Positions 1 to 64,000 of a stretch of 64,000 nucleotides of DNA are shown piece after piece. The DNA is from Candidatus Bathyarchaeota archaeon (GTDB lineage: Archaea > Thermoproteota > Bathyarchaeia > Bathyarchaeales > Bathycorpusculaceae), in the NCBI GenBank assembly GCA_026014745.1, contig JAOZHS010000003.1, positions 166,137 to 230,136 of the forward strand. Direction: 5' to 3'. The notes under the pieces are model-generated. The model was not told the DNA's origin. It saw only the letters and a list, made by a program, of their open reading frames with translations, and made no database searches. The stretch's first letter is position 1. Every line of letters starts with the position of its first letter. The translations under genes and the position numbers were made by a program.

Positions 1-434
1 ATTCCGTGAACGGGCGCATGCAAGGTGGATTGCTCTAATGATAGTGCGATGTTGCCGCGTTTTATCGTAAACCCTGAAACGGTCACATTAGACGAACAAA
101 TGCTAATCACAGCCCAAAAATTCGCATATCGACCCCAATATCGGGGAGATTTGTCGATGCCGTCAATGACAGTTTTTTCTGCGTCTTCTCCGATTAGTGA
201 AAGGGGTTTATCAATTGTTAAATAGCTATCTGCAGTAACAAAGTATGTTCCTGCTCTTACAAATACGGTATCACCTGAACTAGCGTTGCCTACGGCTGAT
301 TGGATTGTTGGGTAGTCTTCTGGCACAAAGATGGTTGTATTTTGGGCTTTTATTGCGTTAGGTTGAAACGAGACTAAAGAAGATAGAAAAACAAAAGCAA
401 TCAGTAAGGTCAAAGTCTTAGTCAAGTTTCGCAT
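1..434 (-). CDS. Secreted beta-helix (NosD-like) protein, N-terminal part
   Basis: This reading frame is open from an ATG at 434 to the left edge, so only about 144 residues are visible. It starts with a signal peptide (basic MRNLTK, then a hydrophobic stretch to about residue 31) and continues with FVPEDYPTIQSAVGNASSGD, TVFVRAGTY and VTVSGFTIKRG. These are the usual opening of right-handed parallel beta-helix surface proteins of the NosD/pectin-lyase-like type, in which 'PTIQSAV..A..GDTV.V..G.Y' precedes the first coils. It is probably exported and cell-surface bound. The substrate is unknown, and the C-terminal end, including any anchor, lies outside the window. Confidence 0.8.
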   Translation of the reverse strand, partial: MRNLTKTLTLLIAFVFLSSLVSFQPNAIKAQNTTIFVPEDYPTIQSAVGNASSGDTVFVRAGTYFVTADSYLTIDKPLSLIGEDAEKTVIDGIDKSPRYWGRYANFWAVISICSSNVTVSGFTIKRGNIALSLEQSTLHAPVHG

Positions 435-534
435 AATTTTCTATTCTAGAACTCGTTTGCGTTAAAAGGCTTGTTGTAAGTTTTTTTTGACCAAGACAAC
501 TGGATTTTAAAAAGTTTTTGACTATGATTTCCCG

Positions 535-765
535 TTACATTGGCATGCCCACAAGAGGAACCGCTTTTTCTTGGCGGTGTTCATCGCGGCAGTGTCGGTC
601 GTGCTCCTCCAAGGTATCAAAGAGTTTTCCGCAGTCTCGACAGCGATACTTACCTGTGGCGTCAGGGTTGGCTGCATCTTCATAGTCAAGGAAGGCGTTT
701 TCTGTGTCGGCTGCAATTATTTTGACGTAGCCGTCAGGGGACTCTTGACTGCTATTTGGATTCAC
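535..765 (-). CDS. Small C2H2 zinc-finger protein
   Basis: This 76-residue protein has one perfect C2H2 finger at about residues 42-63: C-x2-C-x12-H-x4-H within YRCRDCGKLFDTLEEHDRHC. The rest is acidic at the N terminus and ends in a short hydrophobic tail. The start is GTG at 765, chosen because GGAGGTGA lies just upstream at good spacing. Such single-finger proteins are common in archaea and are presumed to bind nucleic acid or protein. The role here is unknown. It is a single gene divergent from yjbQ. Confidence 0.8.
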   Translation of the reverse strand: MNPNSSQESPDGYVKIIAADTENAFLDYEDAANPDATGKYRCRDCGKLFDTLEEHDRHCRDEHRQEKAVPLVGMPM

Positions 766-958
766 TTAGTTCACCTCCAAATCCAGAAGCGGAGAAGCAC
801 CCCCTTTTACCTAACTAGAAGGTTTAAGGATGTGTGAGTGGCACAACACAACCACAACCCCCAAAAAGTCGTATACAAAAGCATCACCCAAACACACTTT
901 TTTACGGGTCTAGAAAGCTTTTTGAGCTAACCGCGCCAAATAAAAAACGGTTATAGTC

Positions 959-1372
959 ATGTCAAACTTTAGAGTTCACAACGCCAGGATACATTTTTCA
1001 ACACACGGCGAAATCGACTTCATTGACCTCTCAGAACGCGTCCAAACCGAGGTCGAGCGGTCCCAAATTCGCAACGGCATTGTTCATGTCTTTGCGCCTC
1101 ATGCAACGGGCATTTTGATTTTAACCGAAAACGACCCCGCCCTGCTGAGCGACATCAAAGCGTTCCTTGAAGAAATCGTGCCACGGATTGGCTCCTATCG
1201 GCATCCTTCAAACGCCCATGCACATTTGCGTTCGATGTTGCTTCAGCCGGATAAGACCTTGCCTGTAATTAATGGCAGCGTTGAGTTTGGGACTTGGCAG
1301 GCGTTACTTTTTGTGGAAACAGACGTGTACCCAAGGGAACGCACGGTAATCATCCAAGTTCTTGGCGAATAG
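959..1372 (+). CDS. YjbQ/UPF0047 family protein (secondary thiamine-phosphate synthase-like)
   Basis: The 137 residues match the usual length of the YjbQ (UPF0047) family. Visible family features are FAPHATGILILTEND near residue 45, the His-rich segment ANAHAHLRSMLL near 80 and the C-terminal GTWQALLFVETD. The E. coli member has weak thiamine-phosphate synthase activity, but the physiological role of the family is unsettled. The ATG at 959 follows an AT-rich stretch without a clear Shine-Dalgarno site, so the mRNA may have a short leader. It stands alone. Confidence 0.85.
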   Translation: MSNFRVHNARIHFSTHGEIDFIDLSERVQTEVERSQIRNGIVHVFAPHATGILILTENDPALLSDIKAFLEEIVPRIGSYRHPSNAHAHLRSMLLQPDKTLPVINGSVEFGTWQALLFVETDVYPRERTVIIQVLGE

Positions 1373-1760
1373 CGTCTCTAAGTTATTTTCGCGTTTCTGA
1401 CGTATTAATTTCGAGTGGCAACATGAAAATTAAATCTAATAATGATATTCGGCTCTACAAGAAGGCATTTTTTTACTGTTTGTTGTAAAATGTGATCATT
1501 CGAAAAAAATTCGCACATCTACAGAGCAACATAAACAGTTTTTGGAAGAGATTAAGCACAAGACGTGCCAGAAAGCCTCCCACTACCGCTTTAAACAACA
1601 GCCAAACTGCTTCTTAACAAAAAATAAGCTAAAAACAGGCCACATCAACCCGCAATATTAGCCAAAAGCACAGCTAAACGCATCAACCCAGATGATTAAA
1701 AGAAAAAACAACCAAGCGGCTCTGATGAGTATATAAGGTTCGCAATAATTCGGGCGCATC
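1373..1760. other. Intergenic stretch, no supported gene
   Basis: No convincing gene is seen between yjbQ and the nicotinamidase stop. The stretch is AT-rich and its right end carries copy A of the 25-bp TATA-containing repeat (1730-1754). A transcript starting there would have to run leftward into this region or rightward antisense to the nicotinamidase. Only very short frames occur. Confidence 0.4.
1730..1754. repeat. 25-bp TATA-containing repeat, copy A
   Basis: The segment begins tatataaggttcg and ends attcggg. It matches 22 of 25 positions at 3092-3116. Both copies are intergenic and contain a TATA-like core readable on either strand, which suggests a shared promoter/operator rather than coding sequence. 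Confidence 0.5.
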
Positions 1761-2483
1761 TTAGCGTTCTGAGCGTATCCGCTTATTGGCACCTTTGGGA
1801 CGCATTCGCGCTTTCTTCTTGGCGTCAGCTTGCTGAGTAGGCCCACTGGACAGGGCATCAGGAGCTTCCTCTTCAGTCGGCAAGACATCGGCAACATCCG
1901 GGAAATCTGCTGCAGTTGCGAGTTTAGCGCCGGCTTTTTGCATCGCTTCTACTGCGCGGTCAACATCGCCAGGCTGGACGTTTATGCCTAAGGTGGCATC
2001 CATAAGGATAATCACTTCAAATCCAAGTTTTCGGGCATCTATCGCAGTGTTGACTACACAATAATCGGTGGCTAATCCGTTGATGAAAAGTCTGTTAATT
2101 TTTAAGCTTAACAGATTGCTTGCTAGGGGGGTGCCGTCAAAGGCGGAATAGGCTTCATGGTTAGCGTTTGTTGCTTTAGAGACTACAAGGGCATGGTTTG
2201 GAAGGTTGAGGTCGGGACTAAATTTCGCGCCTTCGGTATCTTGGATGCAGTGAGGCGGCCATGGTCCACCTTGGGTCTGAAAAGACATGTGGTCGGAGGG
2301 GTGCCAATCTCGAGAGGCAATTATGTGAGCGCCGGCTGCCTCGAAACGGCGGATGTAACTGTTTATGACAGGTATGATTGTATCGCCGTAAGCTACGGAG
2401 AGGGTGCCGCCTGGTAAAAAGTCATTTTGAATGTCGGTTATGAGTAGGGCATCGGAGGGTTTTAGGGTGTAGGTTTTGCTCAA
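1761..2483 (-). CDS. pncA: Nicotinamidase (isochorismatase family)
   Basis: It hydrolyses nicotinamide to nicotinate for NAD salvage, in the cytoplasm. The catalytic triad of the family is present: Asp in ITDIQNDFLPGG, Lys in VVSKATN and Cys in ATDYCV. The metal-binding Asp/His residues sit in RDWHPSDHMSF. I chose TTG at 2483, which follows AGGAAG and gives MSKTYTLKPSDALLIT, the normal N-terminal length. The frame stays open to 2564. The last ~45 residues form an acidic then strongly basic extension (KKKARMRPKGANKRIR) not needed for catalysis. A related hydrolase is possible but the triad fits nicotinamidase best. Confidence 0.85.
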   Translation of the reverse strand: MSKTYTLKPSDALLITDIQNDFLPGGTLSVAYGDTIIPVINSYIRRFEAAGAHIIASRDWHPSDHMSFQTQGGPWPPHCIQDTEGAKFSPDLNLPNHALVVSKATNANHEAYSAFDGTPLASNLLSLKINRLFINGLATDYCVVNTAIDARKLGFEVIILMDATLGINVQPGDVDRAVEAMQKAGAKLATAADFPDVADVLPTEEEAPDALSSGPTQQADAKKKARMRPKGANKRIRSER

Positions 2484-3232
2484 AGAAGCACTTCCTATTA
2501 GAACACCTTGAATAATGTAATTCAAATAAACGTACTCTTGGATAAACTTTTGTGAAGTCCACACTCAAAATGGATGCTTACCTGTGTAGGGCTGTTTCAC
2601 ACCTAAACACTCAAGCATCTTCTTCGTTTGTCGTAGTGACTCTAAGCATATTGTCTATGGAAAATTATGATTTATGTGCCTTTTTTTGCATGCTCACTGC
2701 CATCAATTTAACTTTTTAACGTAAAAAGTGACCATACGAATTTTTTTCGTACACTCCGAAACCAAAGAAGGAAAACTTTGACCGCTCCATCGCTAAAACA
2801 AACGCTATATAACCACAAACTAACCGCCAAAACAAAATTCTCACACAAACTCAACCAAATACACCTGCAAAGGACCCTCAATAAACTCTACAAGAGCATT
2901 CCTAGCCCCCCTAAAGCGCCAAAGCCAGCGATTAGTCAGGCGATAGAAAAGCCACAGAAAGGCAACAGTACAAAAATCGGTGTTCTAGCGCCGATATTGA
3001 CTTTTCAGAAAAGAGCAGGATAAATTTTTAGTGTGAAAGCAAGGTTGAACAAGAACAGGATTTTGACGGGACACTTTTTTGTAACCATGATTATATAAGG
3101 TTCGGCATATTTCGGGATTACTTTGAACGTCGAGCTTTTTTTTAAAAAAAAATGTGTTTGGGAGCTGCTTTTGTATAAGGCGTGGGATAGGCTTATCTGA
3201 AACCGCCCCAAACAATATTGCAGGCGACTATT
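2484..3232. other. Long intergenic region with a doubtful small basic ORF
   Basis: About 750 nt separate pncA and nnr. A TTG-initiated frame at 2778-3023 (+) would encode 81 Lys/Pro-rich residues and has AGAAGG upstream, but there is no recognisable domain and its composition could simply reflect A-rich DNA. I do not call it a gene. Copy B of the 25-bp repeat lies at 3092-3116, placing a TATA box about 140 nt before nnr. Nothing else is evident. Confidence 0.35.
3092..3116. repeat. 25-bp TATA-containing repeat, copy B
   Basis: This copy of the motif at 1730-1754 has 22 of 25 bases identical, with an intact tatataaggttcg core. It sits upstream of nnr and could be its promoter on the + strand or a promoter for an unannotated minus-strand transcript. 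Confidence 0.5.
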
Positions 3233-4774
3233 ATGCAACCGAAAACCAAACTTCCAACCATTACAAGCCAAGATATGCGCGCCCTAGAAGTCAACGCAGA
3301 ATACTTTGGTGTAAACCTCCTACAGCTCATGGAAAACGCAGGTAGCAGCGTCGCCAAAGAAATAATTACCCGATTCCAAAAAAACAAAGACGCCCTGATC
3401 TTTTGCGGGTTAGGCGGAAACGGCGGCGACGGGTTTGTTGCAGCGCGGCACCTTTTAGCTGGAGGGTTTGCGGTTACGGTAGTTGTGGTCGGTAAAGCCC
3501 GTGACATCGTGCATCCCGCGGCGATGTGTAACTGGGAGATTTTACAGTCGCTAAAAGACAAAATCACGATTCTAGAAGTCACCGACAGCTCAGCCATCCC
3601 CAAGGTATCTGCAGGCATAGTTGTTGATGCTTTGTTGGGAACAGGAACTAAGGGCAAACTAAAACCGCTAATCGCCAAAGTTGTAGATTACATAAACAGC
3701 CTCAACAGCTGCCGCGTTGCCATAGACGTTTCCACGGGCATTGACTCTGACACGGGTAACGTGCTAGGAACTGCGGTTAAGGCGGATTTGACGGTGACGT
3801 TCCATAAGGCTAAAGCGGGCTTAGAGAAAGCCAAAAAATACCTCGGCGAACTCGTCGTAGCCGACATTGGCTTACCCGCCGAGTTTGAGCGGTTAGCTGG
3901 ACCGGGCGACGTGCAACTCGTAGCTAAACCTCGAGCCGACACGGCACATAAGGGCGATTTTGGGCGACTCTTAGTAATTGGAGGAAGCGAAGTTTATTCG
4001 GGTGCGCCTACGTTGGTTTCGTTGGCTGCTCTACGGACAGGCGTGGATTTGGTTTATTTGGCTGCTCCGGCTAAAGTGGCATACGCGATTTCTTCGATGT
4101 CACCTGACCTCATCACAATCAAACTCGAGGGCGACAACCTAAAACCCGCCAGCCTCGAAACCCTAAAACCCTACCTGAGCATGGTGGATGCGGTGGTTAT
4201 GGGTCCTGGTCTGGGTCAAAGCCCCGAAACCGCCAAGTTCGTTAAAGCCTGCATCGATGAGGTGGAGAAAGCCCAAAAGCCGTTGCTCTTGGATGCGGAT
4301 GGGTTGAAGGCGTTTGCGAAGTTTAAGCGGCAGCTTAAGGTGCCCTTGGTTTTGACGCCGCATGCAGGCGAATACTCCATTCTCACGGGAGAGGAATTGC
4401 CATCGTCGCTTGAAGAGAAAGTGGTTGCAATACAGAAAACCGCTAAAAAACTCGGCGCCACGCTATTGGTCAAAGGAAAAGTCGACATCATCTGCGACTC
4501 TGAACGCGTCAAACTCAACTCTACAGGCAACCCCGGCATGACTGTCGGCGGAACTGGTGACGTCTTAAGCGGCATCGTAGGCGGATTGCTGGCTCAGCAT
4601 GTGGAGCCCTTTGAATCGGCAGTGGCAGGTGCCTTTGTTAATGGTGCAGCAGGCGACTTTGTTGCCAACGACATTGGCTACCACATGGTTGCAACAGATG
4701 TTATTGAATGGATTCCTCGTGTCTTGGAGGATCCCATGAGTCATGTGAAGGTGCGCAAATCCCTTGGAACCTGA
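3233..4774 (+). CDS. nnr: Bifunctional NAD(P)HX epimerase/dehydratase
   Basis: It repairs hydrated NAD(P)H: the N-terminal YjeF_N domain (about 10-210) epimerises R/S-NAD(P)HX and the C-terminal ribokinase-like domain (about 220-505) dehydrates S-NAD(P)HX using a nucleotide. Motifs include GLGGNGGDGFVAARHL, HKGDFGRLLVIGGS, VMGPGLG, LDADGL, LTPHAGE and GMTVGGTGDVLSGIVGG. The 513 residues are the normal fused length. ATG at 3233 is preferred over an in-frame TTG at 3218. The stop overlaps the start of tsr3 by 11 nt, so the two are probably co-transcribed. Confidence 0.95.
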   Translation: MQPKTKLPTITSQDMRALEVNAEYFGVNLLQLMENAGSSVAKEIITRFQKNKDALIFCGLGGNGGDGFVAARHLLAGGFAVTVVVVGKARDIVHPAAMCNWEILQSLKDKITILEVTDSSAIPKVSAGIVVDALLGTGTKGKLKPLIAKVVDYINSLNSCRVAIDVSTGIDSDTGNVLGTAVKADLTVTFHKAKAGLEKAKKYLGELVVADIGLPAEFERLAGPGDVQLVAKPRADTAHKGDFGRLLVIGGSEVYSGAPTLVSLAALRTGVDLVYLAAPAKVAYAISSMSPDLITIKLEGDNLKPASLETLKPYLSMVDAVVMGPGLGQSPETAKFVKACIDEVEKAQKPLLLDADGLKAFAKFKRQLKVPLVLTPHAGEYSILTGEELPSSLEEKVVAIQKTAKKLGATLLVKGKVDIICDSERVKLNSTGNPGMTVGGTGDVLSGIVGGLLAQHVEPFESAVAGAFVNGAAGDFVANDIGYHMVATDVIEWIPRVLEDPMSHVKVRKSLGT

Positions 4775-5321
4775 CCCACAACCGCAAACCCCCGCATTTC
4801 CCGTTCGAATCACAATCTACCATGCGGCACAGGATGACCCCAAAAAGAACACCGCACTCCGATTGAGCCATCGCGGCTTGGCACGGATTGTAAGCAAAAT
4901 CAGGTTCTTACCAAAACGAGCCATTGTGCTTAACCCCTTTGGAGAAATCGCGTTTTCGCCTGCCGACAGAGATAGAATTGCCCAGTTTGGATTAGTGGCG
5001 CTAGATTGCAGTTGGGAACACGCACAGAAGGTGCTAGGGCGCCACGTCCGCGGAACCAGCCGCTGCCTGCCCATCCTGATTGCCGCCAACCCCGTCAACT
5101 ACGGCAAACTAACCAAACTCACCACGGCGGAAGCAATAGCAGCAGCGCTCTACATTGCGGGCTTCAAAGCTGAATCGGAGCAACTGCTGTCGAATTTTAC
5201 GTGGGGACACACGTTTTTTGAAATCAACGGGATGCTACTGGAAAATTACGTGACGGCAAAGGATAGCGCTGAGATTGTCGAAATGCAGGCAAGATTGTTG
5301 AAGCGCAAAAAAAGCGAATAA
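4764..5321 (+). CDS. tsr3: 16S/18S rRNA aminocarboxypropyltransferase Tsr3
   Basis: Tsr3 transfers the 3-amino-3-carboxypropyl group from SAM to a hypermodified pseudouridine of small-subunit rRNA. The 185-residue protein shows the family signature (DUF367): ALDCSWEHA near residue 75, RHVRGTSRCLPILIAANPVN, KLTTAEAIAAALYIAGF, and WGHTFFEIN near the end. The start is TTG at 4764, inside the nnr 3' end. The overlap suggests translational coupling. A Lys-rich tail closes the protein, as in homologues. Confidence 0.93.
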   Translation: MEPDPQPQTPAFPVRITIYHAAQDDPKKNTALRLSHRGLARIVSKIRFLPKRAIVLNPFGEIAFSPADRDRIAQFGLVALDCSWEHAQKVLGRHVRGTSRCLPILIAANPVNYGKLTKLTTAEAIAAALYIAGFKAESEQLLSNFTWGHTFFEINGMLLENYVTAKDSAEIVEMQARLLKRKKSE

Positions 5322-5355
5322 CAAGTTATAATTTTCTTCGAGCCCTCATTAAGCC

Positions 5356-5360
5356 TTATA
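5356..5360 (+). promoter_or_regulatory. TATA-like box for the LysE-type gene
   Basis: TTATA lies about 26 nt before 5382. A transcript from there would give a short leader carrying AGGAGG (5392-5397) and would support a start at 5406 rather than 5448. Confidence 0.35.
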
Positions 5361-5405
5361 CGCAACCTTGAGAAGAATGTTAAAAAGACTTAGGAGGCTT
5401 GGAGC

Positions 5406-6038
5406 ATCGAGTTCATCACTAACTTCTACCTGTTCTTAGCATCCGTTATGCTGATTTCGCTCTCAGGCGTCCTCATGCCCGGTCCCCTCTTTGCCGTGAC
5501 CCTCACAAAATCCTGTCAAAGCAAATATGCCGGAGCCCTCATCGCCGTGGGACATGGCGTCGTGGAGTTTCCTTTGATGTTTGTGATCTTCTTTGTGCTT
5601 AGCCAATTCACGCTTCCCACGGTTGTGCAAGTAGGGGTGGGGTTGGTGGGCGGCTTATTGATGATGCTGATGGGTTTGCAGGCATTTCGAAACCGCCACA
5701 AACAAGAAACCACGGCGATGGCGCCTAAACGTGAATCTTTGCTGGCAGGAATCTGGACTACGGCGGCAAATGCAGGTTTCATTCTTTGGTGGTTAACCAT
5801 TGGCACCGCGTTGATTTTGAATGCGCAACTGTTTGGGCTGGCAGGGTTTGGTGTGTTTGCAGGGGTGCATTGGTTCTGTGACTTCGCATGGTACGCGGTG
5901 GTGGGTTTTCTGATTTTCAAGTCGCAGCGGTTCCTCTCTGATCGCGTAAGGATGGGGATTACGTTGTTTTGCGTTGCCGTTTTCATCTGTTTTGGCGCTT
6001 ACTTTATGGGATCGGCGCTTTGGGCTCTGTTGGCATAG
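5406..6038 (+). CDS. LysE/RhtB-type amino-acid exporter, probable AUC start
   Basis: This is an integral membrane exporter of the LysE family with about six transmembrane helices and the early motif SLSGVLMPGPLFAVTL. The first ATG (5448) would leave only ten residues before PGP and cut off part of helix 1. The frame upstream reads IEFITNFYLFLASV, which completes a typical LysE first helix. An in-frame TAG at 5391 bounds it, and no ATG, GTG or TTG lies between. AGGAGG at 5392-5397 is 8 nt before an ATC triplet at 5406, so initiation at AUC is my preferred reading; the conservative alternative is 5448. The substrate is unknown. It lies just after tsr3. Confidence 0.8.
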   Translation: MEFITNFYLFLASVMLISLSGVLMPGPLFAVTLTKSCQSKYAGALIAVGHGVVEFPLMFVIFFVLSQFTLPTVVQVGVGLVGGLLMMLMGLQAFRNRHKQETTAMAPKRESLLAGIWTTAANAGFILWWLTIGTALILNAQLFGLAGFGVFAGVHWFCDFAWYAVVGFLIFKSQRFLSDRVRMGITLFCVAVFICFGAYFMGSALWALLA

Positions 6039-6067
6039 TTAAATAGCAGATTTGGCAGTGGTTAGGT

Positions 6068-6616
6068 ATGGACTTTAAAGTTGGAAACGCAACCCTCACG
6101 CTAATCAAAGGCGACATAACCGACGTGGAGGCTGACGCCATCGTCAACGCAGCAAACGCAACTCTTCTGGGCGGTCTTGGAGTGGACGGTGCAATTCACA
6201 GTAAGGGCGGTCCTAAAATTCTTGAAGAATGCAAACGCATCCGCGCCAATGAATGGCCTGACGGATTACCCACAGGCAACGCAGTCATAACCACAGGGGG
6301 CAACCTCAAAGCCAAAAAAGTAATCCATACGGTTGGTCCCATCTGGCGGGGCGGCTTCTATGATGAAGCTAAGCTGCTTCGGCAAGCATATTGGAACTCG
6401 CTTAAACTGGCTGTTGCAAATGGGCTTAGGTCAGTGGCGTTTCCGTCGATTAGCACAGGTTCCTACCGTTATCCAACGGAAGAAGCCAGCCGGGTTGCAG
6501 TAACCGCGGTGAAGGATTTCCTAAAAAAAGAAAACCGCCTTGATAGGGTAATTTTGGTGTTGTTTTCCCAGCGAGATTACGAGATATACCTAAAAGCTGT
6601 ACAAGACCAACCTTAA
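6068..6616 (+). CDS. Macrodomain protein (ADP-ribose / O-acetyl-ADP-ribose hydrolase type)
   Basis: The 182 residues form one MacroD-like domain. IVNAANATLLGGLGVDGAIH (about residues 27-46) is the ADP-ribose binding and catalytic loop, and PSISTGSYRYPTEEAS (about 132-147) is the second loop. Members remove ADP-ribose from proteins or deacetylate O-acetyl-ADP-ribose in the cytoplasm. The ATG follows GGTT weakly. It is a single gene, and the closeness to the NAD metabolism genes nnr and pncA may be coincidental. Confidence 0.92.
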   Translation: MDFKVGNATLTLIKGDITDVEADAIVNAANATLLGGLGVDGAIHSKGGPKILEECKRIRANEWPDGLPTGNAVITTGGNLKAKKVIHTVGPIWRGGFYDEAKLLRQAYWNSLKLAVANGLRSVAFPSISTGSYRYPTEEASRVAVTAVKDFLKKENRLDRVILVLFSQRDYEIYLKAVQDQP

Positions 6617-6676
6617 AAGGAAATCATCTTACAGTGCTTTTTTTGAGAACTGCCTTACACTCGTATAACGACAAGT

Positions 6677-6952
6677 TTATGATTTGGCGGTGACTTCCTC
6701 AACCTCCGTGATGGAGGCAACGGGGATGTCGAGTTGTTCTTGGAGGACTTCAAGCAAGGAATTCTCGTTGGGTGCTTCGATTAGGAAGGCAACGCGACCT
6801 TCATGCCCGCAACAATAGCAGGCTTTGGCTTCTACACCGTTGATTTTTCCTTTCTCCAACATCTTTGCGGCTCCCTCTGCACATGCGCGGGGGCTTTTTT
6901 TGGAGCTAAGGATGGCTGAATCTACAAGGTATCGGGGCAAAAAATTCACCAA
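6677..6952 (-). CDS. Conserved small protein with CYCCGHEG motif
   Basis: The protein has 91 residues. The middle reads VEAKACYCCGHEGRVAFLIEAP, followed by helix NSLLEVLQEQL and strand IPVASITEVEEV, a pattern suggesting a compact alpha/beta ferredoxin-like fold. The clustered cysteines (C-x-C-C) may bind metal. TTG at 6952 or GTG at 6949 are possible starts. I do not recognise a named family. Confidence 0.6.
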   Translation of the reverse strand: MVNFLPRYLVDSAILSSKKSPRACAEGAAKMLEKGKINGVEAKACYCCGHEGRVAFLIEAPNENSLLEVLQEQLDIPVASITEVEEVTAKS

Positions 6953-7053
6953 ATACAGTGGGGGTTGCTGTCTTAATGGTTATTGTTGTAGGCTTGGTGT
7001 GTCCACATAGGGTTATATGGGTTTTAGGTGCTTGTCTGGGTAAGGTGTGTGTT

Positions 7054-7212
7054 GTGGAGCCCGTTTTTGTTTGTCCTCTGTGTGATGCGCCTGCTTTGAG
7101 GAGTCGTTATGTGTTTTGGTGGCATATGCATGAGTGTCTTTGTAGGGTGAAACAGCAGCAAGCGCCCCTTGCGGTGCGTGGGGATGTGTGGGCTGAGGTT
7201 GCTGCTCCATAG
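7054..7212 (+). CDS. Putative C2H2-type zinc microprotein
   Basis: A GTG at 7054, six bases after TAAGGTG, opens a 52-residue frame: VFVCPLCDAPALRSRYVFWW is followed by HMHECLCRV. This gives CxxC and then His residues at C2H2-like spacing (C-x2-C-x13-H-x-H). The frame remains open upstream to 6958, but that part is hydrophobic and lacks a start signal. The DNA is strongly G/T-rich here, so the call rests mainly on the finger pattern. Confidence 0.45.
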   Translation: MEPVFVCPLCDAPALRSRYVFWWHMHECLCRVKQQQAPLAVRGDVWAEVAAP

Positions 7213-7273
7213 CCGCGGATTTGTTCGTTTTTAGACATATATCGAGTTTTGTAATATATCAAATCATAAAATA

Positions 7274-7289
7274 CTTCTATATATAGAAG
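7274..7289. promoter_or_regulatory. Palindromic TATA element upstream of NitrOD5-like gene
   Basis: CTTCTATATATAGAAG is a perfect 16-bp palindrome centred on a TATA box. It lies about 36 nt before the ATG at 7325, so it is probably the promoter. The symmetry could allow bidirectional use or a dimeric repressor site. Confidence 0.6.
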
Positions 7290-7324
7290 ATTACGAAACT
7301 GAAGTGTATCTGAAGAGAACAGAT

Positions 7325-7711
7325 ATGCGTGTGAACAATATGACCCAAAATCAATGTACACCTAACCCTTGGATAAACTGCGACGAACCTCTAAAAGCTG
7401 AATTTGACGCCGCAGTTATAGACGTTGTTGATGCCGTATTTTCCGGATTAGGCGAAAACGTCAAAGTCGCGCTATATAATATTCTCCAGATAAAATACGG
7501 ATTAACAAAACAAGAAATACCTAACCGACTAGAAGACTTCACGGTGGCGCTAAACCAAACGTTTGGCGATGCAGCAAAACTTTTAGAAATAAAAATAATG
7601 GAAATGATCCATTCAAAAGCCAAAGCGTTCCTCTATGAACCCACGGAACATGAGTTTTTTGCACAATACATGGTTGCTTTCCAAACTCAAATGACCTGTT
7701 GCGTGCCCTAG
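7325..7711 (+). CDS. NitrOD5-domain-like protein
   Basis: About 128 residues from the ATG at 7325 (an upstream in-frame start at 7304 is less likely given the TATA box at 7279-7284). The core reads FDAAVIDVVDAVFSGLGENV, ALYNILQIKYGL, EIPNRLEDFTVALNQTFGDA and LEIKIMEMIH. This helical pattern matches what I recall of the archaeal NitrOD5 output domain, found alone or with sensor modules. It is presumed to act in signalling or regulation; no ligand is known. The gene converges on the Lrp-type gene and overlaps its end by 4 nt. Confidence 0.6.
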   Translation: MRVNNMTQNQCTPNPWINCDEPLKAEFDAAVIDVVDAVFSGLGENVKVALYNILQIKYGLTKQEIPNRLEDFTVALNQTFGDAAKLLEIKIMEMIHSKAKAFLYEPTEHEFFAQYMVAFQTQMTCCVP

Positions 7712-8013
7712 ATTACTGTTAGGGTCAACGTAGATTTGATGCTGTCGAGGTTGCGTATGCGTTTATGCACCACATCATGCAGGTCATCTAGGGATTCGCC
7801 GCTGACTTTGGCAACTAAGTCGTAGGCGCCTCGGGCACGGTACACTTCTTCGACCGCTTCGATTTTTCGTAAATCTTCAATTGCCCCGTCGCATGAATCC
7901 GCTTCAGCGGTTATAAAAATAAATGCGCAGCGCTTGGGCTTTTGCAACACAGGCTCTGTTTGAGCACTTGCAGTAGTGGTTATTTCTCCTATTTGAGCGA
8001 AAACATTTTCCAA
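7708..8013 (-). CDS. Lrp/AsnC ligand-binding (RAM) domain protein without HTH
   Basis: About 101 residues. After a short linker, residues 28-101 form a stand-alone RAM/AsnC_trans_reg domain: CAFIFITAEAD, AIEDLRKIEAVEEVYRARGA, YDLVAKVSGESLDDLHDVV and a final LTLTVI strand. There is no DNA-binding domain. Such proteins sense amino acids or act as partners for full Lrp regulators. TTG at 8013 is chosen because GAGGTG lies six bases before it; the frame is open to 8034. Confidence 0.8.
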   Translation of the reverse strand: MENVFAQIGEITTTASAQTEPVLQKPKRCAFIFITAEADSCDGAIEDLRKIEAVEEVYRARGAYDLVAKVSGESLDDLHDVVHKRIRNLDSIKSTLTLTVI

Positions 8014-8117
8014 ACAATCCACCTCAAAAAACAACTCTTACTCATCACTTTAGGTGCAATCACTATTAAAGCTAAGTTGCTGTGCTGACGCTACAACAAA
8101 ACCATATAACTAAAACC

Positions 8118-8146
8118 ACAAAAAAACAAAAAAGAAAAAAGAAGAG
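8118..8146 (-). terminator. Probable T-rich terminator of the MTAP-apt operon
   Basis: On the minus strand a long oligo-T/C run follows the apt stop at 8150, the usual archaeal intrinsic termination signal. It also separates apt from the Lrp-type gene. Confidence 0.5.
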
Positions 8147-8149
8147 GGT

Positions 8150-8695
8150 TTAGCCGCTGGGTGTTTTGAAGTTAACCAGCGAAAACACAGGGTATTTATC
8201 GCCAATTACCTTGCGTCCAGCCAAATACTCCAATTCAATGAGGAAGCCTATGCCCATGATTTTGCCGCCTAAGCGCTCAATCAAATCAATGTTGGCTTTG
8301 ATGGTTCCGCCGGTGGCAAGTAAATCGTCGATGAGCAGCACGTTTTGGCCTTTGGTTATGGCGTCTTCGTGGATTTCAATCACGTCGGCTTCGTATTCTT
8401 TTTGGTAGGTCAGCGTTACGCATTTGTAGGGGAGTTTGCCTTTTTTGCGTATGGGCACAAAGCCGACTCCGAGTTCGTAGGCTAAGGCGGCGCCGACGAT
8501 GAATCCGCGGGCTTCGTTGGAGACGATGACGTCAATTTTTTTGTCGCGGTAGTGGTCGGCTAGTTGTTTTATGGTTTGTTTTAGGCAGGCTTTGTCTTTT
8601 AGGAGGGGTGTGATGTCCCAGAAGACTACGCCTTTGAATTCGGGGATTCTTCGAATTTTGCTTTTCAGGTCGATTTGTCTATCTGTCTTGTTCAT
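8150..8695 (-). CDS. apt: Adenine phosphoribosyltransferase-type enzyme
   Basis: It converts adenine and PRPP to AMP. The 181 residues show IPEFKGVVFWDITPLL near residue 17 (Apt-type N terminus), the SNEARGFIVGAALAYEL segment, RKKGKLPYK flexible loop, and the PRPP motif VLLIDDLLATGGT near 120. GGAGAG precedes the ATG. It follows the methylthioadenosine phosphorylase by 18 nt on the same strand, so the two form a salvage operon: the phosphorylase releases adenine and this enzyme recaptures it. Confidence 0.92.
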   Translation of the reverse strand: MNKTDRQIDLKSKIRRIPEFKGVVFWDITPLLKDKACLKQTIKQLADHYRDKKIDVIVSNEARGFIVGAALAYELGVGFVPIRKKGKLPYKCVTLTYQKEYEADVIEIHEDAITKGQNVLLIDDLLATGGTIKANIDLIERLGGKIMGIGFLIELEYLAGRKVIGDKYPVFSLVNFKTPSG

Positions 8696-8713
8696 TTCAA
8701 GTATTCTCTCCTG

Positions 8714-9505
8714 TTACACGAAGGCGCCTTCTAGAGCGCTGTGACATGTGCAGCTAAACGTGCTGGGGGTTTTGGCGATGACTTCCGCGATTAGGCGCTT
8801 AACGTTTTCAATGTTGTTTTTCATGATGGTCACGATGTCGCCGACGCAGACGTTGTGTTCTTTCCAGCAGTCATAGTCGGTGACGGTGGATATGTTTACG
8901 TAGCAGATTTCTGCTTCCCGCGCCAAAACAACTTCGGGAACCATGGTCATGCCGATGATGTCTGCACCCCACTTCTGGTAGAGTTTGGATTCTGCCTTGG
9001 TTGAGAAGCGTGGACCTTCGATGCAGACGTATGTGCCTGTTGGGTGGCTTTTGATGTTGAGGCTTTTTGCCGCGTCAACGAGGAGTTGATGCATCTGGGG
9101 ACACATGGGGTCAGCTACGGATATGTGGCAAACGCGGCCTTCGGCTACGGTGTAGAAGGATTGTTCTCTTCGGGTGGTGCGGTCTATGAATTGGTCCGCA
9201 AAAACTAATTCGCCAGGCTGATACTCTTCCCGTAGCGAGCCAACGGTTGAAGCTGCGATGATGCGTTTTACGCCTAAACGTTTGAGCGCCCAGATGTTTG
9301 CGCGTTGGTTTAGGTCTGTGGGCCTGATGGTGTGTAGTTTTCCGTGGCGGGGTAGGAAGGCTACGGTTTTTCCGCCGAGTTCACCAACCGTAAAGGCATC
9401 AGAAGGTTTACCGTAAGGGGTTTCAACTGTTATTTCTTGAACGTTCTTGAGAAGTTTAGGGTCATAAAGACCAGTTCCGCCGATTACTCCAAATTCAACT
9501 TGCAT
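8714..9505 (-). CDS. mtnP: S-methyl-5'-thioadenosine phosphorylase
   Basis: It cleaves methylthioadenosine (from polyamine or other SAM-consuming reactions) to adenine and methylthioribose-1-phosphate. Motifs: GVIGGTGLYDP at the N terminus, PRHGKLHTIRPTDLN, ASTVGSL, GPRFSTKAES, MTMVPEVVLAREAEICY and VTDYDCWKEHN, the last typical of MTA rather than guanosine/inosine phosphorylases. ATG at 9505 gives 263 residues starting MQVEFGVIGG. A TATA box 22-35 nt upstream suggests a nearly leaderless mRNA. First gene of the operon with apt. Confidence 0.93.
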   Translation of the reverse strand: MQVEFGVIGGTGLYDPKLLKNVQEITVETPYGKPSDAFTVGELGGKTVAFLPRHGKLHTIRPTDLNQRANIWALKRLGVKRIIAASTVGSLREEYQPGELVFADQFIDRTTRREQSFYTVAEGRVCHISVADPMCPQMHQLLVDAAKSLNIKSHPTGTYVCIEGPRFSTKAESKLYQKWGADIIGMTMVPEVVLAREAEICYVNISTVTDYDCWKEHNVCVGDIVTIMKNNIENVKRLIAEVIAKTPSTFSCTCHSALEGAFV

Positions 9506-9526
9506 AACTTTTACTGCAAGCGCTGA

Positions 9527-9540
9527 GCTTATAAAAATAG
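9527..9540 (-). promoter_or_regulatory. TATA box for MTAP-apt operon
   Basis: On the minus strand the element reads ctatttttataagc. Its distance to the ATG at 9505 predicts transcription starting at or next to the start codon. Confidence 0.6.
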
Positions 9541-9610
9541 CGACGCACCACACGAGCTAACTGATATAAGCATAATTTTTCAACATCTAACGAAGCCGTT
9601 TTCAACCAAA

Positions 9611-9722
9611 CCGACCTACCCCTCTTAGGATTCTGCATAGAGTTTCTAATAGGATCCAAATATGAGGCTGCGACCCTCCCCCCTATAGGTTTCTGCATAG
9701 AACCACTAATAGGATCCAAATA
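9611..9722. repeat. Two 52-bp direct repeats at exact 60-bp period
   Basis: ttctgcatag occurs at 9631 and 9691 and taataggatccaaata at 9648 and 9708, in exact 60-bp register, with looser similarity in the flanks (cctacccctc and ccctcccccc). A shorter relative, cctaccccttcggttctg, starts at 9781. Read on the minus strand the unit could encode YLDPI..SMQ.P..GR twice. The rest of 9506-9929 shows no gene. Confidence 0.75.
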
Positions 9723-9929
9723 GACAGCAAATAGGTTCGTGACAGCAAAAGAGAAGGCAATGTAACCCTCGATAGAGGCACCTACCCCTTCGGTTCTGTA
9801 ATATAAAATATAAAGAGCACCCATGAGGGTTCTGTCAAGTTTGCATCGGAGGGCTACCATGAAATCCCTCTGTAAAGTTTCATCGGATGCTGGACTGGCT
9901 GTCCTATACTTCTTAGGAGGTATGAGCGA

Positions 9930-10409
9930 TTGAAAATCTTTAAAAATAAAAACTCACAAACAAGGCTTATGCAAATTACCATTGAAGCAATCGGCATATT
10001 ATTTGCGATATTGTGGGGAACAATTGGAGCTATCCCGCAAATAATCAAGTGGAGCAAACCCAAACCTCGACTAAAGATAATTCACATGGAACTAACACCC
10101 GAAAACCAAAACGCCTGTTCTAGATATTGCTTCAGTTATGAAATTGTTAACGAGAGTGTATTTTGGCGGAGACCATCAGGTGCAACAGCGGTAAAAATAG
10201 ACGTTCACACAATGGATTCAAACAAAACGCAGTGTAAAGAAATACAAAGTCTTTCTGTTTCAACCTATCTTGGGGGCGGAGAAAAAGCCCAGAATAATTA
10301 CTTGATTAACGCTTTTACCAAGAAAGGGGTTAATCCACATACCGTTATTTTCGAACTATCCTGTAGTGAGGGGCAAAAAGTCACCAAAAAACAACAAATG
10401 AATTTCTGA
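9930..10409 (+). CDS. Orphan membrane-anchored protein
   Basis: 159 residues starting at TTG 9930, chosen because AGGAGGT lies 8 nt upstream. Residues 1-14 are basic, 15-38 form a transmembrane helix (IEAIGILFAILWGTIGAI), and the remainder is a soluble domain with five cysteines and predicted strands (RLKIIHMELTPE, CFSYEIVNESVFWR, VKIDVHTM). I recognise no family. Its AT-rich codons and position between repeats and a transposase remnant suggest recent acquisition. Confidence 0.6.
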   Translation: MKIFKNKNSQTRLMQITIEAIGILFAILWGTIGAIPQIIKWSKPKPRLKIIHMELTPENQNACSRYCFSYEIVNESVFWRRPSGATAVKIDVHTMDSNKTQCKEIQSLSVSTYLGGGEKAQNNYLINAFTKKGVNPHTVIFELSCSEGQKVTKKQQMNF

Positions 10410-10617
10410 AAAGATATTTTCTCTTTGAGGTATTTTTCGGGTGACGGGTGATAAATTACTTCTTTCTTCTGCTTTTGCTTGAAAGCTTATTGCCCGTTCT
10501 ATCAAAAAAATACCAACCAAACCATGCACAATTACACCAAATATAACCCATGAAGAAAGGGTTCTGTCAAGCCTTTAAGGGATTGCATCATTTTTCTCCA
10601 GGTAAACTTTTGAGGGA

Positions 10618-11226
10618 TTACTCGAAACTACAATACCGCAGTATTTCAGGACAATCTATTGTTATTGATTTACTCGCGTTTTCGTATGGAAAAAGCATTC
10701 TATACTCTTTTTGTATGCTAAATTGCAGGTCTTTTTGAAAACACGCTGGCAAGAAGTTAAAAGGGGTTTCAATTTTATTCTTAGGGTAAACAACCAGCCC
10801 ATCACTAAAAGAAGTTATCCCAAAATAGATGCGCAACTTATCAAGAATCGTCTTAGCAAACATTATAGGCTTAATTATGGAAAAGTGAGCATCGTATCCC
10901 TGAGTAGCCCAATAATTATCGTTACGTGCGATTGTACTACAAAAAACGTATCCATTTATCTCCGATGAAAAAGAGCTATTATTCATTATAACTCGTGTTT
11001 CATCTGATACATTGAGAAGTGATGCGGGTATCAAAGACCTTACTTCTTTGCCCGTCAGACTTACTGGGTTTTGTTTGCCTATTGTGATTGTGTGTATACC
11101 CTCATTTTTATCGCCAATTTGTTGTTTTTCACAATTCCGTAAGCAGTTTAATGCGCTAAGGTGAACCAATCCACTTTTCTTGAATTGCGAGTAATATTTT
11201 GTTGGGAGGTATTTGTATAAAATCAA
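10618..11226 (-). CDS. Orphan protein, possibly DUF2971-like
   Basis: 202 residues from TTG 11226. The opening MILYKYLPTKYY with later VFCSTIARNDNYWATQGYDAHFSI resembles the layout of DUF2971-type proteins ('lyKY...', 'cFS...nd.lmW..Ya..h.G'), a family common in defence and accessory regions; this is a weak match. Its start overlaps the stop of a degraded AbrB-like gene (TTGA), implying a former two-gene operon. The DNA is AT-rich compared with neighbours, and no membrane segment is seen. Confidence 0.5.
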   Translation of the reverse strand: MILYKYLPTKYYSQFKKSGLVHLSALNCLRNCEKQQIGDKNEGIHTITIGKQNPVSLTGKEVRSLIPASLLNVSDETRVIMNNSSFSSEINGYVFCSTIARNDNYWATQGYDAHFSIIKPIMFAKTILDKLRIYFGITSFSDGLVVYPKNKIETPFNFLPACFQKDLQFSIQKEYRMLFPYENASKSITIDCPEILRYCSFE

Positions 11227-11412
11227 TTTATAACCCCTTTACTCTTTGTTTCTTTAATTGGTTTTACATGGATTATTAATTGACCGCCTTTAGTTAGTAG
11301 GTTCCATTCTATTTGGTCGTCTTAGGTTAGGTTGAATTGTTTTATTATGCTTGGGGGTACTGTGAGGTAAGCGCAGTATCGAACGCATAGTTTACGAGTT
11401 ATTGTTTGTTGT
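11223..11412 (-). pseudogene. Broken AbrB/SpoVT-like DNA-binding protein
   Basis: The minus-strand frame reads QQTITRKLCVRYCAYLTVPP, SIIKQFNLT, a TAA at 11322-11324, then DDQIEWNLLTKGGQL and IIHVKPIKETK before a TGA at 11223-11225. This is the pattern of archaeal AbrB-type swapped-hairpin proteins ('...ayLTVPpsIikqfnL..GDqIeW.l...GqLii.vkp'), with one in-frame stop where a residue is expected before D-D-Q-I. It ends by overlapping the TTG start of the next gene. I infer a disabled antitoxin or regulator. Confidence 0.65.
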
Positions 11413-11462
11413 AGTCTTATAATTTGCGGTAAGACAACGAAAAGTCGAGTTTTTGTTGTGAC

Positions 11463-11715
11463 TATCGTTCTGCATTAGGGTTATCCATTTTGCAGAGTAT
11501 GTCTATTCCGCATCAACTATCATGAATTAGCCCATCTGACCCCTGAAGCCTTAGATGTAATTGTAGTAGCGTTGGTAGACTTGTAAAATTGGTGTGCGTT
11601 TCTTTTTGAGTCTTCGCATGGTTTTTTCTCTGTCTCGGATTTCTCCGTTCATGCGTTCCATCTTGTTGTTATTGTGGCATTTTCCGCTTAGGGTGATTTT
11701 TTGGGTGTGGACGGA
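11463..11715 (-). pseudogene. DDE transposase C-terminal remnant, frameshifted
   Basis: The minus strand encodes GKCHNNNKMERMNGEIRDRE and KTMRRLKKKRTPILQVYQRY then YNYI-stop. In a shifted frame, CGIDILCKMDNPNAER continues the homology. This is the tail of an archaeal DDE transposase ('NN..ERmNGe.RDREK.mRgLKk...pil..y.iyyNyi', later 'CGIDI...nkW.tlIqNA'). There is no N-terminal catalytic core and no recognised terminal repeats. It marks past insertion activity next to the broken AbrB gene. Confidence 0.75.
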
Positions 11716-11786
11716 CAGCGGGTGCCACTGCGGAATTATGTAAAATGTTATAAGTTGATAAATCAAGAAATATCGTGGTGCATCGA

Positions 11787-13250
11787 ATGCGCACTCTTAG
11801 TTTAGAGGTAGGTTTCCTTTGCGCTTTTTTGCTTTTCAGCCTGCTTTCGGCTCTGCCAACTGCAGATTCAGATGTACCCGATAGCTCCGAGTCCGCTCCG
11901 TCCCCAAAGGAGCTTTGGACGTTTACAGTAATCAATAGCAGTTGGAGCAATCCTGTAATAGCTAATGGCATTGCATACGTATTCAGTACCGAACAGTACA
12001 CTAAACCAAGCGAAAAACATGTGAGTTTGTTTGGTCCTCCGCCACACCACTTGGTCACTGTTTACGCCTTAAACGTGTCCGATGGGTCAAAACTCTGGGA
12101 GTATACCGCCGAAGGTGAACTTCAACGATTTACAGTTGCAAACGACACAGCCTATTTCTCAACATCTGAGGGATGGTGCGTCGATAAGCACTATTTGGGA
12201 GCACACATTTTTGCCATAGATGCCCTTACAGGAGCTGAAAAATGGGTTCACAATGTCGATGGCATGATATTTGCGTCCAGATTTGACGGCGACAACAGTG
12301 CATTTTATGTTTTGTTTGTTGCTTCAGGTAGCTTGGATTCTTTTGTTTCCGCAGTAAATGTGACGAACGGCAAAGAAAGCTGGATATACAAATTTGGGAA
12401 TCATATTTACCCTATACCAGTTGCCATCGGTGAGGAAGCGATGTACTTTGGATTAAGCAACTGTTTTTACGCCTTAAACGAAACTGATGGCAAGATAATC
12501 TGGAACAGTACCTTAGATAGTTCAATATCGGAAGCGGCTGTTCTAGGTGAAGACGTAGTCTACGTTAAATCGCAACAAATGACTTATGCCTTAAATCCCC
12601 AAAACGGTTACCAGCTATGGAATTATTCTAGCTACAGTTATTGCATCAGCCGCAAAGGTATAGGCTATGTGCAAGAGGGGGATGCTGTTTATGCTTTTGA
12701 GGGGGTCAGCGACGATAAAATTTGGAGTTACAGCGCAAACAAGACAATTAACTCCCTTAAACTAGTCGATGATAGGCTCTACGTTTGCTTAAACGGCACT
12801 CTTACGGCTTTAAACGCTGTCAACGGAACACCGTTTTGGAATTATAGTATTCCTCAGATGCGTTTTGTCTTTAGCCCCTACTATCAGGATAACACGGCAA
12901 AGCTTCTGATCAGCGAAGACAAACTTTTTTGTTATTCAGGCAAAACACTCCATGCCATAGATATCTCCAACGGGGAAGACCTTTGGGCGTATACAGATTA
13001 TGACCATACATTTCTAACAGTTACAGACGGCGTGGCTTTCTTTAAGAGCGCCCACACCCTCTATGCATTCAGTATTCCCGCAATCGTACCATCCACTTCG
13101 CAAAGTACAACCGCTCAACCTGCTGAGCCATCCATGGTTTTAGGATTTACTATTGAGCTATTGATTGTCGTATCCATTGTTGCCATTTCAGCAGTATTGT
13201 TGACTATGATTTTGGTGAAAAAGAGAATACAAAAAACGCCCAAGAATTAG
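11787..13250 (+). CDS. Secreted PQQ-like beta-propeller protein with C-terminal anchor
   Basis: 487 residues from ATG 11787 (GTGs at 11775/11778 are alternatives; TTATAA at 11750 suggests almost no leader). There is a signal peptide to about residue 27. Repeats of the outer-membrane-lipoprotein/PQQ propeller type follow: LWTFTVINSS, GSKLWEYTAEGE, GAEKWVHNVDG, GKESWIYKFGN, GKIIWNSTLDSS, GYQLWNYSSYS, KIWSYSANKT, GTPFWNYSIPQ and GEDLWAYTDYD, about eight blades. A Ser/Thr/Pro linker precedes a C-terminal transmembrane helix (about 455-478) and a basic tail. It is an outward-facing surface protein; the ligand is unknown. Confidence 0.85.
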   Translation: MRTLSLEVGFLCAFLLFSLLSALPTADSDVPDSSESAPSPKELWTFTVINSSWSNPVIANGIAYVFSTEQYTKPSEKHVSLFGPPPHHLVTVYALNVSDGSKLWEYTAEGELQRFTVANDTAYFSTSEGWCVDKHYLGAHIFAIDALTGAEKWVHNVDGMIFASRFDGDNSAFYVLFVASGSLDSFVSAVNVTNGKESWIYKFGNHIYPIPVAIGEEAMYFGLSNCFYALNETDGKIIWNSTLDSSISEAAVLGEDVVYVKSQQMTYALNPQNGYQLWNYSSYSYCISRKGIGYVQEGDAVYAFEGVSDDKIWSYSANKTINSLKLVDDRLYVCLNGTLTALNAVNGTPFWNYSIPQMRFVFSPYYQDNTAKLLISEDKLFCYSGKTLHAIDISNGEDLWAYTDYDHTFLTVTDGVAFFKSAHTLYAFSIPAIVPSTSQSTTAQPAEPSMVLGFTIELLIVVSIVAISAVLLTMILVKKRIQKTPKN

Positions 13251-13298
13251 GAGTTTAACCCATCAGAACCACAATTAATTGATGCCATAACTATCTCC

Positions 13299-15404
13299 TT
13301 AGATAGTTTCTGGTGCCTTGTACCTTAAGGGAAGCTCTATTTTGAATTGGGTTCCTCTGCCTTCCTTAGTTTGAAAAGTAATTGTTCCACCCAACTGCTC
13401 AACGAACTTTTTAACCACAGCTAACCCCAAACCTTGCCCCTTTGATTTTGTTGTAAACAGGGGCCTAAACAGCTTATCTTGAACCTCTTCAGGGATGCCT
13501 TCGCCCGTGTCGGCTACGGTAATTTGGATTTTGTTGCGTTTCTGTTTTTTTACCTCCACGGTTAGTTCGCCGCCTTTGGGCATGGCTTGGATTGCGTTGG
13601 TGCTTAGATTGGTGGTTACTCGTCTGAGGTAGTCGCGGTCAGATATTAGTTCAATGTCAGGTTCGATTTTTAATATGACTTTGATGTTATCGGGAATTTG
13701 CATGCCTACAAAGGCGTCCTGTATGATGCCCTCGAGGTTAACTTTACTTACGGTTGGAGCGGTGTTTCTCGCGTAATCTTGCAGGTCCGCGATAATCTTA
13801 TTCATGTAGTCAACTTGTTGCTGTATGAAATTGAGGCTATCAATTAACTCACTTTTACAGTTGCTTTCAGGCGCGTCACGAATATTTTCTTTCGCAAGAT
13901 ATAGCTCGCTAACTATTGCCTGCAAGGGGTTGCGGATGTCATGCCCCACCATACCGGCAGTTTGACCAATCGCAGCCAGACGCTCAGAATCCTTAAGCTG
14001 CTGCGTTTTCTCCTCAACCATAAATTCCAAATTATTCTTATACGCCTCGAGCTTTTGCTCATTGTATATGCGTTCAATATAGTCAGCTGCCTGCCGCACA
14101 AGCAAATCCAGCAACCGCAGATCCGTTTTGTCGGGCTTAGTGGGAGTCTTATAATGAGTAGAAATTATTCCCAAAAACCTGCCAAACCGCGAAAAAAGCG
14201 GTGTCGACTGAACCGCTCTAACACCAGCTTTTAATTGAACATCAAGAGAGGCTGCGTTTACAATAAGGGGATTTTTAGTTAAATCCTCCACAAATACACG
14301 ACGTTTGTTCTTCATCGCAGCGCTACAAACTGCAGGCGTATCTTCGTCAACATCATAAAAGAAATCTAAAAAATCCTGATCTAACCCTTGGTGCGCAACG
14401 ATCCGTAAAGTGTTGCCCTTTTCACATAGTTGTATTGTGCCCATGTCCGCATGGGTTATTTCGATACTTGCCTTGAGAATGGTATTGAGCAGGCCTTGCA
14501 TGTTTTCTTCGCTTACAAATTGTAAACTTATTTCATGTAGCTTTGATAAGCCCTCGTTTTCTTTGCTTAAAAGTTCTGTTGCAACCTTTAGGTCCTCTTC
14601 GATTTTCTTACTTTTCGAAATATCTCTCACAGCGCCGTCTCGGTAGAGGGGTTTTCCAGTGGCATCCTTGATTAGAATCATTTGGTTAGACCACCAGCGA
14701 TATTGGTCGTCTTTACCCTTGAAACGGTACTCGGAAAAGCCTTTTCCTGTTTTAAAGCAACGTTCGATCTCCTTTTTTAGGGAGGGCAAATCTTGGGGGT
14801 GAACCCTTGAAAGCACTTCATCGTTGGTCATTGCAGTCATTTCTTGGGGTTCAAATCCCAAAGCCGAAATCGATGGACTCATGTACTCATATCGGTTTGT
14901 TTGAAGGTTAAATCGATAAATAACATCCGCCGAGCTATCCAGAACAGAGCGGAAATGTTCCTCACTTTTTCGCAGGGCATCCTCTGCCTGTTGATTCTTA
15001 GTGATGTCATGAAAAACTGCAACAAAATAATCCTTTTTAGGGCTGTAAGCATAAACTGATACCCATCGGTTTAACGGTTGCAGATAAACTTCAAATTTAG
15101 CGGGCTTACCCGTTTTAGCTACCATACCCACGGTTTCTATCGGATTATCCGGTTTTTCAATACCCCGTATTGCTTGACTAATTGGGCGATTTACTATATC
15201 CTCTCGTTTTAAGCCGATAATTCTCTCACATTCATCATTAACGTAGACTACTATGAAGTCAACCGGTTTACCCTCAGAGTCATAAACCACTTTATTAAGA
15301 GAATAACCCTCATCAAGATTGACAAATAAGTCAACCGCTTTATCATTGCTTGAAATAAAAGAATCAACCCATGCATCACAAAAACGGTTGGTTTCTTTTT
15401 CCAA
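13299..15404 (-). CDS. Soluble PAS-PAS-GAF sensor histidine kinase
   Basis: 701 residues without transmembrane helices. Two PAS/PAC modules (about 25-140 and 148-270) each end in the typical VFHDITK or GAVRDISK. A GAF domain (about 290-450) follows, with a coiled connector. The dimerisation box has the phospho-acceptor His near residue 488 in GHDIRNPLQ, and an HATPase domain (about 580-695) has N-box STNAIQAM, DTGEGIPEE and KGQGLGLAVVKK. It senses an intracellular signal and autophosphorylates. No response regulator lies beside it, so the partner is encoded elsewhere. Confidence 0.93.
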   Translation of the reverse strand: MEKETNRFCDAWVDSFISSNDKAVDLFVNLDEGYSLNKVVYDSEGKPVDFIVVYVNDECERIIGLKREDIVNRPISQAIRGIEKPDNPIETVGMVAKTGKPAKFEVYLQPLNRWVSVYAYSPKKDYFVAVFHDITKNQQAEDALRKSEEHFRSVLDSSADVIYRFNLQTNRYEYMSPSISALGFEPQEMTAMTNDEVLSRVHPQDLPSLKKEIERCFKTGKGFSEYRFKGKDDQYRWWSNQMILIKDATGKPLYRDGAVRDISKSKKIEEDLKVATELLSKENEGLSKLHEISLQFVSEENMQGLLNTILKASIEITHADMGTIQLCEKGNTLRIVAHQGLDQDFLDFFYDVDEDTPAVCSAAMKNKRRVFVEDLTKNPLIVNAASLDVQLKAGVRAVQSTPLFSRFGRFLGIISTHYKTPTKPDKTDLRLLDLLVRQAADYIERIYNEQKLEAYKNNLEFMVEEKTQQLKDSERLAAIGQTAGMVGHDIRNPLQAIVSELYLAKENIRDAPESNCKSELIDSLNFIQQQVDYMNKIIADLQDYARNTAPTVSKVNLEGIIQDAFVGMQIPDNIKVILKIEPDIELISDRDYLRRVTTNLSTNAIQAMPKGGELTVEVKKQKRNKIQITVADTGEGIPEEVQDKLFRPLFTTKSKGQGLGLAVVKKFVEQLGGTITFQTKEGRGTQFKIELPLRYKAPETI

Positions 15405-15573
15405 TCCTTTTTCCCTCAGAATGAAAAATCAAGCAACTTCGCCAAAAACAAGTAGCTTGTGAGATAATATAAGCTTTCAATATAAGAATATACGAGAATC
15501 CCGAAAGAAAATCTTCAAATCACCTGCACCATGCGTAAATGATAGGTTTTTAACTCTATAAACCTCCAATTGG

Positions 15574-16314
15574 TTGGTGACAAGCCTGAAGATTATCCCC
15601 GTCATCGACATCCTAAACGGCAAGGTGGTCCATGCAGTCCGAGGACAAAGAAGCCAATATCAGCCGCTTCAAAGCAGCCTCACGCCCTCAACCGAACCAG
15701 CCCAGGTAACTGCAACATTCAAGGCTCTTGGGTTTAGCGAGGTGTATGTTGCGGATTTAGACGCCATCATTGACTGCGCAAACGACTTCTCAGACCTCAA
15801 ACCACTCCTGACCTCAGGGGTCAGCTTGATGGTGGATGCAGGCATAACCAGCCTAGACCGCGCCCAAAAACTCCTAAAAACAGGCATCGACAAACTGGTC
15901 ATTGGAACCGAAACCCTGCAAAACAAACGCTTCGTAGCTGAAGCTGTAGCCGAGTTTGGCAGCAGCCATGTCGTTGTGAGTTTAGATTTGAAGGGCGAAA
16001 CCGTGCTAACCAAAGCCAGCTTTGACGGTAGCCACGACGCGTTAACCCTTTTGGGCGAGTTTAAGGCGATGGGTGTTAGACAGGTTATTGTTTTGGATTT
16101 GCTTAGGGTTGGCAGCGGCGAAGGCGTCAACAAAGAGTTACTCAAGCGGGTGACAGCGTTGGGCGGCTTGGATGTTTATGCTGGTGGGGGAGTCCGAAAC
16201 ATCGAAGACCTCATAGAACTCCAAAAAATAGGCCTAAAAGGCGCCTTAATAGCCACAGCGTTGCATACCGGGAAAATCACCGTAGCAGACCTCAAACAAA
16301 ACGGCTTCCTCTAA
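15574..16314 (+). CDS. HisA/HisF-related TIM-barrel protein (archaeal type)
   Basis: A 246-residue (beta/alpha)8 barrel. KIIPVIDILNGKVVHAVRGQ at the start resembles HisA but continues with the variant used by an archaeal HisA-like family (YQPLQSSL, PAQVTATFKALGFSEVYVADLDAI). VVSLDLKGE, VLDLLRVGSGEGVNKELL and VYAGGGVRNIEDL line the phosphate sites. No other histidine genes are near, so true HisA function is unsure; the family is of unknown role in several archaea. Starts are TTG 15574 or GTG 15577. It converges on the next gene with a 4-nt overlap. Confidence 0.8.
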   Translation: MVTSLKIIPVIDILNGKVVHAVRGQRSQYQPLQSSLTPSTEPAQVTATFKALGFSEVYVADLDAIIDCANDFSDLKPLLTSGVSLMVDAGITSLDRAQKLLKTGIDKLVIGTETLQNKRFVAEAVAEFGSSHVVVSLDLKGETVLTKASFDGSHDALTLLGEFKAMGVRQVIVLDLLRVGSGEGVNKELLKRVTALGGLDVYAGGGVRNIEDLIELQKIGLKGALIATALHTGKITVADLKQNGFL

Positions 16315-17033
16315 GCAGCCTTCGCTAAGCAGACGATGCCGCCTAGTTGTGTGAGGCGTTTGCCTGCATTGGATTCGGCGTCTATTACGCGGGTTTTGAC
16401 TTTTTTGTTTTGAGCAATCTGCATAAGGCGCTGTAATCGCCCCTTTTGGCGACTACCCGAGAGGTACGTGTCTGTTAGCAGAAGGTACTCTGCTTGAGGT
16501 TTGCCGGGCGGTTGCGTATAAAGTATGAGGTTTTCGGCTTCCTGCATAGAGAAGAGTACAAGATTATCTGCTTTGTTAAGGCGTCGCTCAAGTAGTTCAA
16601 GGAGGTTTTCTGTTTCTTGAGCAGCATTTTCTTGGATTAAATCTTTAAACTGCGCAGTTTTGGTGATTGCCCACACTTGGGGCTGTGTACTTGCCGAACC
16701 CACGATTAAGGCGATGGAGGCTTTGTTGGGACCTTGAACGAGCCATGAGTGATGCGCGGAGAGGTGGGTTTGGAGGTCTTGGGCGTAGCTTGTGCGGGGA
16801 GGCGAGGCGATGAGGATGCTTTTGACGCCTTCCTTGAGCCGCTGACGCAGGGCGTTGACGATGGATTCGTGGAAGTTGTAGACTGCCTTTTGGTCACGAC
16901 GTTCACCATTTAGGGGCAAGGTTTGTTGGGGTTTGGCGACATTGCTATAAATCTGCCAAATAGACGCATGGTCCGCTTCGACGCCCACTAAAATTGCGAC
17001 GGCGTATCCGCGGCGATAACTTTTCGAAGACAT
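16311..17033 (-). CDS. Pelota/eRF1-like protein lacking domain 1
   Basis: 240 residues that align with domains 2 and 3 of Pelota/eRF1. The first ~125 residues (YAVAILVGVEADHASIWQIY, YNFHESIVNALRQRLKEGVK, ILIASPPRTSYAQDL) correspond to domain 2, with no GGQ. The last ~95 (NLVLFSMQEAENL, EYLLLTDTYLSG, VKTRVIDAESNAGKRLTQLG) correspond to the L7Ae-like domain 3. The N-terminal Sm-like domain 1 that enters the ribosomal A site is missing. A full Pelota is encoded at 47852-48940. I infer a ribosome-associated or ABCE1/aIF5-partner role. Confidence 0.75.
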   Translation of the reverse strand: MSSKSYRRGYAVAILVGVEADHASIWQIYSNVAKPQQTLPLNGERRDQKAVYNFHESIVNALRQRLKEGVKSILIASPPRTSYAQDLQTHLSAHHSWLVQGPNKASIALIVGSASTQPQVWAITKTAQFKDLIQENAAQETENLLELLERRLNKADNLVLFSMQEAENLILYTQPPGKPQAEYLLLTDTYLSGSRQKGRLQRLMQIAQNKKVKTRVIDAESNAGKRLTQLGGIVCLAKAA

Positions 17034-17146
17034 CGTTGCCTATGTGTGTGGAATCTGTTATTTTAGTTGTTGCATCTTAAGGCGCCAAAAAAACGGCAAG
17101 TTTATGAAAGCCAACAGCCGCTTTTAGGGGTATAGCTGGGAGCTTT

Positions 17147-17476
17147 ATGTTTGAAACTGACAAAAAACAAGAGCTAGACACGCAATTAGCTGCAAATCGG
17201 CGGTTGCTGGTTTTGTTTTATTCCAAGTGGTGCCCCTATTGTCAAAGGTTTCTGCCTGCATATGAGTTAGAAACCAAAACCTGCAAAGAACCCATGGCGT
17301 ATGTACGGTTAGACGATAACAATAATCCGCTATGGGACGAATACGACATCGGAGCAGTCCCCACAGTCATCCTCTTTGAAAACGGCAAAGTCAGCGTCCG
17401 CTTAGACGCAAAATTGGGTTCTGGTCTAAACGCAAGCCAATTTAAGAAGTGGTTTGCTGAGCTCAAACTTGCTTAA
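17147..17476 (+). CDS. Thioredoxin-fold protein with CPYC active site
   Basis: A 109-residue single thioredoxin domain. LLVLFYSKWCPYCQRFLP gives the redox-active C-x2-C, IGAVPTVILFENGKV carries the cis-Pro, and there is no signal peptide, so it works in the cytoplasm as a disulfide reductase. The CPYC site is glutaredoxin-like, but the length and the strand after cis-Pro match thioredoxin. It is a single gene with a TATA-like agtttatg about 45 nt upstream. A short T-rich stretch follows the stop. Confidence 0.88.
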   Translation: MFETDKKQELDTQLAANRRLLVLFYSKWCPYCQRFLPAYELETKTCKEPMAYVRLDDNNNPLWDEYDIGAVPTVILFENGKVSVRLDAKLGSGLNASQFKKWFAELKLA

Positions 17477-17622
17477 CCCCCAATTTTGTGGGCGTTTTTT
17501 ACCTTTTTGTGTTGGCGCTATTAAGTAAAAGGGCTTTTATGAAGCATTAACCATAGCTAGTATAGTTTTTTAGGTCTACCCCTACCAGCTTGCGGGTAAC
17601 CACATTTTTATGGTTGGTAATT

Positions 17623-19164
17623 ATGGAAAGAGTCCCTCTGCGACTCACCGTCCCTTTTTTGGTGTGCTCCGCTCTGTTGGCTATTACCTCGTTGCCATTT
17701 ACAGAAGCCGACATAGGCGTCGCCTTAGTAAGCAGCAACCTCAATTTTGTAGGCAACGACATGGACGCAAACGGTGTACTTTGGGCAGGAGACAAAAATT
17801 TTAACCTCTGGAAAAGCCTTGATGGCGGCGCCAGCTTCCAGTTTGTTTACAAATTACCAGGCACCTACGATGCATCTAACGCCTACTCAGGGCTGGTTTG
17901 GAACGTTTTTGTGGATTCACGGGGCTACATCTTCGCAAGCGCAGGGAGCACAAACGGCTTATTCCGTTCCACAAATGGCGGAGGCTTATTTAGTCAGGTG
18001 CTAAACACTAATGGTTCACGCTACGAATCCTTCTACATCGCCATGACCGAAGACGACCGCGGCAACCTATACACCATAACCTACACAGGCGGATACGCAA
18101 CGCCCCTAGTCCTCAAAAGCACCAACGGCGGCGTATCATGGACAAAAATCGGCTCCTTCTCCGTATTGCATTTTCATAACATAAAATTCAACCCCGCCAA
18201 CGGTTACCTCTACCTCGTCACAGGCGAACGCAACCCCCTAGCCAACTATCCTGATTCAGAAAAGATTTTCCGCAGCAAAGACTACGGAGCAACCTGGAGC
18301 CTTATCGTGGACCGCAACGACGCCTATGGCACAGTATATTTACCCATCACGTTTGTAGGCAGCTACGTTTATGTGGGTCAAGACTACCCCAATAAGATCT
18401 GCCAGATCCACCGCTTCTATGACAACGGCGCAGGCCCCTTCACGCCGCAATTGGTTTATTCGCCGCCCAGTGATGGCTGTATGCCGTTTATTTCGGGAAC
18501 GCTCTTCAACGGGGTGCTTGTGTTTGCCAATTGTGCCGAAGCCCAAAATGGAATTTCACGGGTGGTTGGTAGTATGGACGGGGTCAACTGGTACTTGCTG
18601 TATTCGGTGTCGGTTTCTTTGGCAGATGTTCGCTGGAACTTTTTTACAGCGCATCCGCGATACGCGATTTTTGCGACCATAAAAGCGGGGATTCCGTATA
18701 TGATTCGTGATTTGCCGCCGGGAACTCCTACGCCTGCACCTGCTCCTTCGCCGACGCCAACTCCAATACCAACACCTATTCCGACTGCTACTCCTGCGCC
18801 GACTTCAACGCCACTCCCTATTGTGGTGCCTACACCTGAACCCATCGATAGACCCCCCACTAATACTCCATCCCCGACGCCTTACGAACAAACTATACCA
18901 CTGACAATCAGCAACCCCGCAGCGGTCACTACAACGTCACCCCCAAAACCCACAGCCACACCTACTCCAACTCCAATTGAACCCACTCCTACGCCAGTAG
19001 CTAACGTTACCCAAACCGAGCCACCTCACTCAATGCTCCCACAAATCGGAACAACCGCCCAAACAGACGGCTACAACCAAATGGCAATAATGGCAACTGT
19101 AATCATAGTGGGCGTCGCGTTAATTTTGCCTGTTATAATAAAGAAACGCGCTAAGCAGACTTAA
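17623..19164 (+). CDS. Surface BNR/sialidase-like propeller with Pro/Thr stalk
   Basis: 513 residues from ATG 17623. There is a signal peptide to about residue 28. Repeated Asp-box-like units follow: SLDGGASFQFVY, STNGGGLFSQV, STNGGVSWTKIG, SKDYGATWSLIV and SMDGVNWYLL, the S.DgG.tW pattern of BNR repeats. From about residue 365 a ~120-residue stalk of P/T repeats (PTPAPAPSPTPTPIP style) reaches a C-terminal transmembrane helix and basic KKRAKQT. It is an archaeal cell-surface protein; no catalytic sialidase residues can be asserted. Its end overlaps the convergent methyltransferase by 14 nt. Confidence 0.85.
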   Translation: MERVPLRLTVPFLVCSALLAITSLPFTEADIGVALVSSNLNFVGNDMDANGVLWAGDKNFNLWKSLDGGASFQFVYKLPGTYDASNAYSGLVWNVFVDSRGYIFASAGSTNGLFRSTNGGGLFSQVLNTNGSRYESFYIAMTEDDRGNLYTITYTGGYATPLVLKSTNGGVSWTKIGSFSVLHFHNIKFNPANGYLYLVTGERNPLANYPDSEKIFRSKDYGATWSLIVDRNDAYGTVYLPITFVGSYVYVGQDYPNKICQIHRFYDNGAGPFTPQLVYSPPSDGCMPFISGTLFNGVLVFANCAEAQNGISRVVGSMDGVNWYLLYSVSVSLADVRWNFFTAHPRYAIFATIKAGIPYMIRDLPPGTPTPAPAPSPTPTPIPTPIPTATPAPTSTPLPIVVPTPEPIDRPPTNTPSPTPYEQTIPLTISNPAAVTTTSPPKPTATPTPTPIEPTPTPVANVTQTEPPHSMLPQIGTTAQTDGYNQMAIMATVIIVGVALILPVIIKKRAKQT

Positions 19165-19801
19165 AACCAACTAAAAGCGCAACTTCAAACCACTTCCAGT
19201 AACAATCCACATCGGCATAACCGATTTTTCGCAGCCAACCCAATTGAGTTTCACAATCCAATAGCTTATTTGAGGGGTCTTCATTTTGGGGAGTCATATT
19301 GATTTCAGCAAGAAATTTTAGGTGCAGATTTTCTGTCGATGAGGACACATGTTCAAGGTTGCAAAACACGCCTTTGGGGTTTAGCAGTTTGTAGATTTCG
19401 ACGTAGAGTTGCTCTTTTCGCGGATGCTCCAAATGATGGATAGCTAAGCTCGATATTACTGCATCAAAGGTTCCCAGCCGCGCTGTTGGGAGGGGCAAAG
19501 CTAAATCATGCTTAAAAAACGTAACCTTTTTATCGTTTCCGAAGCGCTTTTTGGCTTGTTCTAGCATGGGCTCAGAGAAGTCTAAAGCAACACCTTCAAT
19601 GTTTGGGTGGTCGAGTTTTATTAGCGCAAGTAGTCTACCGTCGCCTGTGCCCAAGTCCAGTACGCGTTTGGCGTCTTGGGGGATTTGGCTTAGAAGGACT
19701 TTTTCGCCTTCTGTTCGGTGAGGGAGTTTGTCTTGGCGGGCTAAGTAGGATAGGGCGTGCTCGCTGGTTTGCCATTCGCTGTGTGCTTTATCGGTTTGCA
19801 T
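19151..19801 (-). CDS. Class I SAM-dependent methyltransferase
   Basis: 216 residues with a Rossmann methyltransferase core: AKRVLDLGTGDGRLLALI (motif I, near 40), EGVALDFSEPMLEQAKK (motif II), FDAVISSLAIHHLEH (motif IV) and LNPKGVFCNLEHV. Residues 1-35 and 150-216 are helical and could bind substrate. The substrate is not evident from the sequence. There is no clear operon partner; tfs starts divergently 140 nt away. Confidence 0.85.
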   Translation of the reverse strand: MQTDKAHSEWQTSEHALSYLARQDKLPHRTEGEKVLLSQIPQDAKRVLDLGTGDGRLLALIKLDHPNIEGVALDFSEPMLEQAKKRFGNDKKVTFFKHDLALPLPTARLGTFDAVISSLAIHHLEHPRKEQLYVEIYKLLNPKGVFCNLEHVSSSTENLHLKFLAEINMTPQNEDPSNKLLDCETQLGWLRKIGYADVDCYWKWFEVALLVGFKSA

Positions 19802-19887
19802 AATCTGTCTCCGCTGTTATGGGTCGGGTGAATGATTATTTTTACTTTGTGTGTTTTCTTGTGTTTTTTCACGGGACAAAAAATAAT

Positions 19888-19896
19888 ACTTATATC
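19888..19896 (+). promoter_or_regulatory. TATA box for tfs
   Basis: acttatatc lies about 46-54 nt before the tfs ATG, giving a short leader that contains GAGAGGG. Confidence 0.5.
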
Positions 19897-19941
19897 CCAT
19901 TAACTAGGATAATTTGGAATAAAGAGAGGGAATTCTAGAAG

Positions 19942-20283
19942 ATGGAATTTTGTCCTAAATGCGGTTCACGCCTTGAGCCTAAAAAAACCGACGGAACCTC
20001 ATTTGTGCTGTGCTGCGCAAAATGCAGCTTTACAAAACAGCCACTTGACCGCAAAGCTGAGGCACGAACCGGCGCCGTTCTACAGCCTAAGCCTAAACCA
20101 TTCATGACGGTGGTTGCCCAATCAGACGAAGTTAACACTATGACCAAAATAAAGAAGCAATGCGAGAAATGCGGCAACATGGAAGTCTATGTTTGGCAAG
20201 TGCAAACGCGCGGCGGAGATGAAGCGTCAACTCAGTTTATGCGTTGCACAAAATGCGGACACACGTTTAGAGAATACACTTAA
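19942..20283 (+). CDS. tfs: Transcription factor S (TFIIS/RPB9-like cleavage factor)
   Basis: 113 residues with two zinc ribbons: N-terminal FCPKCGSRLEPKK...CCAKCSF (about 3-29) as in RPB9/RpoM, and C-terminal CEKCGNMEVYVWQVQTRGGD then EASTQFMRCTKC (about 73-105) as in TFIIS domain III. The acidic D-E tip that reaches the RNA polymerase active site to stimulate transcript cleavage is intact. Each ribbon has four cysteines. It is a clear archaeal marker. Confidence 0.95.
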   Translation: MEFCPKCGSRLEPKKTDGTSFVLCCAKCSFTKQPLDRKAEARTGAVLQPKPKPFMTVVAQSDEVNTMTKIKKQCEKCGNMEVYVWQVQTRGGDEASTQFMRCTKCGHTFREYT

Positions 20284-20341
20284 TCTTGGAAAATTATTAA
20301 AAGCCCCATCTCATATAGGGGTATTCTTGGAGTAAAATTGA

Positions 20342-20434
20342 ATGCCCAAAAAAGAGAAACCGTTAACCAAGAAAGAGAGAGATGAAAAAAGAAAAGCAAA
20401 GAAAGAACATAAGAGCAAAACTCAAACCAGCTAA
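20342..20434 (+). CDS. Possible 30-residue Lys/Glu-rich microprotein
   Basis: ATG at 20342 follows CTTGGAG by about 10 nt and opens a 30-residue frame, starting MPKKEKPLTKKERDEKRKAK and ending in KTQTS, before TAA. A TATA-like catatagg lies about 30 nt upstream and a T-rich terminator follows. The composition is that of a small nucleic-acid- or ribosome-associated protein, but A-rich DNA alone could give it. Confidence 0.4.
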   Translation: MPKKEKPLTKKERDEKRKAKKEHKSKTQTS

Positions 20435-20448
20435 AAGTTTTGTTCAGT

Positions 20449-20480
20449 GTTTCTTTTCTTGACTTCTTTCTTTTTTTGTT
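20449..20480 (+). terminator. T-rich terminator
   Basis: Successive oligo-T tracts (ttcttttctt, ctttctttttttg) follow the tfs/microprotein region on the + strand and precede the budA promoter. Confidence 0.45.
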
Positions 20481-20565
20481 AATTGACTTGTTGTGTATGC
20501 TAAATACGCAAACCTTTTGTTTTAGTGCACTCGACTAAGAGGTAAACTATACGGGCGTATCAGGC

Positions 20566-21303
20566 ATGCAGCTCAGAGTTAAATTGGCATTGGGAATCGT
20601 GGTTGCGGCTCTTGTTTTATGTAGCTTTTTTGCAGGGATCCAAATTCAATCAGGCTCCAGCCAAAACGTTACCCGCGATGTGCTTTTCCAGTTATCCACA
20701 TATAATCAATTGGTCGCCGGCGATTATGCAGGCACTATGACCTACGCTGACTTAGCCCAACATGGAGATTTTGGTATTGGCACATTCGACGGGTTAGACG
20801 GCGAAATGATCGCCCTTGACGGCGTATTCTATCAAGTGCCCAGCAGCGGCGTCCCCCATGAAGCCAGCCCTGATCAAACAGCACCCTACACCACCATCAC
20901 CTTCTTTGAAAAAGACCAAACTTTCACTGTTTCTAACCTAAACTTTACCCAACTAAAAGCAAACATCGACGAGCAGTTGCCAGCTAAAGACACAATTTAT
21001 GCCATAAAAGTAAGCGGCAACTTTGAATATGCCCAGACCCGTAGCCCCCAAAAACAGAGTATACCCTATCCAAACATAACTGACGCCCTTAAAACGCAAT
21101 CCGTCTTTAATTTAACTGAGGTTTCTGCGACAGCGGTAGGGTTCTTTTTCCCAAGCAGCATGTCCGGCGTTGATTATGCGGGTTATCATTTGCATTTAAT
21201 CACTGACGATAAAACAGCAGGCGGACACCTGTTGGATTGTATTATCCAAAATGCAACTGTTGAGCTTAAAGAAATCAAAGAATACACTCTTGTTTTGCCA
21301 TAG
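20566..21303 (+). CDS. budA: Alpha-acetolactate decarboxylase, exported form
   Basis: It converts alpha-acetolactate to acetoin. 245 residues: a signal peptide or anchor helix (about 5-25), then the decarboxylase domain starting LFQLSTYNQLVAGDYAGTMT and including FGIGTFDGLDGEMIALDGVF. The zinc-binding triad appears in HLHLITDDKTAGGH near residue 212. The catalytic Arg/Glu region is not separately assigned. Export is unusual for a decarboxylase whose substrate is intracellular; some bacterial homologues are also exported. No acetolactate synthase lies nearby. Confidence 0.88.
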   Translation: MQLRVKLALGIVVAALVLCSFFAGIQIQSGSSQNVTRDVLFQLSTYNQLVAGDYAGTMTYADLAQHGDFGIGTFDGLDGEMIALDGVFYQVPSSGVPHEASPDQTAPYTTITFFEKDQTFTVSNLNFTQLKANIDEQLPAKDTIYAIKVSGNFEYAQTRSPQKQSIPYPNITDALKTQSVFNLTEVSATAVGFFFPSSMSGVDYAGYHLHLITDDKTAGGHLLDCIIQNATVELKEIKEYTLVLP

Positions 21304-21351
21304 TCACCGCTATAGAAATAATGTAAAATAAAAAGAAGAAGAGCAAGCTGC

Positions 21352-21798
21352 TTAGTGAGCAGTGTTGGTGTAGGTGGTTTCGGTTATGGTTCCATCGCTG
21401 TAGGTTCCTGCCCAATCAATTAGGGGTCCTCCTGCAGCGGTGTATGTGGCGTTTATGTCATAGGTTGGGTTGGGAATGACAGGGTAGCCTATGGTTACGT
21501 TCCAGCTTCCGCCTGTGTAGACGTAGGTTTCATAGCCAACGAGACCTTCGGCCGTTGCGCGTCCACCTTCCCAGCTGACGTTGTTGAGATATTGTGCGGC
21601 GTCAGCATGGTTGTTTTTTATGTAGGTGACGGCTGCATCGCGTACTTGTTCTGCTGTTGGAGGTTCAGTGGAGGTGGCGGTGGGAGTAGCTGTTGGTGAA
21701 GGGCCGGGGATGTAGTTGTAGTAGACTAGTGACGCTGCGATTCCGATGACAATGACGGCAATTACTATCACGATTGTTATGGCAATTATTTTTTGCAT
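21352..21798 (-). CDS. Membrane-anchored small surface protein
   Basis: 148 residues: an N-terminal transmembrane anchor (about 4-28), a Pro/Thr stalk (PGPSPTATPTATSTEPPT), a helical segment (AEQVRDAAVTYIKNNHADAA) and a beta-rich domain with aromatic/Gly pairs (YETYVYTGGSWNVTIGYPVI). The topology places the C-terminal domain outside. It resembles the other anchored Pro/Thr proteins of this window (25501-25995, 47079-47786) in layout. There is no named family. Confidence 0.7.
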   Translation of the reverse strand: MQKIIAITIVIVIAVIVIGIAASLVYYNYIPGPSPTATPTATSTEPPTAEQVRDAAVTYIKNNHADAAQYLNNVSWEGGRATAEGLVGYETYVYTGGSWNVTIGYPVIPNPTYDINATYTAAGGPLIDWAGTYSDGTITETTYTNTAH

Positions 21799-21913
21799 AA
21801 TTTCACCATTTAAGCATATGTTATCTTACTATTTAGCACTTGCCTTGCCGAAAACTAAGCTTTAGGCATGACAAGGTTTTTAAAATTCACCAAGAAAGTA
21901 TGAGCAGATTGTT

Positions 21914-22246
21914 ATGAATAAAGCTTCTCCCGTTACCGTATTCTGGTTCATCAAAGAAGACAACAAATATATCCAATGCACCAAAACCGCTTTCGACCAA
22001 GCCATACGCGATGGAAAAAGCATCCGATACAACGGGTACCCCAGCAAAAAAGCTGAACGCATCGCCCAACAGCTCGAAAACGTTCGCATGGCCTTCTTAG
22101 GCGACCCTACGACGCCTACCAAATTCCGCGCGGCCCTAACTAATCCCACATTGGTTATTCAGGCAGAAATCATCGAGGTTGATGACCCACTGTTTTGGGA
22201 AAAAGAATCAAAACTACCAAAATACCAAACAAACCTGTCCGAATAA
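21914..22246 (+). CDS. Conserved hypothetical soluble protein
   Basis: 110 residues with no membrane segment. It opens TVFWFIKEDNKYIQC, continues through a helical centre (SKKAERIAQQLENVRMAFLG) and ends in strands (TLVIQAEIIEVDDPLFW). I recognise no domain. The coding frame is well supported by amino-acid composition and it sits alone between two minus-strand genes. Confidence 0.6.
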   Translation: MNKASPVTVFWFIKEDNKYIQCTKTAFDQAIRDGKSIRYNGYPSKKAERIAQQLENVRMAFLGDPTTPTKFRAALTNPTLVIQAEIIEVDDPLFWEKESKLPKYQTNLSE

Positions 22247-22414
22247 CCCAATTCTGCAACATGAGCAAAAGTGTCTTTAGTCTGGTTGCTTTCTGTACGC
22301 ATGCGCCTATGATGAGAATTGCACGTTTAAATCGGGGGCAATCGCCTTGCGAGATGCTAAAACGCATTACTGTCCTGAGGCGCCACATTATATGTAACAA
22401 ATGGAACGTGTTGG

Positions 22415-23326
22415 CTATTCTGCTTCAAGTTTTTTCTTGGCAGCCTCAATGGCGGCAAGTTTATCTTTGCTGACCTCGGGCTTTTTAATCCCCAAACCGA
22501 CGATGCTTGAAGTTATTATGTCCGCGACTAAAGTGCGGGCGACCCATTTGTAATCGGCAGGTATGATAAACCAAGGAGCCCAATTGGTGCTGGTAGCCGA
22601 GAGCATACATTCGTAGGCTTTTATGTAGTCATTCCAAAAATCACGTTCATGCATGTCGGCTTCGGAGAATTTCCAATTCTTAGAAGAATCACATAACCGC
22701 TCCAGAAAACGTTTTTTCTGCTCTCCACGAGAAACATGCAAAAAAAACTTGAGGATCAAGGTTCCATTGCGGTCCAAATGCCGCTCTAACGCGTTGATGT
22801 CTTGGTAGCGGTTGTCCCAAAATTTATCAGTATACTTCTGGGTAGGCAGGTTTTGGCGGTCTAAGAGGTTAGGGTGAACACGCACAACAAGGACCTCTTC
22901 ATAGTATGAGCGGTTAAAAATGCCAATCATACCCTTGGGGGGTAAGGCTACGACTTGGCGCCATAGAAAGTCATGGTCTAATTCAAGGCTGGAGGGTTGC
23001 TTGAAGCTGGTTACCTTGCAGCCCTGCGGATTGACGCCTGACATGACATGCTTTATCGTGCTGTCTTTTCCCGCGGCATCCATACCCTGCAGAATAACCA
23101 GCACCGCAAACTTGTGGTCAGCATAGAGAAGTTCTTGGGCTTTTGAAAGAGCCTGTCGATTATCTTCTAAAAGCTGGTTAGCGCGCTCTTTAACGGCGTC
23201 TTTGCCCATTACGGCGAGTTCTTCGTTTTGAGCCCAGCCAGTGTCTAAGTCTTTTAGGCGGACTTTTTTTCCAGGTTGAACTCTTGTTAAATCTATAAAT
23301 CGTTTAGTTCTCTCGGCAGGCTCCAT
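22415..23326 (-). CDS. ppk2: Polyphosphate kinase 2 family protein
   Basis: 303 residues. PPK2 enzymes transfer phosphate between polyphosphate and nucleotides. Walker A is ILQGMDAAGKDSTIKHVMSG (about 84-103), followed by the family's VTSFKQPSSLELDHDFLWR, the Walker B region IGIFNRSYYEEVLVVRVHP and the lid segment NGTLILKFFLHVSRGEQKKR. Homologues with this N-terminal extension usually phosphorylate nucleoside mono- or diphosphates with polyP; direction and substrate cannot be read here. ATG at 23326; a TATA-like element lies about 80 nt upstream. Confidence 0.92.
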   Translation of the reverse strand: MEPAERTKRFIDLTRVQPGKKVRLKDLDTGWAQNEELAVMGKDAVKERANQLLEDNRQALSKAQELLYADHKFAVLVILQGMDAAGKDSTIKHVMSGVNPQGCKVTSFKQPSSLELDHDFLWRQVVALPPKGMIGIFNRSYYEEVLVVRVHPNLLDRQNLPTQKYTDKFWDNRYQDINALERHLDRNGTLILKFFLHVSRGEQKKRFLERLCDSSKNWKFSEADMHERDFWNDYIKAYECMLSATSTNWAPWFIIPADYKWVARTLVADIITSSIVGLGIKKPEVSKDKLAAIEAAKKKLEAE

Positions 23327-23556
23327 GCATTTGCACCTGTTTTTTATGTTTAAAAATTGGGGTTAGCGGACAGGTTTTGTCGGCTGACAGACAACTATTC
23401 AGATTAGTTGTAATTATAAAAACACTAGCTGAACCGTATGCGCCATTTACAATAGCTCACGCGACTGCCAGAATTTGGGCGAATTAAAGGGTGAGAAACA
23501 AAAAATATGCATAACTAAATGTAGATAAACGTGCCAATCTGCACCCAGCGAGTCGT

Positions 23557-23811
23557 TCATTTAGTTTTTTTAGCGTTTTGGTCTCCAGCGTTGCTTTCGC
23601 TTTTTAGGAAGGCGTCCCATTTTTCGCTTTCGCGTTCGATTTCTATGGGGCACACTATCTTTGCTATGCCGTCGATTATGGTTTCGTTGCTGCCGTGTCT
23701 GCAAACCATGTGGCCGCCGTCGTCGATGCGGATGTCGCAGGGTTTGTGGTCAAAACAGAGGCACTCTATTTCTTGGGCAGGTTTGGTTAACAGGCATACT
23801 ATATCTGACAT
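23557..23811 (-). CDS. Small cysteine-rich protein
   Basis: 84 residues. Cysteines fall in ECLCFDHKPCDIRIDDGGHM and VCRHG, then IVCPIEIERESEKW, giving five Cys with two His, a plausible metal site. A TATA-like gtatatac lies about 25 nt before the ATG, arguing for a real, nearly leaderless gene. The family is not recognised; the tail is Lys/Asn-rich. Confidence 0.55.
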   Translation of the reverse strand: MSDIVCLLTKPAQEIECLCFDHKPCDIRIDDGGHMVCRHGSNETIIDGIAKIVCPIEIERESEKWDAFLKSESNAGDQNAKKTK

Positions 23812-23961
23812 ATATCAACCTACTCTGTATTTATTTGTATATACTTAATAACAATTTGCTATATCAAGGGAACAACAACAGCTAAACCGCACGAACCGCC
23901 CCTCAAAACCGAATTTCAGCACACAAACTAAATATCTCGCAACAACCAAAAGCACTACACC

Positions 23962-24492
23962 TTGAAATCCCAAAAAGTAATTTTCCCCTCAACCGGAGGA
24001 TTCATTTGCAAAACCTGCGGAATCTGCTGCCACATGCAACCCCCCGACGTAGACCAAATTGAAAAAGAAGCCATCGAAAACAAGGGCCACAAAAGCTTCC
24101 TTGACCCACCCGACCCCACCGGACTTCGATGGATAAAAAGAAAAAAGGACGGCACCTGCCACTTCTTAGGTAAAGACAACCAATGCATCATCTACTCCGT
24201 TCGCCCAGCAGCCTGCAAAATCGAACCCTACACCATCGCTGATTATGATTATGAAAAAAACGAGATTGTGTTGGAATTGAATTTTCCGTTTTCCTGCTGT
24301 TGCCCGGGTGTTTGCGAGGAAAAAACCAATCCTTCTTCTGAGACGGCGGATGCGGCTCGTGTTTTGGTGCAAAAGATTTTGATTTTGACTTCTCAGGACT
24401 TGGAGTTGCCTATTCGGGATAGGCGAGTGCATGCGGAGGCGCGTTCGAGGTTGCTGCGCAGAGGGGTTGAAGCGGCTGATTTGCACGTTTAG
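23962..24492 (+). CDS. YkgJ-type cysteine-cluster protein
   Basis: 176 residues. The family pattern is clear: GGFICKTCGICCHMQPPDVD (C-x2-C-x2-CC), then GTCHFLGKDNQCIIYSVRP and ACKIEPY, ending with the CCCPGVC group. Such YkgJ/CxxCxxCC proteins are thought to bind zinc or an iron-sulfur cluster; the function is unresolved. The start is TTG 23962. The C-terminal third is helical and basic. It is divergent from the small Cys-rich gene at 23557-23811, which may or may not be linked. Confidence 0.85.
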   Translation: MKSQKVIFPSTGGFICKTCGICCHMQPPDVDQIEKEAIENKGHKSFLDPPDPTGLRWIKRKKDGTCHFLGKDNQCIIYSVRPAACKIEPYTIADYDYEKNEIVLELNFPFSCCCPGVCEEKTNPSSETADAARVLVQKILILTSQDLELPIRDRRVHAEARSRLLRRGVEAADLHV

Positions 24493-24879
24493 CGAAAGTT
24501 CCAAATGAGACAAAGTTGGCTATTTTTGTTACAGAGATGTCGCAATATTTATCTTTGATGATGTGCCATAGGTAGAATTGCAGGTCAAGGAGCAAGCTTT
24601 AGCTGCAATGCATCAAGGCAAAGAAGCATGCAGATTAAAACAGCGAAAAACTGCACGCACCAAAGAATTTGCCTACGATGGGCTGAACATTGCATAGTGT
24701 TGAAGCATCCAGACATGAGCAGCAGACTCAACGGCAAAGAATCTGCAGCGACCAAAACATGTCAAGATGGGTCGATTCAACAATAAGGCTCAGACTTGAC
24801 CTGCTCTTAAAAGTGGAAAACCGTTGCAGAAAACGGTTAAACGCCCACTTTTTTTAAAACCCCTCTTATGCCGGTTGAA
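24493..24879. other. Gene-free stretch with short imperfect repeats
   Basis: The 387 nt hold no supported gene. ggcaaagaa followed by a tgcag-containing stretch appears near 24615 and 24734. A 50-residue frame from 24628 has no recognisable feature. The end carries aaaacggttaaacgcccactttttttaaaa, a T-rich tail reading rightward. Confidence 0.3.
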
Positions 24880-25341
24880 TCAGTTTTGGATGGTTTTAAT
24901 TAGTTCTGAGACGTCAAAGCCCTTTGTTTTTGCCCAGTCGGTTAGTTGTGTGTATAGTTTTTCGTCCATAGTTGGTGTGCGGCACAAAATCCAGAGGTAC
25001 CTTCGGTCAGGTGTGCCAACAACAGCGTATTCATAGCCTGAACCGAGGTTAATTATCCAATAATCGCCATAGAAGGGCCAAAAAAAAGTGACTTTAAGAT
25101 TCGCGTTGGTGGTTTTGTCGACTACTTTGGCCTTGCCTTTGGCTAGTTTTGATTTGCCGTTTCTTGTGCATTGGTTTAGAACCGATATGGATCCGTCTTT
25201 GCGTAGTGTGTAGGTTGCGGTGGTGTTTTGGCAACCTTCCTGAAATCGCGCAGGTAAATGAGCAATCTCGTACCATTTCCCTAAGTAGCGGTTAAGGTCT
25301 ACGTGAGAAACAGCTTCGAGGTCTCCGGTCTGTTTCAACAA
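24880..25341 (-). CDS. blc: Bacterial-type lipocalin (Blc-like)
   Basis: 153 residues, the usual size of one lipocalin barrel. Structurally conserved regions: LNRYLGKWYEIAHLPARFQE (SCR1, G-x-W), NTTATYTLRKDGSISVLNQC, KVTFFWPFYGDYWIINL and YEYAVVGTPDRRYLWILCRTP (SCR2/3, ending in the Arg), then a C-terminal helix. Bacterial Blc proteins bind fatty acids or lysophospholipids and are normally lipoproteins. Here no lipobox or signal peptide is seen after the TTG start, so it looks cytoplasmic. Lipocalins are rare in archaea, suggesting transfer from bacteria. Confidence 0.92.
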   Translation of the reverse strand: MLKQTGDLEAVSHVDLNRYLGKWYEIAHLPARFQEGCQNTTATYTLRKDGSISVLNQCTRNGKSKLAKGKAKVVDKTTNANLKVTFFWPFYGDYWIINLGSGYEYAVVGTPDRRYLWILCRTPTMDEKLYTQLTDWAKTKGFDVSELIKTIQN

Positions 25342-25500
25342 AAAACCCCCACTAATTGGGAGAGAGAATGGGAATGTATAATTTTCGGTTTATGTCAGTT
25401 GCATTTTCTTTTGGAAAGGGTTTTGACTACAACAGAACTCGCAGCGAACTATCACATAAATTTTTATACAATAACGCTCTAACCAAGTTCAGGGTTGCAA

Positions 25501-25995
25501 ATGCAGAAGAAACTCCGAGCGATAGCATTTCTTGCAACGATTATTGTAGTACTGTGTGTTTTGTTGGGCTTTTTTGGCAACTCTATTGCCAACTCCATCA
25601 CCTCTATAGCGACGCCTCAAGCAACATCGACACCAACTGCGGAACCTACCCCGATACCTTCACCGACTCCAATTCCAACTCCACCCGCAACGCCGCTGCC
25701 TGTCCCGATCGATTTTACATGTGGCTCCCTAAAAGTAACGGTAAATGTTGACTTAAACGATGGCATGAGCAGAGAAGAAGCAATCACAGTCGCCGAAGCC
25801 ATAATCAATCATGAATTAACAAACCCCGCATATGAAGTTGAAACTGCAGAAATAGGCGAAAACGGAATTTGGAAAGTTAACTTGAATTGGGAGTATGCTA
25901 ATGCTGCAAGCGCCGACCAACTGAATTTGTCACATTACTTTAACGAAGAAATCAACCCGCTAAACCAAACAGTAACCTATACCCGCTGTTATTAA
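25501..25995 (+). CDS. Anchored small surface protein with Pro/Thr stalk
   Basis: 164 residues from ATG 25501, with a TATA-like tttttataca about 42 nt upstream. An N-terminal transmembrane anchor (7-28) is followed by a stalk of P/T/A repeats (about 38-72) and then a compact domain: CGSLKVTVNVDLNDGMSREE, AITVAEAIINHELTNPAYEV, WKVNLNWEY, ending TYTRCY. Two cysteines flank the domain and may pair outside the cell. The family is unknown; the architecture matches 21352-21798. Confidence 0.7.
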   Translation: MQKKLRAIAFLATIIVVLCVLLGFFGNSIANSITSIATPQATSTPTAEPTPIPSPTPIPTPPATPLPVPIDFTCGSLKVTVNVDLNDGMSREEAITVAEAIINHELTNPAYEVETAEIGENGIWKVNLNWEYANAASADQLNLSHYFNEEINPLNQTVTYTRCY

Positions 25996-26020
25996 GCTGC
26001 AATCAGGCTATTTTATAGAT

Positions 26021-26542
26021 TTAAAGGGGTTTGTTAGATAGAAAAGATTCGATGTCATCGATAAACCGCAGGGTCCCAACCTCGATTTTCTTTGTTAAAG
26101 AATCTAAATCTGTGAAGTCTGCGTTTTCAACTAAAACGTGTTCTAAAATGGAGTCCCCATTTGCTTTTGCGGGTAGACGGTACTTGTTCCAGTTGTGTTC
26201 TTTGATTTGTCGGCAGTATTTAGCTTGGATGTTTTTGTTGTAACCTGCCAGCCATACCTCGAACCTGAAGGATTCGTGGATGAAGAGTATGACGATTTTT
26301 AGGCCTTGGCGTTTGAGGGTTTTGGGGAAGAAGTAGAAGTAGGTGTAGTCCATGTAGCCGTAGTGGACACTGTTGGAGACAAAATAGTCGGGATACTTTT
26401 TGGACAGGTGCAGCTTTAGGCCGTCAAAATACTCCATCAGCCCCTTATACGCCTGCTGGAGGTGACCCTGTTTTAGCTGTGCGCGGTATTCGGGTAAATA
26501 GTCCGAGAAGGCTTTTTCAGTTTTTGTGTTATCTGCGCTCAT
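26021..26542 (-). CDS. DUF7000-like protein
   Basis: 173 residues. LQQAYKGLMEYFDGLKLHL, HYGYMDYTYFYFFPKTLKRQ, KIVILFIHESFRFEVWLAGY and NWNKYRLP agree with what I recall of a family (DUF7000) found mainly in Firmicutes. It has a single soluble alpha/beta domain and no catalytic motif I can name. It heads a three-gene same-strand group with 26558-26827 and 26828-27136 only in the loose sense that it lies downstream of them. Possible bacterial origin. Confidence 0.65.
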   Translation of the reverse strand: MSADNTKTEKAFSDYLPEYRAQLKQGHLQQAYKGLMEYFDGLKLHLSKKYPDYFVSNSVHYGYMDYTYFYFFPKTLKRQGLKIVILFIHESFRFEVWLAGYNKNIQAKYCRQIKEHNWNKYRLPAKANGDSILEHVLVENADFTDLDSLTKKIEVGTLRFIDDIESFLSNKPL

Positions 26543-26557
26543 TTTTGCTCAAGGGGT

Positions 26558-26827
26558 TTATTGGTTAATCTTGTTATAAGCTTTAAGCAGCTTAAGGCTG
26601 ACCCCAAATGATTCCGATGCAGATTGTTTTCGGTGTTTGCGTTTGTACCAGAGCATTATTGAGATTGTTGATGACGCCAACAGGAGCAAATAGAAGGGTA
26701 ACGAGCCAAAACCGAAGACTGCTCCGCCAAATAATGTAGCTAAAATTATGTCGTCTGCTGGGCTGAGGATAAATATTGCCAAGGCGAGCGTTACACAGGC
26801 TCGAAAGGTGAGTTTGTTAGACTTCAC
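26558..26827 (-). CDS. Small two-helix membrane protein
   Basis: 89 residues: transmembrane helices at about 9-31 (ACVTLALAIFILSPADDIIL then ATLFGGAVFG) and 38-60 (LPFYLLLLASSTISIMLWYK), then a basic cytoplasmic tail KRKHRKQS. It begins directly after the stop of the zinc-ribbon gene at 26828-27136, so the two are probably translated from one mRNA. Function is unknown. Confidence 0.65.
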   Translation of the reverse strand: MKSNKLTFRACVTLALAIFILSPADDIILATLFGGAVFGFGSLPFYLLLLASSTISIMLWYKRKHRKQSASESFGVSLKLLKAYNKINQ

Positions 26828-27136
26828 CTAAGTCACCTGCAGAGAGGGTGTGAGGGGCAACGCAGAGGTTACGTTAGCGTTTTTTGACGGGATGGCTGTT
26901 TGCAGGATATTTGAAAAACCTGTAAGTTGAATGAAGCTTTGGCATCGTTTGCAGTAAAGTACCAGTCGCTCAAGGTTGTTGTTGGTTGCAACGATTTCGT
27001 ATATTGTGTAGGTTTCTTCGGTGTAATCGTCGGGAGAGATTTCTGCATTGCAGTTTGGGCAGTGGAAAGCGCCGGTTCGGTCGGTTTTTGAGAGGTCAAG
27101 TCGGTATGTGTGGGGTTGTTTGGTTAAGGTTTTCAT
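26828..27136 (-). CDS. Small protein with zinc ribbon
   Basis: 102 residues. A CPNCNAEISPDDYTEE pair and a later LVLYCKRCQSFIQLTG pair form a C-x2-C...C-x2-C zinc ribbon (about 25-70). The N terminus is basic and the C terminus Ser/Thr/Pro-rich. Its stop abuts the start of the membrane protein at 26827, suggesting co-translation. It could be an adaptor or nucleic-acid binder; no family is recognised. Confidence 0.65.
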   Translation of the reverse strand: MKTLTKQPHTYRLDLSKTDRTGAFHCPNCNAEISPDDYTEETYTIYEIVATNNNLERLVLYCKRCQSFIQLTGFSNILQTAIPSKNANVTSALPLTPSLQVT

Positions 27137-27324
27137 CTGTTGTCCCTCGAACTCTTCAAGGGTTCAAAATGCTATTAATTGATTTTTCAGATTTACACTC
27201 ACATTAAACCCAAATATACCCAAATTAAACCCCGACAACTCAAATAACGACGGGAAGAGAACGTTTTGGAAAAGTATGTTAAAAGTTTGTGAAGACTTTT
27301 GCGTTAAAAAATGGTTAAAGGCTG

Positions 27325-27705
27325 TTAGAAGCGTATGCTTCTCTGCGCAGCTTGTAATTCTCTTTGCATCGAGACCAAGTTCTTCTGGATATCTTCTGTG
27401 TAGAGGGTTCGTTTCTGGATACCCTTCTGGACGGCGCCTGCAACCAAAAAGCCCGCACCTATGATTTCGCCTACGGGTGAAGGGTCGGGGAACACGATGC
27501 ATGCTATACCGATTTTTATGAGATTGGATTTGTTGCCCTCTCGCCATAGTTTCTTAGCCTTAGCGGCTGTTTGGGCGGTTGAATTTACTGCCTGATGCAG
27601 TTCTACGCAGCTTTCGGTTAACTCATATAGGGCTTTTGAGGCCTGTTTTGCTTGCTCTTTCATGCTTCCACGCATTTCATTAAAGGCGTTCTTAATCAAA
27701 AGCAT
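27325..27705 (-). CDS. Conserved hypothetical, helical with one hydrophobic segment
   Basis: 126 residues if started at 27705; an internal ATG (MRGSMKEQ, about 27672) may be the true start. Residues 15-60 are a long amphipathic helix (EQAKQASKALYELTESCVEL), then IGIACIVFPDPSPVGEIIGA and GFLVAGAVQKGIQ form a hydrophobic hairpin, and a final helix follows. Probably membrane-associated. The layout resembles small archaeal proteins with a Gly-containing hairpin; no name is assigned. Confidence 0.6.
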   Translation of the reverse strand: MLLIKNAFNEMRGSMKEQAKQASKALYELTESCVELHQAVNSTAQTAAKAKKLWREGNKSNLIKIGIACIVFPDPSPVGEIIGAGFLVAGAVQKGIQKRTLYTEDIQKNLVSMQRELQAAQRSIRF

Positions 27706-27939
27706 TCTACGAAAAGCAAGCCCAAACTAGCCCCCCTTCGAGTTTTCGCCACGTATTTTTGTGTGTATATGCATCAAAAATCGGGTTATTAGTGCGGCTA
27801 CTTTTATATGGTCAATGCTAAAATGCAAACACAAAATCCAAAAAGAGACGCAAAATAAGTCAGAAAAGCCGCGTTAGGGGGGTTAACTTATTAGCGGTTA
27901 ACAGCTATTTATTATCAAAAATTAAGGAATTGAAACCAG

Positions 27940-28686
27940 ATGGAATTGCCACCAATATTCTGGGAAGTGCACCATAATCTACCACGAGAAGGACCCGGCG
28001 ATAATGAATCAACCGCTAAAGCCTTCCGAATGATTAAAGCACTACCCGCTGAGCCACGTATACTTGACGTTGGCTGTGGTCCAGGGATGCAAACGATAGA
28101 ATTGGCCAAACTGTCGCAAGGTCTAATTGAAGCGGTAGATTTTCATCAGCCCTACCTAGACCAACTAAAGGCAAACGCAGAAAAGGAGGGCTTGAGCAAC
28201 AGAATTAAAGTCGTCAAGGGCGACATGTTCAATCTCGGATACGCCGTTGAGAGTTTTGATTTGATTTGGTGTGAAGGAGCAATATTTGTCATAGGCTTTG
28301 AAAAGGGTCTTCGTGAATGGCGGCCACTGTTGACTAAGAATGGTTACCTTGTGGTTTCGGAGCTTTCCTGGCTAATAACAGATTTGCCACAAGAAATTTT
28401 GGACTACATGAACCAAATTTATCCCCAAGCAAAAAGCATCGAGAAGAACAAGAAAACCGCACAAGAAGCAGGCTACCGAGTCATTAATTCGTTTATTCTA
28501 CCTAAAGATAGCTGGTGGACCAATTATTACACGCCAATAGAAGCCAAACTCCCCGACCTGAGAACTAAACATGAAGGCGAACCCGAAGCCCTGCAGTATT
28601 TAGATAGCGAAAAGAAAGAAAGTGAAATGTTCCGCAAATACTCAGATTACTATGGCTACGTGTTTTACGTGTTAGAAAAGAGCTAA
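27940..28686 (+). CDS. Class I SAM-dependent methyltransferase
   Basis: 248 residues. Motif I RILDVGCGPGMQTIELAKLS (about 44-63) and acidic EAVDFHQPYLDQLKANAE follow an N-terminal segment WEVHHNLPREGPGDNESTAK. IKVVKGDMFNL and FDLIWCEGAIFVIGFEKGLR are motifs II-IV. The set resembles small-molecule methyltransferases of the UbiE/arsenite type, but no trio of cysteines is present. The ATG is preceded by a long leader with a TATA-like ttttatatgg 130 nt upstream. Confidence 0.85.
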   Translation: MELPPIFWEVHHNLPREGPGDNESTAKAFRMIKALPAEPRILDVGCGPGMQTIELAKLSQGLIEAVDFHQPYLDQLKANAEKEGLSNRIKVVKGDMFNLGYAVESFDLIWCEGAIFVIGFEKGLREWRPLLTKNGYLVVSELSWLITDLPQEILDYMNQIYPQAKSIEKNKKTAQEAGYRVINSFILPKDSWWTNYYTPIEAKLPDLRTKHEGEPEALQYLDSEKKESEMFRKYSDYYGYVFYVLEKS

Positions 28687-28708
28687 AAAAATGAAAGAGG
28701 GTGTTGTT

Positions 28709-29431
28709 TTATTTGAATAGTTTCCAGACAACAGCCGCTATGATTCCGCCGATTATCGGGGCTACCCAGAAGACCCAAAGTTGACTCAGCGCAGCGCCTT
28801 GGACAAAAATTGCAGGACCCAAGCTTCTTGCGGGGTTTACGGAGGTTCCATCAATGGGGATTGCAACCAAATGCACAACCACCAACGTTAAGCCTATGGC
28901 TAAACCTGCGAATCCTTTGGGTACGCGTTCATGTGTTGAGCCGTGAACGACAAGCACGAATAGGAAGGTCAAAACGATTTCAGTGACTAGAACTGACGCT
29001 AAAGAGTATGTACTAAAAGAGTTTGCGCCTAAGCCGTCGAGAGTTAAACTATACATGGGGTTTCCGATTGCAATGGCGTAGAGTATACCTGCACCGATAA
29101 TTGCTCCTACACATTGAAAGACTACATAGAATACTGTGTCTTTGACGCTGATTTTTCCGGCAACCAACATAGAAATGGAGATTGCGGGGTTTATGTGACA
29201 TCCTGAAACGCTGCCAATTGCGTAGACCATGGCTACTACGGCAAGACCAAAAGCAAAGGAAATGCCATAATAACCTACGTATTGTCCAGCAATTACTGCG
29301 CTGCCACAGCCTAAAAGCACCAAAACCATTGTTCCGATTAATTCGGCAACGTATTTTTTCATTGGAGCTATTTGGGGAACAGCCGCTGGAGGCTGCGATA
29401 CCTCATTTAGAGTTTTTTGTGTTTCTGCCAT
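28709..29431 (-). CDS. aqpM: MIP-family aquaporin (AqpM-like)
   Basis: 240 residues with six transmembrane helices and two NPA half-helices: SGCHINPAISISMLVAG (about 80) and IDGTSVNPARSLGPAIF (about 196). The N-terminal ~22 residues are a soluble Pro-rich extension. AqpM channels pass water and some glycerol/CO2 and are known from methanogens. The Arg after the second NPA is present. It is divergent from psmA with a ~200-nt gap. Confidence 0.93.
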   Translation of the reverse strand: MAETQKTLNEVSQPPAAVPQIAPMKKYVAELIGTMVLVLLGCGSAVIAGQYVGYYGISFAFGLAVVAMVYAIGSVSGCHINPAISISMLVAGKISVKDTVFYVVFQCVGAIIGAGILYAIAIGNPMYSLTLDGLGANSFSTYSLASVLVTEIVLTFLFVLVVHGSTHERVPKGFAGLAIGLTLVVVHLVAIPIDGTSVNPARSLGPAIFVQGAALSQLWVFWVAPIIGGIIAAVVWKLFK

Positions 29432-29579
29432 TATTTTGTTTCTCCCTGAAGATTTAGTTGCTGTTTGGCGGGTTAGCGCTTATAATCTTTGTCCCAAAAG
29501 AACCCATCAAGCTGCACGCAGAAGCCAAAAAACCAACAACACATAACGCCCACAAGAACACGTCTAAAGTTAGCGTATA

Positions 29580-29588
29580 CTTATATGC
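29580..29588 (+). promoter_or_regulatory. TATA box for psmA
   Basis: cttatatgc lies 41-49 nt before the psmA ATG. GAGGT at 29618-29622 is the matching ribosome-binding site, six nt before the start. Confidence 0.55.
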
Positions 29589-29628
29589 ATCGACAAACAG
29601 CCTATTTAGCTCACATAGAGGTTACGCT

Positions 29629-30348
29629 ATGTCTGTGTTTGCAAAGCCAGGAGCATATGACTATAATGCTACAGTTTTCTCGCCTGACGGGCGACTATAC
29701 CAAGTAGAATACGCGATGGAGTTGGTTAACCGAGGCGCCACCATTGTGGGCATAAAATGCCCCGAAGGCGTAGTTTTAGGTTCAGAAGAAAACCTTGACG
29801 TCCTCGAAAAAGCCAACGATTCCTGGAAAATATTCAAAATAGACCAACACATAGCAGCAGCCATAGTAGGATTAAGTTCAGACGCAAAAGTTCTAGTCGA
29901 AAAAGCAAGAATCGACGCCCAAAGTAACAAACTCACCTTTGACGAAACCATCGACGTAGAAACCGTTACAGAACACATCTGCGACATACAACAAGTATAC
30001 ACCCAACACGGCGGCGGACGCCCCTTCGGAGCAGCCCTAATCATAGGAGGCGTCGACAAAACAGGCCCACACGTGTTCGCTACTCAACCCACAGGCACCT
30101 ATAAGGCCTTTAAGGCCACCGCTTTAGGTGCAGGCAGAGAAGGTGTGCTCTCGATTCTAAAAGAAGAATACCGTGAGGATTTGACACTTGAAGGCAGCAT
30201 AAAACTCGCAGTTAAATGTCTCATAAAAAGCTGCCAAGAAAGACAGGTGGCGCCCAGATTAAAAATCGCTGTTGTGCCTGTTGCGACAAAGAAGATGGAA
30301 ATGCTATCTGACGAAACTGTGCAGAACAAAATCACAGAAAACGCGTAA
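29629..30348 (+). CDS. psmA: 20S proteasome alpha subunit
   Basis: 239 residues from ATG 29629 (the frame is open further upstream, but GAGGT and a TATA box fix this start). The alpha-type N-terminal YDYNATVFSPDGRLYQVEYA is intact, followed by GATIVGIKCPEGVVLGSEEN, VGLSSDAKVLVEKARIDAQS and GGRPFGAALIIGGVD. Alpha subunits form the gating outer rings and lack catalysis. Downstream is the end of the radical-SAM cluster on the other strand, so it is monocistronic. Confidence 0.95.
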   Translation: MSVFAKPGAYDYNATVFSPDGRLYQVEYAMELVNRGATIVGIKCPEGVVLGSEENLDVLEKANDSWKIFKIDQHIAAAIVGLSSDAKVLVEKARIDAQSNKLTFDETIDVETVTEHICDIQQVYTQHGGGRPFGAALIIGGVDKTGPHVFATQPTGTYKAFKATALGAGREGVLSILKEEYREDLTLEGSIKLAVKCLIKSCQERQVAPRLKIAVVPVATKKMEMLSDETVQNKITENA

Positions 30349-30367
30349 ATCAAACGCGCAATCACTT

Positions 30368-31363
30368 TTATTCTTCGTTCATCAGTTTACTGCACAGGAT
30401 GCATTGCTCGTTTTTTGATCTAAAAGCCTCTGCTTTGGACATTTGGCGTCTTAATTTGTCGAATTTTTTGGTGAGAAACAAAAATTCGTCTTGGACTGTC
30501 CAATCACTTTTGGCGGTAAATGGGGGATAAGAGAAGTCTGCGAAAGCATCATTGCAATGATGAAAGGACAGGTCCGCGTTGTACATGATTTGGGTGGGTC
30601 CATTTTTTATGTTAGTACAAACGCCCATGTTAGCGCAGTCAAAATAGGCGTCATCTTGATGTTTGGATTTTCCTGGGTGGGCGGGCATAGTCCAGAGGGT
30701 AACCTGTTTTTCTACCCGTAAGCGGTTTCCAAAATTATCTTCAGATAAAAGGGCGAAGGGGAAATCGACAACGTAAGCCTCGCGGGGACTTGACAGGGCA
30801 GCCCGGAAATCCTCAAATTCCTTGCAGAATCGCCCCAAAACCTTCCCGATAACATTGAGGGTTTGGTTTTTGTTTTCTTTACTATAGATTGTTTCAACGA
30901 TTACTGATGGCTGATAGGTCAATATCAGTGATAGCATGTGGCTTAGGCGGTTTTCAGCGTTGACGCCAAGGTTTTGGAAGAGGTTAAAGCCGAGCCTAAT
31001 TTCAACATGCGCTCCGACTTGGTAGAGCTTAGAGAATAGATTGTCGAGTGCATCTTGCTTGTCCCAGCCGCTGGTCTTGATTATGATTTTTGCAGAGGGA
31101 AGCAAGGTCGTGATGAGTTGGACAACATCAACGATTGACCACAATTCTCCGTTGCTGCTTTTGCTGCGGTAAAAGAAGGGTTCCCCGCCCGACAAGAAAA
31201 TAAGGCATTCTTCCTCCGGGTTTTGCTGGTAATATTGTGCGATTTCTGAGAGCTTTTTTCTAAACTTCTCAGGTTTGAGGACCGCTATGCCGGTGTCGCA
31301 GCAGCAGGTTGGACACCGCTTATCACACAAGTTCGTAACCCTAAAGATGTAAGAACTAAACAT
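30368..31363 (-). CDS. Radical SAM protein, partner of the SPASM gene
   Basis: 331 residues from ATG 31363, only 4 nt after the stop of the upstream radical-SAM/SPASM gene. The cluster motif C-x3-C-x2-C is C13, C17 and C20 in NLCDKRCPTCCCD, followed by ECLIFLSGGEPFFYR (SAM-binding GGE). A TIM-barrel body follows, with cysteines at FDCANMGVC, SFHHCNDAF and QCILCSKL that may bind an auxiliary cluster but do not form a standard SPASM. The tight spacing says both enzymes work on the same substrate, plausibly the peptide at 32758-32997. Confidence 0.85.
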   Translation of the reverse strand: MFSSYIFRVTNLCDKRCPTCCCDTGIAVLKPEKFRKKLSEIAQYYQQNPEEECLIFLSGGEPFFYRSKSSNGELWSIVDVVQLITTLLPSAKIIIKTSGWDKQDALDNLFSKLYQVGAHVEIRLGFNLFQNLGVNAENRLSHMLSLILTYQPSVIVETIYSKENKNQTLNVIGKVLGRFCKEFEDFRAALSSPREAYVVDFPFALLSEDNFGNRLRVEKQVTLWTMPAHPGKSKHQDDAYFDCANMGVCTNIKNGPTQIMYNADLSFHHCNDAFADFSYPPFTAKSDWTVQDEFLFLTKKFDKLRRQMSKAEAFRSKNEQCILCSKLMNEE

Positions 31364-31367
31364 GGTA

Positions 31368-32645
31368 TCACAAATTCCCCAACGCTTTCGGGCACCGAGA
31401 CGGCAACCCAAGCAAATCGTTGTTGTAGAATAATGCGTCGCCTCTGCAGCCGCCATCACAGTTGACCTTATTTGCGCAACTTCGGCATTCCGGGAGGTTA
31501 TCTATGGGGCTTGCTTTGATTGCTCGTAGCTGTTTTATGGATTCTGAATTTTGCCACAACTCCGAAATGCTGCCGCCTAAAAGATTACCCAGCTTAAAGG
31601 TCGAAAGCGAGGTGCAAGGGTATAGATCGCCGTAGAAGTCGATGTAAGCAAAATTGTCTCCGGCGGGGCATTGCATTTGGTTACCCTCTGGATTTGCGCG
31701 GTCAAAGATTGTTAGTTCGGCGGTGTTGAAGAAGATTTTTGGATACTCCGCTATTAGGCGGGTGAGCAGATTTTTCAGCTTTTTTTCTTGGACGGGGGTA
31801 AGTTTTAGTTGGTCATAATCGTTCTTGGTTCCAAAGGGCCTCAGGTCTTGCAACGTAATAGCAGAAACCCCCAGAGCGGAGGCTAAATCCGCGATTTTTT
31901 CTATTTCAGAAAAATTGTGTTTTGTTACTGTCACCATAACTGTTGTGGACACACCGTTTTCGATTAGCTTTTTTATTGTATTGACTGTTTTTTGGAATGC
32001 AGATTTTCCTCGGGTTAGGCTGTTTACTTCTTCAGTGGAGCCATCAAGGCTTATGCCCACGAATAAGTTGAATGCCTTAATTTTCTGCAGAACCTCTGGG
32101 GGCATTGAAACGCCGTTCGTTAAAACCGCAACCGTTACCCCCGCGGCTTTCAACTTTTCAACAACACTCCAGAGGTCTTCAAGTAAGAGGCATTCTCCGC
32201 CTGTCAATGTCACTTTAAACGCTTTAGCTTGAATTATTTTATCTGCGATTTCTTCAAATTCCCGCAGGGTAAGCGTTTTTTCTTTTGTTTGGTGCGTTTT
32301 TGCGTCAGGGAAACAGTAGATGCATGAGAGGTTACATTTGGGAGATAAAGCCCATAAAATGTTGAGCGGGCTTATTTCGCTTTTAATATCGTAGAATGTT
32401 GCAGCTGTATGCGGAACACCATCATCAACCGGAGCAGCAGTAGGGTTTTGGGGTTTTTCTTTTAGGAAGCTGTTTGTAAAAAGCCAATTCAGAAACGTTT
32501 CGTCTTGTTTTTCAAAGTTATCTTTGAGGATGCATCGGTGGTAGGCTTCTTTTGAGACGCTGATTAAGCCAAGATTTAAACCATTATAGAGAAGATAGCA
32601 GGCTGCTTCTTCGCGTACGATTACTTTTGGGTCGAGCTCCACCAT
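31368..32645 (-). CDS. Radical SAM/SPASM protein with PqqD-like N terminus
   Basis: 425 residues. Residues 1-60 (DPKVIVREEAACYLLYN, LISVSKEAYHR) have the layout of PqqD/RRE peptide-binding domains, a feature of RiPP maturases. The radical-SAM core has C104, C108 and C111 (CNLSCIYC), VTLTGGECLL and VGISLDGSTEE. The SPASM tail (CPAGDNFAYIDFYGDLYPCT, then CRSCANKVNCDGGCRG and a last Cys) binds auxiliary 4Fe-4S clusters. It lies 112 nt after a 79-residue peptide gene and 4 nt before a second radical-SAM gene. I infer a peptide-modifying enzyme. Confidence 0.88.
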   Translation of the reverse strand: MVELDPKVIVREEAACYLLYNGLNLGLISVSKEAYHRCILKDNFEKQDETFLNWLFTNSFLKEKPQNPTAAPVDDGVPHTAATFYDIKSEISPLNILWALSPKCNLSCIYCFPDAKTHQTKEKTLTLREFEEIADKIIQAKAFKVTLTGGECLLLEDLWSVVEKLKAAGVTVAVLTNGVSMPPEVLQKIKAFNLFVGISLDGSTEEVNSLTRGKSAFQKTVNTIKKLIENGVSTTVMVTVTKHNFSEIEKIADLASALGVSAITLQDLRPFGTKNDYDQLKLTPVQEKKLKNLLTRLIAEYPKIFFNTAELTIFDRANPEGNQMQCPAGDNFAYIDFYGDLYPCTSLSTFKLGNLLGGSISELWQNSESIKQLRAIKASPIDNLPECRSCANKVNCDGGCRGDALFYNNDLLGLPSRCPKALGNL

Positions 32646-32757
32646 TATGTATCAACGCAGGTTTTGGGTTGTTAGCTTAGTTTTAGTCAGTTATTTGATG
32701 CAAGAGTTTTAGGGAAAAAGGGAAAACGGTTTTTTGGTTTAAATGCTCAAGGCACGG

Positions 32758-32997
32758 TTATTTCTTTACGACCTTAGTTGCTGCGGTTTTAACAACTTGG
32801 TCACGGATGTTAGCAACGCCTACTCCGCCGATGCCCCAGTCAGCTACTAATCCGCCGGGTCTAGTCACCACTTTGAATGGTTGACCCTCAAAGTTGTGGA
32901 GTTCCACCGTGATTGCCTTGGATTTTGCGTCTTTAGCTAATCTTTGCATTTCAGAGAGCATTTTAATTGACGTTGAAATTTTTTCTTCCTCTGCCAA
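32758..32997 (-). CDS. 79-residue peptide, candidate RiPP precursor
   Basis: The start is TTG 32997, chosen for GGGGGTGA 5 nt upstream; the frame is open to 33033. Residues 1-27 are a charged helix (AEEEKISTSIKMLSEMQRLA), 28-45 are strand-like, 46-63 form a Gly-rich segment with one Trp (RPGGLVADWGIGGVGVAN) and the tail is basic (KTAATKVVKK). There is no Cys. It has its own TATA box and lies directly upstream of two radical-SAM genes. Helical leader plus Gly-rich C-terminal half fits a precursor peptide, but a small structural protein is possible. Confidence 0.7.
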   Translation of the reverse strand: MAEEEKISTSIKMLSEMQRLAKDAKSKAITVELHNFEGQPFKVVTRPGGLVADWGIGGVGVANIRDQVVKTAATKVVKK

Positions 32998-33033
32998 AAT
33001 TTCACCCCCTGTTTCTATGTAGCAAGTCAGCAC

Positions 33034-33045
33034 TAACTATAAAAA
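33034..33045 (-). promoter_or_regulatory. TATA box for the peptide gene
   Basis: On the minus strand tttttatagtta lies about 40 nt before the TTG at 32997, predicting a ~20-nt leader bearing GGGGGTGA. The peptide and radical-SAM genes thus have a promoter separate from the peptidase pair. Confidence 0.55.
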
Positions 33046-33205
33046 TGTAATCTATATTAAATTTTCATATACCCGCCTGAAAGAAAAGCAAACTAAAAGC
33101 AACGTAACTTCTGTCGCAACGTGCTCCCTAATTATGCAATTCAATCGTACCCATTAGGGCACAACACAATCAGCACAAAAGAAACTTAAAAACCAATGAA
33201 GATAC

Positions 33206-33240
33206 GGAAAAAAGAAAAGCGGGAAGTCTGAGTTACTCAC
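33206..33240 (-). terminator. Terminator after the peptidase gene
   Basis: Immediately after the stop at 33241 the minus strand shows GAGT...ACTC pairing and then an oligo-T tract (complement of 33207-33219). It closes the 34280-33241 transcript. Confidence 0.45.
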
Positions 33241-34023
33241 TCAAACTCGCTTTATTGGCGTGCGTATAGGGGTTTTTACTACTTTTTCTATAATTGCAGG
33301 CTTTATTGTAGAAACGACAACAACGCCCGAGGCCTTAGCATTTGGGTTGCCAAGCAATCGCAGATGGTCACGGTCATGAAGCAGTAATCCAGCCGCTGAT
33401 GCATCAATGGGTGATAGTTCATTGAATTTTTCGGTGTATTTTGATATACCTGCATCGTAGGCTTGTTGGTAGGTTTTGCCTTCAAGCAACGCGTAGTTTG
33501 CGGCGTTTGAAGCTTCAATGAATTTGTCTAAGTACCATAAATGAACCCAGTGTAATTCGTCATAGCCCAAATATGCTTTGGTTTCAGCGGAAGTGATAGC
33601 TAATGGGCCTAACCCTATTGCGCTTTCACAAGATACTGTGCTTACGGCTCGTTTGGTTAGTAAATCTACGTTTGTAGAGTCGATTGCCGCGGTTATGACG
33701 TTGCTGTTTTGTCCATAAAGGGTGTAGGAGCTTCCGTGGTCGTAGTGGATTATGAAGTCGGGTTTTACGCTGTTTATGGTTGACTCTATGTTGGCGCGGT
33801 TTGCGTTGTTGCCGCCAAGGTCGGTCACTGTCCAGCCCTCGGCTATAGCTTTGGTTTTTACTTGCTCCGCCGCGGGATATGAGAACAATGCGGTATAGTT
33901 GTCGCCGGGTACGTTTGGTCGGATGATCACAAGTTTTTTAGAAGTCGCAAAGTGCCATTTTTTTAGCAGGTTAGTGTAGGACAGATTTTCTATAAGCTTT
34001 TTTGAATCGACGGTTACGTTCAT
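33241..34023 (-). CDS. Caspase/gingipain-fold cysteine peptidase
   Basis: 260 residues. PDFIIHYDHGSSYTLYGQ places the catalytic His at 96 (H-G), and AVSTVSCESAIGLGPLAI puts the Cys at 132, followed by TKAYLGYDE: the dyad layout of clan CD (C25/CHAT/clostripain-like) peptidases. The N-terminal part (KLVIIRPNVPGD) is the first Rossmann-like strand. There is no signal peptide, so it acts inside the cell. The ATG overlaps the stop of the 86-residue gene (ATGA), giving translational coupling. Next to radical-SAM genes and a small peptide, I infer a leader or maturation peptidase. Confidence 0.72.
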   Translation of the reverse strand: MNVTVDSKKLIENLSYTNLLKKWHFATSKKLVIIRPNVPGDNYTALFSYPAAEQVKTKAIAEGWTVTDLGGNNANRANIESTINSVKPDFIIHYDHGSSYTLYGQNSNVITAAIDSTNVDLLTKRAVSTVSCESAIGLGPLAITSAETKAYLGYDELHWVHLWYLDKFIEASNAANYALLEGKTYQQAYDAGISKYTEKFNELSPIDASAAGLLLHDRDHLRLLGNPNAKASGVVVVSTIKPAIIEKVVKTPIRTPIKRV

Positions 34024-34280
34024 TCTTCTTTTCCTCCTTTGGCTAATTCAAGTCTGGTTCGGGCCAAAATCTTGGAGAATTCTTGACCATATTCGGTGTC
34101 GTTTTCTACTTCTTTTTCTATCTCTTGGGGGGTGAATGTTTTTGTGCCTACAACAATCGCGGGTTGGTTTAGTTTGGTTGTGGGAATTTTGCTCTTCCAC
34201 TCTTTAATGTCATTGAGGGCGATTTGTTTGGTTACTTGTTTTTCTAATTTTCTTTGCTCATCGTAATCTTTTCCACTCAA
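34020..34280 (-). CDS. 86-residue helical protein coupled to the peptidase
   Basis: It starts at TTG 34280 after GAGG. It is mainly charged helix (KDYDEQRKLEKQVTKQIALN, FTPQEIEKEVENDTEYGQEF) with a short strand QPAIVVGTKTF. There is no Cys and no membrane segment. Its last codons overlap the ATG of the peptidase gene. It could be a partner, inhibitor or substrate of that peptidase. I know no family for it. Confidence 0.65.
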   Translation of the reverse strand: MSGKDYDEQRKLEKQVTKQIALNDIKEWKSKIPTTKLNQPAIVVGTKTFTPQEIEKEVENDTEYGQEFSKILARTRLELAKGGKEE

Positions 34281-34312
34281 TCAAAAAACCTCGTTACTAT
34301 CTAAGAACACTC

Positions 34313-34322
34313 TATATATAAT
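34313..34322 (-). promoter_or_regulatory. TATA box for the peptidase operon
   Basis: On the minus strand attatataga lies 33-42 nt before the TTG at 34280. Confidence 0.55.
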
Positions 34323-34498
34323 ACTAACTACGGACAGACGACACAGCACTAACAAGACAGGGGAACAGTCAAAGAAGCATCTGATTTTTAGGTTAGCCGC
34401 TTTAGTTCGACTATGAGTAGAAGTTAATTCCGTCCGGCTATGCACATTTGCCCCTGTATGAGGCCTGTTGTTCTTTTTAGTGAATCTACAGCAAACAG

Positions 34499-34645
34499 TT
34501 ACATGTCTCTGCCTATGACTTGTATGTTATCGGTGCATGCGTCGATAATGTGGCCGCATTCAGGGCAAACACGACAATCAATTCCTTCCTCAATTATGAA
34601 TACGGGCTCAACTAATTTCCCGCAACAGCTACATTCGATTAACAT
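34499..34645 (-). CDS. 48-residue zinc-ribbon microprotein
   Basis: ATG 34645, preceded by GGGGT, opens a frame MLIECSCCGKLVEPVFIIEE followed by GIDCRVCPECGHIIDACTD to a TAA at 34499. C-x2-C and C-x2-C knuckles (ECSCCGK and VCPECGH) make a clear zinc ribbon. It is too short for most gene callers but the motif is unmistakable. Function is unknown; similar single-ribbon proteins bind nucleic acids. Confidence 0.75.
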   Translation of the reverse strand: MLIECSCCGKLVEPVFIIEEGIDCRVCPECGHIIDACTDNIQVIGRDM

Positions 34646-34751
34646 TTTTACCCCATACACAGTAGGTTAGGAAGCGGATTTAAGGTTAACCTCTACCTTG
34701 TTGTTGGAAACAGTTTAAAGCAAGCCCAGTAAGCGTTACTTGGTGGAATAA

Positions 34752-35024
34752 ATGCCGAAATATGGGAAACCCGTCTGGCAATACGTTTTAGAAGCTGCAC
34801 AAAACCTAAAGGCGCAGACGTTCTCGCCTACTGACATCATCAGAAAGGTTCATGAAACTAACCCAGATATCCCCGACGTTACAATACGTTCCTACGTTAT
34901 CGCTATGGCGCCTAACCATTATTTTAGTGGACATTGGCCGTCTACCCGTAGGCTGCATGGTTATTTTGAATATCTAGGAGAAGGACGCTTCAGAATCAAA
35001 GAAAAAGAAGATACAAAAGGATAA
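34752..35024 (+). CDS. Small winged-helix-like protein (DUF7669-like)
   Basis: 90 residues starting ATG 34752 after GGTGG. PVWQYVLEAAQNLKAQTFSP and TDIIRKVHETNPDIPDVTIR make the helices of a winged-helix, SYVIAMAPNHYFSGHWPSTR leads to the wing, and GYFEYLGEGRFRIK finishes the fold. I recall this conserved pattern in small bacterial and archaeal proteins annotated DUF7669, sometimes fused to nucleases. Probably DNA-binding. Confidence 0.65.
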   Translation: MPKYGKPVWQYVLEAAQNLKAQTFSPTDIIRKVHETNPDIPDVTIRSYVIAMAPNHYFSGHWPSTRRLHGYFEYLGEGRFRIKEKEDTKG

Positions 35025-35053
35025 GGAGTTCACAGGCACCGTATGGATTGACT

Positions 35054-36166
35054 TCAACATGCCTTTGGATTTAGCGCGTTTTTATCTTCACATAGGAGAT
35101 AGTTGAATCGGCCCTGTTCATCCTTTTTGGGGATTGTTATTACAAATTTTGCCCCTTGATTAGGTAGACCTGTTTCTTGGATTTTCCAGCCGTAAACATC
35201 AATCATCTTGCTGATCAAAAACAATCCAAAGCCCGTACTTCCTCCAGTGCTAAACCCCTTCTGGAAAATATGCACCTTGTTCTCTATGGGCACGCCTACC
35301 CCGTTATCTTCATAAATTAACTCTAAATTACCCTGATTTACCTTATAGGTGACTCTTATTGTTGTGGCTTTTTCTCCGTATTTGCGAGTATTATCCACTA
35401 AATTATAGAACAACTGCATCAAAAATGAATCTCCCAGCAGCCTTAATCCCCTACAATCGCTTATGATGGTCGGTATGGACACTGAGAATAGTCTCTGGGC
35501 GTCTTTAATTTTAGTTTCAACGTCGATGTAAGTTAATTTCTCGACACCCAGCTGTTCATAGGTTTTTGCAAAGTCAAAAATGTCAACTGAGTCACAGATC
35601 GCCTGCTCAATTATTTGAATCCCAGCAACAACATCAGGCAAATCCGCATGCTTCTTTTTCAACAAATAAGCGATATTGGTTATCCCGGATAGTTTATTTC
35701 TGACATCATGCCGTGATAACTCGCCCACTACCCGCAATTTTTCATTCATCAATTCAATTCTACGGGTAGATTCTTTGAGCCTTTGTTCGCTTTTTTTGCG
35801 TGCAGTAACATCTACAAAGAAAGCCACAGTAGAAACAAATTCACCATCCTTAAAATTCGCACATGCGTTTCCACTTACATTAATTTCTCGCCCATCTTTA
35901 GCGACAAAAACAGTTTCACAATCACGAACACATGCACCATCTGTGACTTTTCTAAAAACATTCAAACAAAACTCCAAATGATCCTTTCTTATGATTTTCT
36001 CAATACTTAACGAGGATATTTCCGCATCAGTGTAACCAAGCACTTGTTTCCATTCTTTGTTAACAAAAACAAACTTTCCATCTTTGTCAACTGATTGAAC
36101 AAGCACATTTGCGGCATCAAGAAATGCATGAGCATCTAATCCAGTTGGAGTAAACATTTTGGGCAC
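35054..36166 (-). CDS. PAS-domain histidine kinase
   Basis: 370 residues, soluble. One PAS/PAC module (about 15-130: VQSVDKDGKFVFVNKEWKQV to VAFFVDVTARKKSEQRL), a dimerisation region with the phospho-acceptor His in GELSRHDVRNKLSGI (near 154), and an HATPase domain with LFYNLVDNTRKYG, YEDNGVGVPIEN and GSTGFGLFLISKM. The H-box SRHDVRN-type is common in archaeal kinases. It lacks a receiver domain and no regulator is adjacent. It converges on the DUF7669-like gene with 29 nt between stops. Confidence 0.93.
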   Translation of the reverse strand: MPKMFTPTGLDAHAFLDAANVLVQSVDKDGKFVFVNKEWKQVLGYTDAEISSLSIEKIIRKDHLEFCLNVFRKVTDGACVRDCETVFVAKDGREINVSGNACANFKDGEFVSTVAFFVDVTARKKSEQRLKESTRRIELMNEKLRVVGELSRHDVRNKLSGITNIAYLLKKKHADLPDVVAGIQIIEQAICDSVDIFDFAKTYEQLGVEKLTYIDVETKIKDAQRLFSVSIPTIISDCRGLRLLGDSFLMQLFYNLVDNTRKYGEKATTIRVTYKVNQGNLELIYEDNGVGVPIENKVHIFQKGFSTGGSTGFGLFLISKMIDVYGWKIQETGLPNQGAKFVITIPKKDEQGRFNYLLCEDKNALNPKAC

Positions 36167-36450
36167 TTCAAATTTGTATTATCCTCTGAAAATGTTGGTT
36201 TGCACTTAAACCCTTTATGCATCACAGATAAGTATCGTCAGTAGTCAATGCGTTGTTATGAATCCGATAAGTGCCAGCTTCTTTGATGAGGGTCGCTAGG
36301 CTATAATTTTGAGCCTCGCCCAAGCAATCCGTGCATCACGAAAAAAAGAAGCTACTTTTAAATAAACAGAAATTAATTTGTTGACAACCGTTTGATTATG
36401 GCGCAATTTGGGCTATATTTTGACTTTTTTAGGGGCACATTTTGAAAAAT

Positions 36451-36459
36451 TGTTTAATA
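36451..36459 (+). promoter_or_regulatory. TATA-like box inside the upstream open frame
   Basis: gtttaataa lies about 25-30 nt before 36480, so the mRNA would begin just before AGGAGGT (36484-36490) and could not include the TTG at 36408. This supports a start at 36498. Confidence 0.45.
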
Positions 36460-36497
36460 AGCGTTTTAGGCTTGAATTTGTTAAGGAGGTACCTAAT

Positions 36498-37010
36498 ATA
36501 AACCGGAAAACTATAGCAATTAGCCTCATATTGTTAGCGACACTTTCGGCTGTATCTAGCTTAGTGACAATGAATGCATTAGCAGATACAAACTCAACCA
36601 GTACAGACACGGACACATCGACTGTAACATCAACGCAGAACACAGACATGCAGATGATGGAGCAAGGGGGCAATGGATTCATGGGCGGTCACGGCGGAAG
36701 AGGTCACGATGGAAGCATGAGCAACGTTGAAGTCAGCGAAGAATACAATGCAACAGTAACTGCTATACTTGAAAATGACGCAGACGTAGCAAACTTGATC
36801 TCAGAAGGATACACTGTAACATCAATCCACCCGATTATTAAGACAGTAGTTGAAGGCGACGGAACAGTAGCAACCACGGCAACAACTGCAAAAGTAACTA
36901 TGACCAGCGGAACCACAGGTTACGCCACAATTAACGTTGACATCACAAACGCTCAAGTCACCTACATAACAATAGTAACCAAAACTGTAATCGACAAAAC
37001 AAGCAGCTAA
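36498..37010 (+). CDS. Secreted Thr-rich protein, probable AUA start
   Basis: 170 residues if started at ATA 36498: AGGAGGT at 36484-36490 is 7 nt upstream, and the product then begins with a clean signal peptide (NRKTIAISLILLATLSAV up to NALA). Otherwise the only in-frame start is TTG 36408, without a ribosome-binding site and upstream of the likely TATA box. The mature part has a Thr/Ser/Asp stretch, a Gly/His segment (GGHGGRGHDGSM, possible metal site) and a PepSY-sized domain (EYNATVTAILEND, LISEGYTVTSIHPIIKT). The role is unknown; it is extracellular. Confidence 0.75.
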   Translation: MNRKTIAISLILLATLSAVSSLVTMNALADTNSTSTDTDTSTVTSTQNTDMQMMEQGGNGFMGGHGGRGHDGSMSNVEVSEEYNATVTAILENDADVANLISEGYTVTSIHPIIKTVVEGDGTVATTATTAKVTMTSGTTGYATINVDITNAQVTYITIVTKTVIDKTSS

Positions 37011-37117
37011 AACAACGACAACTAAGCCCAACTATATGCTACCGAAGCGAGCCAATAACATCTGCCTGACTGATATTGAAGGCGGTAAATAGAAGTTACA
37101 TAAAAGAAACAGCCACT

Positions 37118-37140
37118 CTATTTTCTTTTTTTATTTTTTT
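37118..37140 (+). terminator. T-rich terminator
   Basis: tattttctttttttatttttttg follows the secreted-protein gene on the + strand and is the strongest T run in this part. It lies between that gene and the convergent RNase P RNA. Confidence 0.5.
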
Positions 37141-37179
37141 GCAAACCCAATGAGTTACCTGAAGGCAATTAGTAAAATA

Positions 37180-37487
37180 GGCTGGTGTGTTGGCCGTAAC
37201 CTGCCTTCTGTTGTTGTGGCATTCGGCTAATCGGGCTACCTGCACCTTCCGGCAGAGACTTCATCGGCGCTGTTTGCCCTTTCCACTTGCAGGACGGCCG
37301 TTTCACCGTTTCGCGCCCAGCAGACTCGACATCACAAATGTGTCATTGCCGTTTCCGGGTGGACGTTTCGTTTCTGCTCCGTTGCCAAGCCTCTCGGCTT
37401 GTCCCCTGCGGGACTGCAATTCTGCATGTGGGCAGAGTTTCCTCAGACCCTCAAATTTTGGGTCCGGAAGCCACACACCAACACGCC
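37180..37487 (-). ncRNA. rnpB: RNase P RNA (archaeal type A)
   Basis: The catalytic RNA of RNase P, which matures tRNA 5' ends. On the minus strand the 5' part holds GAGGAAACUC (conserved region I) and the 3' part AGAAGGCAGGUUACGGCC (conserved region V). The ends pair: TTGGTGTGTGGC near 37470-37483 with GCCAACACACCA near 37183-37195, forming helix P1. Conserved internal blocks include GAAACGAAACGUCC and GGUGCAGGUAGCCC. The ~308-nt size suits archaea. It is GC-rich in an AT-rich setting. The exact ends are inferred from P1. Confidence 0.88.
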
Positions 37488-37569
37488 AACCCAAAAGGAA
37501 AAGCAGCAGACCTACCAATAAAGATACTCACAAAATTGGTGGCTTTTTGAAGAGTAATACTGTGGATTG

Positions 37570-38103
37570 TTACTCGCGCCAATATTCAGGCTTTCTTAAG
37601 GCTTCACAGGGTATTACTTTGCCTGAAACTGAGCCGATGATGTTTGGGCGGAGAGCTTGAACCATCCATGCATCAGCGTCTTTTTCAGGGATGGGATAAA
37701 AAGCTTCAAACCCATGTTTACCTGCAGGTATAAAGCCAGACCGCGGATAATACGTTGGGTGCCCAAGAACGAACACTAAGTCTACGCCTGATTTTTGAAG
37801 AATGTCAAGCCCTTTTTTAATAAGGGCAGCACCAATGCCCTGTCTTTGAAACCTTGGCACAACCGCAAGGGGGGCTAAGAGCGATATTTTTATGGAAGAG
37901 TTGCCCGTGAGGTGTACAGTAGTGAATAGTATGTGCCCTGCAGGTTGACCTTCGACGTAGGCTAAAAGTGAAATTAAGGGGTTGGCTGTGGGATCCGATA
38001 GCATGTTTTTAGTGAGTTCTGCCTCTTTTTCTGAGCCGAAAGCTTCACGCTCAACAAACAATATGTCATTGAGGTCGGCTTCTGTTGTTTGCCGTATTTG
38101 CAT
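37570..38103 (-). CDS. GNAT-family N-acetyltransferase
   Basis: 177 residues from ATG 38103 (ATG 38118 is an alternative, with TATA-like sequence nearby). A single GNAT domain: IRQTTEADLNDILFVEREAF, the strand ISLLAPLAVVPRFQRQGIGA with the acetyl-CoA loop QRQGIGAALIKKGL, and VDLVFVLGHPTYYPRSGFIP, typical of YhbS-like enzymes. The acceptor substrate is unknown. It reads toward the rnpB locus. Confidence 0.88.
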   Translation of the reverse strand: MQIRQTTEADLNDILFVEREAFGSEKEAELTKNMLSDPTANPLISLLAYVEGQPAGHILFTTVHLTGNSSIKISLLAPLAVVPRFQRQGIGAALIKKGLDILQKSGVDLVFVLGHPTYYPRSGFIPAGKHGFEAFYPIPEKDADAWMVQALRPNIIGSVSGKVIPCEALRKPEYWRE

Positions 38104-38389
38104 ATCGATACACAGCATAGGAGTATGAGTTGCCCTAATAAAAATGAGGGACAACTGAAAGAAGCAGTAGGCTTCTGTATACAAAAGCATCCCCAAAACA
38201 CAGTTCAAGGCGCCAAAACTGCAGGATTACAATTATTGCTTTACATATTTAAAAAACGGGGGCGTCTATGAGGTCACTCGTCTATGATATCAGGCACCTT
38301 TTAGTCCCTTTATGTGTTCCAGCTTTGGAACATCACGTTCCTCCAATAGAACTAAAAACCGCCTGAGTACCATGTTATATGGTGCTGGA

Positions 38390-39145
38390 ATGCAAACCAA
38401 ACCGCTCACTTTAGGCTTCATTATCGTGGCGCTCTTAATTTTGCCCTGTGCTGAAACTGCATCCGCCGAATCAAGCGTAACCGTCAGCCCTTTGTGTGCA
38501 ATCGTTTCTGTGGATCAGCCCGTAGAATTTATGGCAAGAAATTATGGTGGAGTGCCCCCTTTAACTTATCAATGGTACTATACCTATCTGGATCCAAACG
38601 TAAGCCCCGAGCAATGGAAAAAAGTAGCGGTTCCGGGCGCCAATAATGCAACGTTTCGATTTGTGGCATCTAAAGCGGGCAGATACGGCATATCCATCAG
38701 TTGGACGGAGGCGGGCGGTTATGAGGGATACGAATCTTTCCAGCCGATGGGTGTCGTAGTTACTGTTAAACCCCTCCCCGAGACTTCCCATCTAAACATT
38801 ACCTTCCTTACTGAAGAAAACAAGACCTACACCCAAAATAGCGTCCCCCTAAACTTCACCCTCTTCCAACCAACGCAGTGGGTCGCCTACAGCCTCGATA
38901 AACAAAATAACATAACAATAAAGGGAAACACAACCCTAACCGACTTAACCAATGGTGCGCACGTCCTCACCCTCTACGCAAGCGACGCCTACGGCAACCC
39001 TGTGACGCCCCAAACAATAGCATTCAATATCGAACCCGAACCGCTCATTCCAGATACAATTTGGGATGCAATGGTGATTTTAGGAGTCATAGCCGCAGTT
39101 ATAGTCTGCATAGCGGTTTTTGAAAAAAAAGTCAGACACCGATAA
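38390..39145 (+). CDS. Surface protein with Ig-like domains and C-terminal anchor
   Basis: 251 residues from ATG 38390. There is a signal peptide (QTKPLTLGFIIVALLILPCA) ending near ASA. An Ig/PKD-like domain (VTVSPLCAIVSVDQPVEF, PPLTYQWYYTYLDPN, GRYGISISWTEAGG) follows, then a second beta-sandwich (SVPLNFTLFQPTQWVAYSLD, LTDLTNGAHVLTLYASDAYG) and a transmembrane helix (about 222-244). It has N-glycosylation-type NxT sites. It is an archaeal cell-surface protein of unknown ligand. Confidence 0.8.
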   Translation: MQTKPLTLGFIIVALLILPCAETASAESSVTVSPLCAIVSVDQPVEFMARNYGGVPPLTYQWYYTYLDPNVSPEQWKKVAVPGANNATFRFVASKAGRYGISISWTEAGGYEGYESFQPMGVVVTVKPLPETSHLNITFLTEENKTYTQNSVPLNFTLFQPTQWVAYSLDKQNNITIKGNTTLTDLTNGAHVLTLYASDAYGNPVTPQTIAFNIEPEPLIPDTIWDAMVILGVIAAVIVCIAVFEKKVRHR

Positions 39146-39148
39146 ACC

Positions 39149-39853
39149 TTATTTTTTCATCCTTCGCCGAACCGCGGCGTTTGCGTCAGAGAGTTTTTTG
39201 AGCGCTAACTCAAAGGTTTCATCCGGAGCCAGTTCTCGTTTAACAAACACGCCCGTTCGCCCCACAGTATCCCGCTTGAGCAGGGCGTGGACTCGGTCAA
39301 GCACAGTTTGAGAGGAGACGCCCAGTAGTTTTGCGGCAAAATCTTCCCGCCCGACCACGCTGCTCTCCAAGTGCCCCGTCGAGGTGGGTTCGATGAGCAT
39401 AAGCCTCTTATCCACTCCCGCCACTCGAACTTGAACCTGTAGCTGGGCAAGTGTGGCTTCGCCGCCGAACCGATAAAACTCCCGCTCTACCCGTCGCATC
39501 TCCATCAACGGGAACGTCACCGTTGTGGATTCGTCGATTTCAAGGTGCGCTTTCATAGCGTATGTTGGAGTAGCCTGCACCAGCACCCGCGAGTTAATGG
39601 CAATATTTGCTTTTTCTAGTGCTGCTTCAACTGTAAAGCTGCTTTGTACTTCAGGCACAAAAACATCCACGTCACTACCCACTTTAACATCGCCACGTGC
39701 GACGCTACCATGCACTACAGAAGGCAGATGCGCCGCCTCCAACGCCGCCATCACCGCGATGGCTTTTTGTCGAAGCTGCTCGAGCCGTCTCCAACGTGTC
39801 TCTGAGTAGTGGATTTCTTGGGTTTCTGCGTGGGGAGTGGGTTTTGTTGCCAT
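39149..39853 (-). CDS. Predicted archaeal nucleotidyltransferase
   Basis: 234 residues. The Pol-beta superfamily signature PSVVHGSVARGDVKVGSDVDV (residues about 44-64) carries the Gly-Ser and two metal-binding Asp, with the third acidic residue in EIDESTTVTF. The C-terminal half (about 140-230: VVGREDFAAKLLGVSSQTVL) is helical and DNA/RNA-binding-like. It is longer than minimal MNT antitoxin-type transferases and matches a stand-alone archaeal group. The substrate is unknown. Confidence 0.82.
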   Translation of the reverse strand: MATKPTPHAETQEIHYSETRWRRLEQLRQKAIAVMAALEAAHLPSVVHGSVARGDVKVGSDVDVFVPEVQSSFTVEAALEKANIAINSRVLVQATPTYAMKAHLEIDESTTVTFPLMEMRRVEREFYRFGGEATLAQLQVQVRVAGVDKRLMLIEPTSTGHLESSVVGREDFAAKLLGVSSQTVLDRVHALLKRDTVGRTGVFVKRELAPDETFELALKKLSDANAAVRRRMKK

Positions 39854-39930
39854 ATTTTATTCGCTAAATCAAACCTTTAGAGTGACATTGTTTATTTACC
39901 TTAACCTGTCAATCCGTATGCGTGAATGTG

Positions 39931-40869
39931 ATGGCTGCTCAAACGTGTAGTGTTTGCAAAACGCGTCTCGCCTTCTTCTATCGGCAGTATTCAGGCGAAC
40001 GCCTCTGCCAACGTTGCTTCTGCGCATCCATCGAAGCCAAAGTCCGAAGCACCATCACACACTATCACATGCTTAAATTCAACGATCACCTCGCCGTGGC
40101 GGTCTCAGGCGGCAAAGACAGCCTAAGCCTTCTCTATATACTCTCTAAACTCCGCAAATACCGCCCCCAAACACGCCTAACCGCCGTAACCGTAGACGAA
40201 GGCATAAGCGGCTACCGAGACGAAGCCCTCCAAATCGCCGCTGACCTGTGCAAAAAACTCGATGTCCCCCACCACATAGTCTCGTTTAAGGAACTCTACG
40301 GCTGTAGTCTTGACGAGATGATTGTTCGGGCACGCCAAAGGGGACAAACTGACCTCACTGCATGTGCCTACTGTGGCGTTTTGCGGCGTAAAGCCATCAA
40401 CACAGGTGCACGGCAAGTAGACGCCACAAAAGTCGCCACTGCCCATACACTCGACGATGAAGCTCAAACGTTTCTTATGAACATCATCCGCGGTGACATC
40501 GCGCGTTTAGCCAAAGAAACTCCTGTTTCCGCTGAAGTTCACCCTTTGTTTGTGCAGAAGATTAAGCCTTTCTGCGAAATACCCGAATCCGAGAGCGCAC
40601 TCTATGCTTATGTAAAAAAAATTCCACTCCAAGATGTCCCCTGCCCCTACGCTGGTGAAGCACTACGCAATGACCTGCGTGGTATGCTTAACTTGATGGA
40701 GCAGAAGCACGCGGGCACCAAATTTACGGTTTTTCGAGCGCTTGAGAAGTTACGTCCTGCCATTGAGGAGACTGCCAAGAAAGAAGATTTTAAAACTTGC
40801 GTGGAGTGTGGAGAGCCGTCTGCTGCCGATTTGTGCAAGACCTGCGAGTTGTTGCGGCATGTGCGTTAG
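39931..40869 (+). CDS. tRNA 2-thiolation ATPase (CTU1/NcsA/TtuA family)
   Basis: 312 residues from ATG 39931 (GTG 39922 possible). An N-terminal zinc site CSVCKTR...CQRCF, PP-loop AVAVSGGKDSLSLLYILSKL (about 56-75), the catalytic TACAYCGVLRRKAIN Cys-x2-Cys motif and KVATAHTLDDEAQTFLMNII, and a C-terminal CVECGEPS...LCKTC ribbon. Enzymes of this family activate U34 or U54 of tRNA with ATP and insert sulfur, using a 4Fe-4S cluster held by the central cysteines. Which position is modified cannot be read here. It converges with the DUF1922-like gene. Confidence 0.9.
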   Translation: MAAQTCSVCKTRLAFFYRQYSGERLCQRCFCASIEAKVRSTITHYHMLKFNDHLAVAVSGGKDSLSLLYILSKLRKYRPQTRLTAVTVDEGISGYRDEALQIAADLCKKLDVPHHIVSFKELYGCSLDEMIVRARQRGQTDLTACAYCGVLRRKAINTGARQVDATKVATAHTLDDEAQTFLMNIIRGDIARLAKETPVSAEVHPLFVQKIKPFCEIPESESALYAYVKKIPLQDVPCPYAGEALRNDLRGMLNLMEQKHAGTKFTVFRALEKLRPAIEETAKKEDFKTCVECGEPSAADLCKTCELLRHVR

Positions 40870-41072
40870 GGTTCGCGGGTGAAGCCTTTTTCTGCTTTTA
40901 GGCGCCTAATCATCTCTGAGGCTTCCGCTGCGTTTGCAGCCACTGCCACTCTTGGTGCTTTTTGAAGATTAACGCGAACTCCACAGTAGGGGCAGAGCTT
41001 GGTTTTTTGGGTCTGCGCCGCGAGCACGTAACCGCCGCAATGGGTGCATTTCAGGATGCTTATGGTCGCCAT
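40866..41072 (-). CDS. DUF1922-like zinc-ribbon protein
   Basis: 68 residues: ILKCTHCGGYVLAAQTQKTK then LCPYCGVRV gives a two-knuckle zinc ribbon, followed by AANAAEASEMIRRLKAEKGF, the helix typical of the archaeal DUF1922 family. Function is unknown. Its stop overlaps the thiolase gene by 4 nt, tail to tail. Confidence 0.78.
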   Translation of the reverse strand: MATISILKCTHCGGYVLAAQTQKTKLCPYCGVRVNLQKAPRVAVAANAAEASEMIRRLKAEKGFTREP

Positions 41073-41144
41073 ATCTGGTTATCTTCCGAAAGGCTTTTCC
41101 ACACACGCCCTCATAATTGTTGCTCAAGGGAAGAAGCGAGCGAT

Positions 41145-41501
41145 ATGAGTATTGAACAATCTAAACCCCGAACGCCCCTGCTGGAGCAGGCGGTTTCTTA
41201 CTTCAAAAAGGAGGGCTTCAAGGTCAACAGCGAAAACATCACCCTAGAAGGCCACAGTGGCATCCAGCGACATTTTGATTTGTTGGTGCAGAAGGGACGG
41301 ATGGAGCAAGGCGTTTGGGTGCGGGATTGGAACCGAACCATCGGCGTCAACGTCATCATAAACCTCGACACCGCATCAGAGGACGTTGATTTAGGCAGCC
41401 CAATTATGATTGGTGAAAAATTCAGCGACCACGCCAAATCCTATAGCAACCGCCGCAAAATCACCCTGCTCACCAAACAAAAACTGGGCAGCCTCAGATA
41501 A
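41145..41501 (+). CDS. Restriction-endonuclease-fold (Mrr-like) protein
   Basis: 118 residues from ATG 41145. LLEQAVSYFKKEGFKVNSEN leads into HFDLLVQKGRMEQGVWVRDW and NRTIGVNVIINLDTASEDV, the alpha-beta-beta order of PD-(D/E)xK folds. The Asp of FDLLV is the first acidic residue, but the usual E/Q-x-K is replaced by VRDW, so catalysis is doubtful. No modification methylase is nearby. It may be an RNA/DNA-binding archaeal derivative. Confidence 0.65.
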   Translation: MSIEQSKPRTPLLEQAVSYFKKEGFKVNSENITLEGHSGIQRHFDLLVQKGRMEQGVWVRDWNRTIGVNVIINLDTASEDVDLGSPIMIGEKFSDHAKSYSNRRKITLLTKQKLGSLR

Positions 41502-41502
41502 A

Positions 41503-42090
41503 TCAGGTTTTTAGGTACTCGTCAAGTACGCCTTCACTTTCCAAGGCACTCATCCAGTCAACTGCGCCGACCACACATGATTTGCGTTTTTCTATAATAG
41601 CTATGATTTCTTCCACAACAGCCTCTACGGGTTTGGCGGTAACGTCGATTTCACAGACTCTTTCGGCATGCGTTTCCATCGCCTCACCTAAGCATACGTC
41701 GAGGATTTCGGCTTGCAGATTCTCCCACAACTTCTGCCCCGTATAGCCACGTTTCTCCATCAATGTTTTGAGTTCTTTGGGGTTGCGACGGAGCACAAAA
41801 ACCTGTGCATCATGTTGCTTGGGGGTGACGGAGGCTGCGTAGTGTCCGTCTATGACAATGTCTGCGTTTTCTGAGGCGCTGATTGACACTGCGAGGTGCT
41901 GTTGCATAGCTTCTTCGTTAATGATGAGGGTGTCGCGGTCGGGGTCTTGACCCAAGGTGAGGTTGTGGGTTTTGGCGTAATCAGTGAGATTGATGTATTC
42001 TGCGTGGAGTTTTTGGGCGAGGGCTTTTGCGGTTGTGGTTTTGCCGACGCATGGCGTACCCGTGATAAGGATTACCCTTTTCATAGGCAT
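41503..42090 (-). CDS. Fap7/AK6-type adenylate kinase
   Basis: 195 residues. The P-loop VILITGTPCVGKTTTAKALA (about 5-24) starts a short adenylate kinase core, ADIVIDGHYAASV is the Walker B region and VLRRNPKELKTLMEKRGYTG the lid. Archaeal and eukaryotic AK6/Fap7 proteins bind ribosomal protein uS11 and act in small-subunit assembly. It keeps the expected size with a C-terminal extension (VVGAVDWMSALES). Confidence 0.9.
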   Translation of the reverse strand: MPMKRVILITGTPCVGKTTTAKALAQKLHAEYINLTDYAKTHNLTLGQDPDRDTLIINEEAMQQHLAVSISASENADIVIDGHYAASVTPKQHDAQVFVLRRNPKELKTLMEKRGYTGQKLWENLQAEILDVCLGEAMETHAERVCEIDVTAKPVEAVVEEIIAIIEKRKSCVVGAVDWMSALESEGVLDEYLKT

Positions 42091-42139
42091 GTTTGTTGAG
42101 CTGGTATAATTATTGGTTTTGGCGTCTTTGTGTTTGTGC

Positions 42140-42310
42140 TTACTTTTTGGACACGTTTTCGTTGCCTATTTTGCGGGTTTTCCGCGAGATATCACTGTGG
42201 TCGTCACAGTAGAGCCTGTTTTCTTCGTAATCCGAATGCTTCATACAGACACCACGATTACAAGTTGAACAAATTCCAACCGCAGTGTCACCGCAGGTAT
42301 AACATTTCAA
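42140..42310 (-). CDS. 56-residue B-box/DUF2180-like zinc protein
   Basis: TTG 42310, preceded by GGAAGAG, opens a frame beginning MKCYTCGDTAVGICSTCNRG and continuing VCMKHSDYEENRLYCDDHSD to a TAA at 42140. C-x2-C, C-x2-C, C-x3-H and C-x2-H pairs form two zinc sites in the cross-brace arrangement of B-box-like archaeal microproteins. The tail is Lys/Arg/Ser-rich. It lies upstream of the AK6 gene on the same strand, 50 nt away. Confidence 0.75.
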   Translation of the reverse strand: MKCYTCGDTAVGICSTCNRGVCMKHSDYEENRLYCDDHSDISRKTRKIGNENVSKK

Positions 42311-42830
42311 AGCTATCTCTTCCTTCTGGTTTCCAGTGTGAAGGTATTGTGCTTATGAATTTTTCTGTTACTAAATTTTTTTGGATGATGTTTATCGTTT
42401 AAAATCAGAGATTTAGGGTTTTTTGGGGTGCAGTGAATGTTGGCGGGAATTTGTTTGAGTTTGAAGGGTTAAGTCTCTTTTGGGTGCTCTCCCACAAAGG
42501 TAGAGAACCTAAGGAATCTAACCCTCCCTGTTTTAACAGTAAATCAAATTTTTGTTTTGTCTCTTTGTGTGGGTGTGGCGGTTTTATGGTTGCCACATGG
42601 TGTTGTTGGTTTGGGTTGTTTTTTGGGTTTGCTTTGTGTTTTGGGGTCTGTTTGGATGTGGCATAACCAGATTCCCCCACACGCCCAACATAGACGCATG
42701 TTGAAAACGCCGCCATATGCATGTAGGGAAATGTATAAACTGGTTTTTTCTACACGACAACCAGAACACAAACAAACTTTTTTGATCTACTGTAGTAAAA
42801 AAGAAAAGCGGGGTTTTCTGAGCGTTTGGG
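42311..42830. other. G/T-rich intergenic region, no supported gene
   Basis: Between the B-box-like gene and the ATPase the + strand is strongly G/T-rich (42540-42670), so long frames occur on several strands without motifs, for example a hydrophobic one at 42557. I see no domain and no good ribosome-binding site. A similar G/T-rich block occurs at 6960-7200. Confidence 0.35.
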
Positions 42831-45371
42831 TCATATTTTGCCTCTTTTTATCACCTTGTAGATTTCAAACCAGATTATGCTGGCGAACCCAGCGACGAAG
42901 CAAATCAGCAGGTTGAGCGGAGATAGCGGTGCAAAGACGAATATGCTGCTTAGGGGCGGCACATAAATTACCAACAGCAAAGCGATTATTGCAAGCAAAA
43001 GTATTCGCCAGAAAGCCTTGTTTTGTCGACGGAAGATACCTACGATGGATTGGCTCCAGGAGCGATTTGTGAGTATCAATGCCAAGTTGGTCATAACGAT
43101 AGTTGCAAACGCCATAGTACGAGCGGTATCTGTGCCTAAATCAGTATTAATCGCATATAGATAGACCAAGATTACCAGAGCCAATGCGACTGCACCTTGA
43201 ATAAACGCGAGGATGGCAGCCTTCTTGTTAAACAGTCTTGAATTAATGCTTCTTGGCTTTCGCTGCATCACATCTGCTTCCCCAGGCTCCGCTTCAAACA
43301 CGATGGTACAAGCGGGGTCAATTATGAATTCTAGGAAGACTATGTGAACTGGAAGCAGAATCAGGGGCCAACCGAACAGTACAGGTAACGCTGAAAGCCC
43401 CGCAATTGGGATGTGAACGGAGAATATGTAAGCGATGGCTTTTTTGAGGTTATCAAAGATTCTGCGACCCATCTTTACGCCGCCAACAATAGAAGTGAAG
43501 TCATCATCTAGAAGGACCAAAGTGGAGGCTTCTCGGGCAACATCAGTACCGCGCCCGCCCATTGCAATGCCTATGTCTGCTGATTTTAACGCTGGGGCAT
43601 CGTTTACGCCGTCCCCAGTCATAGCTACAACATCGCCGTTAGCCTTAAACGCATCAACAATTCGCAGTTTTTGCTCGGGCACAACACGTGCAAAGATGTT
43701 TACGTCCCGTATCCGTTCTTTTAGTTGTTCAATGCTCAATTGCTCAAGTTCTGTTCCTGTAATGACGTTCTCGGGGTTTCGTAACCCGATTTGGCGACCA
43801 ATTTTTTGCGCTGTTAACGGGTAATCGCCAGTTATCATCACGACTCTTATGCCAGCGTTGTAACACTCGTTAACCGCGCCTGAAACGTTGGGTCTAACAG
43901 GGTCTGCGAAACCGATTAACCCCAGAAACTGGAATTGAAAATCATGCTGTTCTTTTGGTAGGTCTGTGTGCTTGAAGGAGGCTTTTGCGACGCCTAAAAC
44001 TCGCAGGCCTTCCTGCGCCATTTTTTGTATGCAACTTTGAATTTCTTTTGCTTGCTCCCCGTTGAGGTGACATAAGTCAAGTATGGCTTCTGGGGCACCT
44101 TTGGATGCTATGATATAGTCTTCGCCGCTGGGTGAAGCCCAAACGTTTGACATAGCTAAGAGCTTCGGGGATAAGGGGTACTCGCGGACCAGTTGCCAGT
44201 CACCATGGACGTGTTCTGTTTTGGCAAACTCGCCTTCCACGAAGTTTTTGATTGCTTTCTCCATGGGGTCAAAGGGGTCTTGTTTGCAGGCAAGTACACT
44301 GAATTCAACGACTTCATGGCAGCAATCGGGCGGATTCTTAAGCGCTGAATCGATATCATACATTTTATTTGCTGAACAGAGCTTTGCAACAGACATTTTG
44401 TTTAGTGTTAAAGTGCCTGTTTTGTCAACGCAAAGTACAGTTGCGGACCCAAGGTTTTCTATTGCGTGAGATTGCCGTGTTAGGACATTCTTTTTGGACA
44501 TGCGCCAAGCGCCAAGAGCCATGAAAATTGTCAGTACAACTGGAAACTCTTCAGGAAGTAATGCCATCGCAAGTGTTACGCCCGCTAATATGCCTTCTAT
44601 CCAGTCAAAGCGTGTTAAACCATAGACCACAATAATTAGCAAACATAGGCTTAGTCCAAAGATTGCGAAGTTGCGGACTAAAGTTGAAACTTCAACCTTG
44701 AGTTTGGTGGTGTCCCTTTCGACATTTTGCAAAACTACGCCTATTTTACCCATTTCCGTCTTGATACCGGTAGCTTTGACTTCTGCTATGGCCTGTCCTT
44801 GGGTGACCAGTGTTCCTGAGTAAATGTATGGTTGGTCATCTCCGCCGGGTCGCCAGGTTTGGGTTTCGCCATTCCAAACGGTTTTGCGGACTGGAACCGA
44901 TTCTCCTGTGAGAAGTGATTCGTCTACCATCAAATTATTGCAAGAATGAAGAATTGCGTCTGCTGGAACACGGTCGCCTTCAGCAATTATTATGGTGTCG
45001 CCTGTCACTACTTCTCTGCCGGGGATGCGGATTTGTTTGCCGTCCCTAATTACTAGGGCCCGGGGGCTGGAGAGATTTTTTAGGGCGTCGACTGCTTTTT
45101 CTGTTTTTTGTTCTTGATAGATTGTGATGCCCATGACGACGAATACGAAGCTTAATAGGACTAGACCTTCGGTTATGTCGCCTAATATGAAATAGATGCT
45201 GCCGCTGGCTACTAGCAAAATAAAAATTGGTTCCTTAATTACGCTTAAGGCGATTTGAAATATGCTTCGCCGCTTGGAGGAGGGTAATTCGTTATAGCCT
45301 TCTTTGCACTGTTTTTGTGCTGCTTCATTGGAGGAAATTCCATTCAACGAATCGACGTCTATATTGTGCAT
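42831..45371 (-). CDS. P-type cation-transporting ATPase (P2-like)
   Basis: 846 residues from ATG 45371. Domains run in the usual order: an N-terminal cation-ATPase segment (LNGISSNEAAQKQ), two helices, actuator domain with LMVDESLLTGESVPV, helices 3-4 with MALLPEEFPVVL, phosphorylation site VLCVDKTGTLTLNKM, nucleotide domain with KGAPEAIL, hinge MTGDGVNDAPALKSADIGIA and about six C-terminal helices including VFLEFIIDPACTIVFE. The PEE-F in helix 4 and the C-terminal set resemble P2A/P2B-like Ca2+ pumps of prokaryotes; the ion is not certain. It is divergent from a TrmB-type regulator. Confidence 0.92.
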   Translation of the reverse strand: MHNIDVDSLNGISSNEAAQKQCKEGYNELPSSKRRSIFQIALSVIKEPIFILLVASGSIYFILGDITEGLVLLSFVFVVMGITIYQEQKTEKAVDALKNLSSPRALVIRDGKQIRIPGREVVTGDTIIIAEGDRVPADAILHSCNNLMVDESLLTGESVPVRKTVWNGETQTWRPGGDDQPYIYSGTLVTQGQAIAEVKATGIKTEMGKIGVVLQNVERDTTKLKVEVSTLVRNFAIFGLSLCLLIIVVYGLTRFDWIEGILAGVTLAMALLPEEFPVVLTIFMALGAWRMSKKNVLTRQSHAIENLGSATVLCVDKTGTLTLNKMSVAKLCSANKMYDIDSALKNPPDCCHEVVEFSVLACKQDPFDPMEKAIKNFVEGEFAKTEHVHGDWQLVREYPLSPKLLAMSNVWASPSGEDYIIASKGAPEAILDLCHLNGEQAKEIQSCIQKMAQEGLRVLGVAKASFKHTDLPKEQHDFQFQFLGLIGFADPVRPNVSGAVNECYNAGIRVVMITGDYPLTAQKIGRQIGLRNPENVITGTELEQLSIEQLKERIRDVNIFARVVPEQKLRIVDAFKANGDVVAMTGDGVNDAPALKSADIGIAMGGRGTDVAREASTLVLLDDDFTSIVGGVKMGRRIFDNLKKAIAYIFSVHIPIAGLSALPVLFGWPLILLPVHIVFLEFIIDPACTIVFEAEPGEADVMQRKPRSINSRLFNKKAAILAFIQGAVALALVILVYLYAINTDLGTDTARTMAFATIVMTNLALILTNRSWSQSIVGIFRRQNKAFWRILLLAIIALLLVIYVPPLSSIFVFAPLSPLNLLICFVAGFASIIWFEIYKVIKRGKI

Positions 45372-45450
45372 GGTACACCACTTTAGAGGGGGGTTTATTG
45401 TCCTTGCGTGTAGAGGGAGAACCACAATTCTTAAAGGCTTTTTGTCACTT

Positions 45451-45462
45451 TATTTTTTTATA
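45451..45462 (+). promoter_or_regulatory. TATA box between ATPase and TrmB-type gene
   Basis: tattttttta followed by taag lies just before the regulator. Its distance to GTG 45476 would suit a leaderless transcript starting there, rather than GTG 45464. The 92-nt gap must also hold the ATPase promoter on the other strand. Confidence 0.45.
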
Positions 45463-45463
45463 A

Positions 45464-46285
45464 GTGGTGAAATTAGTGAAGGGTACAGAGTTCCAAAAAG
45501 CCCTCGAAACTTTAGGGCTAACCAGCTACGAAGCAAAAGCATACATCAGCTTAGTTGAAAAAGGGACATCAAGCGCAGGAGAACTCAGCAAAGTAACCGA
45601 AATACCGCACTCAAAAATATACGAGGTTTTAATACGCCTAGAAAAAAAGAAACTGATTGAAATACAAAAGAGCCGCCCCCTATTCTTCAAAGCAGTAAAA
45701 CCCTCAACAGCAATTCAAGAACTAAAAATAGAAGCAAAAGAAAAACTTGAACAGGAGCTCAACCAAAGAAAAAACTCTTTAGAAGACAACTACACCCGAA
45801 AAATCAAAGAGATAACCGAGGCAAACAAAGCTTTAGTTGACCTTGAGAGCCTATATGAGCGGAATGACGCCCTTCAACCCTCAGAAGAGTTCATTTGGAC
45901 AATCAGAGGAAAATCAAACATAAACAACGAAGCAAAAGGGCTTATTGTTAGTGCTAGACAAGCCGTGCGGTTAATGGTTCCCCATGATGATTTCTCAGAA
46001 TTAGAATCAGCAATTAAAACTGCCGCGTCCAAAAACGTAAAAGTCCAAATGGTAATCCACGAAGATACCGCCAGCGTACAAAAACTAAAAGAAAACGCCG
46101 AAGTATTCTGTGACGCTTCACCCTCACCCACTAACTGTGGTATGATAATGGCGGATGACAAGGCGGGGATTTTTATTTCAGAGAACTTTTTAGTCGGGTT
46201 CAGAACCTCAAGCAAGAGTTTGTTAATGGTTCTGGCGCAGTTTTATGGTCACGAATTGGAGGAATCAATTAAACTAAAGAGGTAA
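45464..46285 (+). CDS. TrmB-family transcriptional regulator
   Basis: 273 residues (269 if started at GTG 45476). A TrmB-type winged helix (about 12-75: ALETLGLTSYEAKAYISLVE, ITEVTEIPHSKIYEVLIRLE region) is followed by a long coiled coil (about 80-135) and a C-terminal phospholipase-D-like effector half (AVRLMVPHDDFSELESAIKT, VKVQMVIHEDTASVQKL, NCGMIMADDKAGIFISENFL). Members sense sugars or other small molecules. Its head-to-head position suggests control of the P-type ATPase; this is inference. Confidence 0.85.
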   Translation: MVKLVKGTEFQKALETLGLTSYEAKAYISLVEKGTSSAGELSKVTEIPHSKIYEVLIRLEKKKLIEIQKSRPLFFKAVKPSTAIQELKIEAKEKLEQELNQRKNSLEDNYTRKIKEITEANKALVDLESLYERNDALQPSEEFIWTIRGKSNINNEAKGLIVSARQAVRLMVPHDDFSELESAIKTAASKNVKVQMVIHEDTASVQKLKENAEVFCDASPSPTNCGMIMADDKAGIFISENFLVGFRTSSKSLLMVLAQFYGHELEESIKLKR

Positions 46286-46309
46286 AAATAAAGTTAAAGG
46301 AAAAAAGGT

Positions 46310-46873
46310 TTAGGAGGGGTAATAGATGAGTTCTTTTTCTTCTAGCAGTTGTTGGATTTTGTCGACTGCTTCGTAGACTTGCTCTTCCTTCTTCGCGCCG
46401 ACACAGACGAGTTTTCCTGCGCTAAAGATTAAGAACACAACTTTTGGTTCATCCATTCGGTAGACTGCGCCGGGAAACTGTTCGGGTTCATACATGACGC
46501 GGCTGAGTTTGTAGACGAGACTTTCGAGGTCGATTTCGCCGCCGAGTTCGGCTGATGCGACGATGTTTTGGATGTTTACTATGGGTTTTTCAGTGATTTG
46601 GATGCCCTCGCTGCGGAGTTCTTTAACTACTTTTTCAACTGCGCTGCGAGATTCTTTTTCTGATTTGGCTCCTGTGCAGACCATTTTGCCTGTTCCAAAG
46701 ATGAGGGTTGCGGTTTTTGGTTTTTTTAATCGGAAGACTAAGCCGGGAAAGACGCTGGGGTTGTATTCGGTTTGTGGGAATTTCTCCACGATTTTTTGTA
46801 AGTCTATTTTTTGATTGAGTGAAACCGATGCTACTATGTTCTGAATCGAGATGATGGGTTTTCGTTTACTCAT
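46310..46873 (-). CDS. tbp: TATA-box-binding protein
   Basis: 187 residues made of two direct repeats of about 90: ISIQNIVASVSLNQKIDLQK with FPGLVFRLKKPKTATLIFGT and KMVCTGAKSE, then VNIQNIVASAELGGEIDLES with FPGAVYRMDEPKVVFLIFSA and KLVCVGAKKE. It has the archaeal saddle fold that recruits TFB to promoters. The C-terminal tail is short and not acidic-rich. Own TATA-like element upstream. Confidence 0.97.
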   Translation of the reverse strand: MSKRKPIISIQNIVASVSLNQKIDLQKIVEKFPQTEYNPSVFPGLVFRLKKPKTATLIFGTGKMVCTGAKSEKESRSAVEKVVKELRSEGIQITEKPIVNIQNIVASAELGGEIDLESLVYKLSRVMYEPEQFPGAVYRMDEPKVVFLIFSAGKLVCVGAKKEEQVYEAVDKIQQLLEEKELIYYPS

Positions 46874-47078
46874 ATCAATCCACTATTTAAAGTATTTAAA
46901 TTACAGATGGAGTATATAACATCATCTATTTATAAAGGGTAAGTTACCGTTAAACAGCTTCTTTCGTACGTACATTAGCGATTTTAATACATATTTTTCA
47001 ATAAACTTATGGGCGCGCAAACAATGAAAAAATATACACAAAAAAGCTGCAGCCGATGCTAAAAATAGGATTAGCCAT

Positions 47079-47786
47079 CTAAGGGACAGATACGGTTTGC
47101 GTACCACTCCAACCGCTTTCCCCCACCGTAACAAAATTGTACCCAAAAGATTCACCGCACAAACCAGAAACATACCTATACGAGTAGCCTACAACGGCCT
47201 GCACCTGAAAGTCCACTTCACCGCCAGATGAAATGCTCCAGTCGTCGAGGAAAAATAAGATAACTGTTTGACCGTTGTCAGATTCCTCGAATTGAGTAAC
47301 CGAACGATAACTTGAAGCGCTACTCCAATCTTCATAGTGCCCTTTGGAACGAACATTAAAGTACAGTCCAGTTGTGTTGCCGTCGTTGGTGACTGAAGAA
47401 ATGAAAGCTGGATTGTTAATGGTGACTTTTATGGTTCGATTATCCACATGGTACCCGCTTTGGTCGATGATGGATTTGCCTGTGTAGGGGTCAGTTTTGT
47501 ATGTTGGGGGCACATCGTGGGAGTAGTCCGCATATGCCACTGTGAAGCTGGGAGTCGAAGGCGTAGTTGTTCCCCAAAGAGGTTTAGGCGGAGTTGTTGG
47601 CACAGCCGTCGGCGTGGACGTTGGTTGCGGGGTTGAATAAATGTAGGGCGTTGGGGTTGGAGCAGTAACGGCGCGTTCAAAACTCTGGATGGCAGCGCTT
47701 AAGTGGTCTGAGATTTCCACATACCATAAAAGGGACGTTAAAACGATAGCCACAACAATAATCGCTATGGACGGAGCCGTTTTCAA
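47079..47786 (-). CDS. Anchored surface protein with Pro/Thr stalk
   Basis: 235 residues: an N-terminal anchor helix (5-24), a P/T stalk (about 40-82: TPTPYIYSTPQPTSTPTAVP) and a ~150-residue beta-sandwich (FTVAYADYSHDVPPTYKTDP, RTIKVTINNPAFIS, GLYFNVRSKGHYEDW, GGEVDFQVQAVVGYSYRYVS). It ends in TQTVSVP-stop. Directly after, in the next frame, a hydrophobic stretch followed by basic residues is encoded, which could be a lost or shifted C-terminal anchor. The family is unknown but this architecture is shared with several genes here. Confidence 0.72.
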   Translation of the reverse strand: MKTAPSIAIIVVAIVLTSLLWYVEISDHLSAAIQSFERAVTAPTPTPYIYSTPQPTSTPTAVPTTPPKPLWGTTTPSTPSFTVAYADYSHDVPPTYKTDPYTGKSIIDQSGYHVDNRTIKVTINNPAFISSVTNDGNTTGLYFNVRSKGHYEDWSSASSYRSVTQFEESDNGQTVILFFLDDWSISSGGEVDFQVQAVVGYSYRYVSGLCGESFGYNFVTVGESGWSGTQTVSVP

Positions 47787-47851
47787 CTCTTAGCCCTCAC
47801 CGTTGAGGTAGAAGCGTTGCCTTGTAAAGTTTACTCAAAACAAAAGGGTAG

Positions 47852-48940
47852 CTACGCGGTGGGTTCCCGATACAACGGAAAACGTAGCAACGCAGCAATA
47901 CCGCCTAAAGAGAGCAGTTTAGCACCCGCCTCATGCTCCGTACTAACCACAGTAATGCCCGCGTTACGATGCTCTACCTGCCGCATGAGGTCCTCAAGCT
48001 TTAACCGCTGCGCCTCATCCGCATCACGCAAAGTGGTATCGGCAAGCACAAGCTTCTCGACGGCACCCAGCATAATTGCTTGTTCCACAGCGTCTAAGCC
48101 GTAGGTTACCGTACCTTGGCCTTTGCCCAGCCTCTTCATAACTTCCTCCATAGTCTCGGTTTCTTCCACCACACGCAACTGATGCGCAGCTTTAAGCAGC
48201 ACACCCGAACGCAACGCTTCGTCGATGCCTGCGGTGCCGCCGTTGTTGACGCTTTTTATGTCAGCGATGGAACGACTCATTTCTTTGGATTCGTCTTGGA
48301 GGTAAGTGACGAAGTCAGTTTTTACGTAGCCTGCCCCGATGATGACTATTGGGTTGTGATTGGTGACCCAGAGCTGGTTGAGGCTGTTTAGGGCAAGACG
48401 GAAGTAACCTTTGGTTGCTTCTTCACGTTTGTCCGCGTCGCCTTTGCCGGGGAGGCGAATGCGTTGTTCCACGCGGGTTTCGTATCCGTACTGTTTGGTT
48501 TCTGCTATGGCGAAGCCTTCGTCGTCGATGCTAAGGATTAGGAGGGGTTTTTCGGTTTCGCTGGCTTTTGTGAGGCGGTCAAGAAGGTGTTTGGGCCACT
48601 CTTTCTTGACGATAGTAAGAGGTTGATTCAATGCTATGGCTAAGGTGTGGTGGGCTCCTGTGGGGATGATGTCGGGGGCGTGGCAGATTAAGCCGTGAAT
48701 ACGCAGTTTCCCCAGAAACTTGTCCCAGCCCACAGATTCTACTTTGACGCCCATGAATGCGGATACGCGTTCGGCGCTTTTGGGTCGGCTGGTTTCGGTG
48801 TCCGATTTTATGGCGCGGCTGCTCATGGCGTAGGCTTCGTCGCCTTTGTAGATGACGTTGTAGAGGTGCCAGAGGTCATCGGGGCTGTCGGGTACAACTT
48901 TGACGTAGCCTTGGCGGAGGTTTGTTTCGATGATTTTCAA
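47852..48940 (-). CDS. pelA: Pelota, mRNA surveillance / ribosome rescue factor
   Basis: 362 residues with all three domains: the Sm-like domain 1 (about 1-130: GYVKVVPDSPDDLWHLYNVI, HTLAIALNQPLTIVKKEWPK), domain 2 (about 135-255: LILSIDDEGFAIAETKQYGY, NPIVIIGAGYVKTDFVTYLQ) and L7Ae-like domain 3 (about 265-360: KLVLADTTLRDADEAQRLKL, AGITVVSTEHEAGAKLLSLG). Domain 2 lacks GGQ, so it promotes subunit splitting with ABCE1, not peptide release. It is single copy in full form; a truncated relative is at 16311-17033. Confidence 0.95.
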   Translation of the reverse strand: MKIIETNLRQGYVKVVPDSPDDLWHLYNVIYKGDEAYAMSSRAIKSDTETSRPKSAERVSAFMGVKVESVGWDKFLGKLRIHGLICHAPDIIPTGAHHTLAIALNQPLTIVKKEWPKHLLDRLTKASETEKPLLILSIDDEGFAIAETKQYGYETRVEQRIRLPGKGDADKREEATKGYFRLALNSLNQLWVTNHNPIVIIGAGYVKTDFVTYLQDESKEMSRSIADIKSVNNGGTAGIDEALRSGVLLKAAHQLRVVEETETMEEVMKRLGKGQGTVTYGLDAVEQAIMLGAVEKLVLADTTLRDADEAQRLKLEDLMRQVEHRNAGITVVSTEHEAGAKLLSLGGIAALLRFPLYREPTA

Positions 48941-49052
48941 GACGGATGCATCCTGCTAAGCAATTGCGCTTGGAAGTAGAAATATACTGCGTTTAGATAA
49001 CTTTTTAATTGGGAGTTTTCCATAGGTTAGGTGAAGTTTTTGGGTGATTTTT

Positions 49053-49388
49053 ATGGTTGAAGACTTAGAGGATTATATGTGCCGCTATATTCAGCAGCAG
49101 ACTGAACCGCTCAAGGGCTGCCTGCTTGCCATTTTAGAGAGCCGGGAACAGTACCTAAGTATTTTGGATGAAAGTTTAGGCACCCCCATCCAGTCAGTTG
49201 ACATCAAACGCTGCGAGTTGCTCACAGACGCGGGTCTAATGCGTGAAGACATCAAGCTAACACGAGATGGACGCAACACGTACAAGGTTTTTTACCTCAC
49301 CGATAGGGGTAGAGAAATCGCACAGCAAACCCGACTTAAAGGCTACATGGGTCCGGTACCGCAAACAACACCGTTAGACAACATCTAA
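49053..49388 (+). CDS. Small winged-helix protein
   Basis: 111 residues from ATG 49053. An N-terminal helix (EDLEDYMCRYIQQQTEPLKG) leads to the winged-helix LAILESREQYLSIL, VDIKRCELLTDAGLMREDIK and the wing KLTRDGRNTYKVFYLTDRGR. It is probably a DNA-binding transcription factor. Target unknown; pelA is divergent and the pyrophosphatase convergent. Confidence 0.75.
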   Translation: MVEDLEDYMCRYIQQQTEPLKGCLLAILESREQYLSILDESLGTPIQSVDIKRCELLTDAGLMREDIKLTRDGRNTYKVFYLTDRGREIAQQTRLKGYMGPVPQTTPLDNI

Positions 49389-49452
49389 AATTATTGCTAA
49401 AGGTTGAATCAAAAAAAGGTTTAGGGGAAGAAAAAACTTCCCTCGGGGTAGC

Positions 49453-51609
49453 TTAGACGAGACCGAGGAGACCCATGAACAGCGGGATGAATACTATTGA
49501 CAGTGTGCTTAGCAACTTTATGAGTACGTGTAGGCTTGGGCCTGCTGTGTCTTTGAGTGGGTCACCAACTGTGTCACCGACGACTGCTGCGGCGTGAGCT
49601 GGGCTACGTTTGCCTCCGAAATGTCCTGATTCGATGAATTTCTTTGCGTTGTCCCATGCGCCACCGCCAGTGTTCATGAATAGTGCTAGTGGTACCGCTG
49701 TGATTGTGGTTCCGATTACGACTGCGCCGACTGCGACTGGTCCCAAGAGGATACCGATGATGATTGGAACTGTGACCACGATGACTCCTGGAATTACCAT
49801 GCCTTTGAGGGCTGCTTTTGTGCTGATGTCAACTGCTTTACCATAGTCTGGTTTACCAGTGCCGTCCATGATACCGGGTATTTCTTTAAATTGACGTCTA
49901 ACTTCGTTTACCATTTCTGTGGCAGCTTTCCCGACAGCGCTGATTGCTTGGGAACTGAACAGGAAGGGCAACATTGCACCGATGAAACCTGCAACGAGGA
50001 CTGCTGGCTGTGCGATGTCCACTACGAACGAAGACATGTTAAGTTTAAGCATAACATCTGTGGCGTATGTCTGGAATAGCAGTTGAGCTGCCAGCAACGC
50101 AGAACCTAAAGCGAAACCTTTGGTTAAGGCTTTGGTAGTGTTGCCGACTGCATCTAGGGCTTCCATGGTTTCTATGCCTGTTTTTTCTCCGGCCATCTCA
50201 GCGATGCCTGCTGCATTATCAGCGATTGGACCAAAGCCGTCGAGAGCTAAGACCATACCCATGACTGCAAGCATACCCATAGTTGCAAGTGCAGTACCGT
50301 ATACTCCGCCTGTGTAGCCATCAATTCCAATGCCTACAGCAAACTGTGATCCAAGTACATATGATGCAAGCAAAGCGATAACTAGTGTGATGATTGGTAG
50401 TGCTGTTGTTTCTAAGCCGACTGCGAAGCCAGTGATGATGTTTGTTGCACTTCCAGTTTGGCTTGCGGCCGCGATGCTTCCTACTGGTTTTCTGTCACGT
50501 CCTGTGTAGTAGTCTGTGATTTGGTCGATTAGCACGCTTGCAATCAAACCTGTTAGCAAACATCCAAAGATGTAGTACCAACTGCTTCCGAAGAAAACTA
50601 TTGAGGCTACTAGGAACATTATTGCTGAGACGATGGTTGCTGCGTTAAGACCTTTGCGTAGCGCTTTCATTGGAGTGTGAATTTCGTTGTCCTTTAGTTT
50701 TACGAAGGGCATTGCAATTAAAGTTGCAAAGATTCCTAAAGCTCGGATAACCAGTGGGAATATCAGGAACAATATGTTGCCTGTTGCAGCGCTGACTAAG
50801 CCACCGATGACCATGCCACCGATGTTTTCGCCGACTGCAGATTCAAAGAGGTCTGCGCCGCGTCCAGCAGAGTCGCCCACGTTGTCGCCGACGTTGTCAG
50901 CGATTACTGCGGGGTTGCGTGGGTCATCTTCTGGTATGCCTGCTTCAACTTTGCCGACAAGGTCTGCACCGACGTCAGCTGCTTTAGTGTAAATACCGCC
51001 GCCCAACTGAGCAAATAGTGCTACTAGAGAGGCGCCAAAACCCATACCTACGATGCCAGTTGCGACTGTTGTTCCAACGTCGGAACCGATTTGGAAGGTT
51101 CCTCCAAAAAGAACATCCCAACCGCCATAGGCTAAGAAAAGCAAACTAACACTCAATAACGATAAACCGACCACCGCAAAACCCATAGTTGCGCCACCAT
51201 AAAACGCCGTTTGCAGCGCAGCGTTAGGACCGTTTTTGCCTGCAGCTACGGTGCGCACGTTTGCTTTAGTAGCGTTATCCATGGCGATGTATCCTGCCGC
51301 TAAAGAGGAAATAGCGCCGATCAGGAAAGCTACCGCCGTGCCAACGCCGAGAGCTATTGCAATCAGCGCAAAGAGCACGACAATGATTCCACCGATAGTT
51401 TTGTATTGACGTTTCAAAAACGCATAGGCGCCTTGGCGTATAGCGTTTCCTACTTCAACCGCCTTCGGTGAACCGGGGCTCATTTTACCGATTTTGCGCA
51501 TTAGTAAGAGAGATACTAGTATAGCGATTACTCCCGCTATAGGGGCAATCCAAAAAACAAGGGGGGAGTCGAAAGATAGACCAGTTAGTACTTGTAGGGG
51601 AATGAACAT
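49453..51609 (-). CDS. hppA: Membrane-bound H+/Na+-translocating pyrophosphatase
   Basis: 718 residues, about 16 transmembrane helices. It couples PPi hydrolysis to ion pumping. Signature stretches: ADVGADLVGKVEAGIPEDDP (the catalytic DVGADLVGK loop), DNVGDNVGDSAGRGADLFES, GPIADNAAGIAEM and GGGAWDNAKKFIESG near the end, with PAHAAAVVGDTVGDPLKDTA. The 'DNAKK' Lys-Lys-region residue and the G-A-A-A positions determine K+ dependence; I do not assign ion type. Only gene of its transcript. Confidence 0.96.
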   Translation of the reverse strand: MFIPLQVLTGLSFDSPLVFWIAPIAGVIAILVSLLLMRKIGKMSPGSPKAVEVGNAIRQGAYAFLKRQYKTIGGIIVVLFALIAIALGVGTAVAFLIGAISSLAAGYIAMDNATKANVRTVAAGKNGPNAALQTAFYGGATMGFAVVGLSLLSVSLLFLAYGGWDVLFGGTFQIGSDVGTTVATGIVGMGFGASLVALFAQLGGGIYTKAADVGADLVGKVEAGIPEDDPRNPAVIADNVGDNVGDSAGRGADLFESAVGENIGGMVIGGLVSAATGNILFLIFPLVIRALGIFATLIAMPFVKLKDNEIHTPMKALRKGLNAATIVSAIMFLVASIVFFGSSWYYIFGCLLTGLIASVLIDQITDYYTGRDRKPVGSIAAASQTGSATNIITGFAVGLETTALPIITLVIALLASYVLGSQFAVGIGIDGYTGGVYGTALATMGMLAVMGMVLALDGFGPIADNAAGIAEMAGEKTGIETMEALDAVGNTTKALTKGFALGSALLAAQLLFQTYATDVMLKLNMSSFVVDIAQPAVLVAGFIGAMLPFLFSSQAISAVGKAATEMVNEVRRQFKEIPGIMDGTGKPDYGKAVDISTKAALKGMVIPGVIVVTVPIIIGILLGPVAVGAVVIGTTITAVPLALFMNTGGGAWDNAKKFIESGHFGGKRSPAHAAAVVGDTVGDPLKDTAGPSLHVLIKLLSTLSIVFIPLFMGLLGLV

Positions 51610-51783
51610 GTGCAGTAAGCCCTCCCATTTTCCTTATATATTTTTCCTAAAAAATTGTGGTTTGAGTATGTTTAAATCTGAATTTTGAAGATGGAGCAAA
51701 TATATTTTCGTGTAATTGTTTGCTCGCATTTTTAAGCAAGACAAACATAATCCCATGTAAATCTGGCTCAAATGTGATGTGAA

Positions 51784-52899
51784 ATGTCTAGGTTAACGGT
51801 TGTTAAAGTCGGCACAAACGGCATAACCAGCAACGGCAATCTCGACCACGAGGAAATGCAACGCCTCGCAGCTCAAATCGCCGCGGCAACAAAACAAGGC
51901 GACAAAATCGTACTTGTCACCTCAGGCGCAGTAGCCGCAGGCATATCCGAATTGGGCATACCCCCAAAACCCAAAGATGTTGCATTCCAGCAGGCTGCAG
52001 CCGCAACAGGCCAAAGCGTACTCATGGCAAAGTACCGTGAACTCTTCAAACCCTACGGCCTAAAAGTCGCCCAAATCCTGCTCACCGCCGAAGACCTCTC
52101 TAACCGCGCCTCCTACGTTCACACCTGCGACGTTCTGACACTGCTCCTAAAAATCGGCGTTGTCCCCATCATCAACGAAAACGACGTAACCTCAGTCGAT
52201 GAACTCATGCATGCAGAGGGTTACAAGGTCAACTTCAGCGACAACGATATCCTTAGTGTACTTGTTGCGGGAGCCATCTGCGCGGACTTAGTTATCATAC
52301 TCTCAGACGTTGAGGGACTCTATACTGCTGACCCCTCGGAGCCAGGAGCCACACTCATAAAAACAGTGGATGCCGTTACGCCCGAGCTTAAAGGCTCTCT
52401 TAATGGCAAATCCAAACTTGGACGAGGCGGAATAAAGAGCAAAGTTAAAGCCGCCGAAATAGCTACCACCTGCGGAATACCCGTTGTTATTGCGAACAGC
52501 CGCCGAGAAAACGTTATTCTTGACATTCTCGCAGGCAAAGATGTGGGCACTTACTTTAAGCCTCAACAACGTATGCCTGCAGTGAAGCGTTGGATAGCTT
52601 ACGGCGCCGCAATAGAAGGCACTATACAGGTAAATGAGGGCGCTAAGAAGGCAATTCTGGATGGTTCAAGCCTGCTCCCAGTGGGCGTTATCAGCGTCGT
52701 TGGAACCTTTGATAGCGGAGACGTTGTGAGCCTTGAAGATGAAAAACATGTAGAGTTCGCCCGTGGTACCCCCAACTTTAGCAGTACCCAGTTAAATCTA
52801 ATTAAAGGGTTACAGGTAATAGAGGTACAGCAAAAACTCGGCGCTCAAACCCCCAAAGAAGTTATCGAGCATCGAAACATACACCTACTTGAGGAATAA
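51784..52899 (+). CDS. proB: Glutamate 5-kinase
   Basis: It phosphorylates glutamate to gamma-glutamyl phosphate, the first step of proline synthesis. 371 residues: amino-acid kinase domain (about 1-260) with VVKVGTNGITSNG, KIVLVTSGAVAAGISELGIP, VVPIINENDVTS and FSDNDILSVLVAG, then a PUA domain (about 275-355: GTIQVNEGAKKAILDGSSLL, GTFDSGDVVSLED). Its stop is 3 nt before the proA start, making a two-gene operon. Confidence 0.95.
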   Translation: MSRLTVVKVGTNGITSNGNLDHEEMQRLAAQIAAATKQGDKIVLVTSGAVAAGISELGIPPKPKDVAFQQAAAATGQSVLMAKYRELFKPYGLKVAQILLTAEDLSNRASYVHTCDVLTLLLKIGVVPIINENDVTSVDELMHAEGYKVNFSDNDILSVLVAGAICADLVIILSDVEGLYTADPSEPGATLIKTVDAVTPELKGSLNGKSKLGRGGIKSKVKAAEIATTCGIPVVIANSRRENVILDILAGKDVGTYFKPQQRMPAVKRWIAYGAAIEGTIQVNEGAKKAILDGSSLLPVGVISVVGTFDSGDVVSLEDEKHVEFARGTPNFSSTQLNLIKGLQVIEVQQKLGAQTPKEVIEHRNIHLLEE

Positions 52900-52902
52900 A
52901 GA

Positions 52903-54144
52903 ATGATTGAGGAAATCTGTCAGAAAGCCAAAGCCGCATCCTACGAGATGAGCAAACTTACAAGCGACGCCAAAAACACTGCACTATGCCACATGGCTAA
53001 CGCGTTAGAGGCGAGTGTAGAGCGGATTTTGGTTGCCAACCGTGCGGATGTAAAAGCCGCTAAGCAACGGGGACTAAAAGCCTCATTACTTGACCGATTA
53101 GCCCTTGACCAAAAAAAAGTTTCTAACATGGCAAAAGAACTCCGCGAAGTCGCCGCCCTATCTGACCCCATCGGCGCTGTCTTATCCACATGGACCCGAC
53201 CCAACGGATTAATCATCAGCCAAGTCCGCGTTCCCATGGGCGTAGTCGGCGTCATCTACGAATCCCGCCCCAACGTCACATCTGACTCCGCAGGCATCTG
53301 CATCAAAAGCGGCAACGCCGTAGTTCTCCGGGGCGGCTCAGACGCTCTCAACAGCAACATCACCATCGGCGAAGTCCTCCGTGGCGCTTTAGCTGGAACC
53401 AGTGTCCCTGTTGATGCCATCCAGGTTGTTCCTTCGCCTGACCGCAAAGTAGCCGAGGAACTGATGGGCATGCGCCAATACATCGACGTACTTGTTCCCC
53501 GAGGCGGCGCAGACCTCATCCAAACCGTAATCGAGAAGTCCCGCATCCCCGTCATCGAAACAGGCACGGGCAACTGCCACGTCTATGTCGACGAAGATGC
53601 AGACTTAGCCATGGCAACGCCTATTGTTATTAACGCAAAGTGCCAACGCCCCGGCGTATGTAACGCAGCCGAGAAGCTTCTGGTGCACAGCAAAATCGCA
53701 CAAAGCTACCTACCCATTATCATTGCAGAACTGCGCAAAAACGGCGTCGAAGTCCGAGGCGACAAAGAAACCTGCCGCATCGTCCTCGACGTGAAACCCA
53801 CAACCGAACAAGACTGGAGCACCGAATACCTTGACCTAATCATCGGCGTCAAAGTTGTCGGCAGCGTCGACGAAGCAGTCAACCACATCAACAAATACGG
53901 CACCCACCACTCCGAAAGCATAGTCACCAAAGACTTCTCCAAAGCCATGCAATTCATCAAAGGCATCGACTCCGCCGCCGTCTACTGGAACGCGTCAACA
54001 CGCTTCACCGATGGCAACCAATTCGGCTTAGGCGCAGAAATCGGTATTAGCACCCAAAAACTCCATGCCCGCGGGCCCATGAGCATCCAGCATCTCACCA
54101 CAACAAAATATGTGATTTTAGGCGACGGACAAATCCGAAAATAA
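52903..54144 (+). CDS. proA: Gamma-glutamyl phosphate reductase
   Basis: It reduces gamma-glutamyl phosphate to glutamate semialdehyde with NADPH. 413 residues, aldehyde-dehydrogenase fold: VRVPMGVVGVIYESRPNVTS, NAVVLRGGSDALNSN, VLVPRGGADLIQTVIEKSRI, VIETGTGNCHVYVDEDAD and the catalytic Cys in NAKCQRPGVCNAAEKLLVH. Second gene of the proBA pair; the last enzyme, proC, lies 3 kb downstream. Confidence 0.96.
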   Translation: MIEEICQKAKAASYEMSKLTSDAKNTALCHMANALEASVERILVANRADVKAAKQRGLKASLLDRLALDQKKVSNMAKELREVAALSDPIGAVLSTWTRPNGLIISQVRVPMGVVGVIYESRPNVTSDSAGICIKSGNAVVLRGGSDALNSNITIGEVLRGALAGTSVPVDAIQVVPSPDRKVAEELMGMRQYIDVLVPRGGADLIQTVIEKSRIPVIETGTGNCHVYVDEDADLAMATPIVINAKCQRPGVCNAAEKLLVHSKIAQSYLPIIIAELRKNGVEVRGDKETCRIVLDVKPTTEQDWSTEYLDLIIGVKVVGSVDEAVNHINKYGTHHSESIVTKDFSKAMQFIKGIDSAAVYWNASTRFTDGNQFGLGAEIGISTQKLHARGPMSIQHLTTTKYVILGDGQIRK

Positions 54145-54158
54145 CCGCCCAGCCTCTT

Positions 54159-55061
54159 TTATTTGGACATTGTTTTTAGCTCTGTCCAAAGTCGGTTGAT
54201 GACTTGCCAGCCTTTCCGCCGCGGTATGCTCCCCATTGCAAGGCGGTTGTTGGTGAAGCTAAGTTCGCTCAAATCATAGACGCTAATCCAGCCTTCCGTG
54301 TGGACTTTGACATTGCCATCTTGGGCTTGGAGGGTGACTTCAAAGTATTTGGGGGCAGTAAGCCCCAGCCCGCTGGGAATTCCTAAGCGTCCCCGAACGT
54401 AGTCGTCTCGTTCGGCTTCGAGGGTGATGCCTTCTTGGTTTATCCAGTATTGAATCTGGGCTTTAACCTCTTCAAGGGTTCGACCAAAAACAAGGATGTC
54501 TTGTACCGTGCGGTTCGACTCATTTAAAGTAGTGACTGGTATTGAGCAAGAACCTAAAGAATCGTTGGGTTGCATGTTTTTGGGCGGCTTGTTTAGGGAC
54601 CTTGTTACGGGGCGAATCATTCGGTAAAAGAAGTAGAGGAAGGCAATGCCTGCAACAAAACCGAAAATGCCCTGAACCAATGCGCCACGGCTAAGATAGC
54701 CTATAAAGTAAAAGTAACCCACCAAAAACAGTCCTAAACCATCTAGGGTAACGGCGACGAACCAGAAGCGCCTCCACCATGACCGCTTAGCCTGCAAAGA
54801 ATAGTCGGGTTCAGGAAACTCTACCAGCAACCTCGACGCCGCTTTCCCCTTCGCAGACAGCACGTATTGTCCAGCGTCATTTTTTTCAAGAAGTTCGCAT
54901 AGGATTTTTAGGTGGTAGTTTAGGGTTCCTGTGTTATTACAGGACAAAGCAGTCATTAGATCCGTGTAGGTGAGGGCGCCCTTGGCTTCGATTAAGCGGA
55001 GGATTTTTCGGCGGGTTTGATCTTTGAGGATTTTGTGGAGAGTCGTTAAATCTGATGACAT
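54159..55061 (-). CDS. Membrane-linked ArsR-type winged-helix protein
   Basis: 300 residues. A winged helix (about 5-75: HKILKDQTRRKILRLIEAKG, LSCNNTGTLNYHLKILCELL) is followed by two transmembrane helices (about 97-117 and 122-145) and a C-terminal soluble domain (about 175-295). The layout is that of archaeal membrane-tethered HTH proteins, presumed to respond to envelope or surface signals. It converges on proA with 14 nt between stops. Target unknown. Confidence 0.8.
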   Translation of the reverse strand: MSSDLTTLHKILKDQTRRKILRLIEAKGALTYTDLMTALSCNNTGTLNYHLKILCELLEKNDAGQYVLSAKGKAASRLLVEFPEPDYSLQAKRSWWRRFWFVAVTLDGLGLFLVGYFYFIGYLSRGALVQGIFGFVAGIAFLYFFYRMIRPVTRSLNKPPKNMQPNDSLGSCSIPVTTLNESNRTVQDILVFGRTLEEVKAQIQYWINQEGITLEAERDDYVRGRLGIPSGLGLTAPKYFEVTLQAQDGNVKVHTEGWISVYDLSELSFTNNRLAMGSIPRRKGWQVINRLWTELKTMSK

Positions 55062-55195
55062 GAATGCTTATTCGGCAAGAGACAATTTAGGGTTTGTTGA
55101 CGAAAAAAATCATCAAACAAAAGCCAGCCGTATACGGCGGCATTTTACGTCTCACTATCCTTAAATTCAACCGGCTCACTGACCCGCGCCTGTCA

Positions 55196-55762
55196 TTATT
55201 TATGGGAGCACAAACCGTTAAAGTCCAAAGCAGTCAAAACCTGCCCCGTCAACACCTCCACCAAATCTCCTCGATTAGCCGCCGTAACTTGGACAAGTTC
55301 AGCATCGGGTCGCTGCTTCGCCGCCACTATAAGGGGGTCTTGAGCGTGAACATGCACAACCGCCAACACCACGCGATGGCTCTCCAGCGCCTGTGTCACG
55401 GCATGCTTGAATTTCTCCGAGTACAACTCCATGGGTCCTATTTCGTCGATTGCTACCACGGCTGCTTTTATGGTGGCTTCTTTGATGGCGGTTGCGCCGA
55501 TATGGTCGAGGTCTTGGAGGTTCACGCGGTACTTGCCAACTTGGGGACCAACCTTTTGATTAACATGCGCCAGCCAGCCCTGCTTGCTCGAGGTTAAGTC
55601 GAGGATTTCAAACCCCACCCGCACTCCGTTTTCGCGGACTTCGCGACTAACCATGCCGCCAACAGAGACACCACGGTTTTCCAGAGCGCCAACAATTTTG
55701 AGAAGAAGCGTGGTTTTTCCTGTTCCGGGTGCACCAGTAATGAGCCAAACCCGTTTCGCCAC
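55196..55762 (-). CDS. THEP1-family nucleoside-triphosphatase
   Basis: 188 residues. Walker A VWLITGAPGTGKTTLLLKIV (about 5-24), GGMVSREVRENGVRVGFEIL and Walker B VVAIDEIGPMELYS (about 105) match THEP1 NTPases, which hydrolyse ATP/GTP and other NTPs. A family member exists in most archaea; the physiological role is unclear. ATG 55762. Confidence 0.88.
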   Translation of the reverse strand: MAKRVWLITGAPGTGKTTLLLKIVGALENRGVSVGGMVSREVRENGVRVGFEILDLTSSKQGWLAHVNQKVGPQVGKYRVNLQDLDHIGATAIKEATIKAAVVAIDEIGPMELYSEKFKHAVTQALESHRVVLAVVHVHAQDPLIVAAKQRPDAELVQVTAANRGDLVEVLTGQVLTALDFNGLCSHK

Positions 55763-55831
55763 GTTTTCACCGCAACATCCAATAATCTAATAGGCGATTA
55801 AATCTTTTTCATACTGCTCTGAGGCACAAAA

Positions 55832-57049
55832 ATGGCAAATCCCGACGGTTACACTCCAGATTTCCCCAGCGAAACCATACGGGAAGGCAAAGTCTCAATT
55901 TTGGTGCCTGACCTCAAAGCCTTCGGCGTTGTCCCAAGCGATTATGCCCCCTCCAAGGCGCCAGTTTTCTATAATCCAGTGATGGAGTTTAACCGTGACT
56001 TAACGGTTTTAGCGTTTAAAACCTACCAAAAAATGGTTAACCGCGAAATATCCATCTGTGAGCCTCTAACCAGCCAAGGCATACGCGCCATCCGCTACGC
56101 CACTGAAATCCCCCAAGTAACCCACGTTGTGGCAAGCGACATCAACACTCACGCCTACAACCTTGCAACCCACAACATCCAACTCAACAACTTGACCGAA
56201 AAAATCAGCCTCCAAAACAAAGACGCAAACTACATAATGAGCTGCCACGCCTCGCCAAAAAACCGCTTCGACATCGTAGACATCGACCCCTTCGGCACAC
56301 CCGTACCCTACCTGGACTCAGCATTCCGCGCCCTTAAAAATATAGGATTGCTCGCGGCTACAGCAACGGATTTAGCGCCCCTCTGCGGAGTCCACGCCAA
56401 AGCCTGCCTACGCAAATACGGCGGCAAACCCATCCGAACCGAATACTGCCACGAAGTCGCAGTCCGACTCTTAGCAGGATACATGGTAGTAACCGCAGCA
56501 AAACAAGACATAGGCACCCGCATACTATTTAGCCACAGCAGCGACCACTACATCCGCGTCTACACCCAAATCGCCTACGGATGCCAAAAAGCTGACGAGA
56601 GCCTCAAAAACGTCGGCTACCTAATGCACTGTTTTGGCTGCATGCACCGTGAGTTTACGCACAAGATTTTCGGTTGCCCCACCTGCCCTGAATGCGGCAC
56701 AAGAATGGATTACGCAGGACCACTCTGGACGGGCAGCATTGCAGACGCCGCGTTTGTGGAGGGCATGCAAACCGAAAATGAGGCGGCTGGATTTAAAAAT
56801 CAGGCAAAAATCGCTAAAATTCTCGCATTAATCAAAGCTGAAGCGTCCGCAGCCCCCACTTATTATGTGATTGACAAGTTAAGCGGCAAACTCGACCTGC
56901 CCGCGCCCTCAAACAAGACATTTCTCGAAGCACTCCAAAAGGCGGGTTTCCAAGCGGTACCCACACATTTCAATCCACGAGGGATAAAAACGGATGCGCC
57001 CGCCAAAATGATGCATAAGCTGCTTAAGGCTATGGCGTCAGCTCCTTAG
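55832..57049 (+). CDS. trm1: tRNA (guanine26-N2)-dimethyltransferase Trm1
   Basis: 405 residues. It dimethylates G26 of tRNA with SAM. Features: KAPVFYNPVMEFNRDLTVLA, SQGIRAIRYA (SAM site), VVASDINTHAYNLATHNIQL, DIVDIDPFGTPVPYLDSAFR (catalytic D-P-F-G) and the C-terminal zinc-binding HCFGCMHREF with CPTCPECGTRMDYAGPLW. It is followed 4 nt later by an open frame leading to proC, so the two may share a transcript. Confidence 0.95.
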   Translation: MANPDGYTPDFPSETIREGKVSILVPDLKAFGVVPSDYAPSKAPVFYNPVMEFNRDLTVLAFKTYQKMVNREISICEPLTSQGIRAIRYATEIPQVTHVVASDINTHAYNLATHNIQLNNLTEKISLQNKDANYIMSCHASPKNRFDIVDIDPFGTPVPYLDSAFRALKNIGLLAATATDLAPLCGVHAKACLRKYGGKPIRTEYCHEVAVRLLAGYMVVTAAKQDIGTRILFSHSSDHYIRVYTQIAYGCQKADESLKNVGYLMHCFGCMHREFTHKIFGCPTCPECGTRMDYAGPLWTGSIADAAFVEGMQTENEAAGFKNQAKIAKILALIKAEASAAPTYYVIDKLSGKLDLPAPSNKTFLEALQKAGFQAVPTHFNPRGIKTDAPAKMMHKLLKAMASAP

Positions 57050-57116
57050 CGGCGTGTTTTGCTACAAAAGTTTAAAGGTAAAGCCCGAATCTACCTATCA
57101 AGCGGACGTGAACGTT

Positions 57117-57923
57117 ATGAACGATAAAATCGCAGTTATCGGCGCAGGCATGATGGGCAGCGCCATAATCAAAAGCCTCGTAAAAGGCAATTACAAAGGC
57201 AAAATCACAGCCGTAGACCTATTTCCTGAGAAACTCGGCGAACTCGAAAAACTCGGCGTCAAAATAGGCTCAGACAACTGCAAGGCAGCCGAAAACGCCG
57301 ACATAGTCTTTATTATCGTTAAACCCGGCGACGTGGAGAAAGTGCTAAAAGAAGTTGCCAAAGAAGTCAAAGGCAAACTGCTCATATCCGTCGCCGCAAC
57401 GGTGCCTCTGAGTTTTCTACGCAAACATGCACCCGACGCAAAAATCGTGCGAATTATGCCAAACCTCGGCGCTATGGTTCAAGCAGCTTACACAGCGTAT
57501 TGCTGTACCGAAAACGTAACCGCCGAAGATAAAGCCAAAGTTAAAGCGCTACTGGATATGATGGGTGTCTGCGACGAAGTGGACGAGAAATACATGGATG
57601 CCATAACTGCTGTGAGCGGCAGTGGACCCGGCTACATGTCCGTAATCGTCGAAGCCTTAACATACGCAGGCCTCAAAGTTGGTTTGCCTCGCAACATCGC
57701 GCTCAAATGTGCTGCCCAAACCGTGCTCGGCACTGGCAAACTCGTCATTGACCTACCTGAGGACCCAGCTAAAATCAAGGACATGACCACTACCCCCGGC
57801 GGAACAACCATAGAAGCCATCTACCAAATCGAGCAGAGCCAAATCCGCCCCGCCATGATACGCGCAATCGAAGAAGCCACCAAAAAGAGCCAAGCCATTC
57901 GCGAAAAACTCAACCTCACCTGA
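57117..57923 (+). CDS. proC: Pyrroline-5-carboxylate reductase
   Basis: 268 residues from ATG 57117 (the frame is open upstream to 57054). It reduces P5C to proline. Rossmann IAVIGAGMMGSAIIKSLV, DIVFIIVKPGDVEKVLKE, IVRIMPNLGAMVQAAYTAYC, and the family block AVSGSGPGYMSVIVEALTYA with MTTTPGGTTIEAIYQIEQSQ. With proBA it completes the glutamate route to proline. Confidence 0.93.
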   Translation: MNDKIAVIGAGMMGSAIIKSLVKGNYKGKITAVDLFPEKLGELEKLGVKIGSDNCKAAENADIVFIIVKPGDVEKVLKEVAKEVKGKLLISVAATVPLSFLRKHAPDAKIVRIMPNLGAMVQAAYTAYCCTENVTAEDKAKVKALLDMMGVCDEVDEKYMDAITAVSGSGPGYMSVIVEALTYAGLKVGLPRNIALKCAAQTVLGTGKLVIDLPEDPAKIKDMTTTPGGTTIEAIYQIEQSQIRPAMIRAIEEATKKSQAIREKLNLT

Positions 57924-57929
57924 TCCAGA

Positions 57930-58589
57930 ATGTTTGAGGCAGCCATTTTCGATTGGGATGGAACCCTTGCCGACACCCGACGGGCAATTGTGGTTTCCTT
58001 CCAAAAAGCCCTCAAAGAAATTCAGCTTGAAGTGCCCATCAGCTATATTGAGCGTCGAATCGGCATCGGCGCCGCTGAAACTTTCCGCGAAGTTCTTCAA
58101 GCTGCAAACCGAAAAGTAAACGAGAAAGTCGTCAAACAACTGGTGGAACACAAAAGCAAGTTTCAAATCCAGTTAGCTGATGAAGTGGCACTGTTTGAGG
58201 GCGCAAGGGAACTTTTAGACGCTTTGCACGGGAAAGTTAAGGTGGGGTTGGCGTCGATGAATAGCCGCCCGGTAATTATGGATCTGCTTAGAGCTAAAGG
58301 GTTAGCGGACTGTTTTGATGCGGTTTTAACGGTTGAAGCTGTCTCTCACTCTAAGCCAGACCCAGAGATTTTCCTAAAAACCGCCCAACAACTCAAAGCG
58401 CCGCCGGAAAGGTGTGTGGTTTTGGAGGATTCACTGTTCGGGGTAAAAGCTGCCAAAGCTGCGGGGATGAGTTGCGTGGCAGTTACTACGGGGGTTTATT
58501 CAAAAATAGAACTAGAAAAAGAAAACCCTGATTTAATCGTAGAATCCCTAAAAAACCCCACTATTTTGCCGTTTATTTTGGGTAAATAA
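57930..58589 (+). CDS. HAD-superfamily phosphatase (phosphoglycolate-phosphatase-like)
   Basis: 219 residues. Motif I AIFDWDGTLADTRRAI (nucleophile Asp and Asp+2), motif II GLASMNSR, motif III Lys in AVSHSKPDPEIFLK and motif IV VVLEDSLFGVKAAKAAG; a helical cap (about 15-85) is the C1 type. Resembles phosphoglycolate phosphatase and beta-phosphoglucomutase. The substrate cannot be assigned. It starts 6 nt after proC. Confidence 0.88.
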   Translation: MFEAAIFDWDGTLADTRRAIVVSFQKALKEIQLEVPISYIERRIGIGAAETFREVLQAANRKVNEKVVKQLVEHKSKFQIQLADEVALFEGARELLDALHGKVKVGLASMNSRPVIMDLLRAKGLADCFDAVLTVEAVSHSKPDPEIFLKTAQQLKAPPERCVVLEDSLFGVKAAKAAGMSCVAVTTGVYSKIELEKENPDLIVESLKNPTILPFILGK

Positions 58590-58701
58590 TTTCTTGTGAT
58601 TGTGGGAGTGCAGTCACATAGCTTTAAGACTACTTTAAAGAAATATTGAGTTACTCTCAAAAGCCAAAGTCTAACCCATCAGTTTTTTGGAGAGCGATTT
58701 T

Positions 58702-58959
58702 TTGACCAAAACTGAACCCGCAACTTTTCAAGTGCTTCTTTTGGATAACGATGAAAGCTTAGACGTGACTGTTCAAGAGAGCCCCCATGTAGACTTCAGC
58801 ACTGTAAAGCGGCACCTAAAAAACGGCGGTTCAGTTTTTATCACCAGCAAAAACAGTCAAAAAATCCATTACCCCAAAACCCGCGACCAAACAAACCTTC
58901 TCAAATCACGGAAAAACGCTGGGTTCCTCTTTAGGCGGCATGTGAGAGCAAACGTGTGA
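58702..58959 (+). CDS. Conserved small hypothetical protein
   Basis: 85 residues from TTG 58702, preceded by GGAG at 8 nt. TFQVLLLDNDESLDVTVQES, TVKRHLKNGGSVFITSKNSQ and a basic tail (RDQTNLLKSRKNAGFLFRRH). An alpha/beta mix with no membrane segment or Cys. The basic C-terminal end could bind RNA or DNA. I recognise no family. Confidence 0.55.
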   Translation: MTKTEPATFQVLLLDNDESLDVTVQESPHVDFSTVKRHLKNGGSVFITSKNSQKIHYPKTRDQTNLLKSRKNAGFLFRRHVRANV

Positions 58960-59039
58960 CGTGCATCCAGATGATTCCCTTTACCCCCCTCTCTCTTCCT
59001 TTTTTGGATGCACGCCACTCCAGCTAACCAATTTTAAGG

Positions 59040-60098
59040 CTATTTTTTTCTTAGTGCCTCGGGTATGTAGGCGCATCTTGTGTCTTGGCCCAAAATGTCG
59101 CCCGTATAGAACAGCGCTGCGGATCGGCAGCCGCCGCACAGTTCTTTGTATTCGCAGACGCCACATTTGCCCTTGATTTTTGTCTTATCTTGAGCTTTTT
59201 TGAAGAAATCGCTGTCTTGCATGTCTTGCCAGATTTGTTTTATGGGCTTTGTTTTGATGTTGCCGATGCGGTAGGCGTCGTTGTAGCTGCATGGGATTCC
59301 GTCGCCGTTTTCGGCTATGCTCATGAATTTGCCAAAGAAGCATCTGCCCAAGAAGAAGCTGTTGTACCACTTGTCAAAGTCAGGCATGCCCCGTTGCTTG
59401 GCGACGCGCGCGTAGAAGGGGATGTACACATTGATAGCGGGGTTGCCGTTGTATTCTTGAGTTAGGTCGTAGAGTTTGTTGCATGCCCACTCGTATTGGT
59501 CGGGGGTGGGGTCATTTTTGAGGCATTCTTTGCTATAGGGAATTAAGCCGTGGAAAACCACCCAGCGGGCACCATATTTTTTGGCTAAGTCAAGTACGTG
59601 GCGCATATCAGCCTCGTTAACGTTTGTGACTTCGCCTGCGTTGGCAAAAGTGTAAACTAAAACGTTGAGCAGATTCTCTTTTGAGAAGCGTTCAACCGCA
59701 GAAACAGCGGCGTGATAAGCGCCTTTGCCGCGAATCGCATCGTTGCTGGCTTCTGAGCCGTCGATGCTGACTGAGATTTTGGTTTGGTTCTTGACGATTT
59801 TTTTGAAAGCCTCATCGTCAAGCATGCGTCCGTCGGTTATGATGCTTGTGCATAGCCCCTTTTCTGTGGCGTAGTCAAGCACTTCAAAGAGGTCTTTGCG
59901 CAGAAACGGTTGCCCCCCTGTTATGCCGAAGTAGGTGGCGCCGAAGTCTGCTGCTTGGTCAACGATTTTTTTGGCGTCCTCGGTGCCGATTTCGTCGGTT
60001 GCCTTGGATTTACCTGCGGAGGTGCAATGCACGCAGTTGCTGTCGCATTCAAAGGTGCATCGCCAAGGAATAATAAACACTGGACCTTTACCAGTCAA
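59040..60098 (-). CDS. Radical SAM/SPASM protein
   Basis: 352 residues from TTG 60098. The radical-SAM motif is CDSNCVHC (C-x3-C-x2-C) near residue 18-25, preceded by an extra Cys in WRCTFEC. FGITGGQPFLRKDL is the GGE-like element with Gln, KISVSIDGSEASNDAIRG the SAM-binding region, and CFFGKFMSIAENGDGIPCSY with CGVCEYKELCGGCRS forms the SPASM auxiliary sites. Close relatives include AhbD-type heme synthases and peptide maturases; I cannot choose. It follows the MBL gene on the same strand with 75 nt between. Confidence 0.88.
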   Translation of the reverse strand: MTGKGPVFIIPWRCTFECDSNCVHCTSAGKSKATDEIGTEDAKKIVDQAADFGATYFGITGGQPFLRKDLFEVLDYATEKGLCTSIITDGRMLDDEAFKKIVKNQTKISVSIDGSEASNDAIRGKGAYHAAVSAVERFSKENLLNVLVYTFANAGEVTNVNEADMRHVLDLAKKYGARWVVFHGLIPYSKECLKNDPTPDQYEWACNKLYDLTQEYNGNPAINVYIPFYARVAKQRGMPDFDKWYNSFFLGRCFFGKFMSIAENGDGIPCSYNDAYRIGNIKTKPIKQIWQDMQDSDFFKKAQDKTKIKGKCGVCEYKELCGGCRSAALFYTGDILGQDTRCAYIPEALRKK

Positions 60099-60173
60099 CG
60101 TATCAGCCTCTCTTTGTATCCAAACGATATATTCTATTTAACAATTCATGTTTTAAACTCATTTCTTCATCAT

Positions 60174-61139
60174 CTATAGTTGATATCGGTTTCCCACGCT
60201 ATTCAAAACAAACGCTTCAGGCAACGCCGCGTGAATGGCAAACAGGGCACGCCATCCCGTACAATGTGAGGGCACAATCAGCCGAGGCTTAAACTTGAGC
60301 AACTCATCCACGGTTGCGCCGATTTTAAGCTCAAAACTGCGACCCGCCAGATGAAACCCGCCTAAAACAGCATAAACGGTTTCTACGCCGCTGATTTTTT
60401 GAGCATAAAGAATCGTGTTGATGATGCCTGCGTGAGCGCATCCTGAAAGCACAACCAGCCCCTTGTCTTTGACGTTTAGGATTATGGCACGTTCGTCGGA
60501 GATTTGGGGGTCGGGGTGCCATTTGCCGTCTCGGAAGGTCTGGTGTTGCTGTAGCCCCTGCTCAAATGCTGTAAGCCGTGGAATTTCGCCTGTAACGCAG
60601 ACTGCTCCGTTAGCGTGAAGGCTAGGTTGTTTGGTGAAGATGAGTTGTGTCTCTTTTAGGTCGTCTGGGCTTGGGAAAGCGGGGTAGGGTTGGATGGAAC
60701 CGTTTCTATACGCGGTGCCGCGTGGCTTGAACATATCTTCATGCACGATGAGCGGCAAGCTAGGTTTACCTATGGCTGATATGAGTGGGAGCAATCCGCC
60801 GAAGTGGTCATAGTGCCCATGAGAGAGAACCACAAACTCCACTTCGCCGAGGTCTAAGCCCATGGTTGCTGCGTTTTCAACCGCGACATTTGGGCTTCCG
60901 CCTGCATCAAACAGAAACGCCGTAGAATTGCCGCCTCTAAACACCCGCACATACATGCAGAATCCATGTTCACCCAGCGGCATGTGGGCACGCTTCTGTT
61001 TGCCTTGCCTTGAGGAGCACCAGTGCCAAAGGGACTGAACCTGCGGGTGAGTAGTCGTTGAGAGCAAATCAACGGTGTTGTCGACTAAGCTTGTAATTTC
61101 TACTCTATCTACATCCACGATTTTTAGTGGACCCTGCAT
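60174..61139 (-). CDS. MBL-fold metallohydrolase (COG1237 type)
   Basis: 321 residues. Metal ligands FVVLSHGHYDHFGGLLP (H-x-H-x-D-H; about 105-115), VVLSGCAHAGIINTILYA (His; about 230), and VPSHCTGW. ERAIILNVKDKGLVVLSGCA with AVLGGFHLAG identifies the group that includes a dihydropterin/RFA-P synthase involved in methanopterin synthesis in methanogens; here only the family is claimed. The start 61139 is 10 nt after the Lrp-type gene, so they are co-transcribed. Confidence 0.88.
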   Translation of the reverse strand: MQGPLKIVDVDRVEITSLVDNTVDLLSTTTHPQVQSLWHWCSSRQGKQKRAHMPLGEHGFCMYVRVFRGGNSTAFLFDAGGSPNVAVENAATMGLDLGEVEFVVLSHGHYDHFGGLLPLISAIGKPSLPLIVHEDMFKPRGTAYRNGSIQPYPAFPSPDDLKETQLIFTKQPSLHANGAVCVTGEIPRLTAFEQGLQQHQTFRDGKWHPDPQISDERAIILNVKDKGLVVLSGCAHAGIINTILYAQKISGVETVYAVLGGFHLAGRSFELKIGATVDELLKFKPRLIVPSHCTGWRALFAIHAALPEAFVLNSVGNRYQL

Positions 61140-61148
61140 GTTGTAGCC

Positions 61149-61724
61149 TCAGAGGGAGCCTTTGTATTTGCTCGTGGTAGGGCAGCCTACACAACGTTTG
61201 GTTTCAAAACGGTTACAGGGAGTGCAGTCTACGTGGCAGGGAGCGAGTTTGTTTTCTTTATGAGCAAGATTTTCTCGAACCTGCAGAAACGGCGAGAAAT
61301 AGGTTTCACTTACCGGGTAAAATTCGGAGCGACGGATGCCTTTGCTGCAGCGCAGAGAACATTTTTCGGTAGCTATACTTTCCAAGGTTTCTTTGGTTTC
61401 AGCGACGACGATGGCGATGAGGTTGTAGCCGCCTATGGTTTTGAACATTTGGATTACGCGTGGGCAGTCTTTGAAACGGTTAACGAGGGCTTCCATGGCT
61501 TCAGCGTCTTCCATTTCAAGCATAACTATGGCGGGGTAGAGTTCGAGCGCGGCAGGGTTGACAAGCGCGCTGATTTGGATGGTTCCTTTTTTTAGGAGAT
61601 TTTCGAGGCGTTTTTTTGTGCCCATGCTGGTGTAGCCAGTGATTTTTGCGAGTTCTTCGAGTGTTGTTCGTCCGTCGGTTTGGAGTTGGCTGATGATTTT
61701 TCTGTCTATGTCATCCATGTTCAT
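61149..61724 (-). CDS. Lrp/AsnC regulator with C-terminal cysteine cluster
   Basis: 191 residues. An HTH (about 1-45: DDIDRKIISQLQTDGRTTLE, GYTSMGTKKRLENL) and RAM domain (about 60-130) of the Lrp/AsnC type are followed by a tail with CHVDCTPCNRFETKRCVGC (about 161-183: C-x3-C-x2-C-x8-C-x2-C), plus Cys in KCSLRCSKG. Such a tail could hold an Fe-S cluster or zinc and make the regulator redox-sensitive. It is first in the Lrp-MBL-SPASM group. A palindrome (61731-61747) lies 7 nt before the ATG, a likely autoregulatory site. Confidence 0.85.
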   Translation of the reverse strand: MNMDDIDRKIISQLQTDGRTTLEELAKITGYTSMGTKKRLENLLKKGTIQISALVNPAALELYPAIVMLEMEDAEAMEALVNRFKDCPRVIQMFKTIGGYNLIAIVVAETKETLESIATEKCSLRCSKGIRRSEFYPVSETYFSPFLQVRENLAHKENKLAPCHVDCTPCNRFETKRCVGCPTTSKYKGSL

Positions 61725-61730
61725 CTTTTC

Positions 61731-61747
61731 CGTTTAGTTCCTAAACG
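61731..61747. promoter_or_regulatory. Perfect palindrome between divergent Lrp and NifX-like genes
   Basis: CGTTTAGTTCCTAAACG has 7-bp perfect arms around TTC. It sits 7 nt upstream of the Lrp-type ATG, on the side facing the NifX-like gene, between their promoters (TATA-like aatattaatatag at 61752-61764). An operator for the regulator encoded beside it is the natural reading. Confidence 0.6.
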
Positions 61748-61804
61748 TAAAATATTAATATAGTTTATGGATAAAACAAAGTGAACCTTAAAAGGTGAAC
61801 GTCT

Positions 61805-62173
61805 TTGGCAACAAAAATAGTTATCCCCATCGAAGAGCCCACAGGCTTAAACTCACCCATCGCAGAACGCTTCGGCACAGCCCCATACTACGCCATCGTA
61901 GAATTAAGCGACAACAACGAACCCATAAACATAACCACACAAGAAAACCAAAGCCTCAAAGGTACAGGCAACCCCCAAGAAGCCATACTTGACCTCTGCC
62001 CCGACTTCATCATCACCTACGCCATGAGCCTTAGCGCATTAGACGCATTCAAAAACGCCGGAGTCAGCGTCCTCAAAGCCGAAGGCACAACCGCACACCA
62101 AGCCCTCATCAACTACCGCGAGGGAAAACTCGACGAACTAGTCGACGGGTTACCCCCCACTCAAACACTCTAG
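61805..62173 (+). CDS. NifX/NifB-like (dinitrogenase Fe-Mo cofactor) domain protein
   Basis: 122 residues from TTG 61805. The small ribonuclease-H-like domain found in NifX, NafY and the C terminus of NifB: IVIPIEEPTGLNSPIAERFG, YYAIVELSDNNEP, AILDLCPDFIITYAMSLSAL and VSVLKAEGTTAHQALINYRE. In NifX this domain carries Fe-S precursors. No nitrogenase genes are in view, so a metal/cluster carrier role is assumed. Divergent from the Lrp-type regulator. Confidence 0.85.
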   Translation: MATKIVIPIEEPTGLNSPIAERFGTAPYYAIVELSDNNEPINITTQENQSLKGTGNPQEAILDLCPDFIITYAMSLSALDAFKNAGVSVLKAEGTTAHQALINYREGKLDELVDGLPPTQTL

Positions 62174-62183
62174 TACCCCCTTT

Positions 62184-62669
62184 TTATTTGCAGAACCTTC
62201 CATCGTCCTGAGTGGAAGGCAGATTACAGATTTTGTTAGTAAACCATCCGATTTTCACGTTTTCGCGGTAATCAAATTGAGGCACATACGGCTTTATGTC
62301 AAGTAAAGGGGTGCCATCAAGGATGTCTACGTCTTGTATATGCAAAGTTGCACCTTCGATTTTGATGAGACGGACAATGGATAAGCCTATGGTGTTGGGT
62401 CTTGCGGGGGCACGAGTTGCGAATACTCCATGTGGCTTGTCATCTAAGAAGGGTTTAACCAAAAGGTTAGAGGCGGTTATGCGGTTGAAATGGTAGAATA
62501 GAAACAGGTGCGAGAAACCTTCGAGGTCTTTTAAGCCCTCGGCGTATTGAGGGTAAATTTCGATTGTGCCCATTGTGTTTTGGCTTGCAGAGGCTTGTAT
62601 GGGGACGTTTTTGGGTTCCTGAAACGGCGAATGGATAATGCCTATGGGCGTGTAGGTTATAGCGCTCAA
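62184..62669 (-). CDS. trmO: tRNA N6-threonylcarbamoyladenosine methyltransferase (TrmO/TsaA)
   Basis: 161 residues from TTG 62669, with GGAG 8 nt upstream (the frame is open to 62732). A single TsaA/TrmO beta-barrel: YTPIGIIHSPFQEPKNVP, TIEIYPQYAEGLKDLEGFSH, LFLFYHFNR, GVFATRAPARPNTIGLSIVR (the SAM site R-x-P-x-R-P-N-x-I-G) and DGTPLLDIKPYVPQFD. It methylates t6A37 in some tRNAs, affecting decoding. The C-terminal NTKIC...DDGRFCK tail is short. Confidence 0.92.
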   Translation of the reverse strand: MSAITYTPIGIIHSPFQEPKNVPIQASASQNTMGTIEIYPQYAEGLKDLEGFSHLFLFYHFNRITASNLLVKPFLDDKPHGVFATRAPARPNTIGLSIVRLIKIEGATLHIQDVDILDGTPLLDIKPYVPQFDYRENVKIGWFTNKICNLPSTQDDGRFCK

Positions 62670-62883
62670 GACAGCAACTCCAATGGATGTAACTGATGAG
62701 ACATATCTTAAAAAAATGCTGACGTCAAACACGATTTTTCAGGGAAAAAACCGATGAAGAGCTAAAATGATTCTCTGCGTTGCAAGACATCAATATTCGC
62801 GGTGCAGCCAACGTTTAAAGTAAACATTAAAAGCGATGAAACCTGCCACCTTTAATCAGTAAAACAATTTTGTGTGATGACAA

Positions 62884-63303
62884 ATGGCGAAGTTAAAGGG
62901 AAATGCGAAACTTTTAGAAAATGTCCGTTTGGTAACCGATAATGGCAGAGGACACAATGTTGTTTGTGATTTGCCTGAAGCCCAAGGCGGAACCAACACT
63001 GCACCCACACCTCTAGAGTTGGCGTTGATGTCGTTGGCAGGCTGCGGAGTTATAATTTATGCGGATATTTGTAAAAACAGCAAAATTGACCCTGGAAAGA
63101 TCGAGATAAACGTGGAGGCTGACAAAACACCTGAATCACCAACTATATCAGGAGTCACCATGAAAGTAAACATCCAATCCAAAGCACGCAAAGGCCTAGT
63201 GGAGGCGGCTTGGAGACGCACTGAAGCCCGCTGTCCAGTCATGTTCATCTACAACGGCACCATCCCTGTCAAGATTGAAGCCCAAATAAATGCCGAAGAG
63301 TAA
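62884..63303 (+). CDS. OsmC-family protein
   Basis: 139 residues. An OsmC/Ohr-type fold: PTPLELALMSLAGCGVIIYA (first redox Cys near 57), SKIDPGKIEINVEADKTPE, and AWRRTEARCPVMFIYNG (second Cys near 119). The two cysteines are positioned as the thiol pair that reduces organic hydroperoxides. Homologues may also bind hydrophobic peptides. It begins at ATG 62884 and stands alone. Confidence 0.85.
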   Translation: MAKLKGNAKLLENVRLVTDNGRGHNVVCDLPEAQGGTNTAPTPLELALMSLAGCGVIIYADICKNSKIDPGKIEINVEADKTPESPTISGVTMKVNIQSKARKGLVEAAWRRTEARCPVMFIYNGTIPVKIEAQINAEE

Positions 63304-63382
63304 TTGTTAGGGAATTTGGGTTTCTTTTGTTTGTAAACCTTTTTTACCCCTCTTCTTATAGTACTTAATAGAGGCAGCGGGT

Positions 63383-63556
63383 ATGGATGATGACGTGTTG
63401 GACCTCGGTCAGTCAGAATGTGACTGTGACCACAAAAAACAGCGCGTATACACCGAAAAACGACTCGATGTACTCGACGGGTTTGAGTTAACTTTTATTC
63501 GATGCTTAAACTGCCACAAAATCGTGGAGTTACAAGCCCGAAAATATCCCCCTTAA
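63383..63556 (+). CDS. 57-residue cysteine microprotein
   Basis: ATG 63383 opens a frame beginning DDDVLDLGQSECDCDHKKQR and continuing VYTEKRLDVLDGFELTFIRC then LNCHKIVEL to TAA at 63554-63556. C-x-C-x-H in the first third and C-x2-C-H in the last make a probable zinc ribbon-like site. A TATA-like cttatagtact lies about 25 nt upstream. It converges on the DCD-like gene, overlapping its end by 4 nt. Confidence 0.7.
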   Translation: MDDDVLDLGQSECDCDHKKQRVYTEKRLDVLDGFELTFIRCLNCHKIVELQARKYPP

Positions 63557-63969
63557 GGCGTTTGTTCTCGCGCATACAAATATAGTTCGCCAGCTCTAAG
63601 CACATCAAGCGCCTGCTGGGTTTGCGCAGTGGTAAGCCGACAACTTTTAGGGTCACGCAGAAAAAGCAATTGCTCCGACGCGTTTTTGACGATATGCAAG
63701 TCTTCCCAAGTGACTTTTAGGTCTTCAGAGGGGATATGAGTCTCCACGTATTCGGTCCATGCACCTGCATCCAATTCTGAAGCGCCCATAGTTAACGCCG
63801 TGAAAGGTCCAACCAGAGTTTTGTCCTCGGTGTTGAATAGGAAAATTACAGAGCCTATTTTGATTTCTGGGGGCGGCTTATTGTCTTTGTCAGCGCAGGC
63901 ATAACGTCTGGTGCTTAGGCACTGCTGTCGAGATGAGCTGGTGCAGAAAAAAACGTAACCATCATACAT
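63553..63969 (-). CDS. Conserved protein resembling a DCD domain
   Basis: 138 residues. The start DGYVFFCTSSSRQQC, then EIKIGSVIFLFNTEDKTLVG and PFTALTMGASELDAGAWTEY, fits the layout of the plant/archaeal DCD ('Development and Cell Death') domain: 'G.iFvcn..t...cl', 'GD.lFLyn...r.L.G.f.A'. A PUA/EVE-like fold is an alternative. It reads in from the right end and is complete in the window. Function unknown. Confidence 0.6.
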   Translation of the reverse strand: MYDGYVFFCTSSSRQQCLSTRRYACADKDNKPPPEIKIGSVIFLFNTEDKTLVGPFTALTMGASELDAGAWTEYVETHIPSEDLKVTWEDLHIVKNASEQLLFLRDPKSCRLTTAQTQQALDVLRAGELYLYAREQTP

Positions 63970-64000
63970 AACAAAAACCTCTGTTAGAAAAGGGAAGTAA

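Follow-up and report, generated by a model that had tools for sequence, protein, structure and literature searches.

Two adjoining modules, a caspase-fold peptidase pair and an orphan RiPP-like locus, proposed in a Candidatus Bathyarchaeota genome

The five genes described here lie in one 64,000-nucleotide stretch of DNA, referred to below as the window. They are best read as two adjoining yet separate modules, a reading to which we assign a probability of about 0.6. Module A (34280-33241) comprises the 86-aa gene and the peptidase gene and would be a mobile pair. Module B (32997-30368) comprises the gene for a 79-aa peptide and two radical-SAM genes and would be an orphan RiPP-like locus. The minus strand carries all five open reading frames, arranged as stated in the original prediction (Table 1).

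Table 1. Coordinates of the features within the window and the evidence for each
Feature	Position	Strand	Evidence
86-aa partner, TTG start	34020..34280	-	ORF; coding score; family A2 upstream of peptidase homologue
260-aa caspase-fold (clan CD) peptidase	33241..34023	-	Fold prediction; His96 and Cys132; homologue alignment
Intrinsic-terminator-like hairpin and U tract	33208..33253	-	-16.8 kcal/mol, z -5.33, 0/200 shuffles
TATA-like box and ribosome site of the peptide gene	33002..33045	-	Direct sequence reading, predicted
79-aa peptide, TTG start, candidate RiPP precursor	32758..32997	-	ORF, coding score, sequence
425-aa radical-SAM/SPASM protein	31368..32645	-	PF04055 1.3e-26, SPASM 5e-9
331-aa second radical-SAM protein	30368..31363	-	Sequence

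Proposed division of the gene set

The two modules are separated by a terminator and by the putative promoter and ribosome site of module B. The terminator consists of a hairpin (33253-33216) followed by UUUUCUUUUUU and lies between the peptidase pair and the peptide unit. It escaped a generic pattern scan and was revealed by comparing its fold energy with that of 200 shuffled sequences; the terminator announced by the original prediction is therefore present as a sequence feature. The TATA box and ribosome site claimed for the peptide gene were also located, as predicted signals: TATA-like TTTTTATAG at 33045-33037 and GGGGGTGA at 33009-33002. Module B would be transcribed from this promoter of its own, separately from the peptidase pair.

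The original prediction united all five genes in one system. In such a RiPP system the radical-SAM enzymes would modify the 79-aa peptide, the caspase-fold peptidase would remove its leader, and the 86-aa protein would act as a helper. The five genes do adjoin in the same orientation, and bacterial sets combining a radical-SAM-modified peptide with a peptidase are known, the latter being a metallopeptidase (PMC7159879). However, both the peptide and the second radical-SAM gene are absent from the six other genomes that carry the peptidase pair, and a strong terminator stands between the two units. The proposed co-occurrence of the five genes was not found, the neighbourhood being unconserved in relatives. 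For these two reasons, the unconserved neighbourhood and the dividing terminator, a five-gene system is unsupported, and we consider it improbable. Since relatives retain the protease and its partner without the peptide genes, the functions of the two sets probably differ. The shared orientation and adjacency of modules A and B in the window could be taken as functional.

The peptidase and its small partner

The AF2 model of the peptidase (pLDDT 86.3) matched the following PDB structures in Foldseek: SAVED-CHAT (1.5e-8); RgpB (1.9e-5); and caspase-11 (1.4e-4). His96 and Cys132 occupy the positions originally assigned to them and are unchanged across nine homologues, one of which is bacterial. 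The model and the invariant dyad support the earlier assignment to clan CD, with a caspase-type fold and a conserved His...Cys pair; proteolysis is predicted. No Pfam or NCBIfam family, including C25 gingipain and C14 caspase, was matched above its cut-off, and membership of the gingipain C25 family was rejected on the curated cut-off. The protein would work like the gingipain and caspase families but is not filed as a member of either.

As in the CHAT- and gingipain-type peptidases of clan CD (SAVED-CHAT, Craspase TPR-CHAT, RgpB), the caspase-type fold carries His and then Cys after successive strands. SAVED-CHAT and RgpB are the best matches among solved structures, though at 13-15% identity. 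Unlike CHAT proteases, the peptidase is a stand-alone protein of 260 aa, has no TPR or SAVED domain, and is accompanied by a partner of 86 aa. Craspase comes with a protein, Csx30, that is the dedicated target of its protease (PMC11106740); unlike in that system, no CRISPR genes were recognised near the peptidase. Searches of phage records and viral contigs found no peptidase homologue. Neither the peptidase nor its partner matched a known anti-phage defence system in PADLOC.

The 86-aa gene has an in-frame coding score of 0.45, with negative scores in the other frames, and its stop overlaps the peptidase start as ATGA, just as initially described. Peptidase homologues occur sporadically, in 8 of 257 genomes of the class. 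In the same 257 genomes, the partner family (A2) was found directly upstream of the peptidase in all seven of its carriers; in genome G214, no partner could be recognised for the peptidase homologue. The gene neighbourhood of the pair varies from relative to relative, in keeping with a mobile unit. Three properties of module A are shown: the caspase fold of the peptidase, the conservation of its His/Cys pair, and a near-exclusive coupling between the two genes. The module would be a mobile two-gene unit in which a cysteine peptidase of caspase fold is translated together with a small partner. In genome G097, an AmmeMemoRadiSam-like radical-SAM gene, different from those in the window, is located 95 nt downstream of the peptidase; this is a point against a clean two-module split.

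A further copy of the partner domain was identified in genome G057, within the central loop of an MFS transporter encoded two genes (2 kb) downstream of the pair. It shares 63% identity over 68 aa with the stand-alone partner. Two sibling transporters next to the fusion transporter both lack the domain. The presence of the domain in this transporter, the one fusion on which a docking role is based, suggests that the partner may be a portable docking or target domain. As a docking or regulatory element, it would hold the peptidase and present substrates, and proteins carrying the domain, such as the G057 transporter, would be targets or tethers of the peptidase. A wider proposal, which we regard as tentative, is that the 86-aa protein is a portable domain marking proteins for the archaeal caspase-fold peptidase, either as a free adaptor or substrate, within a transporter, or perhaps fused to a bacterial receiver domain.

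A distant bacterial homologue of the peptidase has genes for a HATPase and for a receiver-domain protein as neighbours, and PDC-S25, a SIR2 defence candidate, lies close by; this plasmid region resembles a Tn7-like element. The gene sets around several distant homologues may be of viral or plasmid origin. Partner-like domains were considered in the bacterial receiver protein (P 0.12) and in a 94-aa gene overlapping a distant peptidase (P 0.09). Both are in register, but neither is significant alone, and the HMM of the partner family finds neither of them. Among the genes of the distant elements, PHROGs gave one weak tape-measure match and nothing else.

Two further roles for module A have to be weighed. 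Staphostatins inhibit staphopains, and the small protein might in the same manner be made first, by coupled translation, and inhibit the peptidase in a toxin-antitoxin-like arrangement. The leading position of the small gene and the ATGA coupling agree with this, as do the sporadic occurrence of the peptidase (8/257 genomes), its changing neighbourhoods, and the fact that the small protein, where present, is never found without the peptidase. However, a domain within a transporter is unexpected for a plain inhibitor, and the G214 homologue has no recognised partner, so that this role is possible but doubtful. Equally doubtful in our view is a role of module A in defence or cell suicide, with the peptidase as effector protease and the partner or domain-fused proteins as its sensors or targets, in analogy to CHAT proteases and Csx30. 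Here the top PDB match, a CRISPR SAVED-CHAT protease, and the surroundings of the distant bacterial homologue (HATPase, receiver protein, PDC-S25, Tn7-like plasmid region) speak in favour. The lack of a PADLOC match for either archaeal protein speaks against it, as does the possible location of several distant homologues in viral or plasmid gene sets; CRISPR, STAND, and MoxR-vWA genes were also not recognised around the homologues, where most neighbours were judged by eye.

The peptide and the two radical-SAM enzymes

The 79-aa peptide has a helical-looking N-terminal half and a Gly-rich stretch, PGGLVADWGIGGVGVANIRDQ, and contains no Cys and no Tyr. Its gene has a coding score of 0.39, which is usual for this genome (coding median 0.27), and the other frames score negative. 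It is located directly upstream of the two radical-SAM genes, with a gap of 112 nt to the SPASM gene. No relatives of the peptide were found in 101 relatives searched, in plasmids and viral contigs, or, at E 0.001, among 257 class genomes other than the window's own; matches at E 0.02-0.7 in the class genomes look like chance. A pattern scan of GTDB retrieved a lone 18-residue stretch from Mycobacterium asiaticum, which was taken as a chance Gly-rich match. The peptide matched no NCBIfam family and showed no similarity to the other four proteins beyond that of shuffled sequences.

The originally proposed radical-SAM/SPASM identity of the 425-aa protein is borne out by its core domain, with CxxxCxxC at 104/108/111, and by a SPASM domain; the C-terminal cysteines are 326, 344, 387, 390, 396, 400, and 418. 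In fold, it comes closest to SuiB, SkfB, and CteB, and the modelled fold is supported as RiPP-maturase-like. The N-terminal part is predicted to have a strand-strand-helix-helix topology at pLDDT 23-42, so the RRE-like topology of the first 90 aa is putative and unconfirmed. This N-terminus, the first 60 residues of which were originally likened to PqqD/RRE, matched no PqqD/RRE model among Pfam and NCBIfam HMMs, and hhalign against PqqD was uninformative. The enzyme was rejected as mycofactocin MftC (150.4 versus a cut-off of 265 bits) and as PqqE (94.2 versus 381 bits).

The second radical-SAM gene begins 4 nt past the SPASM gene stop, in agreement with the original prediction; the start in the ORF list (31459) lies upstream of the likely ATG (31363). 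The protein contains CxxxCxxC at 13/17/20, and its extra cysteines (243, 249, 270, 321, 324) may form an auxiliary cluster site. It scores below Pfam cut-offs and has a weak similarity to HxsC (3e-4; 19.7 versus a cut-off of 267.9 bits). Searches of 398 phylum genomes, plasmids, and viral contigs gave nothing beyond the radical-SAM core. The peptide and this enzyme were thus found in the window's genome only (257 class and 398 phylum genomes, respectively), making it the single example of module B.

Module B was compared with several known systems. It shares with SuiB (streptide) and with SkfB and CteB (sactipeptides) the radical-SAM core, the C-terminal SPASM domain, an N-terminal domain, and an adjoining small peptide. 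It differs from them in a precursor without Cys, an RRE that is only putative, and a second radical-SAM enzyme. Because the peptide has no Cys, a thioether within it is ruled out, and the sactipeptide/ranthipeptide class was rejected. HxsABCD likewise pairs a SPASM radical-SAM enzyme with a second one, but here the peptide has no His-Xaa-Ser repeats and the second enzyme falls far below the HxsC cut-off, so that the His-Xaa-Ser system was rejected as well; HxsB was absent from the best 25 NCBIfam matches of the SPASM enzyme. A radical-SAM/SPASM enzyme accompanied by a small peptide that evolves fast is likewise a feature of the cassettes for peptide processing in the VMAP/FtsH ternary conflict systems (FxSxx-COOH peptides; Kaur et al., 2020, PMC7159879), and systems of this class also include peptidases of the caspase superfamily. 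There, however, the enzyme that cuts the peptide is a metallopeptidase, and pairings with a caspase exclude peptide modification. Unlike their peptides, the 79-aa peptide fits no NCBIfam family, and the Pfam matches of the neighbours tested include none that would correspond to MoxR or vWA.

It is plausible that the peptide and the two radical-SAM genes form an orphan RiPP-like locus and that the peptide is a substrate of both enzymes. The SPASM enzyme would bind the helical leader of the peptide via its N-terminal domain and introduce a carbon-based modification around Trp54, within the Gly-rich stretch; a further modification would come from the second enzyme. The protease releasing the product is probably encoded elsewhere. 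The peptide might also be no substrate at all but an unrelated small protein, with the radical-SAM enzymes acting on a cofactor or another protein. The absence of Cys and Tyr, the failure of every search to find a relative, the 112-nt gap ahead of the SPASM gene, and the lack of confirmation for the RRE are consistent with this. On the other hand, RiPP precursors are typically short, fast-evolving, and without relatives, the gene has its own predicted promoter and ribosome site at the head of the unit, and peptide maturases are the best fold matches of the SPASM enzyme. We therefore give the unrelated-protein explanation roughly one chance in three.

Significance of the two proposed modules

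Bacterial conflict systems have been described that contain either caspase-like peptidases or radical-SAM-modified peptides, the two being mutually exclusive there (PMC7159879). Genome mining has already led to reports of archaeal radical-SAM RiPP clusters (PMC12144867). Telling modules A and B apart guards against wrongly reporting a RiPP as processed by a caspase. The peptide locus is a further candidate archaeal radical-SAM RiPP, with thioethers within the peptide excluded. No curated family of Pfam or NCBIfam covers the peptidase-partner pair. In bacteria, caspase-fold proteases paired with a dedicated partner play a central part in immunity and cell death; to our knowledge, they are little known in archaea. 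If the proposed role of the partner is true, the archaeal caspase would possess a targeting domain that can be transferred genetically, and the transporter fusion would be a natural pointer to the targets of the peptidase.

Gene layout and signals in the window

The five genes are located on one strand in the order of the original prediction (table), with the ATGA overlap between the 86-aa and peptidase genes and the 4-nt gap between the radical-SAM genes both as claimed. The terminator proposed downstream of the peptidase is present as a sequence feature: a hairpin 3' of the gene (-16.8 kcal/mol; z -5.3) was matched by 0 of 200 shuffles of the same sequence and a U tract comes after it. Upstream of the 79-aa peptide gene lie a TATA-like box and GGGGGTGA, in agreement with the prediction, and the codon score of this gene is of the coding-frame type. 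We read the locus as two modules, with a probability of about 0.6: a co-translated docking partner would control or direct the caspase-fold peptidase (module A), and the two radical-SAM enzymes would modify an orphan peptide (module B).

Features located in the window
Feature	Position	Strand	Remarks
86-aa gene	34280-34020	minus	ORF; first in transcription order
260-aa peptidase	34023-33241	minus	ORF; second
79-aa peptide	32997-32758	minus	ORF; third
425-aa radical-SAM/SPASM protein	32645-31368	minus	ORF; fourth
331-aa second radical-SAM protein	31363-30368	minus	ORF; fifth
Second proteasome alpha subunit gene	29629-30345	plus	convergent with radical-SAM genes
Archaeal RNase P RNA	37185-37486	minus	190 bits
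Another radical-SAM/SPASM protein	59070-60071	minus	nearest AhbD heme b synthase; 185 bits, far below the cut-off of 500

The RNase P RNA in the window and a proteasome alpha gene mark the genome as archaeal. The proteasome alpha copy in the window clusters with an extra copy in G001 (support 99/96). It is 70% identical to the copy at G000:C1:488539 in the same genome; the latter is followed by two genes, and the same two come after it in other relatives.

The caspase-fold peptidase and its small partner

The peptidase matched no Pfam family, no NCBIfam family, and no PDB sequence. Its AF2 model (mean pLDDT 86; input alignment of eight sequences) finds the SAVED-CHAT protease (1.5e-8), gingipain RgpB (1.9e-5), and caspases as best solved-structure matches. 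His96 and Cys132, found at the predicted positions, are invariant in homologues from seven other class genomes and one bacterial plasmid; the dyad is likewise invariant in an alignment from which the plasmid row was left out. The assignment to clan CD thus stands for the modelled fold and the dyad; it does not extend to any curated family.

The peptidase is present in 8 of the 257 genomes of the class Bathyarchaeia. A seven-row profile of the small partner, searched against all 257, gave strong matches in seven genomes, each time directly upstream of a peptidase, and four additional, chance-like matches (E 0.006-0.009). The sole peptidase genome lacking a recognised partner (G214) carries a peptidase fragment, flanked by a papain-family protein on one side and, on the other, by a 715-aa protein of no known family (L024, 8274-12217). 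The pair appears to travel as one unit, since the genes around it otherwise vary between genomes. In G049 (L020, 1408-4363), the pair adjoins a gene for a NAL1-like serine peptidase, along with several proteins whose C-termini apparently form membrane helices; in G097 (L018, 10722-11783), an AmmeMemoRadiSam-like radical-SAM gene follows the peptidase after 95 nt on the same strand.

The small-partner family shares the stretch GTKTFTPxEIxxEVENDTEYG. In G057, an MFS transporter (L019, 12312-13715) encoded two genes downstream of the peptidase carries this family's domain in its central loop; over 68 residues, the inserted copy is 63% identical to the stand-alone one (BLAST 5e-32), and neither of two adjoining sibling transporters has it. 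Judged from sequence, such an insertion is hard to reconcile with a plain chaperone and hints at a docking or target domain.

A distant bacterial homologue, a caspase-like gene, follows HATPase and receiver-domain genes (the latter named by eye) on a plasmid record labelled Stenotrophomonas rhizophila (L089; CP065518.1, 1469-8528), with a DNA methyltransferase nearby; by eye, this stretch reads as a Tn7-like element. Other distant homologues lie within viral- or plasmid-looking gene sets (L130, L131, and L132 in G042, G545, and G431). The receiver-protein end in L089 and a 94-aa gene overlapping the start of the L131 peptidase are partner-like and in the right place, neither being significant alone.

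The peptide and the radical-SAM enzymes

The SPASM enzyme contains the radical-SAM CxxxCxxC motif and the SPASM cysteines. Its model, with core pLDDT mostly at 75-94, is closest to SuiB, SkfB, CteB, anSME, and PqqE. Its N-terminal 80 residues are predicted to form two strands and two helices (pLDDT 23-42), and a search for a PqqD match in this enzyme found none; a putative RRE, the proposed PqqD-like leader-binding domain, is plausible here. The second enzyme has CxxxCxxC and, close to the C-terminus, five more cysteines, which could bind an auxiliary cluster.

The peptide contains neither Cys nor Tyr, so a thioether within it, of the sactipeptide or ranthipeptide type, is excluded. For a carbon crosslink, the evident candidate site is Trp54, within the ADWGIGGVGVAN stretch, judging from this single locus; epimerisation would be an alternative possibility.

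Alternative readings and known systems

According to the original prediction, all five genes form one RiPP system, in which one or both enzymes modify the peptide and the peptidase cuts it. Gene order and strand agree with this; a conserved neighbourhood, whose lack the prediction itself named as refuting it, is absent in relatives (one genome per species, incomplete assemblies), because the peptide and the second enzyme were found solely in the window's own genome and the genes flanking the pair vary. Other matches of the second enzyme cover the 60-residue radical-SAM core only. The best matches of the SPASM enzyme in relatives begin at about residue 80-90, excluding the N-terminal domain, and its N-terminal 92 residues had no other match among the loci searched. 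Whole-genome searches covering G020, whose contig stops shortly past the peptidase, found neither peptide nor second enzyme. We regard the five-gene system as quite improbable.

Three further alternatives concern one module each and are compatible with the two-module reading. The small protein, coupled to the peptidase gene, might be an antitoxin-like inhibitor, which we consider rather unlikely beside the transporter-borne copy of its domain. Module A as a defence protease is similarly doubtful; near the plasmid caspase-like gene lies a SIR2 protein that matches PDC-S25, a defence candidate. That the peptide, with its own promoter-like signals, is unrelated to the adjacent radical-SAM enzymes is possible, at somewhat less than even odds.

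Archaeal radical-SAM RiPP clusters are already known from genome mining (PMC12144867). In the bacterial conflict systems described by Kaur et al. (2020; PMC7159879), radical-SAM-modified peptides are cleaved by a metallopeptidase, and peptide modification and caspase pairings are mutually exclusive. The present evidence counts against, rather than for, a caspase-fold peptidase serving a RiPP; if true, such a role would be new, because the bacterial systems use a metallopeptidase and exclude caspase pairings.
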